A stretch of DNA of 64,000 nt. It comes from Aliikangiella coralliicola (lineage in GTDB: Bacteria > Pseudomonadota > Gammaproteobacteria > Enterobacterales > Kangiellaceae). The position numbers were made by a program, and so were the translations under genes. The stretch's first letter is position 1. Each line of letters starts with the position of its first letter. This document shows positions 1-64,000 of the stretch, one piece after another. The stretch is from NCBI RefSeq assembly GCF_007004725.1, contig NZ_ML660166.1:186001-250000 (forward strand), read 5' to 3'. Below the pieces are notes generated by a model that saw only the letters and a list, made by a program, of their open reading frames with translations, searched no databases and was not told the DNA's origin.

Positions 1-543
1 GGATTGAGTCTTTTTAATTTATTGGCAGATCAATCTTGTCGAGAAGTTTTGCTCCCTCGATTTGACAAAGCCAGCGATGAACAACTACCAGAACAACAAT
101 GGGGAAAACTAACCGCCCTACCCGATATTGTTATTTTTGAAGGCTGGTGTGTTGGAACTATCGCCCAGAAGGAAAGCCAACTTGCCACTGCAATAAACTC
201 ACTGGAAGCAAAGCAAGACGGGCAAATGGTTTGGCGAAAAAGGGTTAATCAGGAACTTAAACAAAGCTACCGTCAACTCTTCAGTTACATCGACTTTTTA
301 ATTTTTCTAAAAGCCCCTGATTACTCCTGTGTATTCCAATGGCGTCAGGAGCAGGAACAAAAACTCATCAAGAAGTTAAAACAAACCAACAAAAACCTTT
401 CACGAACTATGAACGATGAGCAATTAAAAAATTTTATGATGTACTTTGAGCGGTTAACTCGCCACAATTTAGAAACTATGCCGAGTTACGCAGACATTAC
501 CATCGAGTTAAACGAAGATCGCACGCCCAAATTAGCCTTGTAA
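1..543 (+). CDS. P-loop D-glycerate 3-kinase-like protein (3' part)
   Basis: The reading frame is open from the first base of the window, so the N-terminal part with the Walker A loop lies upstream; the first codons (GGA TTG AGT) are internal. The visible 180 residues resemble the C-terminal half of the D-glycerate 3-kinase / uridine-kinase-like family. Typical blocks are LLPRFDKASDEQLP, then IVIFEGWCVGT (the Walker B-like strand), WRKRVNQEL, and the YFERLTRH segment near the end. In known members the reaction is ATP-dependent phosphorylation of D-glycerate to 3-phosphoglycerate in the cytoplasm. Substrate specificity cannot be read from this fragment, so another small-molecule kinase of the family is possible. 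Confidence 0.75.
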   Translation, partial: GLSLFNLLADQSCREVLLPRFDKASDEQLPEQQWGKLTALPDIVIFEGWCVGTIAQKESQLATAINSLEAKQDGQMVWRKRVNQELKQSYRQLFSYIDFLIFLKAPDYSCVFQWRQEQEQKLIKKLKQTNKNLSRTMNDEQLKNFMMYFERLTRHNLETMPSYADITIELNEDRTPKLAL

Positions 544-591
544 ACATCAACAGTTATCAAACTTGGTTTAATGCAACTTTTTGAAGCAAGG

Positions 592-1185
592 TTACTCCAC
601 TATTTTTTCAAAGTGAATTGATGTATTCGGTGGTAAACCGAGACTAAGACGTACCGCTTTGATGCGGTAGCCAGCGACTTCTTTAGTGTAAGCTTGATTC
701 AATTTTTCTACCGCGTAAGAAAGTACCGCATTTCCGCCGGTTTCTTGTAATATTGACGTTTGTTCAGTTTCAGAAACTTCTTTTACGCGCCTGAGTCTCA
801 AAGTTACGGAAGGGATCAGTTCAACACCAATATAAAGATCAGTGACCACATACCCCAACTTTTCCAATGTTTTTACATTAGCGTCAATACTATTAACAAA
901 ATCTGAAAACACTTGTTCGGTATAACCTTCAAAGGCCTTGTATTGCTCATTAGCATCGCCCGCAAGATTAGTGGTAATGTCACCAACTTTTTTAGAAGCA
1001 TCCGCCGTTGCTGAACTGATTTGTTGCCAAAGTGAATCAGACTTATTTTCTTCTTGTTGTTTTTCCTGATTTTCTTGTTCTGGAGTTGCTTGTTCAGAGC
1101 TTCCTTGTTGAGGTACTTTTTCGGCGCCAGCAAGATTCGATGAACATAAAATACATAGTAAAATAATAGAAAAACGTGTTATCAA
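592..1185 (-). CDS. exported protein of unknown function, 197 aa
   Basis: I do not recognise a family. Residues 1-22 form a typical Sec signal peptide (ITRFSIILLCILCSSNLAGA, cleaved before EKVPQQ). Residues 23-50 are a Glu/Gln/Lys-rich low-complexity segment, probably a disordered linker. Residues about 55-110 look helical and amphipathic, and residues 110-197 alternate charged and hydrophobic residues (TDLYIGVELIPSVTLRLRR), suggesting a small alpha/beta domain. The gene is convergent with the upstream kinase and lies about 65 bp downstream of the TPR gene in the same orientation, so the two may be cotranscribed. A periplasmic location is inferred from the signal peptide; the first cysteines are inside the signal and there is no clear lipobox. 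Confidence 0.7.
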   Translation of the reverse strand: MITRFSIILLCILCSSNLAGAEKVPQQGSSEQATPEQENQEKQQEENKSDSLWQQISSATADASKKVGDITTNLAGDANEQYKAFEGYTEQVFSDFVNSIDANVKTLEKLGYVVTDLYIGVELIPSVTLRLRRVKEVSETEQTSILQETGGNAVLSYAVEKLNQAYTKEVAGYRIKAVRLSLGLPPNTSIHFEKIVE

Positions 1186-1252
1186 AAAAAGCTCCTTATT
1201 CCTTAATTTTCGTGTTAAATCTTCAAAACTATTTAATTAACCTGAGTGCAAG

Positions 1253-2857
1253 TTACTTATTCATTTGTTTTAGTTTTTGGTAAAAGCGCTTCGCTTTTTC
1301 ATTCCCCAAGTCGGCTGATTTTTGTGCATCTTTCATGGCAGCATCAAAATCATGTTGGTGATAGTAAGTTCCTGCACGTTCCAGATATGCTCTACTGTCA
1401 AAAGGCTTCAGCGCAATATATTGCTCCCAGTACTCAATAATTTTATTAAATTCTCTTTTCTTAAACAATATATCGTCCATTAACAAATAATAACGGATTT
1501 CCTCTGGATTCAATTTAATCGCTTTTTTTAAGTCCCTGATCGCCATTTGTTTTTTATTTTGCGCCAATAAAAGTTTAGCCTTTCTAAAGTAAAGCCGACT
1601 ATCATTGGGTTCCTGGTTAATCGCCTGAATTAGCGTACTCATTTCATCTTTTATTTCCTGCTCATTTTTCGTAACAGCACCACGGACTTGAATTTGGGAA
1701 ACGAGCCAGTCATGGTATTTTTGTACCCTGTCATCATGTACCGCCAATTGACTAGCCTTTTCAATATCAAATACGGCTTTACCAAATCGGTTCAACTTAT
1801 GGTAAGTTTTGGAGCGCCAATAGTAATACTCGCCTTCATCTGAGTTCAACTCAATCGCTCGGCTAAAATCAACCAAAGCTTGCTCAAAGTTCTTCATGCG
1901 GTAAAAGTTTTTGCCTCGCTTGTAATAGACTCGCTCGTTATCGCCAAACTGAAGTGCCTCATCGTAAAGTGATTCAGCCATCTGATGGTTACCTTTTGAC
2001 ATTTGAATATTGGCCGCTTCATAAATAGGTAAACCTTCAAGTAGGCTAATTTTTTTGTTTTTTATGGCAAAAGGTTTTGCCGACTCCCAAAATGCTTGCA
2101 TTTTTGTATATGACCCGCCCCAGCGAGGTAACAGTGTGTCCATGTAGTGAGTTCTAACAATGTAAGTAGCAGGACTAATCTTTAATGCTTCACGCAATGC
2201 AGAATCGGCAGAGTGTTGACTTCCCTGAGCCTTGGCCATTCCAATCAAATAGCAGTAAGGAACGACTATTTTTGGGTTTAATTTGATCGCTTTTTTGATA
2301 TCAGATTTAGCTTTGGAAAAGTAGTTATTCATCGAGCGGAATTGAGAACTTTTAGTATCTTTCGCCCATTTCGAACCTCGTGCTTTCCACCCTTGATAAT
2401 AATAAAATGCCGCACGAGCGAGATAAGGTTGATAACGATTAGGTGTGGCTACTAGCCAACGGGAAAATATGTCCTGACTGGTTTGACTATTCAACTCAAA
2501 AGCAGAGTAAGCGGAAAAGAGTTTATTTTCTGTCGTAATATCAACTTCGGCCTGGTTCTGGTAAGCCTCTAAAACCTCATTAATTTGATTGAAATCTTTT
2601 CGTTGAAATAATCGCTTGATTTTTAAAACACTAAAGTTAGCTTTTTGAAGCGACGGCTTTTTCTGATTGTTATGAATTTGAGAGCGGCGTTCAGAATTGA
2701 CAGTTAAGTTGCTTTTTACTGCTGCAGCGTTTTCAGGTGCCTTGTCACTATAGTGAACTTTTCCATTTTCATCGACCCATCGATACACTTCGGCCAATGC
2801 AATTTCCGATAAAATCCCCCAAAAAACGCACCCGGCTATAATCAGCTTCCTCATCAC
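1253..2857 (-). CDS. exported DUF4124 and TPR-repeat protein
   Basis: A 534-residue protein. Residues 1-22 are a signal peptide. Residues 23-50 carry the DUF4124 hallmark VYRWVDENGKVHYSDKAP, a short beta motif common at the N-terminus of gammaproteobacterial envelope proteins. From about residue 75 to the end there are many helical hairpins of tetratricopeptide type, for example ALVDFSRAIELNSDEGEYYY and AIRDLKKAIKLNPEEIRYYL, each with the A-x3-KAI-LNP pattern. TPR arrays bind peptides or partner proteins; a periplasmic scaffold role is an inference. It is probably cotranscribed with the exported 197-aa protein downstream. I cannot assign a specific pathway. Confidence 0.8.
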   Translation of the reverse strand: MMRKLIIAGCVFWGILSEIALAEVYRWVDENGKVHYSDKAPENAAAVKSNLTVNSERRSQIHNNQKKPSLQKANFSVLKIKRLFQRKDFNQINEVLEAYQNQAEVDITTENKLFSAYSAFELNSQTSQDIFSRWLVATPNRYQPYLARAAFYYYQGWKARGSKWAKDTKSSQFRSMNNYFSKAKSDIKKAIKLNPKIVVPYCYLIGMAKAQGSQHSADSALREALKISPATYIVRTHYMDTLLPRWGGSYTKMQAFWESAKPFAIKNKKISLLEGLPIYEAANIQMSKGNHQMAESLYDEALQFGDNERVYYKRGKNFYRMKNFEQALVDFSRAIELNSDEGEYYYWRSKTYHKLNRFGKAVFDIEKASQLAVHDDRVQKYHDWLVSQIQVRGAVTKNEQEIKDEMSTLIQAINQEPNDSRLYFRKAKLLLAQNKKQMAIRDLKKAIKLNPEEIRYYLLMDDILFKKREFNKIIEYWEQYIALKPFDSRAYLERAGTYYHQHDFDAAMKDAQKSADLGNEKAKRFYQKLKQMNK

Positions 2858-3030
2858 AGAATTCCTTGTTTACTTTTCGACTTTCCATTTGAGGTTAAAA
2901 CTATCACACTAATTCATTTGGCCCAAATTAAAATCTATTTTTGGTTTAACCATTGCTGACAGCCCACTCTATCAGATAACTTCAAATGCAACCCCACACA
3001 AAGGGTTAAACCTTTAAGGTGAGCATAGCG

Positions 3031-3058
3031 TTGACTTATTGACCGATTGGTATAAACT
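3031..3058 (+). promoter_or_regulatory. promoter with TetR-type operator ahead of the tetR gene
   Basis: A -35-like TTGACT (3031-3036) and a weak -10-like TAAACT (3053-3058) are spaced by 16 bp. Between and across them lies GACCGATTGGTATAAAC (3041-3057). Its ACCGATTGGT core is an inverted-repeat sequence and matches, allowing for orientation, three sites ahead of the downstream operon. The position over the promoter suggests autorepression by the TetR protein encoded 32 bp further on. Confidence 0.6.
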
Positions 3059-3089
3059 AATAGCATATACCATTTTTGGAGTATTTAAC

Positions 3090-3671
3090 GTGCCATGGGA
3101 AAAAAACTTTAATATTGATGATGCCGTCGATCGCGCCACCGAAGTATTTTGGGCGAAGGGATACGAAGCAACTTCACTTGCTGATTTGCTTCAAGCCATC
3201 GGCATTAATAAAGGGAGTTTTTATAATGCTTTTGGGAGTAAAAAGAAACTTTTCACTCAAAGTTTGCTCAAATATGAGCGTGAACAAAGGCGCGATATTC
3301 TCGCCGAATTAGAATCTCTAGAAGATCCAGTACTGGCAATAAATAAGCTCTTCGATGCACTTATCGAACAAAGTTTGACAGACAAAGATAAAAAGGGATG
3401 TTTTTTGGTTAATACTGCTCTGGATTTGCCTAACCATGACATAGATACCCAAAAAACGGTTAAAAAAGGATTGAAAGGCTCAGAATCTTTTTTTGAGAGA
3501 CAGATAAAATCAGGGATCCAAACAGGTGCGATTCCCAAGACAATTGACCCCGGTATTTGCGCTAAAGGCCTCTTAGCACTGCTTGTCGGTCTTCGCGTAC
3601 TAGCGCGGGGAGTATTCGACAAAACCAGTTTAATGGCAATTAAAAAGCAAGCGATTGATCTAATTCATTAA
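3090..3671 (+). CDS. TetR/AcrR-family transcriptional repressor
   Basis: I start it at GTG 3090 (193 aa) because GGAG at 3078-3081 lies 8 nt upstream and the protein then begins just before the DNA-binding domain; an upstream in-frame start would lie inside the promoter/operator. Residues about 10-55 form the TetR helix-turn-helix, with LADLLQAIGINKGSFYNAFG as turn and recognition helix. The C-terminal ligand domain contains KKGCFLVNT (Cys104), a segment seen in repressors of electrophile-responsive genes such as NemR; sensing through this cysteine is inference. Matching operator-like sites precede both this gene and the four-gene cassette at 4009-6728, so the cassette is the likely regulon. 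A terminator-like hairpin separates the two units. Confidence 0.88.
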   Translation: MPWEKNFNIDDAVDRATEVFWAKGYEATSLADLLQAIGINKGSFYNAFGSKKKLFTQSLLKYEREQRRDILAELESLEDPVLAINKLFDALIEQSLTDKDKKGCFLVNTALDLPNHDIDTQKTVKKGLKGSESFFERQIKSGIQTGAIPKTIDPGICAKGLLALLVGLRVLARGVFDKTSLMAIKKQAIDLIH

Positions 3672-3746
3672 GACCCTCCTTTTCGTATTAACTTAATTTA
3701 AGTCGAGACAAAATAACTGTTTATCATCTCTAATATCTATACCGAC

Positions 3747-3777
3747 GGAGAAGCCAAACGGTTTCTCCGCATTTTTA
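3747..3777 (+). terminator. rho-independent terminator of the tetR gene
   Basis: A 10-bp stem (CGGAGAAGCC with GGTTTCTCCG, including one G-T pair), loop AAAC, followed by CATTTTTAC. It lies about 75 bp after the tetR stop and before the operators of the next unit, so the two units are probably transcribed separately. Confidence 0.65.
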
Positions 3778-3862
3778 CGCAAACTTCTGCAAACTTTTTT
3801 GATTCTAGCTTTTTGATTTAATTGAATAAAAAAATAATCGCTCATTTTAAGTTAAAAAAGAA

Positions 3863-3974
3863 TTGACCAATCGGTACAAACAATCTAATATTATTTAAAC
3901 CAAACGGTACAAACAAGCCATTACAGCGGAAAACCGTTATTTTTAGGCCTTCATTTGTACCAATCGGTTTAAAC
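3863..3974 (+). promoter_or_regulatory. triple TetR-type operator and promoter of the CMD-SDR-redoxin-GST cassette
   Basis: Three sites share the form (G)ACCAA(T/A)CGGT followed by TAAAC or ACAAAC: 3865-3881, 3898-3914 and 3958-3974. The first overlaps a good promoter, TTGACC (3863-3868), 17 bp, TAATAT (3886-3891). The core ACCAATCGGT is the reverse complement of the ACCGATTGGT core upstream of tetR. Sites with a conserved ACC and GGT around a 4-bp centre are typical for several TetR-family repressors. The rest of the 337-bp gap (3672-4008) holds only the tetR terminator. Confidence 0.65.
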
Positions 3975-4008
3975 ATTTTATTAACACTGTATTATTGGAG
4001 AACAACTA

Positions 4009-4575
4009 ATGACAACTTTCACAACCCATACCATTGAATCCGCACCTGAAGCCTCAAAGCAAAACTTACGAAATGCTAAAAGTGCTTATAGTTTTGTTCC
4101 TAACCTTCTCGGTACCATGGCTGAAGCGCCTTCTTTACTAGACGGTTATCTGGCACTTGCAGGCATTTTTGACAAAACCAGTTTTTCCGAAACAGAGCGC
4201 CAGATAATTCTAATGACAAACAACCGCTTAAACGGTTGTGTCTATTGCATGGCAGCGCACACTTCGATTTCCCAAATGGCCGGAGTTAAAAAAGATGTTA
4301 TTAAAGCTTTGCGTAACAACACGCCAATTGCCGATGCAAAACTCGAAGCACTACGCCAATTTGCGGAGGTTATTAATAAGAGTCGAGGTTGGCCTACAGA
4401 AACTCAGGTCAGCGCATTTATCGATGCTGGATATACCCAACAAAACGTTCTTGAAGTGATTCTTGGCACGAGTCTCAAAGTGATATCTAACTACACAAAT
4501 CATATTGCAGAAACGACGGTAGACGATGCATTTGCACCTAATGCCTGGACTCCAAAGAGTAGAGACGTCGCCTAA
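4009..4575 (+). CDS. carboxymuconolactone decarboxylase / AhpD-like peroxidase-related protein
   Basis: A 188-residue protein with an all-helical CMD fold. The redox signature is CVYCMAAH (Cys77, Cys80, His84), the C-x2-C-x3-H arrangement of AhpD-type alkylhydroperoxidases, preceded by the conserved ILMTNNRLN block. It is therefore more likely a thiol-dependent reductase or peroxidase than a true decarboxylase. GGAG precedes the ATG by 8 nt. It is the first gene of a four-gene cassette behind three TetR-type operators. Together with the redoxin and glutathione transferase downstream, this suggests a response to peroxides or electrophiles; the inducing compound is unknown. Confidence 0.85.
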   Translation: MTTFTTHTIESAPEASKQNLRNAKSAYSFVPNLLGTMAEAPSLLDGYLALAGIFDKTSFSETERQIILMTNNRLNGCVYCMAAHTSISQMAGVKKDVIKALRNNTPIADAKLEALRQFAEVINKSRGWPTETQVSAFIDAGYTQQNVLEVILGTSLKVISNYTNHIAETTVDDAFAPNAWTPKSRDVA

Positions 4576-4731
4576 TTCTTAGTTCGTCTACATGGCCACA
4601 ACGAATCTTCTTGTTTCAGTGAAAAGATACGTGGCCAAGTTGATCAACTAAAGAAAAGGAAAGCTCATTTTGTTTTTTACTAACTTAGCCATGAATGCAA
4701 TCTGCGCTAACTAAAAATTGAGGAATTTAAC

Positions 4732-5466
4732 ATGACTATTGAAATAAATAAGATTATCGCATTCACAACCGGCGCAAACAGAGGCGTCGGGAAAGCGATT
4801 ACAGAAGGCTTGCTAGAAGCCGGTGCAAAGAAAGTTTACACCGCCGTTCGAAATCTGGAATCTGTTGCGGCACTACAGGAAAAATACGGTGATCGTATTG
4901 TACCTGTCGAATTTGAACTTTCACGTAAAGACACCATTGATAACGCAATTAAAATTGCAACCGATGTCAACATGGTGGTTTCAAATGCGGGAGTTGTGCA
5001 ATTGTCTTCACCACTAGATGACAATGCCATTGAGGGGCTGAAATACCAAATGGAAGGGAATGTTTATCCTCTGATCCGCCTTGCACAAGCATTCGGTCCT
5101 ATTCTAAAAAACAACGGAGGCGGTGCTTTTGTGCAAATGAATTCACTAGCGTCGATCAAAAACTTTTTGCCATTCACTGGCTACTCTGCATCCAAAGCCG
5201 CAGCTTATTCTGTGACTCAAGGGCTACGCGAAGCCTGGGCGGCCCAAGGAACGCAAGTCATTAGTGTTATCGCAGGTCCACTCAAAACGGATATGGCAGA
5301 TTCTGCAGGCATGGGTGAAGGTGCTCCGCCACCGAGCCTGGTCGCAGACGGTATTCTTGCTGCGCTCAAATCTAACGACTTTTTTGTCTATCCCGATCCA
5401 ATGGCGCAAGAAGTCGCGAAAGTTTACAGTCCTTACGCGAAGAATGTGCTGGAAATCGCCCACTAA
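4732..5466 (+). CDS. short-chain dehydrogenase/reductase
   Basis: A 244-residue classical SDR. The cofactor loop is TGANRGVG (13-20), NAG is at 85-87, the catalytic serine is in the MNSLAS segment (138/141), and the active site is YSASK (Tyr151, Lys155). The protein should be a cytosolic NAD(P)H-dependent oxidoreductase acting on a carbonyl or hydroxyl group; the substrate is not evident. It is the second cassette gene, 156 bp after the CMD gene, a wider gap than elsewhere in the unit. No terminator is obvious there, so cotranscription remains likely. In the cassette context reduction of a reactive aldehyde or quinone is plausible but inferred. Confidence 0.88.
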   Translation: MTIEINKIIAFTTGANRGVGKAITEGLLEAGAKKVYTAVRNLESVAALQEKYGDRIVPVEFELSRKDTIDNAIKIATDVNMVVSNAGVVQLSSPLDDNAIEGLKYQMEGNVYPLIRLAQAFGPILKNNGGGAFVQMNSLASIKNFLPFTGYSASKAAAYSVTQGLREAWAAQGTQVISVIAGPLKTDMADSAGMGEGAPPPSLVADGILAALKSNDFFVYPDPMAQEVAKVYSPYAKNVLEIAH

Positions 5467-5491
5467 TTTATTGCTAGAGAGGATTAATACG

Positions 5492-6037
5492 ATGTTACTT
5501 GACACACCTGTTTGTGATTTTGGCTGGAAGGCGCCTGATTTCACTTTGAAAGATTCGGACGGAAAACGCTACACCATGTCCGAACAGCTCGGAGACAAAG
5601 GTCTTTTGATCGCGTTTATTTGTAATCACTGCCCCTACGTACAAGCCATTGCTGAGCGTTTTTCCAACGATATGAAAGAACTTCAGGCGGAAGGTATCAA
5701 TGTGCTAGCAGTTATGTCAAACGACTATCGCTACCTGGAAATCGACAGCCCACCTTTTATGAAAAAGTTTGCGCACCAACATGGATTTACCTTTCCATAT
5801 TTAGTGGATGAAGATCAATCTGTTGGTCGCGCATATAAGGCGGTCTGCACACCTGACTTTTTTGGTTTTAATAAAGATGGAGCACTGCAATATCGAGGCC
5901 GTATTGACGATGCGGCTATGGGTAATCCGACCAATAGAACCAAAGAACTGGTTAATGCGATGAAACAAATCGCTGCAACTGGACAGGGTCCGAAACAACA
6001 AATCGCGAGCATGGGATGCTCAATTAAGTGGAGATAA
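5492..6037 (+). CDS. thioredoxin-fold redoxin (AhpC/TSA-like)
   Basis: I start at ATG 5492 (181 aa): GAGAGGA lies just upstream and the protein begins with the usual [18 protein letters not shown] redoxin N-terminus; longer frames would overlap the SDR gene by 200 bp. The active site is CNHC (Cys44, Cys47) in [11 protein letters not shown], typical of a large set of bacterial redoxins annotated as thioredoxin family protein. The fold continues through [16 protein letters not shown] and [15 protein letters not shown] to a C-terminal GCSIKW. It probably reduces peroxides or disulfides in the cytoplasm. The gene is 25 bp from the SDR stop and 4 bp from the GST start, so these three are tightly coupled. 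Confidence 0.87.
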
Positions 6038-6041
6038 GCAC

Positions 6042-6728
6042 ATGGCTAATATTGATTTATATACCTGGGCAACGCCCAACGGCTGGAAAGTTTCTGCGAC
6101 GCTAGAAGAGCTCGCATTGCCCTACAACTTGAAGCCGATTGATATTAACACTGGTATTCAAAAAGACCCAAGTTATACCGCTATTAATCCCAACGGCCGT
6201 ATCCCGGCCATTGTGGATCATGGCGCAGATAGCTTTGCCATATTTGAATCAGGTGCAATCATGATTTACCTCGCAGAAAAGACAGGACAACTTTTACCAA
6301 CAGATGTTAAAGGACGTTCACGGGTGATTCAGTGGCTGATGTTTCAAATGGGTGGACTCGGGCCGATGCAGGGGCAAGCGAATGTGTTTTATCGATACTT
6401 TCCAGAAAAAATACCTGCTGCTATTGAGCGCTACCAAAATGAAACGCGCCGACTTTACCAAGTTTTGAATACTCAACTCAGTGATAACGAGTTTTTAGCG
6501 GGAAACTTTTCGATAGCCGACATTGCTAATTGGAGTTGGACACGCATTCATAATTGGGCGGGTGTCGACATTAGCGAGTTGCCGCATCTACAAAGGTGGC
6601 TCAACCAATTGGAAACTCGACCAGCTTTAAAACGTGGTGCAGCTGTACCAGATCCAACGAATTACAATAAGCCAACCGAAAATGACAAGGAAAAAGCATC
6701 AGCAATCCAAAACATCGTTTCACGGTAA
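6042..6728 (+). CDS. glutathione S-transferase, nu-class (YfcG/YghU-like)
   Basis: A 228-residue GST. The N-terminal thioredoxin-like domain begins [20 protein letters not shown], where TPNG is the glutathione-site motif of the YfcG/YghU subgroup. The [11 protein letters not shown] segment contains the cis-proline and [12 protein letters not shown] the gamma-glutamyl binding ES pair. Residues 90-205 are the helical domain, with [11 protein letters not shown] as N-capping region. Members of this subgroup have disulfide-bond reductase or peroxidase activity with glutathione, which fits the neighbouring redoxin and AhpD-like genes. It is the last gene of the cassette; the stop lies about 20 bp before a repeat associated with the tRNA array. 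Confidence 0.9.
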
Positions 6729-6790
6729 TATTGCTGGTGGTCGTATGGTAAATCCCAAACGACAACTTAGTTTTTTTACGTAAAGTGAAA

Positions 6791-6989
<199 letters not shown>

Positions 6990-7032
6990 TAGATATAAAG
7001 AGAAGCAAAATCTCTTTAAATTTGGATAATCA

Positions 7033-7119
7033 TGGTGCCCGGGGCCGGAGTCGAACCGGCACGAGATTTCTCTCGAGGGATTTTAAGTCCCTTGCGTCTA
7101 CCAATTTCGCCACCCGGGC
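7033..7119 (-). tRNA. tRNA-Leu (UAA)
   Basis: An 87-nt class II tRNA on the minus strand. Acceptor GCCCGGG pairs with CCCGGGC, followed by discriminator A and encoded CCA. The anticodon loop is CUUAAAA (anticodon UAA), with the long variable arm (CUCGAGAGAAAUCUCGU region) typical of leucine tRNAs. It lies in the position of leuZ in the pgsA-glyW-cysT-leuZ order of E. coli. A broken copy of its 5' half is just upstream at 7171-7256. Confidence 0.97.
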
Positions 7120-7170
7120 ATTGGGGGGCATTACTTAATAACATCTAAAACAAAAATTCATCATTTTCGC

Positions 7171-7256
7171 AAGTCCCTTGCGGTCACTCTCGGACTCCTG
7201 TCCTTCGTGACACTTGTGCGTCCTGCACATCGTCTACCAATTTCGCCACCCGGGCA
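7171..7256 (-). pseudogene. tRNA-Leu 5'-half pseudogene interrupted by a 48-nt palindromic insert
   Basis: Bases 7231-7256 are an exact 26-nt copy of 7095-7120, the 5' end and D arm of the intact tRNA-Leu. Bases 7171-7182 repeat the next 12 nt of the tRNA (7085-7096). Between them lie 48 nt (7183-7230) made of short hairpins: on the minus strand GTGC-AGGAC-GCAC, then GTCAC enclosing GGAC-AGGA-GTCC and closing with GTGAC. The T arm, 3' acceptor strand and CCA are missing, so no functional tRNA can form. It arose by duplication of the tRNA 5' half; the insert is of unknown origin. Confidence 0.8.
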
Positions 7257-7287
7257 GACGTCTTATCATTTTCCTATGAAAGGAAAG

Positions 7288-7361
7288 TGGAGGCTGAGGT
7301 CGGAATCGAACCGGCGTACACGGAGTTGCAGTCCGCTGCATAACCACTCTGCCACTCAGCC
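7288..7361 (-). tRNA. tRNA-Cys (GCA)
   Basis: A 74-nt cloverleaf on the minus strand, beginning GGCUGAGUGGCAGAG and ending CUCAGCCUCCA, with CCA encoded. The acceptor GGCUGAG pairs with CUCAGCC. The anticodon loop CUGCAAC gives GCA. Discriminator U is the identity base of cysteine tRNAs. It lies between the upstream tRNA-Gly and tRNA-Leu, the same order as glyW-cysT-leuZ in E. coli. Confidence 0.97.
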
Positions 7362-7447
7362 ATAACTTGAAACCGCAAAGTATCAATAATTCCAACACTT
7401 AGCGTAAAAAAACCTCAAAGCAGGTTAATGCAGTTGAGGTTTAAAAT

Positions 7448-7646
<199 letters not shown>

Positions 7647-7749
7647 CTCAAGTGGACAGGCATTTTACAGCAAGATTAGGTTCTGTCAAGCAAGATTATT
7701 GTATGAACCCAAACTTTTTTATTCTGCCCGCAAGCTGCTGATTTAATAA

Positions 7750-8355
7750 TCAATTTTCACTGGATTCTGGCTGTTTTTCAAACTTTGCCGAAACCAACAA
7801 TGGCCATGTTACTTTCATATAGATATACATTGACCACAATGTTAAGCCAACTGCGACATACAAGAAAATATAGCCCCAAATATACAACCAGCTATGCTCT
7901 AAAATTGATGTCACTTCGGGCTCACCACCCGCTAATAACAAAAAGAAAATCGCAGACAGCTGCATTAATGTTTTTACTTTGGCGATAAATACGACTTTGA
8001 TTGCAGACCTTTCACCGTATTCAGCCATCCACTCTCTCAGTGCTGAAACGGTGATTTCACGGCTGATAATAACCAACGCAGGCGCCGCAATCCAGATAGT
8101 TGCATGCTGCTCTACCAACAATACCAAAGACGCAGCAACCATTAGCTTATCAGCCACCGGATCAAGAAACTCGCCCAGTGGCGACTGCATATCAAACTTT
8201 CGCGCAACCCACCCATCAAACCAGTCAGTCCAGCCAACGACTGCAAAAATTAAAGCCGCAGTGGTCTGCCCCCAGGTAACTGGCAAGTAGAAAAAAAAGA
8301 CCAGCAAGGGAATGCAGATGATTCTAAAAGATGTAAGGAGGTTCGCTATATTCAT
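7750..8355 (-). CDS. pgsA: CDP-diacylglycerol--glycerol-3-phosphate 3-phosphatidyltransferase
   Basis: An inner-membrane enzyme that makes phosphatidylglycerol-phosphate from CDP-diacylglycerol and glycerol 3-phosphate, the committed step to phosphatidylglycerol and cardiolipin. I start at ATG 8355 (201 aa, MNIANLLTSFRIICIP), the usual N-terminus; the frame extends 20 codons upstream without family similarity. No strong Shine-Dalgarno is visible. The CDP-alcohol transferase motif is complete: Asp47-Gly48, Ala51-Arg52, Gly61, Asp65 and Asp69 in DGWVARKFDMQSPLGEFLDP. Several hydrophobic helices follow. It is downstream of uvrC and upstream of the tRNA array, as in E. coli. Confidence 0.95.
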   Translation of the reverse strand: MNIANLLTSFRIICIPLLVFFFYLPVTWGQTTAALIFAVVGWTDWFDGWVARKFDMQSPLGEFLDPVADKLMVAASLVLLVEQHATIWIAAPALVIISREITVSALREWMAEYGERSAIKVVFIAKVKTLMQLSAIFFLLLAGGEPEVTSILEHSWLYIWGYIFLYVAVGLTLWSMYIYMKVTWPLLVSAKFEKQPESSEN

Positions 8356-8490
8356 GCTAACGCTTAAACGACTGTTTGATGTTTGCCATTTTAACACCGG
8401 CGACACAGAAGTCATCTTTATTTCGAGATTCTTGTGACAAGCTTCGAGCTTGGCGCTTGAAGAACCGTTTTATTATATCGAACGTGCAAA

Positions 8491-10308
8491 CTAATGTAGA
8501 TGATCGTAAATAGACTGCGCCAGACTCTGACTGATCCCATCAACCTGTTTAAGATCACTCACGCCTGCTCGCTTTACTTCTTGCAATCCACCAAAGTGCT
8601 GAATAATCGCGCGCCGCCGCTTAGCCCCAACTCCTGGGATCCCTTCAAGTATCGAGGTTTTTCGTTGCTTATCACGCTTACCTCGATGGCCGGTTATGGC
8701 GAATCTGTGCGCTTCATCTCGAATGGCCTGAATTAGATGTAACCCAGGAGAGTCATCATTTAATCGTCTGGCAATGGCTTCGGAAGGAAAAAATATTTGC
8801 TCCATACCAACTTTGCGTTCACTCCCCTTCGCCACGCTAATTAAAGTGACCTCGTCAAGATTAAGCTCTTCAATGACTTTTTGTGCCTGATTCAACTGCC
8901 CCTTACCACCGTCAATTATCAGTAAATCAGGTAACTTGGCTTCTTCTCTGACCAAACGCTGAAATCGCCGTCTAACAGCTTGTTCAATCGCGGCATAATC
9001 ATCTCCCGCTGCAACATCCTTGATATTAAACCGTCGATAATCAGATTTTTTGGCCTGGCCTTGCTCAAAAACAACACATGAAGCAACTGTTTGCTCCCCT
9101 TGAAAGTGGCTAATATCAAAACATTCCATTCGCATAGGTAGTTTATCTAACGCAAGTTCATCCATTAAACACTGCATGCGTTTTTGTGTGTGATTTTTTG
9201 TTGCTAACTTCGCGCTAATCATCTCATTCAGATTGCGATTGGCCATATCAAGCCAGGCTGCTCGACTGGTTTTAACTTTATGAGCAAGGCGAACTTTGCT
9301 ACCGCGATTCTCGCCGATTAATCCCGCCAACTCTTCAGCCTCGGCCAACGGGTGATTAGTGATAATTTCTGCTGGTAATTCATTTTGGCTGGCTGTGTAA
9401 AAATGGCCGATAAACGATTCAATCACCTCTTCGACGCTGGTATCTCCCGGCACTTTTGGGAAAAAATTACGACTTCCCTGCACTAGCCCATTGCGAATAT
9501 GCAAGACAAAAATTCCGACTGTTTTTTCAATCATCCCAGTCGCTATTATGTCGATATCAGTATCGCTTCCCTGAGCCGACTGCTTTTCAAGAACACGTCT
9601 TAACTGAATGATTTGATCCCGAATTTGTGCCGCAGTTTCAAACTCCAGTTTTTCAGAAGCCAGTTGCATTCTCTCTGTCAGTACTTTTAAAACGTCATGA
9701 TTTTTACCTTTATAGAATAATCTGACGAGTTCAACATCTTTTAAGTAGTCCCGTTGACTGATTTTATCAACACAAGAACCACTGCATCTTTTAATTTGGT
9801 ATTGCAAACAAGGCCTGGACCGGTACTTAAAAACGCTGTTTTCGCACTGCCGAATTAAAAACAGTTTTTGCATCAGAGAAATACTATATCTTGCGGCAGT
9901 GGCACCGGTGAATGGCCCAAAGTAGTCGCCTTTTTTAGTCTGCCGGCCACGATGGATACTCAGTCGAGGGTAGTCCTCATCTGAGAGCAAAATATAGGGA
10001 TAACTTTTGTCATCGCGAAAAACGACGTTGTACCGCGGGCGATATTTCTTGATGAACTGGTTTTCAAGAATAAGCGCTTCATTCTCACTTTCAGTGACTA
10101 CGATTTGAACGTCATGAATTTGCGAAACCATTACCCTGGTTTTCGGCGTGTGATCCTGTTTTTGAAAGTAGCTTGAAACGCGCTTCTTCAGGTTTTTTGC
10201 TTTTCCAACATAAATAATCTCACCCGCCTGGTTTATCATTTGATAAATTCCAGGTAGTTGGGTGAGATTTTTCAGGAATAATTTATAATCGAAACTTTCT
10301 GCAGAAAT
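8491..10308 (-). CDS. uvrC: UvrABC excinuclease subunit C, probable ATT start
   Basis: Nucleotide-excision repair endonuclease making the two incisions around damage bound by UvrB. No ATG, GTG or TTG lies between the in-frame stop upstream and ATG 10239. That ATG would remove the GIY strand of the GIY-YIG nuclease. The conserved N-terminus (FDYKLFLKNLTQLPGIYQM) is encoded upstream and fits a start at ATT 10306-10308, giving SAESFDYKLF after the initiator, aligned with the E. coli start. AAGG at 10319-10322 is a possible ribosome site. The 605-residue product then has GIY (20-22) and YVG (33-35), a UVR motif near 215-235, the RNase H-like domain, and helix-hairpin-helix repeats at the C-terminus (GIPGVGAKRRRAI). 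Confidence 0.93.
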   Translation of the reverse strand: MSAESFDYKLFLKNLTQLPGIYQMINQAGEIIYVGKAKNLKKRVSSYFQKQDHTPKTRVMVSQIHDVQIVVTESENEALILENQFIKKYRPRYNVVFRDDKSYPYILLSDEDYPRLSIHRGRQTKKGDYFGPFTGATAARYSISLMQKLFLIRQCENSVFKYRSRPCLQYQIKRCSGSCVDKISQRDYLKDVELVRLFYKGKNHDVLKVLTERMQLASEKLEFETAAQIRDQIIQLRRVLEKQSAQGSDTDIDIIATGMIEKTVGIFVLHIRNGLVQGSRNFFPKVPGDTSVEEVIESFIGHFYTASQNELPAEIITNHPLAEAEELAGLIGENRGSKVRLAHKVKTSRAAWLDMANRNLNEMISAKLATKNHTQKRMQCLMDELALDKLPMRMECFDISHFQGEQTVASCVVFEQGQAKKSDYRRFNIKDVAAGDDYAAIEQAVRRRFQRLVREEAKLPDLLIIDGGKGQLNQAQKVIEELNLDEVTLISVAKGSERKVGMEQIFFPSEAIARRLNDDSPGLHLIQAIRDEAHRFAITGHRGKRDKQRKTSILEGIPGVGAKRRRAIIQHFGGLQEVKRAGVSDLKQVDGISQSLAQSIYDHLH

Positions 10309-10423
10309 AGTAGGCTTGCCTTTTAATTAACCATCTTCATAAACTTCGGTAATAATCACTTCAAACAACCGTTTTTAATCAACGGCAACGTACTCCCTCG
10401 CAACCAACTCCTTTTACAACTAT

Positions 10424-10468
10424 TACAATTAAAACCAGTACAATTACAACCAGTACAATTAAAACCAC
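10424..10468. repeat. 15-bp tandem repeat, three units
   Basis: Three consecutive 15-bp units, TACAATTAAAACCAG, TACAATTACAACCAG and TACAATTAAAACCAC, in the 178-bp gap between uvrY and uvrC. The start of uvrY's stop region follows at once. It is one of many short imperfect tandem duplications in this window; no regulatory role is evident. Confidence 0.85.
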
Positions 10469-10486
10469 GAATAAAATCGAGTTCAG

Positions 10487-11131
10487 TTAAAGCTTTTCAG
10501 ATTCAATAATACCGTGGCGAATTGCTAAATGAGTGAGTTCAACATCATTCTCTATTTTTAGCTTTTCAAACAATCGATACCGATAGCTATTGACTGTTTT
10601 CGGACTCAGAAAAAGCTGCTCCGATATATCTTGCACTTTCTGGCCCCGAGTTATCATCAACATGACTTGCATTTCCCGATCAGATAAATCATCAAATGGG
10701 CTGCCTTCATCAGGATTAACAGCATTCAATGCCATCTGTTGGGCAATATCCGGCGCGAGATAGCGTTTTCCACTGGCAACTTGCCTGATCGCAATCACCA
10801 TTTCTTCAATATCGGCTCCCTTGGTAATATAGCCAGCAGCGCCGGCCTGCATAAAGCGAGTTGGGTAAGGCTCGTCACCATGTACAGTAACCGCTATCAC
10901 TTTAATATCAGGATCAAACCTGAGCAGTCGTCGAGTTGCCTCCAGACCGCCAATTCCGGGCATATTCGCGTCCATTAAAACCACATCAGGCCGCAATTCT
11001 CTAGACTTGGTAATGCCTTCTTCACCGCTTGAAGCTTCACCTATCACATTTATTTTTTCGTGATCGGCTAACAAGCGGCTAATTCCGCTTCTGATCAACT
11101 CATGATCATCCACAATAAGTACTTTAATCAA
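10487..11131 (-). CDS. uvrY: LuxR/FixJ-type response regulator, UvrY/GacA/VarA orthologue
   Basis: A 214-residue response regulator: receiver domain 1-120 with the acidic pair Asp8-Asp9 and phosphoacceptor Asp54 (VVLMDANMPGIGG), and a NarL-type helix-turn-helix at about 150-205 (LSDREMQVMLMITRGQKVQD, LSPKTVNSYRYRLFEKL). It closely follows E. coli UvrY throughout. In known systems the BarA/GacS sensor phosphorylates it and it activates CsrB-type small RNAs that antagonise CsrA; neither partner is in this window. The uvrY-uvrC linkage is a conserved gammaproteobacterial arrangement. Confidence 0.94.
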   Translation of the reverse strand: MIKVLIVDDHELIRSGISRLLADHEKINVIGEASSGEEGITKSRELRPDVVLMDANMPGIGGLEATRRLLRFDPDIKVIAVTVHGDEPYPTRFMQAGAAGYITKGADIEEMVIAIRQVASGKRYLAPDIAQQMALNAVNPDEGSPFDDLSDREMQVMLMITRGQKVQDISEQLFLSPKTVNSYRYRLFEKLKIENDVELTHLAIRHGIIESEKL

Positions 11132-11240
11132 TGTTCCCCTCCATGTCGCGGCTAGTTTTCGCCGCTTTAATTTTAAAAGCTTACCACTTTATCGGCACCG
11201 CGCAAATATTAAGGTAATATTCGGCAAGTCCTGTTGATTA

Positions 11241-11291
11241 TATACCCAAACTACTTGCTGAATCCTGCATCTGCAATTAGTTTGGGCGTAT
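11241..11291. repeat. 51-bp imperfect palindrome
   Basis: The left arm TATACCCAAACTACTTGC (11241-11258) pairs with the right arm GCAATTAGTTTGGGCGTAT (11273-11291), with a short centre. It is about 110 bp upstream of the uvrY start, in a 660-bp gene-free gap. It resembles a dispersed intergenic palindrome rather than a terminator, because no T-run follows on either strand. It could also serve as a regulatory site for uvrY. Confidence 0.6.
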
Positions 11292-11517
11292 CTTACGCTT
11301 TACACGATTGCTCTATTGAGATCTTAGTCAATCAGATAAACACTGCAAGTAGTCTCTAAATTTTATTCTGGCATAATAGTGGTAATTAGATAACGATATT
11401 TCTAATCAACGCTGGTAAAATTATCCCAAACTTAGTTAACGAATGTGTCTTTGAACTCAATCTGTTTAATTATTAATCAGCCTTTAATCTTTGCTCGTTG
11501 AGTTTTTAAGACTTAAA

Positions 11518-11750
11518 TTAACCCCAGCTCGGGATAAGAAAAGCTAGAAAATGTTAACAATCAATCCGTTACAAAAAACAGATTACTTTTTAACTTAGCA
11601 ATTAATGTCTCATGTTGGCCAGTGCAATCATTTTTGTGGCTATCAAGGCGAACTTGCGTGGTAATAGCCCGCTATTGGTAGCAAGTTTAACGCGGAGAGA
11701 CGCAAAAATGATTGTGCTGGATAGCTTTTATTATCCCGAGCTGGGGTTAA
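11518..11750. mobile_element. 233-bp foldback (MITE-like) element
   Basis: The ends are a perfect 20-bp inverted repeat: TTAACCCCAGCTCGGGATAA at 11518-11537 and its reverse complement at 11731-11750. Pairing extends inward with one mismatch (GAAAAGCTA against TAGCTTTTA). A second nested inverted repeat (CCAGTGCAATCATTTTTG at 11619-11636 against 11701-11720, two mismatches) and a central hairpin (AATAGC/GCTATT) follow, so most of the element can fold into one long structure. It encodes no protein. I could not define a target-site duplication. Identification as a mobile element is inferred from the structure. The rest of the gap 11132-11792 holds only the palindrome at 11241-11291. Confidence 0.6.
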
Positions 11751-11792
11751 AATAGGTTCGTTAGAATTCAAAGATTCAAAATAGGATTGTTG

Positions 11793-12536
11793 ATGCAAGA
11801 TTACCAACCTGCAAATAATTTGTTAAAAGATCGTGTGATTTTAGTAACCGGCGCGAGTGACGGAATTGGCAAAGCCGTTGCGCGAGAGTACGCCAAAGTC
11901 GGTGCAACCGTTGTTTTACACGGGCGAGATATTCCAAAACTTGAGGCCGTTTATGATGAAATTATCGCCGATGGCTCACCTAAACCAGCTATTTTACCGC
12001 TCAATTTGCTTACCGCTTCTGCGGAACAATTTAAAAGCCTGGCGGAAACGATCCAGTCTGAGCTGGGTAGATTAGACGGTATCTTGCACAATGCAGGAAT
12101 GATTAGCGAACTGGCTCCGATAGAATTTACCTCAGCGGAAACCTGGAATCAGATTATCCAGGTGAATCTTAATGCCGTTTATCTGTTAACAAACGCCTGT
12201 ATGCCATTACTGAGGCAATCACCGAGCGCATCTATCATTATGACGTCATCTGGCGTAGGAAAGACAGGAAGAGCCTTTTGGGGCCCGTATGCTGTCTCAA
12301 AATTTGCTATTGAAGGGCTTACCCAGGTAATGGCCGACGAGTTAGATGGTTCTAATATTCGGGTTAATGCAATCAACCCAGGCGCAACTCGGACAAAAAT
12401 GAGAGCCAAAGCCTACCCCGCAGAAGACAAATACCAATTGAAAACGCCGGAACAAATCACGCCGACTTATTTATATTTGATGGGAGATGATAGCGGTACA
12501 ATAAATGGACAGTCTATTGACGCTCAGCCAAAATAA
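11793..12536 (+). CDS. yciK: YciK-type short-chain oxidoreductase
   Basis: A 247-residue SDR whose N-terminus (YQPANNLLKDRVILVTGASD) closely follows E. coli YciK. The nucleotide loop is TGASDGIG (19-26), NAG lies near 107, and the active site is YAVSK near 168-172, with SSG as catalytic serine region and NPGATRT after it. AGGA at 11783-11786 lies 6 nt before ATG 11793; two in-frame TTG codons just upstream are poorer starts. It is a cytosolic NAD(P)-dependent enzyme of unknown substrate. In E. coli it neighbours cobalamin or topA genes; here it stands alone between a foldback element and a cyclase gene. Confidence 0.9.
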   Translation: MQDYQPANNLLKDRVILVTGASDGIGKAVAREYAKVGATVVLHGRDIPKLEAVYDEIIADGSPKPAILPLNLLTASAEQFKSLAETIQSELGRLDGILHNAGMISELAPIEFTSAETWNQIIQVNLNAVYLLTNACMPLLRQSPSASIIMTSSGVGKTGRAFWGPYAVSKFAIEGLTQVMADELDGSNIRVNAINPGATRTKMRAKAYPAEDKYQLKTPEQITPTYLYLMGDDSGTINGQSIDAQPK

Positions 12537-12636
12537 ACCAGCGATTCATCCCTAAAAGCCCTTAAAACCTGCGTAGATAACGAATTTCTGCGCAGGCGCT
12601 TCGTTTACATCTTCTGACATAGATTGCTGATAATCG

Positions 12637-12699
12637 CCTATCAAATAGCTCGCTATTGTCAAAAGCGGCAAGAAATTGCCACATTTTTGACGGATTTTT
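12637..12699. other. hairpins in the yciK-cyclase gap
   Basis: The 400-bp gap 12537-12936 contains two hairpins. AATAGCTCGCTATTG (12644-12658) differs by one base from the centre of the foldback element on the other side of yciK. GTCAAAA with internal GGCAA, then TTGCC and TTTTTGAC followed by GGATTTTTA (12658-12699), is a terminator-like structure that could end yciK transcription. Before it, CCTGCG and CGCAGG around 12567-12595 form a weaker stem. Confidence 0.45.
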
Positions 12700-12829
12700 A
12701 TTCTGTATCGCTTAATTCAACTTAACTCTTTGATTTTCAATAAAAATAGAGCGTCAACTTTTTAGCATAGTTTTGACTCTACTTTAATGAAAAGACTTAT
12801 CCATCTGATTTATATAGATTTTTATTTTT

Positions 12830-12845
12830 TGGCACACTCATTGCT
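12830..12845 (+). promoter_or_regulatory. sigma-54 (RpoN) promoter of the diguanylate cyclase gene
   Basis: TGGCACACTCATTGCT has the invariant -24 GG and -12 GC separated exactly as in the RpoN consensus (TGGCAC, N5, TTGC). It is about 91 bp upstream of the GGDEF gene and points toward it. This implies ATP-dependent activation by an enhancer-binding protein, which is not in the window. The 80-nt leader that follows can pair TGAGC with GCTCA, but I do not recognise a riboswitch. Confidence 0.7.
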
Positions 12846-12936
12846 TAAGTGATTATTAAATTTTATGAGTAATTGAGCAACTCCCAGAGGTAAGAGCGTT
12901 AAAGGTTAACTCCTGGCTCAGCAGTAGAGGCGAAAA

Positions 12937-13827
12937 ATGAAAACAACATCATCTTCAAAAGTTATTGGTATCGAGCGTTATCGTGCTGCAACAGAGAATC
13001 AAACTGATTCACTTGATATCACTCACTTAGCGCTACAACTTCAGCAAACGATTGAGTTGACTCCATTACTACAAGCATTTTGTCACGAAACAGCTCGCCT
13101 TATCCCTTGCGATTCTGTCCGTTATAAAAATGAAAACCGACTTTTAAATTATCAGACAGGTGAAACTAAAGTTCATCGGTGCCGTTATCAACTTGAATTA
13201 GAAAATGAGTTACTAGGTGAGATCGAATGCACACGCGCTAAACCATTTTCAATTATAGAAACGGATCTGATGGAACGATTGTTAAGCCTGTTAATTTATC
13301 CACTACGAAATGCACTTTTATATCAAAAAGCGGTTGCTGAAGCGCACAGGGATCCACTCACTCAAATTAGTAACCGGGCAGCTTTCGATGAAGCATTAGA
13401 CCGAGAGATCTGCTCATTCAAACGGCACTTAACCGGCTTTTCGCTCATGGTGATTGATATTGATCATTTTAAAAATATTAATGACACTTACGGTCATATT
13501 GTTGGAGACTCAGTTTTGAAAGCTGTCGCGCAAAAAATACGTAACACAGTCAGACGTTCAGACGAAGTGTTCCGTTACGGCGGAGAAGAATTTGTTGTTC
13601 TTTTGTCTAACACAGAGTTGGATGGTGCCAAATTTATTGCTGAACGAATTCGTAGGGCAATCAAACAAGTCACCATTAATTCAAACAAAAATATTTCGGT
13701 AACCGCTTCTGTTGGTATTTCTTCAGCAAATAATTTAAAAGATGTCAGCGACACTTTGTATCACGCCGACAAGGCTCTTTACCAGGCAAAAGATGAAGGT
13801 CGAGATCGTGTTGTAGTTCGTCCTTAA
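12937..13827 (+). CDS. diguanylate cyclase (GGDEF)
   Basis: A 296-residue soluble protein that should synthesise cyclic di-GMP from two GTP. Residues 30-125 form a poorly conserved GAF-like sensory region. The GGDEF domain spans about 135-296, with the active-site GGEEF at 215-219 and an inhibitory-site RRSD at 206-209, so product inhibition is expected. DIDHFKNINDTYGH is the metal and substrate region. There are no membrane segments. GAGG lies 7 nt before the ATG. The gene sits behind a sigma-54-type promoter and ends at a strong terminator, so it is monocistronic. RpoN control would fit a motility or biofilm role, which is inference. Confidence 0.9.
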   Translation: MKTTSSSKVIGIERYRAATENQTDSLDITHLALQLQQTIELTPLLQAFCHETARLIPCDSVRYKNENRLLNYQTGETKVHRCRYQLELENELLGEIECTRAKPFSIIETDLMERLLSLLIYPLRNALLYQKAVAEAHRDPLTQISNRAAFDEALDREICSFKRHLTGFSLMVIDIDHFKNINDTYGHIVGDSVLKAVAQKIRNTVRRSDEVFRYGGEEFVVLLSNTELDGAKFIAERIRRAIKQVTINSNKNISVTASVGISSANNLKDVSDTLYHADKALYQAKDEGRDRVVVRP

Positions 13828-13880
13828 TTCACCTGAATTCAGGCGAATTAGTCAAAATAAAAAGTCAGTAAAAAGAGAAA

Positions 13881-13908
13881 GGCGAACATCATGTTCGCCT
13901 TTTCTTTT
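13881..13908 (+). terminator. terminator after the cyclase gene
   Basis: A 9-bp perfect stem GGCGAACAT/ATGTTCGCC with a one-base loop, followed by TTTTCTTTT. It is 54 bp after the cyclase stop. The A-rich left side could also serve fadJ on the other strand only weakly. Confidence 0.85.
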
Positions 13909-13964
13909 ATGCAAAATATGCCTCAAAGAATTTCTTTATTAACCAATTTTCGGTTCAATAATTT

Positions 13965-16151
13965 TTAATCTTTCGATGGATAAAACTTCTCTCCGGCTTC
14001 CGCTTTTTCAACTAACAATTGAGCTGGTTTAAATCGCTCGCCGTGTATTTTTTCCAGCATCTCCATTTGCTTAACAATTTCCTGCGCGCCAATCGAATCA
14101 ATATAACGGAATGGTCCGCCCAAAAATGGAGGAAACCCAATACCAAAAATTGCGCCGATATCGCCGTCTCGCACATTGCGAATAATGCCATCTTCCAAAC
14201 AACGTACTGCTTCATTCACCATCATTAATAAACATCGCTGCACAATCGTAGAGTCGTCCATGGTGTTACCCGGCTGGATCCCCAGGGCAAGATAAATGCT
14301 TTCATCAACGGGTTTGCTACCCTTAACGTCGTAACGATAAAAACCACGCCCATTTTTTCGCCCTTTTCGATCATCAGACTTGAGCTTGTCAAACATCGCC
14401 GGCGGTGCCATACGACTGCCAAAAGCTTCTTCCAGAATGGGCGCAACTTTGGTGGCGACGTCAATTCCCACTTCATCCAATAAAGTCATCGGGCCAACTG
14501 GAAATCCTGCATTAACCAGCGCTTTGTCAAGACGATCAACAGCGACACTCTCTGCAACTAGTTGCCCGGCTTCATTCATGTAAGGCGCCAATATTCGATT
14601 CACATAAAACCCTGCACCATCACGAACAACAATAACCGTTTTGCCTTGTTGGCGACCAAACTCTACACAAGTTGCAATGACTTCATCAGATGTTTTATCG
14701 CTTTTGATAATTTCCAGCAACGGCATTTTATCGACGGGGGAAAAGTAATGCAGGCCGACAACTCTTTCCGGTCTTTGACTGGCACTGGCAATATCGCTAA
14801 TTGGAATCGAAGAAGTGTTGGTCGCAAAAATAACGTCTTCATGACAATTTTCTTCAATCTCTTTGACCATTTTTTGTTTAAGATCCAAGTCTTCGAAAAC
14901 GGCTTCGACCACTAAATTAACGCGTTTAAAACCGCTATAGTCTGTGGTGCCACTAATCGCAGCAAAGCGTTTACTCGCGTGATTAATTGAAATACGTTTT
15001 CGTTTTATTCGTTTGCGATAAATTTCCCAACAATATTTAAGTGCGTGGTTAATCCCTTCACTATTCATATCTTTAATTCGAACAGGTTTGCCAGCTTTAT
15101 CTGCTGTCACAAAGGCAATTCCAGCTCCCATAAGACCACCGCCGAGTACGCCGACTCTAGCAATATTTTGGGGCTTAGCATCGCTCTCAACGCCACTGTC
15201 TTTTTTCAATTCTGTGGTCGCGAAAAAGATATTCATCAGCTGCTCTGACTCGGGCGATACGACTAATTCACCAAATAATTTTGCTTCGGTCGCCATACCC
15301 GCTTCAAACCCTTCTTCCATACCAACTTTGACGCATTCAATAATTTTCGGCGGCGAAGGATAGTTTCCATGGGTTTTCTTGTTGACGGTTTGCAGTGCTT
15401 TGTCAAAAATAATGTTACGTCCAAAACTCGATGTTTCTAACACTAACTTTTGCAACTCAGGTAGCTTTAGTAGTGAAGATGGTTTCAACTCAAGTTTTAA
15501 TTCGCTAATTTTGCGGCGTTTTCTGCCAATTTGGCGAATAGCAATTTTTTCCGCAGCTTTGCGCAAATTCGCTAATGGAACGACTTCATCAACCAAGCCC
15601 AGCTTTTTCGCTTGCTTAGCGACTAGCTGCCGTCCGGTGAGCATCATATCAAGCGCCGAAGCAATACCGACTAATCGCGGCAATCTTTGTGTTCCACCGC
15701 CACCGGGAAGCACGCCTAGTTGAACTTCAGGCAACCCCAATTTAGTGCTTCGGTCATCGGTACAAACCCGATGGCTACACGCCAGCGTTAACTCTAAACC
15801 GCCACCAAGACATGCGCCATGAATAGCCGCAACAACGGGCATATTCATATTTTCGAGGCGAGAAAAGACTTTATGCCCCGTTAAGGCTAACTCAGTTGCT
15901 TCTTGTGCCGTTTTAATGGATTCCAACATGGCAATGTCGGCACCGGCAACAAAATTGTCGTCTTTTCCGCTAGTTAAAATCAGTGCTTTTATCCCGGAGT
16001 TACTTTCAATTTCATCAAATAATGCGGTGATTTCATCAACAAATTCACCTCTTAAAGTATTTTGAGACTCGCCGGGAACATCAATGGTTATCCATCCAAT
16101 TCCGTTATCGGAAACCTGTAAAGAAAATGCTGATTTCTTATTAGCGTTCAT
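13965..16151 (-). CDS. fadJ: fatty-acid oxidation complex alpha subunit, FadJ type
   Basis: A 728-residue bifunctional enoyl-CoA hydratase / 3-hydroxyacyl-CoA dehydrogenase. The crotonase domain (1-190) carries the oxyanion-hole regions KDDNFVAGADI and HGACLGGGLELTLA and catalytic glutamates around LGLPEVQLGVLPGGGGTQRL. The NAD-binding site GVLGGGLMGAGIAF follows near 330, and the dehydrogenase signature GLHYFSPVDKMPLLEI after it. Two C-terminal 3HCDH domains complete the enzyme. Its ATG overlaps the fadI stop by one base (TAATG), so translation is coupled. The fadI-fadJ order and the thiolase type point to the FadIJ rather than the FadBA system. Confidence 0.93.
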   Translation of the reverse strand: MNANKKSAFSLQVSDNGIGWITIDVPGESQNTLRGEFVDEITALFDEIESNSGIKALILTSGKDDNFVAGADIAMLESIKTAQEATELALTGHKVFSRLENMNMPVVAAIHGACLGGGLELTLACSHRVCTDDRSTKLGLPEVQLGVLPGGGGTQRLPRLVGIASALDMMLTGRQLVAKQAKKLGLVDEVVPLANLRKAAEKIAIRQIGRKRRKISELKLELKPSSLLKLPELQKLVLETSSFGRNIIFDKALQTVNKKTHGNYPSPPKIIECVKVGMEEGFEAGMATEAKLFGELVVSPESEQLMNIFFATTELKKDSGVESDAKPQNIARVGVLGGGLMGAGIAFVTADKAGKPVRIKDMNSEGINHALKYCWEIYRKRIKRKRISINHASKRFAAISGTTDYSGFKRVNLVVEAVFEDLDLKQKMVKEIEENCHEDVIFATNTSSIPISDIASASQRPERVVGLHYFSPVDKMPLLEIIKSDKTSDEVIATCVEFGRQQGKTVIVVRDGAGFYVNRILAPYMNEAGQLVAESVAVDRLDKALVNAGFPVGPMTLLDEVGIDVATKVAPILEEAFGSRMAPPAMFDKLKSDDRKGRKNGRGFYRYDVKGSKPVDESIYLALGIQPGNTMDDSTIVQRCLLMMVNEAVRCLEDGIIRNVRDGDIGAIFGIGFPPFLGGPFRYIDSIGAQEIVKQMEMLEKIHGERFKPAQLLVEKAEAGEKFYPSKD

Positions 16152-17641
16152 TATTCAGCCTCCAAAATCATAGCGGCGCCTAGTCCACCTGCCGCGCAGG
16201 CAGTCGTCAACCCTAAACCGCCACCGCGTCGGTTAAGTTCCCTTAAAGTTTGTGTGATCATTCTTGCCCCTGTCGCTGCAAATGGATGACCGTAAGCGAG
16301 CGATCCACCGAGCACATTAAACTTATCCATATCAATTTCACCAATCGCACTCGAACGATTCAGTTTTTCTTTGGCAAATTGCTTGCTGCCAAACGCTTTC
16401 ACATTACAAAGTGTTTGTGCGGCAAAAGCTTCATGCATGTCGACCAGAGTGAGATCAGACAGACTCAGCCCCGCTCTATCTAACGCGAGGGGGGTCGCGT
16501 ATGACGGCCCCATCAACATATCATGAGTGGCATCAATTGCGGCGAAAGCATAGCTGCGAATATAACCCAGAGGCTTGTAGCCGAGTTCTTTCGCCCGCGA
16601 CTCACTCATCAACAACAATGACGCGGCACCATCGGTTAAACCGGTACTATTGGCGGCGGTTAAGGTGCCATGTTTTTTATCAAAGGCCGGACGTAGTTTT
16701 TTATAAGATTCAAGTTTAGAATCAAATCGTACGGTATTGTCTCGAGTCAGCGCTTGTTTAAAAGGTTCAACATAAGCGGTCATGACTTCATCATTTAATA
16801 CGCCCGATTCCCATGCGGCAGCAGCTAATGTGTGTGAACGGTGGGCCAGTTCATCTTGCTGCTCACGAGCAATATCATGGTCTCTTGCCATCTGCTCTGC
16901 GTTTTGCCCCATGGTTAAGCCGGTAGAATATTCCTTAACCGAAGGTGGCACAGGTGCAAGATCTTTCGGACGCAATTTGCTCAGTAGCTTTAATCGTTGC
17001 CCCATGGTTTTGGCTTTTGACAGGGAAACCAGGATAGATGCCAGTTTCTTACCAACACCAATAGGTACAACCGAGGATGTGTCCGCCCCACCCGCGACAC
17101 CAATTGAAATACTGCCAGCCATTATCGACTCGGCAATGCTAGCTGCAGATTGAAAACTAGTTGCGCAAGCTCGTGAAACACTGTAAGCGTCGGTACTGAC
17201 ATCCATCCCTGAGCCCAATACAATTTCGCGCGCGATATTAGGTGCTTCAGGTTGAATCAAAACCTGACCAAACACGACGCGTTCAATCAATGATAAATCG
17301 ATCTCTGTTCTTGCCAACATTTCAGAAACGACCATTTTGCCCATATCAATCGCGTTGGTGCTTTTGAAGTGAGTCAGCTGGCGGGCAAATGGCGTTCTTA
17401 ATCCGGCGACAACAGCGACACGTTCGCCTTGACTGACAGAAGCACGCTTTTTGCGTGAAGTGGTTTTAGCGCGACTGGTCTTTTTCTCAGCTTTAGCCTC
17501 AGCACCAACTTCGCTATCCTGTTGACTTTTATTTTCAGTAACGGTCTTATCAGTTACAGTCTTAGTCGCGTTTTCAGCGGCATTGTCTGCAGCAGCCGAA
17601 GTTTTATCAGAATTTTGCTTATTTTCTGGAGTTTCACTCAT
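16151..17641 (-). CDS. fadI: acetyl-CoA C-acyltransferase, FadI type, with N-terminal extension
   Basis: A 496-residue thiolase catalysing the last step of beta-oxidation. It matches E. coli FadI from [17 protein letters not shown] onward, including the nucleophile block [15 protein letters not shown] and the C-terminal [11 protein letters not shown] and [12 protein letters not shown] motifs. The first 70 residues are low-complexity, rich in Ala, Lys, Thr and Glu, about 60 residues longer than E. coli FadI. No ATG, GTG or TTG occurs between the extension and the conserved start, so the extension is probably translated. It is the first gene of the fadIJ operon. A PsrA-like box lies about 200 bp upstream. 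Confidence 0.93.
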
Positions 17642-17693
17642 ACTTGCTCTCGCTCGGTCGATCTTTCAGGTACGTCAGTTTCTCGCCACTATT

Positions 17694-17721
17694 CTGACTA
17701 TAGCTTACTGACTATAGCTCA
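17694..17721. repeat. 14-bp tandem duplication
   Basis: CTGACTATAGCTTA is followed directly by CTGACTATAGCTCA in the fadI leader, 53 bp before the fadI start on the minus strand. It is one of several such duplications in the window. Confidence 0.85.
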
Positions 17722-17836
17722 CGGATCAATCTGGTAGAAACAAATAGTGACTTAATACACAAGTATTAAACTAGTACAAACAAGACCCTGTTGAAGTTGA
17801 AGGTTGCAGCAGAATTTAACTGATCCGACCAATTTA

Positions 17837-17854
17837 TTCAAACGTTTGTTTGAA
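17837..17854. promoter_or_regulatory. PsrA-like operator upstream of fadIJ
   Basis: TTCAAACGTTTGTTTGAA is a perfect 7-bp inverted repeat (TTCAAAC, 4 bp, GTTTGAA). It fits the published form of PsrA sites in gammaproteobacteria (CAAAC, 2-4 bp, GTTTG), a TetR-family regulator of fatty-acid oxidation. It lies in the 307-bp gap between proA and fadI, about 200 bp upstream of fadI. Apart from this and the 14-bp duplication I see nothing in the gap. Confidence 0.6.
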
Positions 17855-17948
17855 TTTAACTTTAAAACGGCAATAATCACTGTTTCGAGTTACACCAATA
17901 ACAGTCCTGCCATTCACAACATGACGTGATGCGAGATGGCCTTCATGG

Positions 17949-19214
17949 TTAACTTCTTACCTCACCATTGCCCCTGACAACAAACTTTTCGCTGGTTAAG
18001 GACTCCAGCCCCATCGGACCATAAGCATGTATTTTTGACGTGGATATACCAATTTCTGCGCCCAAACCTAATTCACCGCCGTCCGAAAATCGTGAAGAAG
18101 CATTGACCATCACCACCGAGGCGTCAACCCGGTTAACAAACTTATCAGCATTTTGTTGCGAATCAGTGACGATCACTTCGGTGTGTCCCGAGCCATATTG
18201 GTCGATAAAATCAATTGCCTGATCAATATTCTTAACTACTTTACAGGAAATTTTCAGATCGAGAAATTCCGCTAAAAATTCTTCTTCTCTCGCTTTATCG
18301 ATGGACGGCAAAATTTCAATCGTTTCTGCACACCCAAACATCTGCACATCTTTTAAATGAAGGGCTTGAAAAGCCTGTTGTAAAAACTGCTTGGCGATGA
18401 CCTGATGAACCACGAGCCCTTCCAGCGCATTACAAACGCCTGGTCGTTGAGTTTTTCCATTAATTAGGATATCAATTGCCATATTAAGGTCGGCCATTTC
18501 ATCAACGTACAAATGGCAAACGCCTTTATAGTGTTTAATCACCGGTATGTGACTGTTAGCGACCACATGTCGAATCAGTCCCTCCCCGCCGCGAGGTATA
18601 ACCACCTCGATATGTTGGTCCAATTTTAATAGTTGATCTAACAATTGACGGTCAGTGGAGTTCAACACATTAACAGTGTCTGCACTCATTTCATTGTCTA
18701 TGAGCGCTTCTCGCCAACATTGCGCAATGGCTTGATTAGACTCAAAAGCTTCCTTTCCGCCCCGCAGAATAATACCATTACCACTCTTTAGCGCGAGCGC
18801 TGCGGCTTCCACCGTCACATTTGGACGCGATTCATAAATCATCAAAATAACACCCAGCGGAATTCGTTTCTTTGTCACTTTGATGCCACTCGGTTGAACA
18901 ACCTCCGGGTAGCTTGAAGTTAAAGGATCAGCTAAATTCGCCACCTGATTGAGCGCTTGTTGCATCTGGCGAATTGTCGTTTCATTAATCGTTAAGCGAT
19001 CAATCATTGCTCGACTCAAACCAGATTGCTCGGCACGTTCTAAATCAATCTTATTTGCCTCGAGAATAGCAAGACGATTCTTTTCGATTAAATCTGACAT
19101 GCTTTTTAATATTTCATTTTTCTTTTGTTCAGAACTCACACCTAATAATTTTGCTGCTGATTGAGTTTTTTTACACTGCAGCTGAACTTGCTCTATATTA
19201 ACTAATTGATTCAT
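17949..19214 (-). CDS. proA: gamma-glutamyl phosphate reductase
   Basis: A 421-residue NADPH-dependent enzyme, second step of proline synthesis, making glutamate 5-semialdehyde. The catalytic cysteine lies in KTQRPGVCNALEGLVVH. Other family blocks are YESRPNVTVEAAALALKSGN, ILRGGKEAFESNQA, VIPRGGEGLIR and the C-terminal SSRFSDGGELGLGAEIGIST and GPMGLESLTS. It lies 72 bp downstream of proB in the same direction, so the two form a proBA operon. Confidence 0.96.
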   Translation of the reverse strand: MNQLVNIEQVQLQCKKTQSAAKLLGVSSEQKKNEILKSMSDLIEKNRLAILEANKIDLERAEQSGLSRAMIDRLTINETTIRQMQQALNQVANLADPLTSSYPEVVQPSGIKVTKKRIPLGVILMIYESRPNVTVEAAALALKSGNGIILRGGKEAFESNQAIAQCWREALIDNEMSADTVNVLNSTDRQLLDQLLKLDQHIEVVIPRGGEGLIRHVVANSHIPVIKHYKGVCHLYVDEMADLNMAIDILINGKTQRPGVCNALEGLVVHQVIAKQFLQQAFQALHLKDVQMFGCAETIEILPSIDKAREEEFLAEFLDLKISCKVVKNIDQAIDFIDQYGSGHTEVIVTDSQQNADKFVNRVDASVVMVNASSRFSDGGELGLGAEIGISTSKIHAYGPMGLESLTSEKFVVRGNGEVRS

Positions 19215-19286
19215 GTTACTTACCCGAATGATAATTTTTCTATCTCAGTTAAAACAAAAGATTCAAACATCCTGATGATTAAAACA

Positions 19287-20069
19287 CTAACGGCCAATAA
19301 ACAAAGTGCCAGAAATTGTTTCGTTTTTTAATCTTTCAAATGATTTTGCTTCGCGGCCATTGATAATGATTGTGTCAATTCCTGCCCCGGTTGCTAATTG
19401 TGCAGCCTGTAATTTTGTGTGCATTCCGCCTGTTGCAATGGGGTTATTAGTGACGTCAGCAAAACCCAGAATACGTTCATCGATTGTGTCAACTGTTGCC
19501 AATAACTTCGCATCGTCAAACTGCTTAGGGTTCTTATCGTAAAGTCCATTCACATCACTACAAATGAGTAACAGGTCAGCATCACACATCACCGCCACGC
19601 GCGCTGCCAGATTATCATTGTCTCCGACAACTAGTTCATCAACGACTACCGAATCATTTTCGTTGATGATAGGTATCGCATCCATTTTGAATAAAGTTTC
19701 TAACGTGTTTCTCGCGTTAACCACACGTTTATCGCCTTCGAGATCAGAACGCGTTAACAATATTTGCGCGCAAGTATCATCAAATAACTTTTGCCAATGT
19801 TGCATGACATGAGACTGACCAATTGCAGCCAGCGCTTGTTTCTGTGGAATTGACAGCGGCTCAGAAAGATCATGATTTGTTAGTCCCGCACCGGCAGCCA
19901 CACTCCCCGACGATACGATAACAACTTGTTTATTTTGATTGTGGCAATGGTGAATAAAATCAGCCAATGCTAATAAATATTTCGTGCTGCATCCTTTTCC
20001 TTCTGGTGCAACTAGCGCACTTCCCACTTTGATCACGACTCTTCGCCATGAAGACTTAAGTTGATTCAT
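19287..20069 (-). CDS. proB: glutamate 5-kinase, short form without PUA domain
   Basis: First enzyme of proline synthesis, phosphorylating glutamate. I start at ATG 20069 (260 aa, MNQLKSSWRRVVIKVGSALV), since family similarity begins there; GAGA lies 8 nt upstream. The amino-acid kinase domain is complete: VVIKVGSALV, SSGSVAAGAG, the INENDSVVVDEL substrate loop with GDNDNLAARVA, CSDVNGLYDKNP and TGGMHTKLQAA. The protein ends at FIGR right after the kinase domain, so the C-terminal PUA domain of the 367-residue E. coli enzyme is absent. Such short forms are known and are usually active; proline feedback could differ. Confidence 0.94.
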   Translation of the reverse strand: MNQLKSSWRRVVIKVGSALVAPEGKGCSTKYLLALADFIHHCHNQNKQVVIVSSGSVAAGAGLTNHDLSEPLSIPQKQALAAIGQSHVMQHWQKLFDDTCAQILLTRSDLEGDKRVVNARNTLETLFKMDAIPIINENDSVVVDELVVGDNDNLAARVAVMCDADLLLICSDVNGLYDKNPKQFDDAKLLATVDTIDERILGFADVTNNPIATGGMHTKLQAAQLATGAGIDTIIINGREAKSFERLKNETISGTLFIGR

Positions 20070-20495
20070 CTTAATTCTCAGATTAGTAATTTGAGTCGAT
20101 TGCTCTCGCAATCGCATTTATAAATTCGATAATTGAACAGTCAACTATCAAACAATTTTGACAAGCAATAGATGAACTAACCCACAAGGGGATTAAAGGA
20201 AGGAATACTAATGAATTGTTTCTTGTTGCAAATGAACATAAAAATTCTCAGGTTGCCAAAATCTTTCACTTTGTTTAGAGGTCACTTTTGGGCAACAAAT
20301 AAGTTTTTACAACGATACGATTTTACAACAATATCGTTTTACCTCTCTCATGCTACTGAATTTTTTTTAAAATTCAAGTTGGCAGTCCATTAATACCATA
20401 TAAAAAAGTAATAAAGCTTCAAATAAACAAACGAATATCAAACTAATCAAAATTTAAGTTCAATGACTTGAGTTCAAAATCGGGCACAATTAAAA
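20070..20495. other. AT-rich gap with a 16-bp tandem repeat
   Basis: This stretch upstream of proB holds its promoter region. A 60-codon frame at 20211-20393 (+) follows a fair Shine-Dalgarno (GGAAGGAATACTAATG), but its product (MNCFLLQMNIKILRLPKSF, then aromatic-rich) has no recognisable family, so I do not call it a gene. Within it TTTTACAACGATACGA and TTTTACAACAATATCG (20305-20336) are tandem 16-bp units followed by a partial third. No terminator is obvious. Confidence 0.5.
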
Positions 20496-21581
20496 CTAAG
20501 TCATTCTTACCGGTAATCGGTGCGCCCCCCAATTGCCAGCTTCGGCTTCGAAAACACCAGCGACAACTTGATTGCAATTACAACAATGATTGCCGCCTTT
20601 AATATTCCAGTCGCTTAATTGATACCAGTCTCTACCAATTAAAATTTGGTTACAGTGATGGCAGTATGTACTCTGGCCCGACTTATCATGGATGTTTCCA
20701 GTATATACATAGTGAACGCCATTTTTTATCGCGATATTTCTGGCCATAACCAGCGTGTCAGCCGGCGTGTGAGGAATGTCCTTCATTTTCCAATCGGGGT
20801 GGAACGCGGTGAAGTGCATAGGAACATTCGGCCCGAGGTTTTCAATAACCCATTGCGTCATCGCCTCGATCTCTTGTTCGGAATCATTTTTGCCAGGAAT
20901 CAACAAATTGGTTATTTCAAACCACACATCAGTTTGGGTCTTTAAATAAATCAGTGTATCTAGTACCGGCTGCAAATGGGCACCAGTGAGTTTGTAATAA
21001 AATTTTTCAGTGAAAGCTTTCAGGTCGACATTTGCAGCATCCATGTAACGGTAAAAAATTTCTCTTGGTTGTTCGCAAATATATCCTGCAGTCACAGCTA
21101 CACTGTGAATGTTTTTTTCTCGGCAAGCTTGTGCAACGTCGATGGCATACTCATGAAATATAACGGGATCATTGTAGGTAAAAGCCACACTACGACAGCC
21201 AGACTGACTTGCAACTGAAGCAATTTTTTCCGGCGTTGCTACTGAAGATAATTTATCGATTTCTCGTGACTTACTAATATCCCAATTTTGACAAAATTTA
21301 CATGCAAGGTTGCAACCTGCAGTGCCGAAAGATAAAACCGGTGTACCGGGAAGAAAATGATTCAACGGTTTTTTCTCTATCGGATCAACACAAAACCCGC
21401 TTGACCGGCCATAAGAAGTGAGTTCAATCTGATGATTATGGTTGCGACGGACAAAACACAAACCTCGCTGCCCCTCTTTCAATTTGCAATAGCGAGGACA
21501 AAGATCACATTGAACTCTACCGTCATCTAACAAGTGCCAGTAGTCAGTTGCATGATTGAAGTTTTCCATAATAACTAGCAT
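20496..21581 (-). CDS. amrS: AmmeMemoRadiSam system radical SAM enzyme
   Basis: A 361-residue radical SAM protein. The cluster motif is CNLACKFC (C-x3-C-x2-C) in SFGTAGCNLACKFCQNWDIS. The N-terminus carries cysteines in CDLCPRYCKL, and the C-terminus has two cysteine pairs (CHHC and CCNC) like a rubredoxin-type zinc or iron site. The IEKKPLNHFLPGTPVLSF block is diagnostic for the AmrS family. Partners are the Memo-like and AMMECR1 genes on the opposite strand from 22088. The substrate of the system was not established to my knowledge. Two ATGs (21581, 21569) are possible starts, neither with a clear ribosome site. Confidence 0.92.
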   Translation of the reverse strand: MLVIMENFNHATDYWHLLDDGRVQCDLCPRYCKLKEGQRGLCFVRRNHNHQIELTSYGRSSGFCVDPIEKKPLNHFLPGTPVLSFGTAGCNLACKFCQNWDISKSREIDKLSSVATPEKIASVASQSGCRSVAFTYNDPVIFHEYAIDVAQACREKNIHSVAVTAGYICEQPREIFYRYMDAANVDLKAFTEKFYYKLTGAHLQPVLDTLIYLKTQTDVWFEITNLLIPGKNDSEQEIEAMTQWVIENLGPNVPMHFTAFHPDWKMKDIPHTPADTLVMARNIAIKNGVHYVYTGNIHDKSGQSTYCHHCNQILIGRDWYQLSDWNIKGGNHCCNCNQVVAGVFEAEAGNWGAHRLPVRMT

Positions 21582-21784
21582 GGAGATATTTTAAATTTTT
21601 GCAAGTAATTCTATTGATTTCGAGTGATATTTTCCCCGATATTAAACAAAGCTATAAGCGGCATAATTCATGCCACTTATCAATTATTTCGGTTGTTCTC
21701 AGTCAAAACGATCGCTCTTACAATCGATTAAAATTGGTTAATGCTAGTTGAAGTTTTCTTTTAGGATTTTTCTTTAATTAAATA

Positions 21785-22012
21785 CTACAGGAGAATGATC
21801 ATGGGCCAGGTAAAGTGATAGATTATCTTTAAAAGCAGCAATATCAAAAAAGGCCACATCAACCAATGACGCCCTTTCTTGTTGCCAACAATGGCAAGTT
21901 TTCCCGCAACAAAGAAACAATATTCAAATATAATTTTGAATATCCGTTTTTTTCGCACATAATTAAACAAGTGCTCTAGCATGTCTCTATGCCAATGTGC
22001 ATCTAGGCCCAT
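21785..22012 (-). CDS. possible small membrane protein, 75 aa
   Basis: An uncertain gene in the 506-bp divergent gap between amrS and the Memo gene. The product is basic in its first half and has a hydrophobic segment at residues 48-75 (LMWPFLILLLLKIIYHFTW), compatible with one membrane helix. TAGAGG lies very close (about 3 nt) before the ATG. Against it: I recognise no family, and its 5' end overlaps degenerate TCTAG-containing repeats (21971-22046), which suggests non-coding DNA. The remainder of the gap appears to hold only promoters. Confidence 0.3.
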   Translation of the reverse strand: MGLDAHWHRDMLEHLFNYVRKKRIFKIIFEYCFFVAGKLAIVGNKKGRHWLMWPFLILLLLKIIYHFTWPMIILL

Positions 22013-22087
22013 GCACCTCTAGAACAATATGCTTCTAGACAATCATGTTGATAACACCTGCTTATTTCAAGCAAAGTGAGGTTGATT

Positions 22088-22933
22088 ATGAGAGTAAGGA
22101 AAGCCGCGGTTGCTGGTAGTTTCTATCCGGCAGATGGGGACATTCTTGCTCAGTATGTCGATCAATTATTAGATGAAAGTGCCTCTGTTTTTTCGGAAAA
22201 TGGCGATTATCAACCTGAGTCTGCACCACAAAAGCATGTTCTTTCACCCGATAAGCATTCTTCCAAAGCCTTGATTGTTCCACATGCCGGTTATCAATAT
22301 TCAGGCAAGATAGCGGCTTATGCCTATTCTATGTTAAGGGCAAGGAAAAACAAAATTAGCCGCATAGTGCTGCTAGGCCCATGTCATCGAGTGTGGATTG
22401 AGGGCCTGGCGATTCCGTCAGTTGAGTATTTCTCCACACCATTGGGAGAAATTCCTTTGGATAAACAAAAGCTACAGGAGCTTACCCAATTCGTTCAAAT
22501 TCAGATTTCGGATTTGGCGCATCAAGAGGAACATTCGTTAGAAGTCCAAATTCCGTTTATTCAGCGCATATTTGACAAAATAAAACTCATTCCCATTGCA
22601 GTGGGTGGTGCTTCAACAGAACAGGTTTCGGAAATCATCGAGTACCTTTGGGAAGGCGCCGAAACAATCTTTTTAATTAGCTCAGATCTCAGTCATTTTC
22701 TTGATTATCATACAGCCAGAGAAACCGACCGAAAAACGACAGAATATATTAACAACCTCGACTATCAATCGCTGAATCATGAAATGGCATGTGGCAGTAC
22801 GCCCATCCAGGGACTTTTAAAAGTGGCGCAGGAAAAATCAATGCAGGTTTCAACTCTTGCTCAATGTAACTCAGGAGATACCGCCGGCGACAAGTCAAGA
22901 GTTGTGGGGTATGCCTCTTATGCCATCTACTAA
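22088..22933 (+). CDS. amrB: AmmeMemoRadiSam system protein B (Memo family)
   Basis: A 281-residue Memo-like protein, fold related to class III extradiol dioxygenases. The start at ATG 22088 (MRVRKAAVAGSFYPADG) follows GTGAGG by 7 nt, which itself would be the start of a longer frame. Family blocks are IVPHAGYQYSGKIAAYAY, LLGPCHRVWIEGLAIPS, EEHSLEVQIPFIQ and SSDLSHFLDY, holding the histidines and acids of the metal site. In bacteria it pairs with AMMECR1 and AmrS; the biochemical role is unknown to me. The downstream AMMECR1 gene starts inside its 3' end (14-bp overlap). Confidence 0.93.
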   Translation: MRVRKAAVAGSFYPADGDILAQYVDQLLDESASVFSENGDYQPESAPQKHVLSPDKHSSKALIVPHAGYQYSGKIAAYAYSMLRARKNKISRIVLLGPCHRVWIEGLAIPSVEYFSTPLGEIPLDKQKLQELTQFVQIQISDLAHQEEHSLEVQIPFIQRIFDKIKLIPIAVGGASTEQVSEIIEYLWEGAETIFLISSDLSHFLDYHTARETDRKTTEYINNLDYQSLNHEMACGSTPIQGLLKVAQEKSMQVSTLAQCNSGDTAGDKSRVVGYASYAIY

Positions 22934-23486
22934 ACTCACACTTAAAGATAAACAAGTCATTTTGTCAACGGCCAGGCATGCGATTCAATATGGTTTAACT
23001 TACAAGGAAGTACCGATACTTGAACTTGGGAATTATTCGTCTCGGTTACAACAAAATACAGCGACATTCGTCACCTTAAAAGAAACCAACAAATTGCGCG
23101 GATGTGTCGGCACATTAACGCCATATCAACCATTGATACAAGACGTTGCAGAGCATGCATTTGCCGCAGCATTTCGAGATAACCGCTTTCCACCGGTTAA
23201 TCACATTGAAGAACCTATGTTGCACATATCCGTTTCGGTACTCTCACCAAAAGAAATGATGGTTGTAAAAGATGAAAAAGATTTAATTAGCCAATTAGAA
23301 GCCGGTAAGGATGGAATTATTCTCCAATATCAAAACCACAATGCGACATTTCTTCCGGCGGTGTGGGAAAGCTTAAAGGATCCCAAAACTTTTATTAAGG
23401 AGTTAAAATTAAAAGCAGGATTAGCAGAAAATTTCTGGAGTAATGAAATGAAACTCTCCCGCTATACCACCATCACAATTGATTGA
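22920..23486 (+). CDS. amrA: AmmeMemoRadiSam system protein A (AMMECR1 domain)
   Basis: A 188-residue AMMECR1-domain protein. I start at ATG 22920 (MPSTKLTLKDKQVILSTARH), overlapping the Memo gene by 14 bp; longer frames lie wholly inside Memo. The signature LRGCVGTLTPYQPLIQDVAE with the conserved cysteine is present, as are AAFRDNRFPPV, HISVSVLSP, and FLPAVWES near the end. Human AMMECR1 has the same core; no activity was assigned to the bacterial proteins to my knowledge. The overlap indicates translational coupling with Memo, and the pair is divergent from amrS. Confidence 0.93.
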   Translation: MPSTKLTLKDKQVILSTARHAIQYGLTYKEVPILELGNYSSRLQQNTATFVTLKETNKLRGCVGTLTPYQPLIQDVAEHAFAAAFRDNRFPPVNHIEEPMLHISVSVLSPKEMMVVKDEKDLISQLEAGKDGIILQYQNHNATFLPAVWESLKDPKTFIKELKLKAGLAENFWSNEMKLSRYTTITID

Positions 23487-23585
23487 AACAGAAGAGTTTT
23501 GCTTTAATGCAAAGCGTTTTAAGCAAGTTTTTTTTCGCAGTATTATCTATAGCCAGTTTTACCCAAGCTTAAAACTGACATCAAA

Positions 23586-24305
23586 CTAAAGACTAGAAAG
23601 AGAATCTTCGTGCAAACCACATTCTCTTTTTAAACCGCCAAATCGAGTTTGTTCTTCAGTCATACCTAAACTTAATGGCACTGTACTATGAATATCACCA
23701 ATAGAAACATAACCTTTTTCCCATAAAGGATGGTATGGCAGATCATGTTGCTTAAGATATTGGTGAACAATTCGATTATTCCAATCAATTAACGGATGAA
23801 CTTTTATTCTCCCTCTGATTTTCTGCACCACCGGAAGATCTTTTCGACTTTCGGACTGAGATCTCATCAAACCAGCAAACCAGGTCTTAACATTCAGTTC
23901 GCGCAGTCCGATTTCCATCGGTTCAACCTTATTCATGGTATTGTACTGCTTCAGTCCATCGAGCCCTTTTTCCCATAACTTGCCAAAGCGAGCTTCCTGC
24001 CAGGCACTACTCATCTGAGAGCGGTAAACTTTTAAATTCAGGTTTAACCTTTCGGTCAAATCTTCGATAAACTGGTAGGTTTCGGGAAAAAGATACCCGG
24101 TATCAACCACGATAACTGGAATGTCAGGTTTAACTCGAGTCACCATATGAAGACTCACTGCAGATTGAACGCCAAAACTCGATGATAACGCAAATTCTGC
24201 CGGCAAGTTCTGAATAGCCCACTCAACTCGTTGTTGAGCAGGTAGTTTTTCTAATAGGTGATTCGCATCCAGAACCTCTTTTTCGTTCCACACAGAATCT
24301 AACAT
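23586..24305 (-). CDS. cysH: phosphoadenylyl-sulfate (PAPS) reductase
   Basis: A 239-residue enzyme reducing PAPS to sulfite with thioredoxin. GGAG at 24312-24315 is 6 nt before ATG 24305 but abuts ATG 24311, so the former start is preferred. The [14 protein letters not shown] nucleotide-binding loop, [13 protein letters not shown] and the C-terminal catalytic ECGLH cysteine motif are present. The paired cysteines of the APS-reductase iron-sulfur site are absent, so PAPS rather than APS is the expected substrate. It is the last gene of a cysJIH operon with spacings of 2-10 bp. Confidence 0.95.
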
Positions 24306-24314
24306 TGTCATCTC

Positions 24315-26018
24315 CTAAGAGTGAAAATCAAGCCCATTATTAACAGCTTTTACATAGTTTTTACGAATAACAAAATCGCCAAAATGCTCCTCTTGATTTC
24401 GTTCTTCAGAATAATCTTTTAAGATTGGTTCCAATTCCGACAAAATCTGTTGCTCGTTGATATTTTCGCGATAAAGTTTGTTTAATCGATGCCCCGTATG
24501 ACTGGCACCAAGATACAAATTGTATTTTCCGGGTGCTTTACCAACCATGCCAATCTCACCTAAAAATGGTCGCCCACAGCCATTAGGGCAGCCGGTCATG
24601 CGTACATTGATTGGTAAAGATTTAATTGAGTATTTGTCCAAAAGCACTTCTAGTTTGTCGATGAAAGTCGGTAAGTAGCGCTCTGCTTCTGACATCGCCA
24701 AAGAACAGGTCGGAAAAGCCACACAGGCAATTGAGTTCAATCGAGTCGGCGACTCTGTTTCACCAATACTGATTTCAAACTTCTTCAATAGCGCTTCTAC
24801 TTTTGGTTTTGTTTCAGGTTTGATATCACTGATAATCATATTCTGGTTAGGTGATATTCGAAATTGCCCGTCATGAATTTTTGCAATTTCAAGTAAACCA
24901 GTGAAAAGCTTTTTCTCGTCTGTATCGACAATACGGCCACTATGGATATATAAAGTCAGGTGCCAATTACCTTTTTCATCTTGCATCCAACCATAGCGAT
25001 CACCATTGTGAACAAATTCAAACGGTTTAGCTTCAGCCAACTCATAGCCTACATAAGCAGATAGCTTTTGCTTGAAACCTTCTAAACCAAGTGTATCGAC
25101 CGTATATTTCAGCCGCGCGTGCTTACGCACTTCTCGATTTCCAAAATCTCGTTGCACTTTCACAACGTTTTCAGAAATATCTAGTACTTGATCCAATGTG
25201 CAGAATCCAATCACGTCAGCGACTCTCGGATAGGTTGTTTCATCTCCATGGGAACTCCCCATGCCACCACCAATTGTCACGTTAAATCCAATAAGCTTTT
25301 CATCTTCGATAATGGCAATAAAACCTAAATCGTTGGCATAAACATCAACATCATTGTAGGGAGGTATCGCAATTGCCGTTTTGAATTTTCGTGGCAAATA
25401 AGTTTCGCCATAAATTGGCTCTTGAGACGACTCAACTTTCTCTCCATCTAACCAAATTTCATGATAGGCTTTGGTTTTAGGAAGCAGATGCTCACTGATT
25501 TTTTTTGCCCAATCAAACACTTCAGCATGAACGGCGGAAGTCTGTGGTAAAGGGTTACTCATCACGTTTCGATTCACATCGCCACATGCTGCAATGGTAT
25601 CCAGCATTGACTGATTAATACCAGCAATAGTAGTTTTTAAATTGCGCTTAAATACTCCATGCCACTGATAGGCCTGTCGTGTTGTCAAACGCAAACTACC
25701 GCTAGAATACTGAGTCGCGAGATTAGCCATTTGAATATATTGTTCAGAAGTTGCCACACCACCAGGAACGCGAGCACGGATCATAAATGAATACAGTGGT
25801 TCCAGTTTCTGTTTGCGTCGCTCGTTACGCAGGTCACGATCATCTTGCTGATAAATACCGTGAAATTTAATCAACATTAAATCATCATCAGCAACCGAAC
25901 CTGTCACAGGATTCTTTAAGCTAGGCGTAATGGTTCCGCGCAGATAATCACTTTCTACTTTAATTCTTTCAACATCTGAATGCGTTGACGGATCATATTT
26001 TGTTTGTTCAATTGCCAT
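24315..26018 (-). CDS. cysI: sulfite reductase (NADPH) hemoprotein beta subunit
   Basis: A 567-residue siroheme and iron-sulfur protein that reduces sulfite to sulfide with electrons from CysJ. The cluster/siroheme cysteines occur as CVAFPTCSLAMSEAER and RMTGCPNGCGRP, the full C-x5-C and C-x3-C pattern. Substrate and cofactor arginines lie in LRLTTRQAYQWHGV and the internal repeat ISPNQNMIISD is present. It starts 2 bp after the cysJ stop and ends just before the cysH ribosome site, so it is the middle gene of cysJIH. Confidence 0.96.
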   Translation of the reverse strand: MAIEQTKYDPSTHSDVERIKVESDYLRGTITPSLKNPVTGSVADDDLMLIKFHGIYQQDDRDLRNERRKQKLEPLYSFMIRARVPGGVATSEQYIQMANLATQYSSGSLRLTTRQAYQWHGVFKRNLKTTIAGINQSMLDTIAACGDVNRNVMSNPLPQTSAVHAEVFDWAKKISEHLLPKTKAYHEIWLDGEKVESSQEPIYGETYLPRKFKTAIAIPPYNDVDVYANDLGFIAIIEDEKLIGFNVTIGGGMGSSHGDETTYPRVADVIGFCTLDQVLDISENVVKVQRDFGNREVRKHARLKYTVDTLGLEGFKQKLSAYVGYELAEAKPFEFVHNGDRYGWMQDEKGNWHLTLYIHSGRIVDTDEKKLFTGLLEIAKIHDGQFRISPNQNMIISDIKPETKPKVEALLKKFEISIGETESPTRLNSIACVAFPTCSLAMSEAERYLPTFIDKLEVLLDKYSIKSLPINVRMTGCPNGCGRPFLGEIGMVGKAPGKYNLYLGASHTGHRLNKLYRENINEQQILSELEPILKDYSEERNQEEHFGDFVIRKNYVKAVNNGLDFHS

Positions 26019-26020
26019 GA

Positions 26021-27820
26021 TTAATATACATCTCTTTGATATCGCTTTTCTTTCTTAAGCGCCTTGATAAACACTTCAGCGTCTTCTTGTGACTTGCCAC
26101 CCTGCTCTTTCGCAATAGTGATTAACGCACTCTCAACATCTTTAGCCATTCGACTCATGTCACCACAAACATAAATATAAGCTTGCTTTTCATTAATCCA
26201 CTGCCACAGGGATTCTGCGTTTTCTAACAAACGATGTTGAACATAAACTTTCTCAGATTGATCGCGTGAAAAAGCAACGCTTAAGTGAGTGAGTAATCCG
26301 TCCTTAAGATAATTCTGTAATTCAACCTGGTATAAAAAGTCAGTATTGAAATTAGGGTTGCCGAAGAAAAGCCAGTTTTCTCCGCTTGAAGATATTTCTT
26401 GGCGTTCTTGTAAGAATGCTCGGAAAGGTGCAATCCCAGTACCTGGACCTATCATAATAACTGGCTGATCGTTTTCTGGAAGTTTAAAGTGGCGGTTCTC
26501 ATCAACAAAAACTAACACTTCATCATCTTCCTGAAGGGCTTCAATCAAGAAGTGGCTTGCCGTTCCATAGCGAGTTCCATTGTCATTTTCAGATTGTTGC
26601 AACCCGACGGTTAAATGAACTTCTTCAGGAGCCGCTTGTAAACTCGACGCGATAGAATACATTCTTGGTTTAATCGGCTTGAGTAAATCCACCAATTGTT
26701 GCGCTTCCAGTTTTTTCGGTGAAAACCGAATCACATCAACCAACTGGTTGTTTTTGATAAAATTCAAATAATTTTCAGCAACGATCTCTCGTAACGCATC
26801 TGAATTAGTGAGTTCGGCATATTGCGACACAAATTCTTTATTAACCAAAGAAATTTCGAGGTTCTCAGTAAGTGCCTGAACCAGTGTTTTAGTGCCCTCT
26901 TTGAGAGCAATCTGCTCATCACCCGTTAACTCGGTTAGTGTCAAGATCTCGGAAACCACCTCGGCATTATTCTTCGCCCAAACGCCCAGAGAATCTCCTG
27001 GTAAATAGTTTATGCCAGAGCCTTCCAAAGATAACTCGAGATGATTAATGTGTTTTATCGAACCACGGCCGGTAATTTTCTGATTTTCGAGAACTGTCGC
27101 AGTAAAAGGATTGGCTTTAGTCCACTCACAGGCAGGGTTCGCTGTTGTAATGTTTTGAACATCGGCTGTTGGCGCAAAATCTGAAAGTAGCGCAACTTCA
27201 TCAACAACTTTTGCAATCCATTCTGCAGCTGGCGCATCATAATCTAAATCACAATCAACCCGCTCAACTAAGGATTGAGAGCCGAGCTTGCTAAATGCCT
27301 GGTCGAAATCTTTACCGGTTTGGCAGAAGAATTCGTAGCTAGAATCACCCAGGCTAAGAACGGCGTGTCGTACACCTTCTAACTTAGGTGCTCGTTTGCC
27401 AAGTACATACTCGTGGAAGTCAATTGCATCATCAGGTGGCTCGCCTTCACCGTGTGTTGAAGCGATCATCAAAATGACCTGTTGCTCTTTGAGCTTGTTG
27501 CTTTTGAAATCTGCCACTGATGCTAATTCGGCATCGATGCCTTTTTGGCCCAGATTTTGGTGCAGCAATTCTGCCAAGTCTTGCGCATTACCGGATTGAG
27601 AAGCGTAAAGAACCACTGTTTTTAGCGCGACGGGCGCTTGTGAAACAGCAGCAGCGGTTGGCAAAATGCTCGACTCGACACCTGTGTGCTTGGCATCTGC
27701 GAGCCCAGAGCAATAACCACTTAACCAGTAGAGTTCTTTACTATCGAACTTCTGCACCGTCTCAAGGAGATCGGGGTTTAATGGCAGTGCATTGTGAGGA
27801 AGGTCAACTTTTTTATTCAC
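26021..27820 (-). CDS. cysJ: sulfite reductase (NADPH) flavoprotein alpha subunit
   Basis: A 599-residue diflavin reductase. Order of domains: FMN-binding flavodoxin-like (about 65-210, LYASQSGNAQDLAELL), connecting domain, FAD domain (RMYSIASSL, YGTASHFL) and NADPH domain (MIGPGTGIAPFRAFLQER, YVCGDMSRMAKDV), ending KRYQRDVY as in E. coli CysJ. It passes electrons from NADPH to CysI. It is the first gene of the operon; the 158-bp upstream gap is AT-rich and would hold the promoter, but I could not pick out a CysB site. Confidence 0.96.
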   Translation of the reverse strand: MNKKVDLPHNALPLNPDLLETVQKFDSKELYWLSGYCSGLADAKHTGVESSILPTAAAVSQAPVALKTVVLYASQSGNAQDLAELLHQNLGQKGIDAELASVADFKSNKLKEQQVILMIASTHGEGEPPDDAIDFHEYVLGKRAPKLEGVRHAVLSLGDSSYEFFCQTGKDFDQAFSKLGSQSLVERVDCDLDYDAPAAEWIAKVVDEVALLSDFAPTADVQNITTANPACEWTKANPFTATVLENQKITGRGSIKHINHLELSLEGSGINYLPGDSLGVWAKNNAEVVSEILTLTELTGDEQIALKEGTKTLVQALTENLEISLVNKEFVSQYAELTNSDALREIVAENYLNFIKNNQLVDVIRFSPKKLEAQQLVDLLKPIKPRMYSIASSLQAAPEEVHLTVGLQQSENDNGTRYGTASHFLIEALQEDDEVLVFVDENRHFKLPENDQPVIMIGPGTGIAPFRAFLQERQEISSSGENWLFFGNPNFNTDFLYQVELQNYLKDGLLTHLSVAFSRDQSEKVYVQHRLLENAESLWQWINEKQAYIYVCGDMSRMAKDVESALITIAKEQGGKSQEDAEVFIKALKKEKRYQRDVY

Positions 27821-27978
27821 AATATCTATTCAATTAATGATAATTGAACAGAATTTTGAGCCTGTCAGCTAATTTCGACCACTAATTATCGGCTATTGGG
27901 TAATAACCACTGGTAATGTAATGATTAACTTTTCCGTCACTCTTAATAGAAAACAAGATTCCTGTCTTTAACGCGCTT

Positions 27979-29832
27979 TTAGCTAGCCTTCAAGAATGCC
28001 CGAAACTCGTCTTGCGACAAGGGTTTACAAAAATGATATCCCTGGGCACAATCACAATTCAACTTTTTTAGATACTCTCGCTGTTCGTCATTCTCAACCC
28101 CTTCGGCAATCACAGAAATCCCCATACTATGACCCATTGCTACAATGGTTTGTGCGGTCGAATTTAGTTGGTTGGTTGTTGTAATTTCATCAACAAAAGA
28201 TCGGTCAATTTTGATCGTTGAAACCGGTAACTTATTTAAATGGGCAATCGACGAGCTACCAGTACCATAATCATCAATGGAAACGCCTACTCCCAGGCGT
28301 CCGATATGACCAATTTCACGGACGACACGCGCCGATTTTTCCATCGCTGCCGATTCGGTTATTTCGACATCAAGGTTTTTAGCCGGAAAACCTGTTTCGC
28401 TGAGCATCCGAGAAAGTTCATCACCGGCGCCTGCATTAAGCTGCCTGGCTGATAAATTAATGGACAACTTAAATTCAGGAATACCCTGCGACCACCAACT
28501 CATGCACTGAGTCAGCGCTTGTTCCGTCACTATTCCCCCAATTTTGGGTATTAACCCTGTTTCCTCGGCAATGGGAATAAATTCCTCCGGACCAATCACG
28601 CCCCGAACGGGATGCTGCCATCTGGCTAAAACTTCAACGCCGACCAAACGCTCGGTATCCAGCTCAAATATTGGTTGATAATAAGCTTTAATTTCACCAC
28701 TGTTTACAGCATTTGATAGCTCTACAGCCAGCTTTTGTCGAGATTGAATAAAGTCGCTTAAAGACGACTTAAAAAACAAATATTTGTTCTTTCCTTCAAA
28801 TTTCGCCTTGTACATTGCTTTGTCAGCATATTGCATTAATTGCGCGGCATTAAGAGAATCTTGAGGATAGATACTAATCCCTATGCTGGCCGATATAGCC
28901 CAGTGAGAATGGCCATAACTCTCCTTCTCAACGGCATTTAAAATCTTTTCTGCGATGTGAGAAAGTTCGGTGGTTTCACCAAAATCTTCGACAAGTAACA
29001 CAAACTCATCTCCGCCAAACCGAGCAAGAGAATCTTCTTTGCGTAAGCAAGATTCCATCTTCTGAGCAACAGACTGCAAGACTTTATCGCCTGCTTCATG
29101 ACCGCGATTATCATTAACCTGTTTAAAATTATCTAAATCGATAAATAAAATTGCTAGTGAAGTATCTTTACGCGAACAGAGATCAATTGCATGCTCTAAG
29201 CGTTCGTAAAAATTCTTACGGTTGGGTAGCCCGGTCAAATTATCGTAGTGCGCTGCTTGCTGAAGCTTTTCTTCTTCCTTCTCCCGCAGCAACACAATGC
29301 TTGCTAAATTGGCGGCAGTTTCAAGTAACAATCGATAAAACTCATTGGCTTCTCTTTTTTCAAACATTGACAGCGCAAAAGATCCAATGACATTTTCATT
29401 AGAGTCACGAATTGGAATAGACCAACAAGCGATGACTTTAAACTCTCTGGCAAAATCTCGTAATCCCTCCCATCTCAAATCTTCCTCGGTGTTAATTACA
29501 AACTGTGGGGTTTGTTCGTAAACTGCGGTGCCGCAAGAACCTTGTTTTTTTCCAGGCACCATACCATTTAATTGATCCACTGCGTCTTGAGGAAGACTTG
29601 GGGCAGCCCTAACGAGCAACTGAGTCCGAGACTGGTTGTAAAGCATAATACTCGCGGCCGAGTTTTGAAGAATTTTTTCAGCCGAGATACAAAGTTGCTC
29701 TAGTGCGTGCTGATAATTATTTTGGCGCACGACAACTTCTAGAATATCTTTTTGTACTTTGAGTAGTTGGTTGGCTTGTTGATGATTTAATTGGGACACA
29801 GACGAGCTTTTGATACTACCAGGACGTTCCAT
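27979..29832 (-). CDS. GAF-GGDEF-EAL cyclic-di-GMP protein
   Basis: A 617-residue soluble protein. A GAF domain spans about 25-175 (SCGTAVYEQTPQFVI, VIACWSIPIRD), followed by a short coiled coil. The GGDEF domain has an intact GGDEF at 273-277 and inhibitory RKED at 264-267, so cyclase activity is possible. The EAL domain (about 360-617) carries ExL as EVL at 400-402, the DDYGTGSSS metal and loop-6 motif, IKIDRSF and AEGVEN. Both domains look catalytically competent; net activity may depend on the GAF ligand. It stands alone, convergent with nothing and upstream of a long gene-free stretch. Confidence 0.92.
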   Translation of the reverse strand: MERPGSIKSSSVSQLNHQQANQLLKVQKDILEVVVRQNNYQHALEQLCISAEKILQNSAASIMLYNQSRTQLLVRAAPSLPQDAVDQLNGMVPGKKQGSCGTAVYEQTPQFVINTEEDLRWEGLRDFAREFKVIACWSIPIRDSNENVIGSFALSMFEKREANEFYRLLLETAANLASIVLLREKEEEKLQQAAHYDNLTGLPNRKNFYERLEHAIDLCSRKDTSLAILFIDLDNFKQVNDNRGHEAGDKVLQSVAQKMESCLRKEDSLARFGGDEFVLLVEDFGETTELSHIAEKILNAVEKESYGHSHWAISASIGISIYPQDSLNAAQLMQYADKAMYKAKFEGKNKYLFFKSSLSDFIQSRQKLAVELSNAVNSGEIKAYYQPIFELDTERLVGVEVLARWQHPVRGVIGPEEFIPIAEETGLIPKIGGIVTEQALTQCMSWWSQGIPEFKLSINLSARQLNAGAGDELSRMLSETGFPAKNLDVEITESAAMEKSARVVREIGHIGRLGVGVSIDDYGTGSSSIAHLNKLPVSTIKIDRSFVDEITTTNQLNSTAQTIVAMGHSMGISVIAEGVENDEQREYLKKLNCDCAQGYHFCKPLSQDEFRAFLKAS

Positions 29833-30235
29833 GCAATCGACCTCTCCATTTAATACACGATTTACTTACTGCAGAAGGTTACTTTAAGCCACAACCAGGA
29901 TAGATTCCATTTCGTCGTTAGATATATAGCTTAATAGACACAGAGCGCAGTGAGTTTATTACTAATTAGTATAACAAAACTCAGGCAATGAATAAATTCG
30001 TGGGATTTGTTTAAGTGAGATAAGGGGGAAACAGCTTAAAATATACTAGTTCTCCAAAAAACAACGGTGCCGGACCAATGTCCCTCATTATGACCCTAGC
30101 GATAAAAACAGGCCTGCGATCGCTCAACACGACTCAACGCTCCTAAATCTATAGATTATTGCGTATTCAGGAAATATTTTGCAAACCTAACCGTTTAACA
30201 GACGAGTAAAGCCAAACCATAAAGGAAGCAGCTAA
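29833..30235. other. 403-bp gene-free stretch
   Basis: This is the upstream region of both the GAF-GGDEF-EAL gene (minus) and the zinc-ribbon gene (plus), so it holds divergent promoters. I saw no convincing operator, repeat, hairpin or additional reading frame. Confidence 0.5.
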
Positions 30236-30415
30236 ATGATTGAAATAATTGAAGAAGCAACCGAAAAACCGATTTGCCCACACTGTGAACAGAGTATTAG
30301 TAAAATATTGGCGAATAAAATCAAAAGTACGTTTGGTGTGCGCTATTTATATTTTTGTAGCAAATGCAGAAAAACGCTTGGTATATCTCATCGAAAAGGG
30401 TTCTGGATGGGATAA
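30236..30415 (+). CDS. 59-residue zinc-ribbon protein
   Basis: A very small gene. AAGGA is 9 nt before ATG 30236. The product has two CxxC knuckles, CPHC (14-17) and CSKC (41-44), separated by 23 residues, and a basic C-terminus ending HRKGFWMG. FGVRYLYFC before the second knuckle completes a zinc-ribbon-like beta hairpin. I think similar small proteins occur in other marine gammaproteobacteria, but I cannot name a family or function; nucleic-acid or protein binding is a guess. A different 68-codon frame at 30249-30455 overlaps it and is its shadow. Confidence 0.75.
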   Translation: MIEIIEEATEKPICPHCEQSISKILANKIKSTFGVRYLYFCSKCRKTLGISHRKGFWMG

Positions 30416-30516
30416 AGAATCGGGGAAAAACGCTGGTGACATTTTTATCAAATAAAGAGTCTAGAAACTCTGGAGATTAAAATGAAGAATCTCAATGAAA
30501 AAAGTATCACGCAACG

Positions 30517-30545
30517 AAAAAAGCCCCAGAGATACTCTCTGAGGC
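30517..30545 (-). terminator. terminator of the tRNA-Ser gene
   Basis: On the minus strand GCCTCAGAG-AGTAT-CTCTGGGGC is followed by TTTTTTC. It is about 35 nt after the mature tRNA-Ser end and explains 3' processing. On the plus strand the same hairpin is followed by TTTCGATTTT, so it may weakly terminate the zinc-ribbon gene as well. Confidence 0.8.
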
Positions 30546-30579
30546 TTTCGATTTTAACGCATTGAAAACAATGCAAATA

Positions 30580-30670
30580 TGGCGGAGGGATAGGGATTCG
30601 AACCCTAGATGGGCTATTAACCCATGCCGGTTTTCAAGACCGGTGCATTCAACCGCTCTGCCATCCCTCC
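30580..30670 (-). tRNA. tRNA-Ser (UGA)
   Basis: A 91-nt class II tRNA on the minus strand. Acceptor GGAGGGA pairs with UCCCUCC, discriminator G, CCA encoded. The anticodon stem CCGGU/ACCGG encloses loop CUUGAAA, giving anticodon UGA. The long variable arm pairs AUGGGUU with AGCCCAU. It lies next to yccA, as serT does in E. coli. Confidence 0.97.
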
Positions 30671-30914
30671 GTTGAGCGTTGAGGGGCGCATACTACCGGA
30701 TTATTTCACAGGGGAAAAGCCTATTTTGAAAAAAAATTGTAGTTTTTTTATGATAGCTTAATATTTAGCCAAATCTTGTTACAAATTGGGTAAAAATACT
30801 TGACCAGAACACTTGGGATCATTATGTTGAACCCTTACTATTAATATAAGTCTAACGACCTAGTTATATTTAAGTCATATACGCTTAGTTATCTGTTAAA
30901 ACAGGAGTTTATCA

Positions 30915-31598
30915 ATGCAATCAAATTCGCCGGTAATCGAAAGAACGCGCGGTCAATCGATTGAGGTTAATAAGGTTCTCAAGAACACCTATTTGTTGTT
31001 ATCAGCAACCTTATTATTTAGTGGGGCAATGGCTGGAGTTGCCATGGCCTTGAACGTAGGCTTTATTCCTTTCTGGGCTTACCTGATTGGCTTATTTGGA
31101 ATGACATTTCTAATCCATAAAACAGCGAATAGCGCTATGGGTATAGTGATGACATTCGTATTTACTGGATTCCTCGGTTTTTATGCGGGACCAATAATTA
31201 ATTACTACGTCTCAACAGGCGGCGCCAATATTGTGGTACAAGCACTTGCAGGAACAGGGTTAATCTTTTTCGCGCTTTCTGGCTATGTTTTGAAAACAAA
31301 GAAAGATTTTACTTTTATGCGCGGCTTCTTATTTACTGGAGTTACCGTCGTATTTTTCGCCATTATTTTTTACTACATCGGTAGCGCGTTCTTCGGACTG
31401 CACATCTCTGGCTTCTCGTTAGCGATTTCAGCAATTTGTGTTATTTTGATGTCTGCCTTTATTTTGTACGACACGAGTAGCATTATCAGAGGTGAAGAAA
31501 CTAACTACGTGCTTGCAACTGTATCCATGTACATGAATATCTACGTGTTGTTTATGCACTTACTGAACCTATTGTCAGCACTATCTGGTGATGATTAA
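30915..31598 (+). CDS. yccA: Bax inhibitor-1 family inner-membrane protein YccA
   Basis: A 227-residue protein with seven hydrophobic segments, the BI-1/YccA family layout. The first helix follows VNKVLKNTYLLLSATLLFSG and the signature ILYDTSSIIRGEETNYVLAT with its acidic residues lies in the last third. In E. coli YccA is a substrate and inhibitor of the membrane protease FtsH. AGGAG lies 8 nt before the ATG. The linkage to tRNA-Ser on one side and the tus genes on the other is conserved, although here gdhA lies in between. Confidence 0.93.
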   Translation: MQSNSPVIERTRGQSIEVNKVLKNTYLLLSATLLFSGAMAGVAMALNVGFIPFWAYLIGLFGMTFLIHKTANSAMGIVMTFVFTGFLGFYAGPIINYYVSTGGANIVVQALAGTGLIFFALSGYVLKTKKDFTFMRGFLFTGVTVVFFAIIFYYIGSAFFGLHISGFSLAISAICVILMSAFILYDTSSIIRGEETNYVLATVSMYMNIYVLFMHLLNLLSALSGDD

Positions 31599-31626
31599 GA
31601 TTTAGTTAGTAAGAGTATTAAAAAAA

Positions 31627-31650
31627 GCCCATCTCAAGATGGGCTTTTTT
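31627..31650. terminator. bidirectional terminator between yccA and gdhA
   Basis: A 7-8-bp stem GCCCATCT/AGATGGGC with loop CA, preceded by an A-run and followed by TTTTTT. The symmetric A and T tracts let it end yccA on the plus strand and gdhA on the minus strand. Confidence 0.88.
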
Positions 31651-31694
31651 ATGCATCAATTAATTTGACGAGAAACCGGATTTTATTAAATCGT

Positions 31695-33041
31695 TTATAC
31701 AACGCCATAAGCGAGCATCGCGTTGGCGACTTTTACGAAACCTGCCACGTTAGCGCCTTTAACGTAATCGACATAATCCCCTTCGTCACCATATTTCATG
31801 CACTGCTGATGAATTCCAGACATGATATTTTTTAGTCGCTCGTCTAACTCTTCTCGCGTCCATGAAATGCGCTGACTGTTTTGAGACATTTCTAATCCAG
31901 ATACAGCCACACCACCAGCATTAGAGGCTTTACCAGGTGCATAAAGGATTTTATTGTCGTGGAACACATGAATAGCTTCGATCACCGTTGGCATATTTGC
32001 CCCTTCAGCGATCGCGATAACACCATTGGCAACCAGATTTTTCGCGTCATCAACGTTAATTTCATTCTGAGTAGCGCAAGGTAATGCAATGTCGCAGGCT
32101 ATATTCCATGGCTTCTCGCCGGCATAAAACTCGCAGCCATATTTTTCAGCGTATTCGCTAATTCGTCCCCGTTGAACCGTCTTAAGCTCAATAATATACG
32201 CTAGCTTTTCTGCATCAATCCCTTCTGGATCGTGGATGAACCCTGACGAATCCGACATTGTCACCACTTTCCCACCTAGCTGAATAACCTTTTCCGCCGC
32301 ATATTGTGCAACATTACCTGAACCGGAAATAACCGCTGTCTTGCCTTTAATCGAGTCGTCTCTATGCTGTAGCATCAAATCCAAAAAGTACACCGCGCCG
32401 TAACCAGTCGCTTCGGTGCGAATCAAACTTCCACCGAACTCAAGTGACTTACCAGTCAAAGTGCCAGTAAACTCATTTTCCAGACGCTTGTACTGACCGA
32501 AAAGATAACCAATTTCTCTGGCGCCAACACCAATATCACCAGCAGGAATATCACGATTTGGACCAATATGTTTGTGTAGCTCAGTCATAAAGGACTGGCA
32601 AAAACGCATGACTTCCCTATCAGATTTGCCCTTAGGGTCAAAGTCAGCGCCGCCCTTTCCGCCTCCCATTGGGAGTGTAGTGAGGCTATTTTTAAAAACC
32701 TGTTCAAAACCCAAAAATTTAAGAATACTTTGGTTAACTGAAGGGTGAAATCTTAACCCACCTTTGTAAGGGCCGATCGCACTATTATACTGAACCCGGT
32801 AACCTCTGTTGACCTGAATGCGCCCTTCATCGTCTTCCCAACTCACTCGAAAAGAAACGATTCTATCCGGCTCAATCATTCGTTCAAGAATTGAAGCCTG
32901 GTTATAGTGAGGATGCTCATTAATAAAGGGAATAATATCTTCCGCAACTTCCTGAACCGCCTGGTGAAATTCAGTTTCGCCTGGGTTGCGACGCTTAACC
33001 TCTTCGATAAACGAATTGAGGTCTAACTCGTGTTTAGTCAT
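31695..33041 (-). CDS. gdhA: NADP-dependent glutamate dehydrogenase
   Basis: A 448-residue hexameric-type glutamate dehydrogenase, interconverting glutamate and 2-oxoglutarate plus ammonia. The substrate-binding block GPYKGGLRFHPSVN and catalytic PMGGGKGGADFDPKGKSD are intact, and the Rossmann loop is ISGSGNVAQYAAEKV. The length and N-terminus (ERMIEPDRIVSFRVSWEDDE) match the NADP-specific E. coli type used for ammonium assimilation. It is transcribed divergently from tusD across a 237-bp gap in which I see no specific operator. Confidence 0.95.
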   Translation of the reverse strand: MTKHELDLNSFIEEVKRRNPGETEFHQAVQEVAEDIIPFINEHPHYNQASILERMIEPDRIVSFRVSWEDDEGRIQVNRGYRVQYNSAIGPYKGGLRFHPSVNQSILKFLGFEQVFKNSLTTLPMGGGKGGADFDPKGKSDREVMRFCQSFMTELHKHIGPNRDIPAGDIGVGAREIGYLFGQYKRLENEFTGTLTGKSLEFGGSLIRTEATGYGAVYFLDLMLQHRDDSIKGKTAVISGSGNVAQYAAEKVIQLGGKVVTMSDSSGFIHDPEGIDAEKLAYIIELKTVQRGRISEYAEKYGCEFYAGEKPWNIACDIALPCATQNEINVDDAKNLVANGVIAIAEGANMPTVIEAIHVFHDNKILYAPGKASNAGGVAVSGLEMSQNSQRISWTREELDERLKNIMSGIHQQCMKYGDEGDYVDYVKGANVAGFVKVANAMLAYGVV

Positions 33042-33278
33042 TGTTGTGTCTCTTTGGATATTGTGTCGTTAAACTAGCTCTATCTTGTAAAACCAGTAGT
33101 GTCGTCAAAACTTAAATTTATTATTATTGAGCAGGCAATCCTGCTACTGCGCGATTATCTCTATCCAGTATGCTTAAAGAGATTAGACCAGTTAAAAAAT
33201 AGCCATATTTATTAAAAACTTGATTTAAGTTAGGTCATGCAGCAGAATGAGCCGCAACGTGCCAATTGACTAATCACT

Positions 33279-33677
33279 ATGTCAGTTTCTTTTACTATCC
33301 TTGTTACGGGCTCACCGACTAACTCCCAAGCCCACCTGTCTGCATTAAGGTTCGCCAATGCAGTAATCGAAAATAACCACTCGATTAGTAGTGTATTTTT
33401 TTACCAGGAAGCAGTTCATGTAGCTAACGGCTACATTATAAAGCCTTCTGATGAAGCTCAGCTCACGCAAAAGTGGGCAACGCTCTCAGCCGAACACAAC
33501 GTAGAACTACAAGTTTGCGTAGCGGCTGCCAATCGTCGAGGGGTTATTGACGCTAATGAGGCTAGTCTAAATGCCCTGGAGCATCATTCAATACACCCTG
33601 CGTTCTCCATTTTGGGATTAGGACAGTTTGCCGCCAAACTTTCGGAAGCGAAAACTAAAATTGTACAATTCAAATAA
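33279..33677 (+). CDS. tusD: sulfur relay protein TusD (DsrE-like)
   Basis: A 132-residue DsrE-family protein. The persulfide-carrying cysteine is Cys80 in LQVCVAAANRRGVID, the typical TusD context. With TusB and TusC it forms the TusBCD complex that relays sulfur from TusA to TusE for 2-thiouridine in tRNA wobble positions. It is the first gene of tusDCBE; the gap to tusC is 67 bp, the others overlap or nearly touch. The segment GLGQFAAKLSEA near the end is also conserved. Confidence 0.92.
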   Translation: MSVSFTILVTGSPTNSQAHLSALRFANAVIENNHSISSVFFYQEAVHVANGYIIKPSDEAQLTQKWATLSAEHNVELQVCVAAANRRGVIDANEASLNALEHHSIHPAFSILGLGQFAAKLSEAKTKIVQFK

Positions 33678-33744
33678 TGATCGACGCAGTAAAAGTAGCA
33701 CTAAGAAATCAACACAGACACTGCTGAATGGAAAAAACTAAAGC

Positions 33745-34113
33745 ATGACAAATGAACAGATAACGACCTGCATCATTATTAAGTCGCCGCCATTCAGTGC
33801 CATTGATGGGAAAGAAGGTATCGATTTAGCATTAGTGTGTGCGGCTTTCGACCAGCAGGTTAACTTGATTTTCGTTGAGCAAGGTATTTTTCATTTAATC
33901 AAATCTCAAGATAGCAATTGTATTGACGACAAACTACATGATAAACAACTGAACGCCATAGAGTTTTATGACATTGATAAAATCTACGTTGAATCAGAAA
34001 GTTTAGAGAAATTTCACCTGACAGAAAAACATTTGCTAAGCCATGTAGATTGCTTACCTTCATCTGATATAAAAACACTCTGTCATTCAGCTAACCAAAC
34101 GGTCATTTTCTAA
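33745..34113 (+). CDS. tusC: sulfur relay protein TusC (DsrF-like)
   Basis: A 122-residue DsrE/F-family protein. The conserved start is IIKSPPFSAIDGKEGIDLAL, followed by AFDQQVNLIFVEQGIFHL. As in other TusC proteins it has a structural role in the TusBCD hexamer. Its last base is the first base of tusB (TAATG), so translation is coupled. Sequence conservation is weaker than in TusD; the assignment rests also on operon order. Confidence 0.88.
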   Translation: MTNEQITTCIIIKSPPFSAIDGKEGIDLALVCAAFDQQVNLIFVEQGIFHLIKSQDSNCIDDKLHDKQLNAIEFYDIDKIYVESESLEKFHLTEKHLLSHVDCLPSSDIKTLCHSANQTVIF

Positions 34114-34406
34114 TGGCAAATCTGCATTTAATTTCACAGGCGATAAGCCCTGATAGCTTAAAATCCGCTTTTAGCCGCTATGTTTCGACTCAGGAGCCGC
34201 TTCTATTTATTGGCGAGTCAGTTGCTAGCCTGCTCGAACAAGGTGTTGCTGAGTTTTTAAAACAGGAAAACATTCCAAGTTATGCGCTAGTCGCTGACTG
34301 TCAACTTAGAGGGATAGCCTCTCAAATCCCTTCTTTTATTTCACAGATTAATGATGCCCAAATGGTTAACTTAATCGCGAATGCAAAGCAGACGATAAGC
34401 TGGTAA
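34113..34406 (+). CDS. tusB: sulfur relay protein TusB (DsrH-like)
   Basis: A 97-residue DsrH-family protein, the smallest subunit of TusBCD. Visible family features are a short N-terminal strand (LHLISQ), the IGESVASLL segment, and [11 protein letters not shown] with a cysteine near residue 67. The ATG overlaps the tusC stop. The identification depends mainly on length and position in a complete tusDCBE operon. Confidence 0.87.
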
Positions 34407-34408
34407 CT

Positions 34409-34735
34409 ATGACCGATTTGCCCAATACAATTAAGACTGACGCAGAAGGTTATCTGCAAGATCCTCAGCAATGGGACGAATCAATCGCCGCCATTATTGC
34501 TAAACTCGAGGATATTGAACTCAGTGACGATCATTGGGAGGTAATCCGTTATGTGCGTCAATTTTACCAAGAGTTTAATACTAGCCCTTCGATACGTCCC
34601 CTGGTTAAGTATTTAGCCAAAGTATTGCCACCGGAAAAAAGCGGTAGCCTCTATTTACAAATACTGTTCCCCGAAGGTCCAGCCAAGCAAGCGACCAAAA
34701 TCGCAGGATTACCGAAACCAGCACGGTGCACCTGA
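34409..34735 (+). CDS. tusE: sulfur relay protein TusE (DsrC-like)
   Basis: A 108-residue DsrC-family protein. It shows [35 protein letters not shown], and the C-terminal GLPKPARCT with the conserved penultimate cysteine (Cys107). TusE accepts persulfide sulfur from TusD and hands it to MnmA for tRNA 2-thiolation. There is no dsrAB here, so a dissimilatory sulfite role is unlikely. It starts 2 bp after tusB and ends the operon. Confidence 0.94.
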
Positions 34736-34975
34736 GCAGTTTTTTAACAAATTTGCGAGTCATTTATGGGAAATCACAAATGGGCTGCTATAATCTCTCA
34801 CAGTAAACAATGATTCCGCTAAGCTGTTAAAATGTCTCAATATTGCTAATAATTCAGTTTAAATTCATAAAAAATAGATAATAATCCCTCTAAGCCTTAA
34901 CCTAATACGTAACTATTTTGATAAAATAGCGTCCATATGGATAACAACCCCAAGTACTATTGGAGAATAAAAGAA

Positions 34976-35578
34976 ATGAAAAAATTGATCGGCTCACTGA
35001 TTATTTTATTGGGATTTAACAGCATTGCTTTTGCTGACACAGATCCTTCAGACTATTTGAAGGGTGTAGCCAATAAAATGATTTCTGTTATTGAGCAGAA
35101 CAAAGAAGCTTTAAAAACTGACTCTAAACTTGCCGAAAACCTGGTTCGTACGCATCTGTTGCCAATTATTGACAAAGAAGCTTTTTCACGCGGAACACTA
35201 GGCAAGAAAACCTGGAAAACACTTTCAGACGAACAAAAAGAGTTATTTAAAAATGGTTACATAAGTCGCGTGATTAACAAATATGCTAAGGGCTTATCGC
35301 TTTATGATGGTCAAGCTTTCGTGTTCCAAAAAGCAGAAATTAGCAAAAGAACAGGAAATGCTCGCGTAAAAAGTGCGATGAAACAATCTGATTCAGAACC
35401 TTTAGACATTCACTACCACTTAACCAAAAAGTCAGGTAACTGGTTAATCACCAATATCATAGTTGCAGGAACAGATATGCGTAAAAGCTACAAAAATCAG
35501 TTTAAGCCAAGAATTAAAGAAATCGGAATGGACAAGTTCATTGAAGAACTCAATGCGCCTCCTAAAGCGAAGAATTAA
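34976..35578 (+). CDS. MlaC/Ttg2D-family periplasmic phospholipid carrier
   Basis: A 200-residue exported protein. I start at ATG 34976 (MKKLIGSLIILLGFNSIAFA, signal peptide); GGAG lies 10 nt upstream and a longer frame adds 13 residues before the signal. The mature part has the MlaC/Ttg2 layout: LLPIIDKEAFSRGTLGKKTWK, LSDEQKELFKNGYISRVINK and YHLTKKSGNWLITNIIVAG. MlaC shuttles phospholipids between the outer-membrane MlaA complex and the MlaFEDB transporter. None of these partners is nearby, so it is an orphan gene, perhaps a paralogue. Confidence 0.87.
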   Translation: MKKLIGSLIILLGFNSIAFADTDPSDYLKGVANKMISVIEQNKEALKTDSKLAENLVRTHLLPIIDKEAFSRGTLGKKTWKTLSDEQKELFKNGYISRVINKYAKGLSLYDGQAFVFQKAEISKRTGNARVKSAMKQSDSEPLDIHYHLTKKSGNWLITNIIVAGTDMRKSYKNQFKPRIKEIGMDKFIEELNAPPKAKN

Positions 35579-35589
35579 TATTGCGCTAT

Positions 35590-35619
35590 AAAAAAACCGC
35601 TTTTCAGCGGTTTTTTTAT
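35590..35619. terminator. bidirectional terminator between mlaC-like gene and serS
   Basis: The stem AACCGC/GCGGTT with loop TTTTCA is flanked by an A-run on the left and TTTTTTT on the right. The two genes converge here, so it can end both. Confidence 0.88.
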
Positions 35620-35658
35620 TCTTGATGAAAATAGCCTGGTTAACATAGCCAAGCAGGC

Positions 35659-37011
<1,353 letters not shown>

Positions 37012-37037
37012 TCACCAGATATTGTGCGTTTGATAAC

Positions 37038-37445
37038 TCAGCCGGTGGCTATTCTACCACCAAGCCAAGCGCCGACAAATACACAAATTAAGCATAAAAG
37101 GCAATTAGCGAGGACATTGACAAACAATTTCAGAGATTCTCCCTGGTTAAACAGCAATAGACTGTCTAACGCAAAGGCTGAGAAAGTTGTAAAGGCACCG
37201 AGAAATCCAACAAAAAAGAACAATAATTTCCCTACATTCCAGTGAGCGTCACTACTTTCAAGCCACATGTAAACCAATCCAGCTAAAAAACACCCAACAA
37301 CATTCACAACTAAAGTGCTAAAAGGAAATTCGGTGCCGGTAATCGCAGGTAGATATTCTCGAACCCAAAAACGCGCGCTTGCCCCTAATGCTCCACCAAG
37401 GGCAACAAACAACGTCGGTGCGAGTTTTGTTATAAGCATTTCCAA
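37038..37445 (-). CDS. crcB: fluoride channel CrcB/Fluc
   Basis: A 135-residue membrane protein with four hydrophobic helices, the dual-topology Fluc fold. Signature parts are GGALGASARFWVREYLP, FSTLVVNVVGCFLAGL (with the polar-track Asn) and GFLGAFTTFSAFALDSLLL (Phe box and Ser/Thr). It exports fluoride. It lies between rarA and serS with 52 bp and 95 bp gaps. The 52-bp gap is too short for a fluoride riboswitch, so no such control is seen. Confidence 0.94.
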   Translation of the reverse strand: MEMLITKLAPTLFVALGGALGASARFWVREYLPAITGTEFPFSTLVVNVVGCFLAGLVYMWLESSDAHWNVGKLLFFFVGFLGAFTTFSAFALDSLLLFNQGESLKLFVNVLANCLLCLICVFVGAWLGGRIATG

Positions 37446-37497
37446 ATTGACACCTTAGATGATAATTGACGGTCAATACCCGGAAGCGAAAATACGA

Positions 37498-38871
37498 TCA
37501 TTCCTTTAGACTTCTCAGCCGGTTTAATTTTTCTGCAATTTGCTTTTCCATGCCACGGTCAACCGGGTGATAGTATTCCGTTTCTCCTTTTTCGGCAGGA
37601 AAGTGCTTTTGGGACACGGCAAATGCGTCTGGCTCATCATGGTCATATTGGTAGGCAGTTCCGTAGTCCAGCTCCTTCATTAATTTAGTCGGTGCATTTC
37701 TTAGATGCAGCGGAACCTCGAAGCTAGCTTCGGCCTTGACCTCTGCTAAACAGTTTTTAAAAGCCTTGTAAACAGCGTTACTTTTCGGCGCAACCGCCAA
37801 ATAAACCACAGCTTGAGCAACGGCCAACTCTCCCTCGGGACTGCCCAGTCTTTGCTGAACATCCCAAGCGTTTATCGCCAACTGCAGACCCCTGGGGTCG
37901 GCATTACCAATATCTTCACTCGCCATTCTAACGACTCGTCTGGCGATATACAGAGGATCACAACCGCCGTCTAACATTCGGCAAAACCAATAGAGTGCCG
38001 CGTCTGGATTTGAGCCGCGAACGGATTTATGCAATGCTGAAATTTGATCGTAAAATGCTTCACCACCTTTGTCGAAGCGCCGAATATTTTCACCGACAAT
38101 ATCCGCAACTAACTTTTCATCGATCGTTCTAGTTGATTCATCGGTTTCGCTTGCATTCCCTTCTTGCCCGCCAACATCAGAAAGATCACTCGCCATTTCT
38201 AACAAGTTTAATAATCGCCTGGCGTCACCGTCGGCAATATTAATTAAAAGATCTTTAGCTGCGTCTGTCACATTAAGCTTGAGTTTACCGAGCCCTTTCT
38301 CTGGTTCCGTTATCGCGCGATTGAGAATATCTTTTAGCGCTTTATCATCGAGAGATTTTAGGACGTAAACCCGTGCACGTGACAACAAAGCGTTGTTAAC
38401 TTCAAAGGATGGGTTTTCTGTTGTTGCTCCAATAAAGATAAAAGTACCGTCTTCAACGTAAGGTAAAAAAGCATCTTGTTGCGACTTATTAAAACGATGG
38501 ACTTCGTCGACAAACAGTAAAGTCTTCTTACCGATTTTTTGATGAAGCAGTGCTTGTTCCACAGCCGCTCGAATATCTTTAACGCTCCCAAGCACCGCAG
38601 AAATCGAAATAAAATGACAATCACATTGAGCAGCGATCATTCTAGCTAACGTGGTTTTCCCGGTTCCCGGCGGCCCCCAAAATAACATTGAATGTAGCTT
38701 TCCCTGGGCAATTGCCTGGTAAAGCGGTTTATCCGGGTCGAACAGGTGGGATTGACCGGCATAATCTTTCAATGCCGTCGGCCGCATTCGCGCGGCCAAC
38801 GGCAGCATCAAATCATTTTGAGTAGCGGCGTCACTCGTTGGTTGTGGTTCGTCATTAAAAAGATCTTGCAT
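37498..38871 (-). CDS. rarA: replication-associated recombination protein A (AAA+ ATPase)
   Basis: A 457-residue AAA+ ATPase related to clamp loader subunits. Walker A is WGPPGTGKTTLARMIA, Walker B is LFVDEVHRFNKSQQDAFLP, sensor 1 is FIGATTENPSFEVNNALLSR, and the C-terminal MgsA/RarA domain includes KSVRGSNPDAALYWFCRML. It acts at stalled replication forks with single-strand binding protein. It follows lolA by 100 bp, as in E. coli. A Ser/Glu-rich insert near residues 240-250 (GGQEGNASETDESTR) is an unusual local expansion. Confidence 0.95.
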   Translation of the reverse strand: MQDLFNDEPQPTSDAATQNDLMLPLAARMRPTALKDYAGQSHLFDPDKPLYQAIAQGKLHSMLFWGPPGTGKTTLARMIAAQCDCHFISISAVLGSVKDIRAAVEQALLHQKIGKKTLLFVDEVHRFNKSQQDAFLPYVEDGTFIFIGATTENPSFEVNNALLSRARVYVLKSLDDKALKDILNRAITEPEKGLGKLKLNVTDAAKDLLINIADGDARRLLNLLEMASDLSDVGGQEGNASETDESTRTIDEKLVADIVGENIRRFDKGGEAFYDQISALHKSVRGSNPDAALYWFCRMLDGGCDPLYIARRVVRMASEDIGNADPRGLQLAINAWDVQQRLGSPEGELAVAQAVVYLAVAPKSNAVYKAFKNCLAEVKAEASFEVPLHLRNAPTKLMKELDYGTAYQYDHDEPDAFAVSQKHFPAEKGETEYYHPVDRGMEKQIAEKLNRLRSLKE

Positions 38872-38970
38872 TAATCATGCTTCTTCGTGGTTAGACTTAT
38901 TCGCGTTTTTTCAGTCGTTCTTTACTTTAACTTATCACTCTATCGTGAATGATTTTATTTCGAACCATTT

Positions 38971-39699
38971 TTACTCCGAACCGTTTTCTAATGGCACTTC
39001 GCGAGAATCGATAACATCAACACCTTCAGGAATGACAAAACTAAATTGTGCCGAATCTAACTTTTGATTCACTTGTATATTGGAAAACTTAACGCTTGTT
39101 TTCTGACCCAGTGTATCAGCCATCAGTAACTCAGCTATTTTATTTTTCTCAAATAAAATATGCACAGAATCAAAAATATTGCCTTCTTTTTTAGGCGTTA
39201 ACTGAAATAATTCGCTATCAGGCTTATCTGCCAAGTCTACGGTAGTAATATTAAATGCTTCCGCTAAAGCTTCAGCATCACTGGTCATCAACAACAACGG
39301 AGAATCAGCGAGAAGCTTACTTTGATTTTGCACAGTAACCTGCTCCAACTCAGGATCATAGGTAAATACGTGGTCGCCGTCTGCAACGATCAACTGTTCA
39401 AAATTGAGTTTCACTTCCCATCGAAAATGATTGGGTCGCTGAATAGAAAACCGGCCGGATGAAAAATCAATTTCTTTGCCGTTTTCATTTTGCACACGTT
39501 GTTCAAAATCGGCTTGGTAGGTACGCAGATTTTCAATATTTTCAGCAAATTTCTGTACCGAAGAGCTTTCTTTTTTAGCGCCTTTTTTCACGTCTTCTTT
39601 TTCGCTTTTTAGGACCGAATCAGAATCATCTGCAGCGTAACAATTTAACGATGTCAGGCTAACAGCCAGTAAAACGGGTACTACTATTTTTTTCAACAT
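38971..39699 (-). CDS. lolA: outer-membrane lipoprotein carrier protein
   Basis: A 242-residue periplasmic chaperone that receives lipoproteins from LolCDE and passes them to LolB. Residues 1-22 are a signal peptide; a charged Ser/Glu/Lys-rich stretch follows (23-48) and is longer than in E. coli LolA. The family body begins at ENIENLRTYQADFEQRV and includes SSGRFSIQRPNHFRWEV, the open barrel strands and VRFSNIQVNQKLD-like SVKFSNIQVNQKL. It sits between ftsK and rarA, the conserved order. Confidence 0.94.
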   Translation of the reverse strand: MLKKIVVPVLLAVSLTSLNCYAADDSDSVLKSEKEDVKKGAKKESSSVQKFAENIENLRTYQADFEQRVQNENGKEIDFSSGRFSIQRPNHFRWEVKLNFEQLIVADGDHVFTYDPELEQVTVQNQSKLLADSPLLLMTSDAEALAEAFNITTVDLADKPDSELFQLTPKKEGNIFDSVHILFEKNKIAELLMADTLGQKTSVKFSNIQVNQKLDSAQFSFVIPEGVDVIDSREVPLENGSE

Positions 39700-39808
39700 G
39701 TCTTATTCCCAAATTGCGAATTTTTCAATTCGACAAAACTATTATAATCATTCCAATTTTATCATTCGCTGCTGAATGAAAAATGAATTTCAAGCTCATC
39801 GGCTATTG

Positions 39809-42112
39809 TTAAGCAGGTGGTGGAGGTGGCGCTAAGACCTCTCTGGAGCCATTTGATTGCATCTCGCTGACAATGCCCGCAGCTTCCATTTCTTCAATCA
39901 TACGCGCCGCCCGGTTATAGCCTATTTTCAAGCGACGTTGTACACCAGATATTGATGCCTTGCGCGTTTCGGTAACAATTTGTACGGCGTGATCATAAAG
40001 TTCATCTTTTTCACCGCCTTCATCAGCAGCGCCAGGCATTCCCGGGATCTCAACATCAGAAGCACCGGAAGTAATAGAGTCTTCATAAACAGGCTCGCCT
40101 CGTTTCTTCCAATCACCCACAATGCGGTGTACTTCATCATCATCAACAAATGCGCCATGAACACGAGTTGGAATACTTGTGCCTCCAGGTAGGTACAACA
40201 TATCCCCCTGACCCAACAACTGCTCTGCCCCGACCTGATCGAGAATGGTTCGAGAATCAATTTTCGATGATACCTGGAACGCAATTCGAGACGGAATATT
40301 CGCCTTAATCAATCCCGTAATAACATCAACCGACGGACGCTGCGTCGCCAACAACAGATGGATACCAGCAGCCCTTGCTTTCTGTGCTATACGCGCAATT
40401 AACTCTTCAACCTTTTTACCGACAATCATCATCATATCGGCCAACTCGTCGATAACAATGACAATCTTAGGCAATGGCTCAAGTTCTGGCGCTTGCTCAT
40501 CCATCGAATCCTGAGGTTGCCACAATGGATCTCTAATAGGCTCTCCGCGCTTGATGGCATCGTTAACTTTACGATTAAACCCTGCCAGATTCCTCACGCC
40601 AAGAGCGGACATTAATCGATAACGGCGCTCCATTTCGGCGACCGCCCAGCGAAGCGAGTTTGCCGCTTCCTTCATATCGGTAACGACCGGCGTTAACAAA
40701 TGAGGAATACCTTCATAAACGGATAATTCGAGCATCTTCGGATCGATCATAATCAGGCGTACATCTTCTGGTGTCGACTTATATAAAATACTCACGATCA
40801 TCGCGTTCAAGCCAACAGATTTTCCCGAGCCTGTCGTACCAGCAACGAGTAAATGCGGCATTTTTATTAAATCGATGACAGTAGGCGCACCTGAAATATC
40901 CTTACCAAGCGCCATACTCAAATTTGAACGTGAATCATCAAATGCACGACTGGCGATGACTTCTTTAAGCCTGACTATTTCTCGATTCTCATTTGGCACC
41001 TCGATTCCAATATAGGGCTTTCCTGGAATCACTTCCACGACCCTGACACTTGTGGTTGAAAGGGCTCTGGATAAATCTTTGGCCAGATTGGTAATTCTGG
41101 CAACTTTAACACCTGCAGCAAGGTCGAGTTCAAACCGGGTAATAACCGGTCCAGGATGAACCGCTACTACCTGTGCCTCAACCTTAAAGTCCGCTAGCTT
41201 TAACTCAACTAAGCGTGATAGCGCCTCCAGGGCTTCGTTAGACATGCTATTCGTATGAGGTTTTGGCTCATCAAGCAACCTAACCGGCGGCAATTCGCCT
41301 TCTACCGGCGTATCATCAAACAGGCTCACCTGCTTCTCTTTCTCTGTTCTCACACTCGGTTCAATTCGCTTAACTTCCTGGCTAATTTGAACTGGCGCCC
41401 GCTTTTCAATTTTGACTTTTTCTTGCTTAAATACGGCTTCTCTTTGTTGCTTGATTTCCTTTTGAGTTCGTTTGTCTTTAATCCGATCAAGCAATTCCAT
41501 ACTTTTTTGTGAAATCCAGGCAATTCCATCGAGCGTCATTTTGCCAACCCAGTCCATTAGCTGAAACCAGGAAATACCCGTAAATAAGGTCATTGAAGCA
41601 AAAAATGCGGCTAACAAGATGAGCGTTGCTCCAACAGAATTAAACCAGCTAACTAACAAATCCCCAAGCAACTTGCCTAGTACGCCACCCGATAAATAAG
41701 CATCCGCCATTTGCGGCTCGGCAAAATGTAGCGAAGAGATCGCAGCACCTAAAAGTAATGTAAAAATTAAGCCGAATAATCGAAAAGACCAAAACGCAAA
41801 ACTATTGGGTAGTGTATTTTTTCTTTCTCGAAAAAGCAGATAACCGGAATAGATCACCATAAATGGAAACAAAAACGCTAGATAACCGAACAAATGAAGG
41901 AAAAAGCTCGCAAACCAGGCGCCCGCACGACCCGATGCATTTTGAATTTCAATAACGTCTCCGGCCTTGGTCCAGCCGGGATCCTGCGATGAAAAGCTCC
42001 AAAGCGAAATAAAAAGAAATAATGCCAGGGCGATCAGCAAGATGAAGCCACCCTCTTTGACGCGTACCATCAAAATATTAACGACTTGTTGATGATCGTT
42101 ATTTTTACTCAT
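39809..42112 (-). CDS. ftsK: DNA translocase FtsK
   Basis: A 767-residue cell-division protein. Four membrane segments occupy about residues 18-185, followed by a short linker of roughly 90 residues (the E. coli linker is several hundred). The motor domain has Walker [17 protein letters not shown], Walker [15 protein letters not shown] and [20 protein letters not shown]. The C-terminal gamma winged-helix domain ([19 protein letters not shown]), which reads the KOPS sequences, is present, ending in a proline run. It pumps DNA during division and activates XerCD. The position between lrp and lolA matches E. coli. Confidence 0.96.
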
Positions 42113-42292
42113 TGAAATCTAATAACCCTTAAATAATCCCGATATTGACTTAAAGAAGCTTCAGCAAAAATAATCACTGAAAAATACCCTTTCGAAGAAT
42201 CTTTATGAATACCGACTCTTCTATAATTGATAGTAAAAAACGGTTCTAATATAAGTAGCGCTAAATCTAAACTTGCCCACTCAACGCAATTT

Positions 42293-42757
42293 CTAAGCGG
42301 GTATCTCAATGATTCCGCTTTCTTTGACTTCTTCCATCACTACATAGGTCCGAGAGCCACTGACGCCGGGCAATGTTAACAGGGTTTCGCCTAACAAATT
42401 ACGATAGGCGACCATGTCAGCCACGCGAGCTTTTACCAGGTAGTCGAAATCGCCCGATACAAGGTGGCACTCTAACACCTGAGGTAAATCAATAACAGAT
42501 TTTTTAAAGTCCTCAAAAACGTCTGGTGACGTTCGGGTAAGCCTGATTTCAACGAACACTAAAAGCGCCGCTTTTAACTTCTCAGGTGCCACCAACGCAG
42601 TATACCCTTTTATATACCCTTTCTTCTCCAAACGCTTCACTCTTTCTAAACAAGGTGTCGCGCTAAGGCCGACTCGCCGGGAAAGCTCCACGTTAGCCAT
42701 ACGTCCGTCTTTCTGTAATTCGCGTAAGATTGATCTATCGATACGGTCAAGTTCCAT
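42293..42757 (-). CDS. lrp: leucine-responsive regulatory protein
   Basis: A 154-residue Lrp/AsnC regulator. The helix-turn-helix is NVELSRRVGLSATPCLERV, with the diagnostic PCLERV turn, followed by KRLEKKGYIKGYTALV and the RAM effector domain (ECHLVSGDFDYLVKARV, LPGVSGSRTYVVMEEVK). It is very close to E. coli Lrp, so it is likely the global regulator rather than a local AsnC paralogue. It is divergent from ald across 172 bp; Lrp-family regulators often control alanine dehydrogenase. Confidence 0.95.
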   Translation of the reverse strand: MELDRIDRSILRELQKDGRMANVELSRRVGLSATPCLERVKRLEKKGYIKGYTALVAPEKLKAALLVFVEIRLTRTSPDVFEDFKKSVIDLPQVLECHLVSGDFDYLVKARVADMVAYRNLLGETLLTLPGVSGSRTYVVMEEVKESGIIEIPA

Positions 42758-42929
42758 AGGACCCAGCTTTCATGATCGGTATATTAAACCATTAAAGTTA
42801 AATTATTTAGTTAATTCTACTGCAACAAGCCAAATATAAGCAAGTTATTCTACAAAAGTGACGCTATACTAGCACAAAATTTTACAGCTAAATAAATAGC
42901 AGAATTAAATCCGTTTTGGAGGTGTTTTC

Positions 42930-44048
42930 ATGTTGATCGGTGTACCAAAAGAGATAAAAAACCACGAATATCGTGTCGGTATGGTTCCAGCTAGCGTCCG
43001 CGAAGTGGTTAGCCATGGCCACCAGGTAATTATTGAAACCAATGCCGGCGTTGGTATCGGGTTCAGTGATGAAGATTACATCGCTGCAGGTGCGGAAATC
43101 AGAGATTCAGCTGACAAAATTTTCGCTGAAGCGGAAATGATTGTTAAGGTTAAAGAGCCTTTAGCAGAAGAACGCGCCAAACTGCGCGAAGATCAAATTC
43201 TATTTACTTACCTTCATTTGGCACCTGATTTACCACAAACTGAAGATCTGATTAAAAGCAAGTCAATTTGTATTGCCTATGAAACCGTCACCAGCAATCA
43301 AGGAAGTCTGCCATTATTAGCGCCGATGTCTGAAGTTGCAGGACGTATGTCAATTCAAGCCGGTGCCCAATGCCTGGAAAAATCAAAATCAGGTCGTGGC
43401 ATGCTTCTTGGTGGTGTACCCGGCGTATCGCCCGCTAAAGTTGTCATTATCGGTGGTGGCGTTGTTGGGAGTAATGCAGCTCAAATGGCTATTGGGATGG
43501 GCGCGAACGTCGTGATCCTGGATCGCTCAATTGATGTACTTCGTCGTCTTGATGCTCAGTTTGGCGCTCAGTTAGAGACAGTATTTTCGAGCAAAGATGC
43601 GCTGGAAAAACATGTGCTTTCAGCCGATTTAGTGATTGGTGGCGTTCTGATTCCGGGTGCAGCAGCTCCTAAATTAGTGACTGCTGAGATGATCAAGAAA
43701 ATGAAACCAGGCTCAGCAGTCGTCGACGTTGCTATTGATCAGGGCGGTTGTTTTGAAACCTCAAAAGCAACAACACACGCGGAACCAACTTACATTGTTG
43801 ACGATGTCGTTCACTACTGTGTTGCTAACATGCCGGGCGCTGTGCCAAGAACTTCAACATTTGCACTGAACAATGCGACACTTCCTTTCATTATCAATAT
43901 CGCAAACAAAGGCTACAAAACCGCGTTAGAGGATGATGCTCACTTGTTAAACGGCTTAAATGTCCATAAAGGAATGGTCACCTGTAAAAGTGTCGCTGAT
44001 AATCTTGGCTTCGAATATGTTGAGCCTGCTGATGCCCTTAATGTGTAA
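42930..44048 (+). CDS. ald: alanine dehydrogenase
   Basis: A 372-residue NAD-dependent enzyme deaminating L-alanine to pyruvate. The conserved start MLIGVPKEIKNHEYRVGM has the substrate arginine; the catalytic histidine lies in FTYLHLAPDLPQT and the Rossmann loop in VVIIGGGVVGSNAAQMAIGM. The C-terminal block includes VDVAIDQGGCFETS and NMPGAVPRTSTFALNNATLP. GGAGG is 7 nt before the ATG. It is divergent from lrp and ends at a strong terminator. Confidence 0.96.
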   Translation: MLIGVPKEIKNHEYRVGMVPASVREVVSHGHQVIIETNAGVGIGFSDEDYIAAGAEIRDSADKIFAEAEMIVKVKEPLAEERAKLREDQILFTYLHLAPDLPQTEDLIKSKSICIAYETVTSNQGSLPLLAPMSEVAGRMSIQAGAQCLEKSKSGRGMLLGGVPGVSPAKVVIIGGGVVGSNAAQMAIGMGANVVILDRSIDVLRRLDAQFGAQLETVFSSKDALEKHVLSADLVIGGVLIPGAAAPKLVTAEMIKKMKPGSAVVDVAIDQGGCFETSKATTHAEPTYIVDDVVHYCVANMPGAVPRTSTFALNNATLPFIINIANKGYKTALEDDAHLLNGLNVHKGMVTCKSVADNLGFEYVEPADALNV

Positions 44049-44112
44049 GCCTATCAAAACTCATTTGCACAAGCTTTCTCGTTAATCTGAAAGCCAATAG
44101 CTAAGCGCAATA

Positions 44113-44135
44113 AAGCCCCATCATTGGGGCTTTTC
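44113..44135 (+). terminator. terminator of ald
   Basis: A 6-7-bp stem AGCCCCA/TGGGGCT with loop TCAT, followed by TTTTC. It is about 65 bp after the ald stop. The first unit of a 22-bp tandem repeat starts within its T-run. Confidence 0.85.
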
Positions 44136-44172
44136 TAATTCTGTAGACATGCTTTTCTAATTCAGTAGACAT
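44129..44172. repeat. 22-bp tandem duplication
   Basis: GCTTTTCTAATTCTGTAGAC plus AT is followed at once by the same 22 bp with one change. It begins in the 3' side of the ald terminator, so the terminator tail has been duplicated. The rest of the gap to 44324 shows nothing else. Confidence 0.88.
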
Positions 44173-44324
44173 AATAATCAACGAAAAAATTCGAGTAGGC
44201 GAATTAGTAATTGAAATTCGACTATCATGCCCCCATGTTAGCAGCAGTCCAGCGGATCGAATTTGTTAACTGTTCGCTAATCGCTTATATTTTTAGAATT
44301 GAGAATCAAACTTAAGGTCTTTCT

Positions 44325-44861
44325 ATGTCGTCTCTTCAAGAACAATTACTTAAAGCCGGCCTTACCAGCAAAGATAAAGTCAACAAGGTCAATAGCGCCA
44401 AACGTAAACAAAATAAAATTAATCGAAAACACAAAATTGAACAGGTTGACGAAAATAAGCTTGAGGCAGAAAAAGCACTTGCTGAACAAGCTGAACGCGC
44501 GCGACAGTTAAATCAGGAAAAGAATGCGAAAGCTGAAGAAAAAGCGATTGTGGCGCAAATAAAACAATTGATTGAAGTTAATCAGCAAGTCACAGGCAAA
44601 CCCGTTGTTTCGTTTAACTTTTCAGACTGTGGCTCGATAAAGAAGCTGGAAGTATCCAATGAAGTTCATCGATATCTAACCAATGGTAAGCTGGCAATCG
44701 CACGATTTGACGAGCAATATTACCTGGTTCCCCCGGTGGTGGCTGAAAAGATTAAGGAGCGTTCTGAGGATTATGTTGTTTTATTAAATGACAAAGTTGA
44801 AGAGACCGATGAAGACGATCCCTATGCTGAATATCAAATCCCGGATGATCTGATGTGGTAG
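44325..44861 (+). CDS. DUF2058 family protein (YaiL-like)
   Basis: A 178-residue protein. The N-terminus SSLQEQLLKAGLTSKDKVNK is typical for the DUF2058/YaiL family, followed by a strongly basic then mixed-charge coiled-coil-like stretch (residues 25-75, NRKHKIEQVDENKLEAEKAL). The C-terminal domain (VVSFNFSDCGSIKKLEVSNE, IARFDEQYYLVPPVVAEKI) is compact. The E. coli relative is described as a nucleoid-associated protein, but its function is not settled. The gene stands alone. Confidence 0.88.
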   Translation: MSSLQEQLLKAGLTSKDKVNKVNSAKRKQNKINRKHKIEQVDENKLEAEKALAEQAERARQLNQEKNAKAEEKAIVAQIKQLIEVNQQVTGKPVVSFNFSDCGSIKKLEVSNEVHRYLTNGKLAIARFDEQYYLVPPVVAEKIKERSEDYVVLLNDKVEETDEDDPYAEYQIPDDLMW

Positions 44862-44872
44862 ACAATTAAAGT

Positions 44873-44917
44873 ACCTTATTTGTGAATACCTTTATTTTTG
44901 AATACCTTTATTTGTGG
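44873..44917. repeat. 15-16-bp tandem repeat, three units
   Basis: ACCTTATTTGTGAAT, ACCTTTATTTTTGAAT and ACCTTTATTTGTGG follow one another directly after the DUF2058 stop. They belong to the general set of short imperfect duplications. Confidence 0.8.
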
Positions 44918-45088
44918 AAAACAGGGGTTATTGATTTTTGCAATCGAAATATAATTTTTGATCTATTGAGTCAAAGCGGTTTCCCTCTTAAAATTCGCTA
45001 TCTAATTTTTAAACAGAATATTTTTCATACTAATTAAGTTTAATATTGATTAAATATTGTCATTATCAAACGTATCAATTTGGAGTAA

Positions 45089-46045
<957 letters not shown>

Positions 46046-46064
46046 AGCCAGGTTCACACCAAAA

Positions 46065-46089
46065 CAGGCGCTCATATTTTGAGCGTCTG
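46065..46089. terminator. hairpin between trxB and the PilZ gene
   Basis: CAGGCGCTCA and TGAGCGTCTG pair with one G-T around a short loop, between convergent genes. It lacks a T-run of more than four on either strand, so termination efficiency is uncertain. Confidence 0.5.
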
Positions 46090-46119
46090 CTAGAACAAGT
46101 CTCAGAATCGATGACTCAG

Positions 46120-46770
46120 TTAAATCATATGTAAACTTTTCAATAGCTCTTGATAAACGAAACCTCTCAAAACAACCATATCTTCATCATCTATCTGCTC
46201 AATATTTAATCCATAAGTAAACAAATCATCTGAAACTTCTTTAACATAGGTGACCAAACAATCCATAGTCACCAATCGCTCAATATCTTCAATCAAAAGT
46301 TTCATGGTGACATTGAGCAAGTTATTCTGCAAAGCTATCTTCATATTCGTTTCAATACGACCGCCGGAGCAGCTCATGTTTAACATGCGGCCGGTAAGCG
46401 CCGGAGAGCTATGAGTTTTGTTAATCACGGTAACTGGAATTTCCGTTTCGACTCGAACCTCTTTGCGAACCTCTACAGTTTGAATTTCTTTCGGTATTTC
46501 CAAATGAAGATAGGGATAGGGATGGCCACGCGTCACCAGGACTCTTGTAGTGAAACCAGAGGCTACGTTCTTAGCAACAAAACGTAGCGTCACCAACAAA
46601 CCTTCGCGCACAAAAATCATTTTGTCTGCGCCGCTTTGCGGTGCGGAAACAATGACACTCCCCTTCGGATTGATCCCATAGAATCGCACAGGGTACCGCT
46701 GATCGATATTATCACCAATTTGTAATTGCAAGGCATCACCGACTGCCAGCCCAAGTTCCTCTACTCTCAT
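46120..46770 (-). CDS. PilZ-domain protein with YcgR-like N-terminal domain
   Basis: A 216-residue predicted cyclic-di-GMP effector. Residues 1-95 are a YcgR-N/PilZN-like beta domain (GLAVGDALQLQIGDNIDQRY). The PilZ domain (about 100-210) has both binding motifs, RxxxR as RKEVR near 103 and NxSxxG as NMSCSGG near 130. YcgR of E. coli slows the flagellar motor at high cyclic di-GMP; the same role here is inference, since no flagellar genes are in view. It could receive signals from the three GGDEF/EAL proteins of this window. Confidence 0.88.
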   Translation of the reverse strand: MRVEELGLAVGDALQLQIGDNIDQRYPVRFYGINPKGSVIVSAPQSGADKMIFVREGLLVTLRFVAKNVASGFTTRVLVTRGHPYPYLHLEIPKEIQTVEVRKEVRVETEIPVTVINKTHSSPALTGRMLNMSCSGGRIETNMKIALQNNLLNVTMKLLIEDIERLVTMDCLVTYVKEVSDDLFTYGLNIEQIDDEDMVVLRGFVYQELLKSLHMI

Positions 46771-46859
46771 AAAAGAAGACCAATATTCCTATTGTTGATA
46801 ACGATTACTTAAGTGTAGACTCTTATTAAATAAGAAAACTAATACTTATACAATCATCA

Positions 46860-48233
46860 ATGAAAAAATTAAAATCGACATTATTATGGTTAACGCCCGT
46901 AATTAGCCTGACTTTAGCTTTGATACTACATTATTCAGGGTTTGAACCACCGTTAATTATCGTTGCCAGTACCACATTGTTGTGTGCAGTGTGGTGGATT
47001 TTTGAACCGATTCCTATTCCTGTCACTTCACTGATCCCATTGGCGGTCTTCCCAATGACAGGCGTATTAACCCCTTCTCAAGTGGCCCAGGCCTATGGCC
47101 ATCATTTAATACTGCTGCTACTCGGTGGCTTTATTTTGTCCCAATCAATGGCTTATTCAGGGGCCCATCGTAGAATAGCACTAATTATGGTTAACCTTTT
47201 TGGTGGCGCGTCTCCGAGAAGGCTGGTCATGGGGTTTATGGCCGCTTCAGCACTTCTGAGCATGTGGATTTCTAACACCGCAACCACTTTAATGTTATTG
47301 CCGGTAGCGCTGGCCACCATGGAAAATGTTAAAGACAAGCAGCTGACAACAGTACTATTACTCGGCATAGCCTATGCAGCAAGTGTCGGTGGTATAGGTA
47401 CGCCAATAGGAACACCGCCTAACGCATTGTTTCTTTCGACCTATCAAGAAACAACCGGTCAATCCCTTGGCTTTTTGAGCTGGATGAAATGGGCGCTGCC
47501 ACTGGTAATTATTTTCATCCCACTGATGATGTTATGGATTACACGTAACATCACCACAAAAGAAACAATCGAAATACCGCAAACCGGTAAGTGGACTACG
47601 ATAGAAAAAAGAGTCATGTGGGTATTTGCCGTCACAGCTTTACTTTGGATAACCCGTCAGGAACCTTTTGGCGGTTGGCGCGAACTCACCGGTTTAATCG
47701 GCGCCAATGATGCGAGCGTCGCGATGTTAGCCTGTATCGCATTATTTGTGATTCCCGACGGTAAAGAGGGCCGCTTACTCGACTGGAAAGCAGCCAATGA
47801 GATCCCCTGGGGCGTCTTGTTATTATTCGCCGGTGGTATTTGTATCGCCAAGGCATTTGGTGCGAGCGGATTGAGTGAGCTTATCGGCAACCAACTAGCA
47901 GGCGTCACTGCTCTGCCTATTATCTTGCTAATCGCTGCGGTTGCAATCACGGTTACATTCATGACCGAAATGACGAGTAATACCGCAACAACAGCTTTAT
48001 TGATGCCGATACTAGCCTCGGCAGCGTTAAGCGCGCAAATTAATCCGGCCCTGCTGATGCTCCCCGCCGCAATGAGCGCGAGTTGTGCTTTTATGCTACC
48101 GGTAGCTACTGCGCCAAACGCGATCGTCTATGGTAGTGAGAAAGTGCCGATTCAACAAATGGTGAAGAATGGCTTTGCTTTGAATTTGTTGGGAACGCTG
48201 TTAATCACGGGAGTTTGTTATTTACTCATTTAA
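46860..48233 (+). CDS. SLC13/DASS-family sodium-coupled transporter
   Basis: A 457-residue inner-membrane protein with about eleven hydrophobic helices. The two family signature motifs are both present: SNTATTLMLLPVALA near 140 and SNTATTALLMPIL near 375, the tips of the two re-entrant hairpins that bind sodium and substrate. GGIGTPIGTPPNALF is also typical. DASS proteins import di- or tricarboxylates or sulfate with sodium; this one most resembles the dicarboxylate (succinate, malate) group, but the substrate is not proven by sequence alone. Confidence 0.9.
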   Translation: MKKLKSTLLWLTPVISLTLALILHYSGFEPPLIIVASTTLLCAVWWIFEPIPIPVTSLIPLAVFPMTGVLTPSQVAQAYGHHLILLLLGGFILSQSMAYSGAHRRIALIMVNLFGGASPRRLVMGFMAASALLSMWISNTATTLMLLPVALATMENVKDKQLTTVLLLGIAYAASVGGIGTPIGTPPNALFLSTYQETTGQSLGFLSWMKWALPLVIIFIPLMMLWITRNITTKETIEIPQTGKWTTIEKRVMWVFAVTALLWITRQEPFGGWRELTGLIGANDASVAMLACIALFVIPDGKEGRLLDWKAANEIPWGVLLLFAGGICIAKAFGASGLSELIGNQLAGVTALPIILLIAAVAITVTFMTEMTSNTATTALLMPILASAALSAQINPALLMLPAAMSASCAFMLPVATAPNAIVYGSEKVPIQQMVKNGFALNLLGTLLITGVCYLLI

Positions 48234-48269
48234 CCGACGCGCTCATTCAAAGTAGCGCTTATCAAACGA

Positions 48270-48307
48270 AATAGAGGACCACTAAAATTCATCAGCGGTC
48301 CTCTATT
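48270..48307. terminator. hairpin between the transporter and the hydratase gene
   Basis: An 11-bp perfect stem AATAGAGGACC/GGTCCTCTATT with a 16-nt loop lies between two convergent genes. It is followed by GTAAATG on the plus strand and TTCG on the minus strand, so it is a terminator-like stem without a U-tract. Confidence 0.5.
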
Positions 48308-48346
48308 GTAAATGCCTGTCTTTTAAATCCCTAAACTTTTAAGCCC

Positions 48347-48374
48347 TCATATTTAAGTCCCTATATTTAAGTCC
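48347..48374. repeat. 14-bp tandem duplication
   Basis: TCATATTTAAGTCC is followed by CTATATTTAAGTCC; a more diverged unit (AACTTTTAAGCCC) precedes them. The stretch is the 3' intergenic region of the hydratase gene. Confidence 0.75.
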
Positions 48375-48415
48375 TTTTAATTTTTGGCTATTTTGATTTT
48401 TGCGAGTATTTGTAG

Positions 48416-49180
48416 CTAACGATTAAGAAAAGCGGCAAACGCAGCTTTCGCATCATCTGATTGCAATCGCTCTGCAAATACCAGCGCTTCCTTTTTTATT
48501 AATTCAACGACACTGTCAACCTGATCACCCTTTAGCAATTTTTTACTGGCAACCAGCACTTCGCTGGAACTTTTGGCTAATTTTTGCGCAGTATCCATTG
48601 CCCCGTGCCAGCAACTCTCAGCATCATCAAACACCTGATTGACTAAACCACTAGAAAGCGCTTCGTCCGCGAGTATATTCCTGCCCGTAAGCAACCACTC
48701 GTTCGCTTTCCTGGCACCACAACATTCCGCTAATAAACGACTTGAACCACCCTCGGGTGTTAGCCCCAGTTTAATAAACGGGACTGAAAATTTAACATCT
48801 GCTGCGGCATAAACCAGATCACAGTGTAATAACATCGTCGTGCCGATTCCAACGGCCGCCCCATTAACTACAGCGATAATAGGTTTGGTTAAACTGGCCA
48901 TAGTTAGCAAAAACTGCACAACATTACTTTCCAGATTAAAATCAGTTTCCAGAAAATCTGCTAGATCATTGCCTGCGCTAAAGTGATCACCGGTGCTTCT
49001 GAGTAAAATAACTTTTGTCGCTTTATCCTTTTCAGCAATTTTCAAATTCTCGATTAAAGTACCGTACATCGCGTCGGTGAGAGCATTCATTTTATCGGGA
49101 CGGTTAATGGAAATTTCGTAAACCGGGCCCTCTTTGTAAGCAATGACAGGCTCATTTGACAAAAACTCTGGTTTAATCAT
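48416..49180 (-). CDS. enoyl-CoA hydratase/isomerase family protein
   Basis: A 254-residue crotonase-fold enzyme. The oxyanion-hole segments are DHFSAGNDLADF and VNGAAVGIGTTMLLHCDLVY; the catalytic glutamate lies in GLTPEGGSSRLLAE. The usual second glutamate is not obvious, so isomerase or hydratase activity on an unusual acyl-CoA is possible. It lies 21 bp downstream of the peptidase gene in the same direction and may be cotranscribed. It is separate from the fadIJ operon. Confidence 0.87.
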   Translation of the reverse strand: MIKPEFLSNEPVIAYKEGPVYEISINRPDKMNALTDAMYGTLIENLKIAEKDKATKVILLRSTGDHFSAGNDLADFLETDFNLESNVVQFLLTMASLTKPIIAVVNGAAVGIGTTMLLHCDLVYAAADVKFSVPFIKLGLTPEGGSSRLLAECCGARKANEWLLTGRNILADEALSSGLVNQVFDDAESCWHGAMDTAQKLAKSSSEVLVASKKLLKGDQVDSVVELIKKEALVFAERLQSDDAKAAFAAFLNR

Positions 49181-49201
49181 AAATAAAGTTCCTCGATTCT
49201 A

Positions 49202-50602
49202 TTATCGACTGATTTTCTGTTCGCTGTTTGCAGCCAGATAAGCAAACACAACGTAGGCAGCGACATTTTGTGCCAGGTTTTCCGGCTTAACTTTGTCAAG
49301 AGTATCGTCAGCAGTATGATGCAAGTCAAAATAATCTGTGCCATCTTGACGCAAGCTAAACACCGACATCCCTAACTCATACATCGGAATCAGGTCAGGC
49401 CCCGGTCCTGCTTCGTTATCAACATACTCAATGCCAAGTGGTTTCATTAGCTTTGCCATTTTCTTAACAACTGCGAGATTATCCTCGGCAACTCTAGAAG
49501 CAAACGCATAAATCTTGCCAGCACCAAAATCCGACTCTGCACCAGTAATATGATTCTCAAGATCATCTTTGTGTCGCTTCGCATAAGCTTTAGCACCAAC
49601 AAGCCCCTGCTCTTCATTCGCCCATAAAACTACACGAATAGTCCTTTTAGGGCGCTGTTTACTATCACCAATAATTTTTGCGGCTGCCATCGTAATTGCG
49701 ACACCTGCGCCATCATCAACGGCACCGGTACCCAAATCCCATGAATCAAGATGTCCGCCAATCACGACTTTTTCATTAGTAAATTCGCTGCCAGTCATTT
49801 CACCTATCACATTTTGGGATGTGTATTTAGGCCCCGCATGAGAATTAATCTGTAATTTCATTTTGACCGTTTTTTTACGAGCAAAAATTCGAGTGAGCAA
49901 ATCTGCGTCAGGATTTGACATCGCAGCAGCAGGCACTTTGTTAACGCCTTCCTTATAACGCATCATTCCCGTGTGAGGTAATCGATGGCTGTCTGTACCA
50001 ATCGAACGAATGACAACCGCAACTGCGCCTTTTTTCGCAGCTTCTACCGCGCCGTTACTACGTGCTTTAACCGCAGGTCCATAACCTTTACCGTCTCGAA
50101 ACCGTTCCATTTTACGACTGATAAAAACAATTTTTCCCTTCGCCGAGTCTTTTGGCGACTGGCTCAAATCTTCTATCGATTTAAAATGAACCACTTCGGC
50201 TTCAATTCCCTGTTCAGGCGTCGGCACACTAAACCCCAGCGCAGTAATTTTTATTTCATGCTGATATGGCGAAACAATCGCCGCATATTCCTCTTTACGG
50301 ATCCAGGTATCAAAGGTCACCGGTTCTGTCCAAACCTTGTCAAAACCCAGTGACTTTAATTTCTCAACTCCCCATTTCACCGCTAGCGCATCTTGCGGTG
50401 TTCCAGCCATTCTTGCACCAACTTCAGTGGTTAGAGACTCTAATATATCAAAAGCTAAATGACTATTAAGTGCCTTATCTCTCAATGACGCCACAACTTC
50501 TGTTTCAGACTGCGGTTTTGAAGTCTCGCTTGCGCCTTCCGCGACAACGGCAAAAAAGTTTAATGTAAAAAATATGATGAAAAGGAAACTCGTTTTGTTC
50601 AT
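49202..50602 (-). CDS. exported M28-family zinc peptidase
   Basis: A 466-residue protein with a signal peptide (1-24, SFLFIIFFTLNFFAVVAEGA). A PA-type insert domain covers about 110-250. The M28 catalytic core shows the zinc ligands in order: GGHLDSWDLGTGAVDDGAG (His and bridging Asp), ANEEQGLVGAKAY (catalytic and metal glutamates), ESDFGAGK (Asp) and DLHHTADDT (final His). It resembles carboxypeptidase Q-like aminopeptidases that cut dipeptides or N-terminal residues. A periplasmic or secreted location is expected. Confidence 0.9.
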   Translation of the reverse strand: MNKTSFLFIIFFTLNFFAVVAEGASETSKPQSETEVVASLRDKALNSHLAFDILESLTTEVGARMAGTPQDALAVKWGVEKLKSLGFDKVWTEPVTFDTWIRKEEYAAIVSPYQHEIKITALGFSVPTPEQGIEAEVVHFKSIEDLSQSPKDSAKGKIVFISRKMERFRDGKGYGPAVKARSNGAVEAAKKGAVAVVIRSIGTDSHRLPHTGMMRYKEGVNKVPAAAMSNPDADLLTRIFARKKTVKMKLQINSHAGPKYTSQNVIGEMTGSEFTNEKVVIGGHLDSWDLGTGAVDDGAGVAITMAAAKIIGDSKQRPKRTIRVVLWANEEQGLVGAKAYAKRHKDDLENHITGAESDFGAGKIYAFASRVAEDNLAVVKKMAKLMKPLGIEYVDNEAGPGPDLIPMYELGMSVFSLRQDGTDYFDLHHTADDTLDKVKPENLAQNVAAYVVFAYLAANSEQKISR

Positions 50603-50758
50603 TGTTTAAGCCTATTTTGTTCTTAATAATTTTCTATTAAGCGTTTTCCTGAAGCCGCAAAGCTTATCAAATAAGCCAATAAAGTGTAATATGATTTACA
50701 ACTTAAATAACAATCGCATTAATAATTCACCTTAGAACACAGATAAAGGCTCCGGGTT

Positions 50759-51241
50759 ATGTCAGATTCAATCTATCAGTTCGAAGTAAACGACATTAAA
50801 GGCAATAAAGTATCGCTAGCTGATTTTCGTGGCAAAACATTACTTATCGTGAATACCGCGAGTAAGTGTGGTTTTACGCCTCAATATGAAGGTCTGGAAT
50901 CTCTTTACGAGTCCCATAAGGACAAAGGACTAGTTGTGCTGGGTTTTCCCTGCAATCAATTTGGAAAGCAAGAACCTGGGAGTGATCAAGAAATCGCGAA
51001 TTTTTGCGATTTAACTTTTAAAGTGTCCTTTCCAATGTTTAGTAAGGTTGATGTTAACGGCGATGATAGCGAACCACTTTATGACTATCTAAAAAAGCAG
51101 GCCCCTGGGGTGTTAGGCTCGAAAAGTATCAAATGGAATTTCACCAAATTTCTTGTCAATCAAGAAGGCCAGGTAATTAAACGGTTTGCACCAAAAGATA
51201 AGCCAGAAGATATTGAGAAAGAAGTATTAGCGAACTTATAA
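50759..51241 (+). CDS. glutathione peroxidase family protein
   Basis: A 160-residue thiol peroxidase. The peroxidatic residue is Cys37 in VNTASKCGFTPQYEGLE (cysteine rather than selenocysteine). The second conserved cysteine is in LGFPCNQFGKQEPG (Cys65), and the catalytic tetrad Trp-Asn lies in IKWNFTKFLVN. Cysteine-type bacterial members often use thioredoxin as reductant, which fits trxB nearby. It is 37 bp upstream of slyX in the same direction. Confidence 0.94.
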   Translation: MSDSIYQFEVNDIKGNKVSLADFRGKTLLIVNTASKCGFTPQYEGLESLYESHKDKGLVVLGFPCNQFGKQEPGSDQEIANFCDLTFKVSFPMFSKVDVNGDDSEPLYDYLKKQAPGVLGSKSIKWNFTKFLVNQEGQVIKRFAPKDKPEDIEKEVLANL

Positions 51242-51267
51242 TTGGCTCTATTAAGGCCCGCTAACAA

Positions 51268-51297
51268 TTGACAAAGCTATGAATGACAAAGCCATGA
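51268..51297. repeat. 15-bp tandem duplication covering the slyX start
   Basis: TTGACAAAGCTATGA is followed by ATGACAAAGCCATGA. The duplication produces two in-frame ATG codons for slyX (51279 and 51294), so the first five codons of the longer form derive from it. Confidence 0.8.
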
Positions 51298-51515
51298 CCC
51301 CATTAGAGTCTGCCACTAACCGAATTGAAGAACTTGAAACTAAAATGATGTTTCAGGAAGATCTTATCGAACAACTTAACCAATCGATCATTAGTCAACA
51401 ACAAGACATTCGAAAACTCACCCAGATCATCGAGAGAATGAATACACAGTTAGAAGATCTTCGTCAACCGAATGTCATTGACGCCAGCCTGGAAACGCCT
51501 CCGCCGCATTATTAG
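51279..51515 (+). CDS. slyX: SlyX family protein
   Basis: A 78-residue coiled-coil protein (73 if it begins at ATG 51294). The body IEELETKMMFQEDLIEQLNQ and QLEDLRQPN are typical, and the C-terminus ends PPPHY as in E. coli SlyX. The shorter start aligns better with E. coli SlyX, where the protein begins just before the coiled coil. Neither ATG has a good Shine-Dalgarno, so it may be translated by coupling to the peroxidase gene upstream. SlyX has no established function. Confidence 0.88.
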   Translation: MNDKAMTPLESATNRIEELETKMMFQEDLIEQLNQSIISQQQDIRKLTQIIERMNTQLEDLRQPNVIDASLETPPPHY

Positions 51516-51575
51516 TTCCAATTGATAATGAGTGCTCTGCGCTAAAATAAAATGCAATTTTGACAGACAAAAAAA

Positions 51576-51597
51576 AGCGCCTGAACGGCGCTTTTTC
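51576..51597. terminator. bidirectional terminator between slyX and fabB
   Basis: The stem AGCGCC/GGCGCT with loop TGAAC is preceded by an A-run and followed by TTTTCTC. The genes converge here, so it can act in both directions. Confidence 0.87.
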
Positions 51598-51604
51598 TCA
51601 AATA

Positions 51605-51633
51605 ATTCTAATACAAATATTCCTAATACAAAT
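51605..51633. repeat. 14-15-bp tandem duplication
   Basis: ATTCTAATACAAAT is followed by ATTCCTAATACAAAT, just downstream of fabB. It is another example of the short duplications seen throughout. Confidence 0.8.
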
Positions 51634-51640
51634 TATCCAA

Positions 51641-52855
51641 CTAGCCCTTATATTTTTCAAATACCAAACTTGCGTTAGTACCACCAAACCCAAAACTATT
51701 CGATAACACTCTGTTTAATTGTGCATCTTCACTTTTCTGGACTATCGGTAGGCCATCTGCATCGGGATCCAGTTGATTAATATTGGCCGATCCTGCAATA
51801 AATCCTCGCTCCATCATGATCAAACTGTAAATTGCTTCATGAACGCCAGTTGCGCCTAAAGAGTGCCCTGCTAAGGATTTAGTCGAGCTGATTTTAGGCA
51901 AGTAATCAACAAAAGTTTCTTTAATGGCTGAAAGCTCAGCAGTGTCACCAACAGGTGTGCTGGTTCCATGCGTATTGATGTAATCAATATTTCCGTCTAC
52001 TGTTGCCAGTGCTTGTTGCATACAACGCACTGCACCTTCGCCAGATGGAGCAACCATGTCATAGCCATCAGATGTCGCGCCATACCCAACAACTTCCGCA
52101 TATATCTTCGCACCACGAGCTTTAGCGTGCTCCAACTCTTCCAGAACAAGCGTACCGCCACCTGATGAAATGACAAAACCATCACGCGTTTCATCGTAAG
52201 GCCGGGAAGCCGTTTCAGGTGTGTCATTATACTTCGATGAAAGGGCGCCCATTGCGTCAAACAGTAAAGTTAAACGCCAATCTTCTTCCTCACCACCACC
52301 GGCGAACATGATGTCTTGTTTACCTAACTGGATTTGCTCAAATGCATTACCGATACAGTGCGCACTGGTTGCACAAGCTGAAGTAATTGAGTAGTTGACC
52401 CCTTTTATTTTGTAGGGAGTGGCTAAACAAGCAGACGTTGTGCTGGCCATGGTTTTAGGAACAGCATAAGGGCCAACCCGCTTAACGCCTTTCTCCAGGC
52501 AAATGTTGACAGACTCAACCTGATGTTTTTGCGATCCACCGCCGGATCCCATAATGACACCAGTACGTGGGTTAGAAACCAGATCGTCGGTCAATTTGGC
52601 ATCTTCAATTGCTTGCTTCATGGAAATATAGGCGTATGCCGCAGCATCACCCATAAATCGGAGTACTTTTCGGTCGATATGCTCTTTTACTTCGATATCA
52701 GGGCGACCGGCCACAAGACTACGTAATCCAACTTCTTTATATTTTTCAATAAATCGAATTCCGGAACGGCTTTGTTTAAGAGAATCGGCGACGCTGTCTA
52801 TATCATTACCTAGACAAGATACAATTCCCATTCCGGTGACTACGACTCGTTTCAT
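51641..52855 (-). CDS. fabB: beta-ketoacyl-ACP synthase I
   Basis: A 404-residue condensing enzyme of fatty-acid elongation, needed for unsaturated fatty acids. The catalytic triad is Cys161 ([14 protein letters not shown]), His near 296 ([12 protein letters not shown]) and His near 331 ([13 protein letters not shown]). The start [18 protein letters not shown] is the FabB type. It lies 92 bp downstream of fabA, forming the fabA-fabB pair typical for the anaerobic unsaturated fatty-acid pathway. No FabR-like site was recognised in the gap. Confidence 0.95.
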
Positions 52856-52947
52856 TCTACTTCCTCACTCAATATTTAGAAATCAGACTCAGCAATAAGT
52901 CTTATTAATTTTTCTCGTGACAATAAGATACTCCTCAAGTCAGGAGA

Positions 52948-53478
52948 TTAAAAGTCAGATGTTGATTCGAATAATCCGACACGCAAGTTCTTCGCGGTAT
53001 AAATCTCGCGATCATCAACCAGCATTTTTGCGTCAGCAATCACCAACGCCAGGCCTTTTTTAATAACTCTTTTGATATCAACAATATAGGTAACCAACTT
53101 TGCAGTTGGTAAAACCTGACCCACAAATTTGATTTCGCCTGCGCCCAAAGCGCGGCCTTTACCTGGATTGCCCATCCAGGACAGAAAGAATCCACTCAAT
53201 TGCCATAAAGCATCTAAGCCTAAACATCCAGGCATAACGGGATCGGTTTCGAAATGACAGTCAAAGAACCAGAGATCAGGATTGATATCAAGTTCTGCAA
53301 TAATTTGACCTTTACCGTATTCGCCTCCCTCATCACTAATGGAGGTAATTCTGTCCATCATCAGCATGTTGGGGAGAGGTAAACGGGCAATTGGGCGTCC
53401 GTTGGAAGCAGAACCAATCAATTCACCTTTACCACAGGCAATTAACTCTTCGCGGGAAAAAGACTCGGTACGACTCAT
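52948..53478 (-). CDS. fabA: 3-hydroxydecanoyl-ACP dehydratase/isomerase
   Basis: A 176-residue hot-dog enzyme that dehydrates 3-hydroxydecanoyl-ACP and isomerises the product to cis-3, the branch point to unsaturated fatty acids. The active site is His75 ([17 protein letters not shown]) with Asp89 ([12 protein letters not shown]), corresponding to E. coli His70/Asp84. Presence with fabB implies oxygen-independent synthesis of unsaturated lipids. Confidence 0.96.
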
Positions 53479-53550
53479 AGAATATAAACCTTATAAATGA
53501 CGGCTAGGTTAAAAAGTTAATCCGGAACAAGACGTTATCTATACTCGTCC

Positions 53551-53573
53551 AGAGATCCTTATTAAGGATCTCT
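53551..53573. promoter_or_regulatory. 23-bp perfect dyad upstream of fabA
   Basis: AGAGATCCTT and AAGGATCTCT pair perfectly around ATT, about 75 bp upstream of the fabA start. No T-run follows on either strand, so it is more likely an operator or mRNA structure than the cysS terminator. The rest of the 354-bp gap 53479-53832 shows only an imperfect repeat of CACTCAA(A)T segments (53581-53612). Confidence 0.5.
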
Positions 53574-53832
53574 GATTGGACACTCAATTGAAAATATCCA
53601 CTCAAATATTGACGACTGTCAAAAGCCGATTTGTTGCCCCAGCTAAAAATCGCGCTATTATCCCTTGTTTACTCGACATAACTGGTATGACCTTAGTGAA
53701 CAAGTGTAAGCTGAATGATTAGCAAACAATAGCCTATTTATCTTTGAGTAGCATTCTGGTCTGTGCTTTCGCGTTTACCTGGCAACTTTTCAACTACGAC
53801 AGGATTAGAGAAAATAAGACCTATTGCCTGTT

Positions 53833-55230
53833 TTATACTCTTCGCCACCCGGTTTTACCGTCTTTGTCCTCTAAGACAATCCCCATCTGCTGTAGCTTGT
53901 CACGAATTTCATCGGCTTTCGCCCAATTTTTTTCAGCCCGTGCTTGATTACGCTCAGCAATCATCGCGTCAATTTCCGAAGTTTCGTCATCAGCTGCAGC
54001 GTCACCAGCCCCTGACTTCAAGAAAGCCTCTGGCGATTGTTGCAGCAATCCAAGAACATCACCTAATTCAATTAATATGGCCGCAAGTTCTCTGGCAGCT
54101 TCCACATTTGATGCTTTAACGCGGTTTATTTCTTTCGCCAGCTCAAATAAAACAGCGAGGGCCTCAGGCGTGTTAAAGTCGTCATCCATTGCCTGTTTGA
54201 ATTTTGTAATGTAAGGATTATCTGCGGAAACCGAGGGTAACTTAGATAAATCAAGATCACGTAGTGCAAGATACAATCTTTCCAGACCAGCATCGGCTGA
54301 CTTTAAATTGTCCTCACTATAATTCAACTGGCTACGATAGTGGCTGGAAACCATAAAATATCGCACAGATTCAGCGCGATACTGAGCAAGCACATCTCGA
54401 ATAGTGAAGAAGTTATTCAATGACTTTGACATTTTTTCTTTGTCAACCTGCACCATACCAGTATGGATCCAGGTGTTAGCAAAACAACAGCCGTTAGCTG
54501 CTTCCGATTGTGCTATTTCATTTTCGTGGTGCGGAAATTGAAGATCAGAGCCGCCACCGTGAATATCAAAATGCTCACCTAAGCATTTTTTTGACATGGC
54601 AGAACATTCAATATGCCAACCTGGTCGACCATCACCCCAGGGCGACTCCCAGCTAGGCTCTCCGGCCTTCGCCATCTTCCACAACACAAAATCCATCGGG
54701 CTTTTTTTATCGCTCGCGACTTCAACCCTTTCTCCAGCTTGAAGTGCCTCAAGATTTTGTTTACTTAACTTGCCATAGTCCGCAAATTTAGAAACATGGT
54801 AATAGATATCGCCATTCGCTCCTTGATAAGCAAAATCTTTCTCAATCAGCAACTCAATGATATCAATAATTTCCTTGATTGATTCGGTAGCTTTCGGCTC
54901 AATATCAGGTTTAATCATGCCAAGAGAGTCAAAATCTTCATGCATGATTTTTTCAAATCGATTGGTTAACTCATTAATGCTTTCGTTATTTTCATTTGCG
55001 CGGGCAATTATTTTGTCATCAATATCAGTGATGTTACGTACAAAAGTTAAATCGAACTGACTATAGCGTAAATAACGAGCAATCACGTCAAATGCGACAA
55101 AAGTTCTTGCATGACCGATATGGCTGTAATCATAAATAGTAATTCCGCAGACGTACATGCGGACTTTACCTGGTTCAATTGGCTTAAACTCCTGCTTGCC
55201 CTGTGAAATACTGTTATAAATTCGCAACAT
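53833..55230 (-). CDS. cysS: cysteinyl-tRNA synthetase
   Basis: A 465-residue class I synthetase. I start at ATG 55230 ([20 protein letters not shown]), the usual N-terminus; 44 further codons upstream lack similarity. The HIGH motif is [17 protein letters not shown], the zinc ligands include the Cys of [10 protein letters not shown] and [14 protein letters not shown] with the following His, and the signature lysine loop is KMSKSLNNF. The C-terminal domain has the anticodon-binding [13 protein letters not shown] block. In E. coli cysS is adjacent to ppiB-lpxH; here the TonB-YfiR-GGDEF operon separates them. Confidence 0.96.
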
Positions 55231-55363
55231 CTTTGTCAAAACTCCATCTGTTCTCGTTATGTTTTCGTTATTAGTCGTTGAATTGATGACCAGTGACTTA
55301 GGTTGCAAAGGAACTATTGGGTGATTTTTAGCCAAATGCAATATTACTTTTGGCTCCAGCAAA

Positions 55364-55389
55364 ACTCACACACCATACTCACACACCCT
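55364..55389. repeat. 13-bp tandem duplication
   Basis: ACTCACACACCAT is followed by ACTCACACACCCT, in the 305-bp gap 55231-55535 between the cysS start and the end of the GGDEF-EAL gene. The remainder of that gap holds no recognisable signal. Confidence 0.8.
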
Positions 55390-55535
55390 TGGTTAGTGCT
55401 TCCCCATATCATCCTTTTCAACAAGCCTGGATAAAATCAAAGCCTATTATAATGAGGTTACTTTGCTAAAGCACGTGTAATATTTTTGAGATATAAGGCC
55501 CCGAAATTCCGGCGGTCGAAGAAAAACTTAATACT

Positions 55536-57578
55536 TCAGGCAGATTGTGCAGGGTCAAAAGGTTCTGAGCGTTTTAGCCACTCAACAAATTCAGTTTCTG
55601 GTACCGGTTTTAGAAAATAATAGCCCTGAACATAATCACAATTAAGTGCCCGTAAAATTTCCAACTGACTTTCGGTTTCAACTCCCTCTGCGACTAACTC
55701 AATTTGTAGTTGTTTTCCTAATGAGATAATTCCCTTAATTAATCGTCTGTCTTGCTGGCTTATATCAATCCTCTGAATGAACGAATGATCGAGTTTAATA
55801 CAATCTATCGGTAAGGTTCTTAGATAATTCAGTGAGGAATATCCTGTACCGAAATCATCCAGACTCAAACGAACCCTGAGCTTTTTAATTGCTGACACCA
55901 CTTCTTGTGCTACTTCAGGATCTTCAATAAGTACCGCTTCTGTAATTTCTATTTCCAGTAACTCAGGTTCAATTTTGTATGTCGCCAAGTGCTCTTTGAT
56001 CACTTTAACAATATTAAAGTTTGTAAAATGTCTGCCCGATAAATTGACTGACAGACTCGTATTGGAAACCCCTTTACTTTGCCAGTTTTTCAATGTCTCA
56101 AATGACTTTCTCAACACATAATAATCAAGCTGGATAATTAATTTACTTTCTTCGGCATATGGAATAAATGCAGCAGGCGTCAGGAAGCCTTCCTTAGGAT
56201 GCTGCCAGCGAATTAAAACTTCACACCCTGACACCTTATTCGATTTTAAATATATTTTAGGTTGATAATATAAAACCAGTTGTTCTTCTTCTAATGCTTT
56301 TACCAGATCGTTCTGGATCATTAAACGATGCTTAACATCTTCCTGCATGTCAGGCGTATATACAAAAAAGCAATTCTTACCTGAATCTTTTGCTCGATAC
56401 ATCGCTACATCTGCTTTTCTTTTTATTGAATTGAGAGACTCTCCATGGTCAGGAAACAATGAGGCCCCGATACTGACACCAGTTTTAACACGTTCATTTT
56501 TGATATAAAAATCTGACGAAAACACATTCAGTATTTTCCTTGTGGCAATGTTGAGCGCGTCAAGGGTTCGAAGACCAACCAACAAAATGACAAATTCATC
56601 GCCGCCGAGTCGGCAAACCAGATCTTCTTTTCGAACAGTTTGTTTTAACCTTCTGGCCACTTCAACTAACAATTTGTCGCCATAATTATGACCTTTAGTA
56701 TCATTAATCGTTTTAAAGTTATCCAGATCGAGTAACAGGCAAGCAAACTTATTGGAACGCCGCAACGCCTGATCGGCGGCCAAAGTAAAACGCTCAGAAA
56801 GCACGGCTCGATTGGGTAAGCCTGTCAACGAATCATGAAATGCCCGATGGCGAAATTCGTCCGCCAGTTTTTCCAGTTCGACAGTCCGCATTTCAACAAG
56901 CTTTTCCAATTTCTCATCTCGTTGCTCAACCTTTTCCAACATATGATTAAACATTGCGGCAAGTTTGCCAACCTCGTCTGATGAATACTGTTCAGCTCTC
57001 AGACCGTAGTTTTGTGTTTGTGCAACTTGCGCAGACATCGAATATAAATGAAGAATGGGCGCGGAGATCAAACGCTGAAAAATTAACGCCAGAATCGCCG
57101 CCAAAACAACTGAAATAGTAATATTCAAGAACATCGCAATGATAATATTCTTTATGACTTCATTCAGGTTGTGATTAAATACATCGACTCGAATTATGCC
57201 GATACTTTCGCCATCAACAACAATCTGTTTTTCGATATTTTCAATTCTTTCCGGTTGGATGTTCTCGGCGCCAGAAGACAGTTCGAAAAACAAATGCTCC
57301 TCAGCATCATAAACCTTTACATTTACTATCGCTTTATCTTGAAACAGGCTTTCAACCGTTTCTTTCAAGTTATCTTTATCTTCAAATAATAAAGCAGAAC
57401 CAATATTGTCGCTGATGATTTGAATTTCCATTTGAACCCTTTGCTCAAATGCCTCAGAAAAATGCGCAAACTCTTTAAATGCAGTTATCGAAGTCATCAC
57501 AATTGAGACAATCAAACTGATAAAGAAAGTTATCAGTATAATTTTCCCTCGAATAGAAGCATTAACAAAATACTTCAT
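55536..57578 (-). CDS. membrane HAMP-GGDEF-EAL protein with periplasmic sensor domain
   Basis: A 680-residue inner-membrane enzyme. Membrane helix 11-33, periplasmic domain 34-140 resembling the CHASE8 sensor of YfiN-type proteins (NIGSALLFEDKDNLKETVES), membrane helix 141-168, HAMP 168-222 and a coiled coil. The GGDEF domain has an intact GGDEF at 325-329 and inhibitory RKED at 316-319. The EAL domain keeps ExL (EVL, 453-455), DDFGTGYSSLNYL, IKLDHSF and AEGVET, so both cyclase and phosphodiesterase activity are possible. Its ATG overlaps the stop of the YfiR gene by four bases. By analogy with YfiBNR, the periplasmic partner should inhibit it. Confidence 0.9.
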   Translation of the reverse strand: MKYFVNASIRGKIILITFFISLIVSIVMTSITAFKEFAHFSEAFEQRVQMEIQIISDNIGSALLFEDKDNLKETVESLFQDKAIVNVKVYDAEEHLFFELSSGAENIQPERIENIEKQIVVDGESIGIIRVDVFNHNLNEVIKNIIIAMFLNITISVVLAAILALIFQRLISAPILHLYSMSAQVAQTQNYGLRAEQYSSDEVGKLAAMFNHMLEKVEQRDEKLEKLVEMRTVELEKLADEFRHRAFHDSLTGLPNRAVLSERFTLAADQALRRSNKFACLLLDLDNFKTINDTKGHNYGDKLLVEVARRLKQTVRKEDLVCRLGGDEFVILLVGLRTLDALNIATRKILNVFSSDFYIKNERVKTGVSIGASLFPDHGESLNSIKRKADVAMYRAKDSGKNCFFVYTPDMQEDVKHRLMIQNDLVKALEEEQLVLYYQPKIYLKSNKVSGCEVLIRWQHPKEGFLTPAAFIPYAEESKLIIQLDYYVLRKSFETLKNWQSKGVSNTSLSVNLSGRHFTNFNIVKVIKEHLATYKIEPELLEIEITEAVLIEDPEVAQEVVSAIKKLRVRLSLDDFGTGYSSLNYLRTLPIDCIKLDHSFIQRIDISQQDRRLIKGIISLGKQLQIELVAEGVETESQLEILRALNCDYVQGYYFLKPVPETEFVEWLKRSEPFDPAQSA

Positions 57579-58165
57579 AACTCGCTCCTTTTACGAGATA
57601 ACTTGAGCAGTTTCGCGCTTATTTTTAATTGCTTTGACACAGCTAATTCATTGTCAATTTCAAAACTGAGTTTTCGACCACGCATATGAAGCAGAATAAC
57701 ACTATTAACTACCTGTTCATCCTCAGCCACAACGAGTGAATACTCAGGAAACCGCTCGCTGTTTTCATTGAACCATTGAGACATTGATTCGCTAACAAAA
57801 ATAATATGACAGCGATTTAAAAGGTCGAGACTTTCCTGAGTAGCGCTACTCTCCTCCTTAATAGCCTCTTGATTGAAGTTTTCTTTTATTCCCCCGATAT
57901 GAATCACTCTGAGTTTATATTCTTTAACTTTCTTGTTGTTAATAGTCGATAGTTGATATTGAACCTCTTTATTAACATCACCAATACAGAGGTTGACATG
58001 TTCAGTATTAGCAAAACTATCTTTCGGCCAAATTATAAACTTTGAAAAATAGTAAAGATAAGCAACTTTCATGGCCGCAGCCTTCTGCTCCGCAGCGGTT
58101 GATTGCACACAAAACATAAGCAGGATTACTAATGCAGTACAACAGTTGAACAACCTACAAACCAT
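57575..58165 (-). CDS. YfiR-family (DUF4154) periplasmic regulator
   Basis: A 196-residue exported protein. Residues 1-25 are a signal peptide (CTALVILLMFCVQSTAA). The YfiR/DUF4154 signature is AYLYYFSKFIIWPKDSF, followed by NLCIGDVN and the C-terminal VILLHMRGRKLSFEIDNELA segment with KISAKLLKLS. In Pseudomonas YfiR holds the cyclase YfiN inactive from the periplasm. Here the neighbouring downstream gene encodes a YfiN-like sensor enzyme and the upstream gene an outer-membrane receptor. It begins 3 nt after the receptor stop. Confidence 0.92.
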   Translation of the reverse strand: MVCRLFNCCTALVILLMFCVQSTAAEQKAAAMKVAYLYYFSKFIIWPKDSFANTEHVNLCIGDVNKEVQYQLSTINNKKVKEYKLRVIHIGGIKENFNQEAIKEESSATQESLDLLNRCHIIFVSESMSQWFNENSERFPEYSLVVAEDEQVVNSVILLHMRGRKLSFEIDNELAVSKQLKISAKLLKLSRKRSEL

Positions 58166-58168
58166 CCG

Positions 58169-60160
58169 CTAAAAACTCCAGGAAAAAGTGAGGTAGTGCG
58201 CTTTTTCAACATACAAACCATCAATCGAAAAAAAGATTCTCTGACCTTCCAGGTATCGACTTTCCCTCAGGTTTTTAAAGGTATAATTCAAATGCAGACC
58301 TGGTGAAAACTGATAGTTAACATTCACGTCAGCTGTAACAAAGTCATCAGATAAAATCACATCATTACCAGAAGAATATCTTAACCACAACTCTAGCCCT
58401 AGATCTTCAGTGAACTGATAGCTATTTTGTAATGAAGCTAAGTGATCAACAGCCTCAAGGCCGCTATCATTATCGCCAAGATAGCTATAGGAAAATTGCA
58501 GTTTCCAATCCGAACTCATTCTAGCCAATAAGTTTATCTCAACACCATCGGTTCGAAATGATTTTTCAGAATTGTAAGCTAACCTTTGAATTAAATAACT
58601 GTCAGGCCCCGGTGGAAACTCGGAAAACCCGGGCAACCCTAGATTTGAAGTCATAAGCTCGTTTTCATATTCAAACCGAAAAGCGGTCAAGTCAATATTC
58701 ATATTTTCCCACAAGTGTCGATACCCGAACTCCACCGAATTAACTCGCGTATTTTTAACCTTGTGACTTTCAGTGATATTAATGACCAGGGGAAATCCGG
58801 TTCCTGTGTTTTCCGCGGGAATAGCACCAATAATTGTTCGAGTATTTTTTAGCAAGCCGACGGATGGAATGGAAGCGGCTTGTGATGCGGCAAACCAAAA
58901 TCGATCTTTATCAGAAGCCTTCCACAATAGCCGAGTCGAAGGTTGAAACTCATAACCGGTCAGTGAATTATTATCGATTCTCGCACCAATTTTTAGCAGT
59001 AGTTTTTCATCCATTAACGAAAAATTACCGTTGATAAATCCACCGACATAGTCAACGCCGAGTGACTCTGGGTCAACGGCAACTGGGAAACGAGGGTCAG
59101 CAAAAAAGTCCGTTTGCGCGTGCCTTAAATTAATGCCTGTGTCGAATAAATGCTGATGATATTTATGCTGAGTTTCAAGATCAAACTGAATGTTTTCCGA
59201 ATCCCAATGATACAAACTCAAATTTCTATCGGTGATATCGTAAGATAGTCTGGAACGAATCAATGTTTCTGGCGTGAGTTGAAGGTGGTAATTCACCTGA
59301 AAAACATCACCGGTTTTATCTTCAAAATTTTCAAACTGAGTGACATTGGGTAACTCATATGCAGTCCAAAAATTAGACTGTTTATTGCGAAAATGGCTAA
59401 GAGAAAACTGTAGTTCACTTTGCTCACTGTGTTTCTCTAATTGATACGTCACACGACTATCGACAAAATCTCGCTGCTGTATGGTTTCATCTCTGTTCTT
59501 CCACCCCTCGGCATCATTCCTATGAATGCTAATCGAATGAAACCAGTTATCATTAACATTGTTGTTATAATAAACATCAATATTATTTCGATAAGAGTTT
59601 CCAGTGACAACGCGGAGTTTATTTTTCGTTGCCGAATCAGCATTCTTGGTAATAATATTAATGATACCGTTTACCGCATTTGCCCCCCACGAGTCTGCAT
59701 TAGGCCCCCTGATAACTTCAACTCTTTCAATGCTATTGATTGAGACATTAAGTTCGTCCCAATTCACACCGCTAAAATTAGTGTTATTGGTCACTCGCCC
59801 ATTAATGAGAACTAATACGAATCGCGCAAAGCGCCCACCTGTACCTCGAATTGACACCCCCCATTCACTTGCGCCCATTCTCTCGACAAGAACGCCGGGA
59901 ACCATACTCAAAGCATCAGGAATATTTTGAATATTGTTTCGACTAATGTCATCTGCGGTGATAACGTAGGCAGCATAGGGTAAATCAAATGCTTTCGATG
60001 TATTTTTACCGGCACTCTCGACTTCTATGTCCATCGAAACCAAGTCTTCCAGTTGAAGCTCTATAAGCTCCGCAGCCGTTGGTTCTGCCGCTAGTGCAAT
60101 TCCGGTATTAGAAACAACAAAAAGAGAAATGATAAGAAATAGTTGAAGGTGTCGGTCCAT
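58169..60160 (-). CDS. TonB-dependent receptor-like outer-membrane protein
   Basis: A 663-residue protein: signal peptide 1-24, plug domain about 45-165 (YVITADDISRNNIQNIPDAL, RGTGGRFARFVLVLINGR, VEVIRGPNADSWGANAVNG), then a beta-barrel to the terminal Phe of SFSWSF-type end (LTFSWSF). The region before the plug (LEDLVSMDIEVESAGKNTSK) is the form seen in receptors linked to YfiR and GGDEF genes. It may import a ligand or act as an outer-membrane sensor; the ligand is unknown. I saw no Fur box upstream, so iron is not specially supported. It is the first gene of the three-gene operon. Confidence 0.9.
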   Translation of the reverse strand: MDRHLQLFLIISLFVVSNTGIALAAEPTAAELIELQLEDLVSMDIEVESAGKNTSKAFDLPYAAYVITADDISRNNIQNIPDALSMVPGVLVERMGASEWGVSIRGTGGRFARFVLVLINGRVTNNTNFSGVNWDELNVSINSIERVEVIRGPNADSWGANAVNGIINIITKNADSATKNKLRVVTGNSYRNNIDVYYNNNVNDNWFHSISIHRNDAEGWKNRDETIQQRDFVDSRVTYQLEKHSEQSELQFSLSHFRNKQSNFWTAYELPNVTQFENFEDKTGDVFQVNYHLQLTPETLIRSRLSYDITDRNLSLYHWDSENIQFDLETQHKYHQHLFDTGINLRHAQTDFFADPRFPVAVDPESLGVDYVGGFINGNFSLMDEKLLLKIGARIDNNSLTGYEFQPSTRLLWKASDKDRFWFAASQAASIPSVGLLKNTRTIIGAIPAENTGTGFPLVINITESHKVKNTRVNSVEFGYRHLWENMNIDLTAFRFEYENELMTSNLGLPGFSEFPPGPDSYLIQRLAYNSEKSFRTDGVEINLLARMSSDWKLQFSYSYLGDNDSGLEAVDHLASLQNSYQFTEDLGLELWLRYSSGNDVILSDDFVTADVNVNYQFSPGLHLNYTFKNLRESRYLEGQRIFFSIDGLYVEKAHYLTFSWSF

Positions 60161-60584
60161 CGCAATGTAAGTTGATTGGTCTATTATAATATTAAGTATA
60201 GTCGTTCTTTTTAATATTTCACCGAGTAAAATGAATCATCTTTTCAATTTTAAATTATTGACTTTTAGCTTTAATACAGTTTAGTAAGGGCTTGATTTAA
60301 AATAGATCAATTCAAACTTTTCATTATTTTTTGTTCATATCTTATGCGGTAAAGATATAAAGAACAAAGATTGATTCAATCAAACAATTCGATAGAAGAA
60401 TTCCCAGAAGCCCAAAGAATTTCGAAGACACAATAGACGATTGATAAGTCGCCACTCCGGTCAGTCTTGAGAAGTTCAAACGAATGACTTATCTCATCTG
60501 GTGAATCATTCGCTAATTTCAATCTCAATATCTTTAAGGTAGAATCCCATTTTCAAATAAAGCAAATGATAAGCGAGAGCAATT
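60161..60584. promoter_or_regulatory. divergent promoter region, receptor operon and ppiB
   Basis: A perfect -10 hexamer TATAAT on the minus strand (60183-60188) lies 23 bp before the receptor start; its -35 is weak. No Fur box, sigma-54 motif, riboswitch or extra reading frame was recognised in the 424 bp, which are very AT-rich. Confidence 0.4.
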
Positions 60585-61076
60585 ATGGTAACTATTGAGA
60601 CAAATCTTGGGAACATTAAAGTCGAGTTATTGCCTGAGAAAGCACCAGAGTCAGTCAAGAATTTTCTGGAATATGTGGAAAGCGGCCATTATGAAGGGAC
60701 CATTTTTCATCGAGTGATCGAAAATTTTATGATCCAGGGTGGCGGTTTCGATAAAGAAATGAACCAGAAACCAACCAATCAGCCAATTAAATGCGAATCA
60801 CAAAACGGCGTTTCCAATAAAACCGGTACTCTCGCCATGGCCAGAACAATGGACCCACACTCGGCAACCTGTCAGTTTTTTATCAATGTAAAAGATAATA
60901 ACTTCCTCGACTTTACAGCCGAAACAGCTCAGGGCTGGGGCTATGCAGTCTTTGGTGAAGTTGTTGACGGAATGGCTGTCGTTAATCAGATTAAGAGTGT
61001 CGAAACCGGCTTTGCCAGCGGAATGCAAGATGTCCCTGTTGAACCTGTAGAGATTATTAAGATCACCGTAGAATAA
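60585..61076 (+). CDS. ppiB: peptidyl-prolyl cis-trans isomerase B (cyclophilin)
   Basis: A 163-residue cytosolic cyclophilin. Active-site residues lie in IFHRVIENFMIQGG (His, Arg, Phe), GTLAMARTMDPHSATCQFFI and the C-terminal GYAVFGEVVDGMAVV. There is no signal peptide, which distinguishes it from periplasmic PpiA. GAGAG precedes the ATG. It is followed by lpxH after 45 bp, the conserved ppiB-lpxH order. Confidence 0.95.
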   Translation: MVTIETNLGNIKVELLPEKAPESVKNFLEYVESGHYEGTIFHRVIENFMIQGGGFDKEMNQKPTNQPIKCESQNGVSNKTGTLAMARTMDPHSATCQFFINVKDNNFLDFTAETAQGWGYAVFGEVVDGMAVVNQIKSVETGFASGMQDVPVEPVEIIKITVE

Positions 61077-61121
61077 ATCAGGTCAAGGCACACAGAGCGA
61101 ATTATTCAGGGTAAACATTCC

Positions 61122-61856
61122 ATGTCGAAAATTATTCACATTATTTCTGACTTACATCTGGTGGAAAGTCAGCCACATCTGCTCAATTTATTTACTCATT
61201 ACATACAAAAGATTGCGCCTGAAAGCGAGTGCCTTTATGTTCTGGGTGATCTATTTGAAGTATGGGTCGGAGATGATAATCATACGAATTTTAACCAGCA
61301 GGTTATTGATCTATTCGCAGAATATAGTCGACATGGCCAATTGTTTTTCGCCCATGGAAATCGAGATTTTTTACTTGGACATCAATTTGCCAAAGCCTGT
61401 GGCGGTGAACTAATTGATGAGCCTCATTTGCTAGACTGGGCAGGACAAACAATCTGCATGATGCATGGTGATGCATTGTGCACCGACGACGTCGCTTATC
61501 AACAACTTAGGAATACAGTAAGAAGCGAACAATGGCAACAACAGTTTCTCAGTCAAACAGTATCTAAGAGGCTTGAAATCGCAGATGGAATTCGTGCGAA
61601 AAGCAAAGATGCACAACAAAATAAAAATACGGAAATTATGGACGTGAACGCGCAAGCCGTATTTGATTGCTTTAAATCCAATCAGTGCCAGTGGCTCATT
61701 CACGGCCATACACACCGAGAAGGACGGCATATGGTCGACATGGGTGATAATAATACAGTCGAAAGAGTGGTATTGAGCGACTGGGCAGAACAAGGACACT
61801 ATCTGTCGCTTAAAAATTCTCAAGTTCAAAGTCATTTTTTTGATTTAGAAAACTGA
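61122..61856 (+). CDS. lpxH: UDP-2,3-diacylglucosamine pyrophosphatase
   Basis: A 244-residue metallophosphoesterase making lipid X, fourth step of lipid A synthesis, at the inner membrane. All metal-binding motifs are present: ISDLHLVESQPHLL, LGDLFEVWVGDDN, FAHGNRDFLLG, MHGDALCTDD and IHGHTHREGRH. It shows that the organism makes lipid A by the LpxH rather than the LpxI route. Confidence 0.95.
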   Translation: MSKIIHIISDLHLVESQPHLLNLFTHYIQKIAPESECLYVLGDLFEVWVGDDNHTNFNQQVIDLFAEYSRHGQLFFAHGNRDFLLGHQFAKACGGELIDEPHLLDWAGQTICMMHGDALCTDDVAYQQLRNTVRSEQWQQQFLSQTVSKRLEIADGIRAKSKDAQQNKNTEIMDVNAQAVFDCFKSNQCQWLIHGHTHREGRHMVDMGDNNTVERVVLSDWAEQGHYLSLKNSQVQSHFFDLEN

Positions 61857-61927
61857 CCCTGTTTTCTGTCGGTTGATTTTTCGAATAAACTTCAATTTCC
61901 TTTATACAAGGCTTTAATTTCGAAATA

Positions 61928-64000
61928 TTATCGCTCAAGTAATTTTTCGAAATGACCAATCATTGGAAAGTAGAGCCCGGCAATTATTGGGCGACTTTCT
62001 AAACTAACGAACATATTAAAATAATCGGTCATCTGGGTGAGATAAAGCGCAGTCTCTCGTTGCAAAAATTCCTCTAACGATTCCTTTTTTTCTGGCTGAG
62101 AAGACTTGTAATCAATAATCCAGCGAACACCCGAGTCTACAAAAGTCCTGTCGATAATTCTGGTTAAATAATTGCCATGCTCCAGTTTTTTATGCAAAAT
62201 CAGTTCACTTTCAGCTTCCTCTTTTGCACTCAAAACAAACCGTCCGAAATCATCATTGAGCGTCTCTTTCAATCCGTATAAAATTTTACTCACTGCATCA
62301 TCCAACTCATCATCGGAAAACCAGTGAAGTTGTCTCAGTTGAGCGCTGGTTACTTGTGCCCAATTTTGCGGCAATTCGAATGCATCATGCCAATGTTCGC
62401 TCACCCACTGCAATTGGCGATGTAAAACCGTTCCGATTGTGCTCGCTCCATCGGAAATCGCCTGGCCGAGTTCCTCCTGCGCTCCCGCAATCGCTTCACC
62501 CGCAGGTAACTCATCAGGTATTGTTTGTTGCGGCATTTGAGCGGTACGAGAAATATTAACTTGCTTGATCATTCTAGATTCATAAAACGAGTCCACCGAC
62601 TCAGATTTTTCTTGTTCAATTTGAACAGAATCAGCCAACTTTGAATTGATGTTTTTTCCTTCAAAGCCATTAATGATTTTAAAATCATCCTTAACACCTT
62701 GCCATAGCATTGCAAGATAGCTTAGAGAAGTGGCCGGTTTATAAGCTGGCTCAGATGGCGAGCCAGATTTAGAATCAGTTTTTACATTACCTAAAAGATA
62801 AAGGTTTTGCTTCGCACGAGTTGCGGCAACGTATAATACTCGCTGATCTTCATACTTTGATTTTTCATTATCTAAGTATGAAATATAACGGTAGACGCTA
62901 TCATTTTCTCTACCGGTTTCTTTAGATATGGCGATAAGGTTATGTCCATTGCCTTCTTCATCTAACACTTGCGTCCATTTTAACAACACTTGATCTGCCA
63001 TTTTTTTGCCACTATCCAACCTGGGTAATATGACGGTATCAAACTCCAAGCCCTTCGATTTATGAATGGTCATCACTTGAACTTGACCATCAGCCGCGGG
63101 ACTTGAGGCCGCAAATAGTTGTTCAATCGCTTCGATTACCAGTTGACGATCATTCAATTCGCCACCTTCACTCAATTCCGATAATTTATCCAGACACACG
63201 AGCAAGTCATCTCGCTCGGATTGATAATCAAGCTGAGACAAACCACCCAACGCGACGAAACACCCCAACAGCCACTTACGAAAAGGTTTTCTTCCCTTAA
63301 ACCTGATTGTCGATTGCAAAATTGGTAGAATTTTTTCACACCGCGCTCGTGATCCTTTTGACATCATCGGCATTGCACGAACAATTCTTTCAGGTATCGA
63401 CATGCCTTGCTCTGTTTCTGTGAAAACCTGTTTAATATCCTGTAAATCAAGACCAAACCAGGGCGAACGCATACAAGCCGCCCATGACAATTCATCAAAC
63501 TGGTCGCACAACGCAAACGCCAGGCTAGTCAAATCTGATACGATTATTTTTTGCGAAAGCCGATCAATTTCAACCGCTTCAAAATCAATATTGTTTTGAT
63601 TAAGCAACTCGATAATTTCAGTGAAGTTTGTTCTGCTTCTCGCTAGAATTGCGAGGGTTTTCTTCTTTTCGAGTTGCCGGTTTTCATCAAGGTGACTTTG
63701 GACTATTTCAATAACTTTGTTGGCTTGTGCGATATTATTGTCCGCATCTACAGTGAAGAAACTTTCAACCTGGGCGCTCTTACTGCTTTGATTGAAAGCA
63801 ACAGAGTCAGCATAACTCACCGCTGAAAATGTCAAATCTTCTTCTTCCGGCATAATTTGGCTAAATTGCCTATTAACCCAGTCAACGATTGTTTTGTGAG
63901 AGCGAAAGTTGACTTTTAGCTGGCGAAATTTTGGTTTTATAATACCGATTCCTCGATTTCTAATTCTCATGAATAAGCTGACATTCGCGTCGCGAAACCG
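61928..64000 (-). CDS. AddA/RecB-like UvrD helicase-nuclease (3' part)
   Basis: The gene runs off the right edge: in-frame codons before ATG 63970 continue to the last base (FRDANVSLFMRIRN), matching the UvrD-type segment just ahead of NFRS, so this ATG is internal. At least 690 residues are visible. Helicase motifs: VNFRSHKTIVDWVN (IV), VMTIHKSKGLEFDTVILPR (V) and YVAATRAKQNLYLLG (VI). The C-terminal PD-(D/E)XK nuclease has IDYKSS and the following QMTDYF. Walker A and B lie beyond the window. It should unwind and cut double-strand DNA ends for recombination, like AddA or RecB; no partner subunit is visible. It converges with lpxH. Confidence 0.88.
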   Translation of the reverse strand, partial: RFRDANVSLFMRIRNRGIGIIKPKFRQLKVNFRSHKTIVDWVNRQFSQIMPEEEDLTFSAVSYADSVAFNQSSKSAQVESFFTVDADNNIAQANKVIEIVQSHLDENRQLEKKKTLAILARSRTNFTEIIELLNQNNIDFEAVEIDRLSQKIIVSDLTSLAFALCDQFDELSWAACMRSPWFGLDLQDIKQVFTETEQGMSIPERIVRAMPMMSKGSRARCEKILPILQSTIRFKGRKPFRKWLLGCFVALGGLSQLDYQSERDDLLVCLDKLSELSEGGELNDRQLVIEAIEQLFAASSPAADGQVQVMTIHKSKGLEFDTVILPRLDSGKKMADQVLLKWTQVLDEEGNGHNLIAISKETGRENDSVYRYISYLDNEKSKYEDQRVLYVAATRAKQNLYLLGNVKTDSKSGSPSEPAYKPATSLSYLAMLWQGVKDDFKIINGFEGKNINSKLADSVQIEQEKSESVDSFYESRMIKQVNISRTAQMPQQTIPDELPAGEAIAGAQEELGQAISDGASTIGTVLHRQLQWVSEHWHDAFELPQNWAQVTSAQLRQLHWFSDDELDDAVSKILYGLKETLNDDFGRFVLSAKEEAESELILHKKLEHGNYLTRIIDRTFVDSGVRWIIDYKSSQPEKKESLEEFLQRETALYLTQMTDYFNMFVSLESRPIIAGLYFPMIGHFEKLLER

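Follow-up and report, generated by a model that had tools for sequence, protein, structure and literature searches.

A TonB-dependent receptor-like gene that adjoins a YfiR-like gene and a gene for a CHASE8-HAMP-GGDEF-EAL protein raises the question of whether an outer-membrane receptor can serve as the input of a Yfi-type switch. The window, i.e., the whole stretch of DNA that was analysed, comprises 64,000 nucleotides of Aliikangiella coralliicola, and the features that bear on this question are the following.

53833..55362, minus strand: flanking gene cysS (PF01406 and CysS_C, Pfam)
55536..57578, minus strand: inner-membrane CHASE8-HAMP-GGDEF-EAL protein P0001, 680 aa, two TM helices (Pfam, TM and motif positions)
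55605..56312, minus strand: EAL domain of P0001, EVL variant (E453), other expected motifs present
56373..56843, minus strand: GGDEF domain of P0001, intact GGDEF at 325-329, I-site-like RKED at 316-319
57384..57398, minus strand: SALLF, P0001 residues 61-65, putative counterpart of 'AAVVF' in YfiN (matched by eye, without an aligned YfiN sequence)
57575..58165, minus strand: YfiR-like periplasmic protein P0002, 196 aa (PF13689, profile, AF2 model)
57659..57664, minus strand: P0002 F168-E169, counterpart of F162-E163 in P. aeruginosa YfiR (family profile versus 4zhu, alignment A1)
58169..60160, minus strand: TonB-dependent receptor-like P0003, 663 aa, plug and barrel (Plug, NCBIfam, AF2, Foldseek)
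60011..60031, minus strand: TonB-box-like stretch DIEVESA, P0003 residues 44-50 (position just before the plug)
60032..60070, minus strand: conserved N-terminal receptor segment, P0003 residues 31-43 (ELIELQLEDLVSM), putative YfiR contact (alignment A6)
60585..61076, plus strand: flanking gene ppiB, cyclophilin (PF00160, Pfam)
61122-61856: lpxH-like gene after ppiB (PF00149 metallophosphoesterase, which fits lpxH)

The preliminary description had placed three adjacent minus-strand genes between cysS and ppiB, and this observation is confirmed as a whole: inspection of the junctions gave the same coordinates, a 3-nt gap between P0003 and P0002 and a 4-nt overlap between P0002 and P0001, and the flanks were verified by Pfam. 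Nothing useful came from promoter-like sites (21 seen versus 15.2 expected, sd 3.4) or terminator-like sites (4 versus 3.8 expected), and an Rfam scan of 53000-64000 returned no match at the gathering score.

P0003 has an N-terminus resembling a signal peptide, followed by the plug domain and barrel of a TonB-dependent receptor: Plug PF07715 scores 76.1 bits (cut-off 23.9, E 3.8e-21), the AF2 model is a plugged barrel (pLDDT 81.9), and Foldseek matches this model to PirA, BtuB, PfeA and Cir. Residues 32-638 also match positions 2-582 of the 604-position model of the NCBIfam TOL_0244 receptor family NF053590, with 250.9 bits (2.7e-74) and thus below its cut-off of 645. The DIEVESA stretch, picked out by eye, is what we take to be a candidate TonB box. 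The place of such a receptor in a regulatory operon would suit a canonical FecA-like receptor that works through an anti-sigma factor and a signalling domain at its own N-terminus, but such a mechanism is extremely improbable here, as Pfam (E up to 0.1) finds Plug alone in P0003, with no STN domain, and the nearest genes on each side are cysS, ppiB and the lpxH-like gene.

The periplasmic protein P0002 matches DUF4154 'YfiR/HmsC-like' (PF13689) with 77.2 bits (cut-off 24.9, E 1.7e-21), and a profile built from 24 of its relatives finds YfiR in the PDB at 2.8e-16. The best 15 Foldseek matches of its AF2 model (pLDDT 90.3) are all YfiR (E 5.9e-7 to 1.4e-5, TM on the target 0.66-0.73). P0002 nevertheless misses the NCBIfam cut-offs for YfiR (NF053586, 17.1 of 85 bits) and for TOL_0243 (NF053591, 53.9 of 125).

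In the membrane protein P0001, Pfam recognizes CHASE8 (40.1 bits, cut-off 27), GGDEF (157.3) and EAL (239), while HAMP falls slightly below its cut-off (24.4 versus 25). Neither the NCBIfam cut-off for DgcN/YfiN (232.2 of 325) nor that for the 'YfiR-like protein-associated' histidine kinase (100.8 of 194) is reached. The EAL domain carries EVL at 453, DDFGTGYSS at 574 and EGVET at 631. Both the GGDEF and the EAL active sites look intact, and the sign of any change in c-di-GMP therefore cannot be read from the sequence. SALLF is the likely counterpart of 'AAVVF', the YfiR-binding motif of YfiN according to PMC3375315. Its Phe position is F in 108 of 112 YfiR-linked sensors, P0001 included, a set found by a profile seeded from P0001's own domain and in which two pairs of entries (L052/L127 and L033/L168) are, to judge by their identical lengths, contigs counted twice.

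The earlier reading of a three-compartment unit, made up of a receptor, a periplasmic YfiR-like protein and a membrane sensor, is upheld, and so is the proposal that a receptor takes the place of YfiB, the third gene of the operon encoding a TonB-dependent receptor (Pfam Plug). YfiBNR (AwsXRO/TpbB) of Pseudomonas aeruginosa shares with this unit a periplasmic protein of the YfiR family, by fold, a CHASE8-HAMP membrane protein with GGDEF, the YfiR-binding Phe motif and the spread over three compartments. It differs in having the OmpA-like lipoprotein YfiB where a TonB-dependent receptor is found here; no YfiB is present in the operon, whose nearest flanks are cysS and ppiB. Furthermore, P0001 has an extra EAL domain, P0002 lacks Cys145-Cys152, and both score below the YfiN and YfiR NCBIfam cut-offs. 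The NCBIfam TOL_0244/TOL_0243 families and 'YfiR-like protein-associated' histidine kinase appear to follow the same three-part plan, judged from consecutive locus tags and names, but P0003, P0002 and P0001 all lie below these curated cut-offs and the output here is GGDEF-EAL.

The reading that we prefer, tentatively and at a little short of an even chance, is a Yfi-type trans-envelope switch with the TonB-dependent receptor as outer-membrane input, whose N-terminal segment draws YfiR off the CHASE8 sensor. At rest, as residue conservation and precedent suggest, P0002 would hold the CHASE8 domain of P0001 via its hydrophobic F/E face and SALLF; F162-E163 of P. aeruginosa YfiR is reported as the contact face for YfiN and YfiB (PMC3375315, PMC4655355), and the equivalents of F168 and E169 are F in 79/112 and E in 54/112 YfiRs. 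Ligand binding or a TonB pull would then free the receptor segment in the periplasm, where it would draw YfiR off in the manner of YfiB, which sequesters YfiR (PMC4655355, PMC3375315). On release of YfiR, CHASE8 and HAMP would move and shift the balance between cyclase and phosphodiesterase.

Is the linkage on which this depends a general one? A genome scan was seeded with a receptor alignment, and 80 receptors were picked by receptor sequence alone, the domains on the surveyed loci being assigned with purpose-built profiles, not Pfam. DUF4154 lies directly downstream of 58 of the 80 (start -250 to +400 nt from the receptor stop), and 51 of these 58 have a CHASE8 sensor after it. Among the matches listed, TOL_0244-like receptors of at least 400 bits have a same-strand DUF4154 gene no more than 1 kb away in 23/29 cases, versus 2/37 for receptors of 150-400 bits. 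This comparison covers 66 of the 150 matches listed (29 and 37), plus the linked G271:C203, in neither band; left out are the window's own match and ten of 150-166 bits, of which 0/10 have DUF4154 within 1 kb. The receptor-YfiR-sensor linkage is therefore far beyond chance, and the gene order spans many phyla. As to the output, the unit had been described as one of c-di-GMP signalling. This holds for P0001 with its GGDEF-EAL output, but does not define the group: the output module is swappable, most relatives carry a histidine kinase, and the c-di-GMP form is a minority.

The neighbourhoods of DUF4154 genes bear on an unlikely alternative, in which the receptor is only a co-regulated transporter, co-transcription fits uptake to lifestyle, and the GGDEF-EAL protein is controlled by a YfiR that senses periplasmic redox state or stress by itself. 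The class sample contained 63 free-standing DUF4154 genes with an open frame of 120-320 aa, and the 62 examined (the remaining gene lies at the edge of a contig) include 42 next to a CHASE8 sensor and 37 next to a receptor; a CHASE8 neighbour without an adjacent receptor occurs in 19/62 and, in the family sample, in 8/13, so that the core can work without a receptor. In a comparison of trees, which excludes the window and two doubly counted contigs, distances of YfiR and sensor correlate (r 0.60, partial 0.53), those of receptor and YfiR weakly (r 0.38, partial 0.18), the receptor-sensor partial being higher (0.25), and a receptor-YfiR contact is not favoured by this comparison. A YfiB-independent role of YfiR as redox sensor has been proposed (PMC3375315), and 83/112 and 100/112 YfiRs have a Cys where P0002 has Cys60 and Cys119, respectively. 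What a mere transporter does not account for is the receptor-YfiR-sensor order over many phyla and the correlation of the receptor's N-terminal segment with DUF4154. The claim that YfiR acts on the CHASE8 sensor is supported by the motif Phe in 108/112 sensors and the partial correlation of 0.53, and the YfiR-to-enzyme step is well supported by such sequence comparisons and by analogy; the receptor-to-YfiR step would follow by inference. The absence of the Cys145-Cys152 pair, reported to be essential for folding of P. aeruginosa YfiR, from P0002 and the Glu in just 54/112 YfiRs count against the sequestration reading.

The case for the receptor-to-YfiR step in the preferred switch centres on the N-terminal segment, in which E38 is nearly invariant and L40 invariant (39 receptors, alignment A6). 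Among the matches listed, 39/39 receptors starting at model position 4 or earlier are in genomes with DUF4154, compared with 2/4 of those starting at positions 5-6 and 17/104 at positions 7-40 (150 matches, three starting past position 40 set aside; P = 7e-18, counted per genome and ignoring kinship). A restriction of the segment to YfiR-linked receptors was considered and rejected, since it also occurs in orphan receptors. Yet 10 of 11 genomes with P0003-type receptors and no DUF4154 in the same stretch encode DUF4154 elsewhere, against a base rate of 70/299 in the phylum sample; the binomial chance at that rate is 4e-6, for 11 genomes that span several phyla and are mostly MAGs. These 11 are part of 22 survey loci without a close DUF4154, the others having a more distant DUF4154 gene on the same stretch (L126, L141, L162, L163, L165, L172, L190, L196) or an end within 200 nt (L133, L158, L167). 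We therefore hold to the weaker claim that the segment appears to track with DUF4154 in the same genome, even for unlinked receptors, although it may simply be a clade marker. Also counting against the sequestration reading are the orphan receptors with the segment and its disorder in the P0003 model (pLDDT <50 at residues 20-42).

A sister receptor class brings in another alternative. PF04392 ABC_sub_bind was found by Pfam in 6/9 middle or neighbouring genes (L211, L214, L217, L218, L220, L221) and not in the other three scanned (L208, L215, L219); of eight sensors classed as ABC_sub_bind-linked, the neighbour is confirmed for six, Pfam being blank at L215 and L219. Like the present unit, these operons combine a receptor, a periplasmic middle protein and a membrane sensor (sCache_4/CHASE8-type) with histidine kinase or GGDEF-EAL; they differ in PF04392 replacing DUF4154, in the receptor N-terminus and in the sensor motif. 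A ligand relay, in which the receptor imports a ligand that YfiR captures before freeing the sensor, the receptor never touching YfiR, gains from this class, and from a YfiR fold that resembles part of a substrate-binding protein: beyond YfiR, P0002 has Foldseek matches to the small substrate-binding proteins 6k1x and 5z6v and to structures 3lft and 3lkv, which are weak (1.7e-3 to 1.4e-2) and mixed with unrelated enzymes. PDB 5eb2 and 5eb3, presumably YfiR with small molecules bound, were counted on the same side. We nonetheless regard such a relay as somewhat unlikely, as it offers no reason for the co-occurrence of the receptor's N-terminal segment with YfiR, and YfiR is seemingly a single lobe without the usual cleft.

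The unit is a real, conserved and new variant of the Yfi kind; its two inner parts, YfiR and sensor, form a switch of a known type, and its receptor is predicted to be the input of the YfiR-CHASE8 switch, as a widespread variant. Some of this was already known: the modularity of YfiR-YfiN relatives, with GGDEF-EAL, HPT, histidine kinase or MCP replacing GGDEF, and the almost constant lack of YfiB in divergent operons were described in 2012 (PMC3375315, whose main text does not contain the word 'TonB'), and NCBIfam names such receptor and YfiR families. New here are the apparent retention of YfiN's YfiR-contact Phe in these sensors, the short receptor segment that seems to track with DUF4154, and the sister class pairing with an ABC_sub_bind protein instead of YfiR. 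HmrABCX of Caulobacter was dropped as a parallel: as far as the available part of PMC11481889 goes, it has no YfiR and the mention of TonB is unrelated. A bolder proposal, possible but on balance doubtful, is that the segment (around LExL) is a portable YfiR docking peptide through which a TonB-dependent receptor directly controls CHASE8 sensors, that unlinked segment-bearing receptors share the genome's YfiR-CHASE8 modules, and that the parallel class uses an ABC_sub_bind carrier, the two together forming a general cross-phylum route from outer-membrane receptors to c-di-GMP and phosphorelays.

Insertion of the unit as a block between cysS and ppiB, as previously suggested, is only partly supported. 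Another genome of the genus, G002, carries the whole triad at this very site, with a receptor 44% identical; the search for an empty site covered 30 of 40 genomes. The two occupied genomes are not sisters in a CysS+PpiB tree, so that ancestral presence with losses fits equally well, and the GC content of the unit is just 1.6 sd under the window mean.

If true, the preferred switch would name the outer-membrane input for a large share of YfiR-CHASE8 switches, and, with no sigma/anti-sigma pair involved, TOL_0244-type receptors could signal the presence of a surface ligand to c-di-GMP or a kinase. OmpS of Alcanivorax dieselolei, described as an alkane sensor, has 40.3% similarity with TOL_0244; the 80 receptors returned by the genome scan include no Alcanivorax record. 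TOL_0244 itself, the Thalassolituus oleivorans namesake of the receptor family matched by P0003, is reported to be sevenfold up on n-C28 versus Tween 80.

The receptor, YfiR-like and sensor genes picked out in the preliminary description were confirmed, all on the minus strand and separated by a 3-nt gap and then a 4-nt overlap (ATGA). The anatomy of the unit can be stated with high confidence:

55536-57578, minus strand, CHASE8-HAMP-GGDEF-EAL protein (P0001)
57575-58165, minus strand, YfiR/DUF4154 protein (P0002)
58169-60160, minus strand, TonB-dependent receptor-like protein (P0003)
one flank, cysS and fabA-like genes
other flank, ppiB and an lpxH-like phosphoesterase gene

Every part passes its Pfam cut-off except HAMP, which lies slightly under its own. 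P0003 and P0002 have hydrophobic starts fitting signal peptides, while the CHASE8 domain of P0001 is flanked by two hydrophobic helices. The GGDEF and EAL domains of P0001 both retain their motif residues, EVL replacing EAL, and the gene is preceded by a Shine-Dalgarno-like AAGGAG, which, together with the overlap, suggests from the sequence that its translation is coupled. The AlphaFold model of P0003 (mean pLDDT 81.9) is a plugged barrel, nearest to PirA, BtuB, PfeA and Cir, with residues 20-42 below 50. For that of P0002 (90.3), the top 15 PDB matches are all P. aeruginosa YfiR; a profile of 24 relatives also matches PDB YfiR at 2.8e-16, versus only 0.41 for the P0002 sequence alone.

DUF4154 is present in 6/7 genomes of the genus, 15/40 of the family, 38/274 of the class sample and 70/299 of the phylum sample, the window genome being counted each time. 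When the 62 DUF4154 genes of the class sample were sorted by immediate neighbours, 23 stood next to both a receptor and a CHASE8 sensor; just the receptor was present for 14, just the sensor for 19, and neither for 6. The order receptor-YfiR-sensor holds in 22 of these 23 triads, whose outputs are a kinase (17), GGDEF-EAL (3: L074, L075, L079), kinase plus GGDEF-EAL (L052) or GGDEF (L060), one being cut off. The family sample has triads in 5/13, one with a GGDEF-EAL output (L015). The three-family linkage, which the preliminary description already took to recur, is also conserved among the best 80 loci of a receptor-alignment scan of named genomes, which spans many phyla and is not a census: DUF4154 lies directly downstream of the receptor in 58/80 and directly upstream in 1/80 (3/80 end within 200 nt), and a CHASE8 sensor follows in 51 of the 58 (50 by script count, plus L195, missed by the filter). 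The 50 script-counted sensors carry a kinase (44), kinase plus GGDEF-EAL (4) or GGDEF-EAL (2: L150, L156). The triad is therefore real and widespread, with the cyclic-di-GMP ending as a minority form. At six loci (L126, L141, L162, L190, L196, L040), two to three tandem receptors accompany one single or repeated DUF4154 gene.

The unit is a genuine, conserved variant of the Yfi kind, and new as a variant. NCBIfam names the receptor family after TOL_0244, the YfiR family after TOL_0243 and one kinase as 'YfiR-like protein-associated', so the linkage was already known to annotators. YfiR is described as modular with its sensor in a passage of PMC3375315, the main text of which does not mention TonB, and none of the open papers listed for YfiR or DUF4154 together with TonB-dependent receptors describes the triad, going by titles, counts and abstract beginnings.

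The pairing of YfiR with its sensor has good support. According to passages of PMC3375315, YfiN is bound by YfiR at an AAVVF motif, and YfiR contributes a complementary face in the region of Phe162. Of 112 sensors adjoining a DUF4154 gene, counting that of the window, 108 retain the motif Phe and 99 the subsequent Asp; in P0001 the motif reads SALLF-E-D (SALLF, residues 61-65). On its own YfiR-type face P0002 retains both the Phe and the Glu, found in 79/112 and 54/112 YfiRs, respectively.

According to part of PMC4655355, the surface by which YfiR is bound to YfiB contains residues that have been linked to YfiN binding; by analogy, the receptor would draw YfiR off the CHASE8 sensor, possibly through an LExL-type N-terminal segment (P0003 residues 31-43). 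Among listed class-sample receptors scoring at least 400 bits to the TOL_0244 model (NF053590), 23/29 have a same-strand DUF4154 gene no more than 1 kb away (one upstream), as do 2/37 of the weaker receptors entered, most of whose matches begin around model position 14 and so leave out the segment. All 39 listed matches starting at position 4 or earlier are in DUF4154 genomes, 14 of them, by reading of the listings, not linked to a DUF4154 gene; the figures are 2/4 for starts at 5-6 and 17/104 at 7-40 (by genome, among listed matches, 25/25 vs 6/72). In new genomes, 11 of the best 80 loci had a roomy fetched stretch yet no DUF4154; these span several phyla, and 10/11 of their genomes encode DUF4154 elsewhere, versus 70/299 of the phylum sample. 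In tree distances over 78 triads, however, the closest agreement is that of YfiR with sensor (0.60); receptor and YfiR reach 0.38, with a partial value of 0.18 versus 0.25 for receptor-sensor. We therefore infer the receptor step from mixed support, and hold with moderate confidence that the receptor is the true input of the switch. Two further receptors of the window genome (L202 6957-9095, L203 5628-7742) have an LExL-type N-terminal segment and no DUF4154 neighbour.

Alternatively, the receptor could import a ligand that YfiR captures. The best argument for such a relay combines a weak likeness of YfiR to substrate-binding folds with the existence of ABC_sub_bind carriers. After YfiR, the P0002 model matches small substrate-binding proteins and the structures 3lft and 3lkv, with weak E-values and unrelated enzymes interspersed. 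Several weaker-group receptors have a sensor and a different middle gene as neighbours; Pfam assigns PF04392 ABC_sub_bind to six of the nine genes of this kind submitted (L211, L214, L217, L218, L220, L221) and no domain to the other three (L208, L215, L219). The two sensors of this sister class sent to Pfam have sCache_4 and HAMP, with a GGDEF-EAL (L221) or kinase (L217) output, and these ABC_sub_bind-linked loci parallel the YfiR triad. Given the fold likeness, YfiR and the ABC_sub_bind carriers may share a common plan. In eight sister-class sensors the motif Phe is at the aligned position in 0/8 and one residue earlier in 5/8, so a one-residue shift could mask an equivalent. As to ligands, part of PMC6304351 reports TOL_0244 up sevenfold on n-C28, a hint that the ligands of some family members are hydrophobic, which for P0003, a distant match, establishes nothing certain.

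DUF4154 also occurs fused to a histidine kinase, hybrid kinase or GGDEF domain (L008 4994-6919, L010 5941-9234, L011 6211-7848; also L016, L018, L019), through a linker that looks coiled-coil-like by eye and with no CHASE8 detected by a custom profile; such fusions are a natural one-protein form of the YfiR-to-output link. At L009 5418-8953 (C2:617417-620952 of the window's own genome), a gene encoding DUF4154 three times in tandem overlaps one for CHASE8-GGDEF-EAL, with no adjacent receptor, and this pair recurs in further genomes of the genus (L017, L020, L021).

The unit had been proposed to have entered the cysS-ppiB interval as a block. It is absent from that interval in 27 of the 30 family genomes (out of 40) whose ppiB surroundings were examined, cysS there lying beside ppiB; in one more (L098) no cysS was seen up to 1.5 kb from ppiB, and two, the window genome and G002, carry the unit. 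These two are not paired in the CysS+PpiB tree, where the window genome groups with G001 and G002 with G004, both with empty sites; this fits either a single insertion in an ancestor followed by multiple losses or transfer by way of the flanking sequence. In one genome from a different family of the class, the cysS-ppiB-lpxH cluster also has a receptor-YfiR-CHASE8-kinase-GGDEF-EAL unit (L052 279-11287) next to it, past lpxH, by chance or because the site is favoured.
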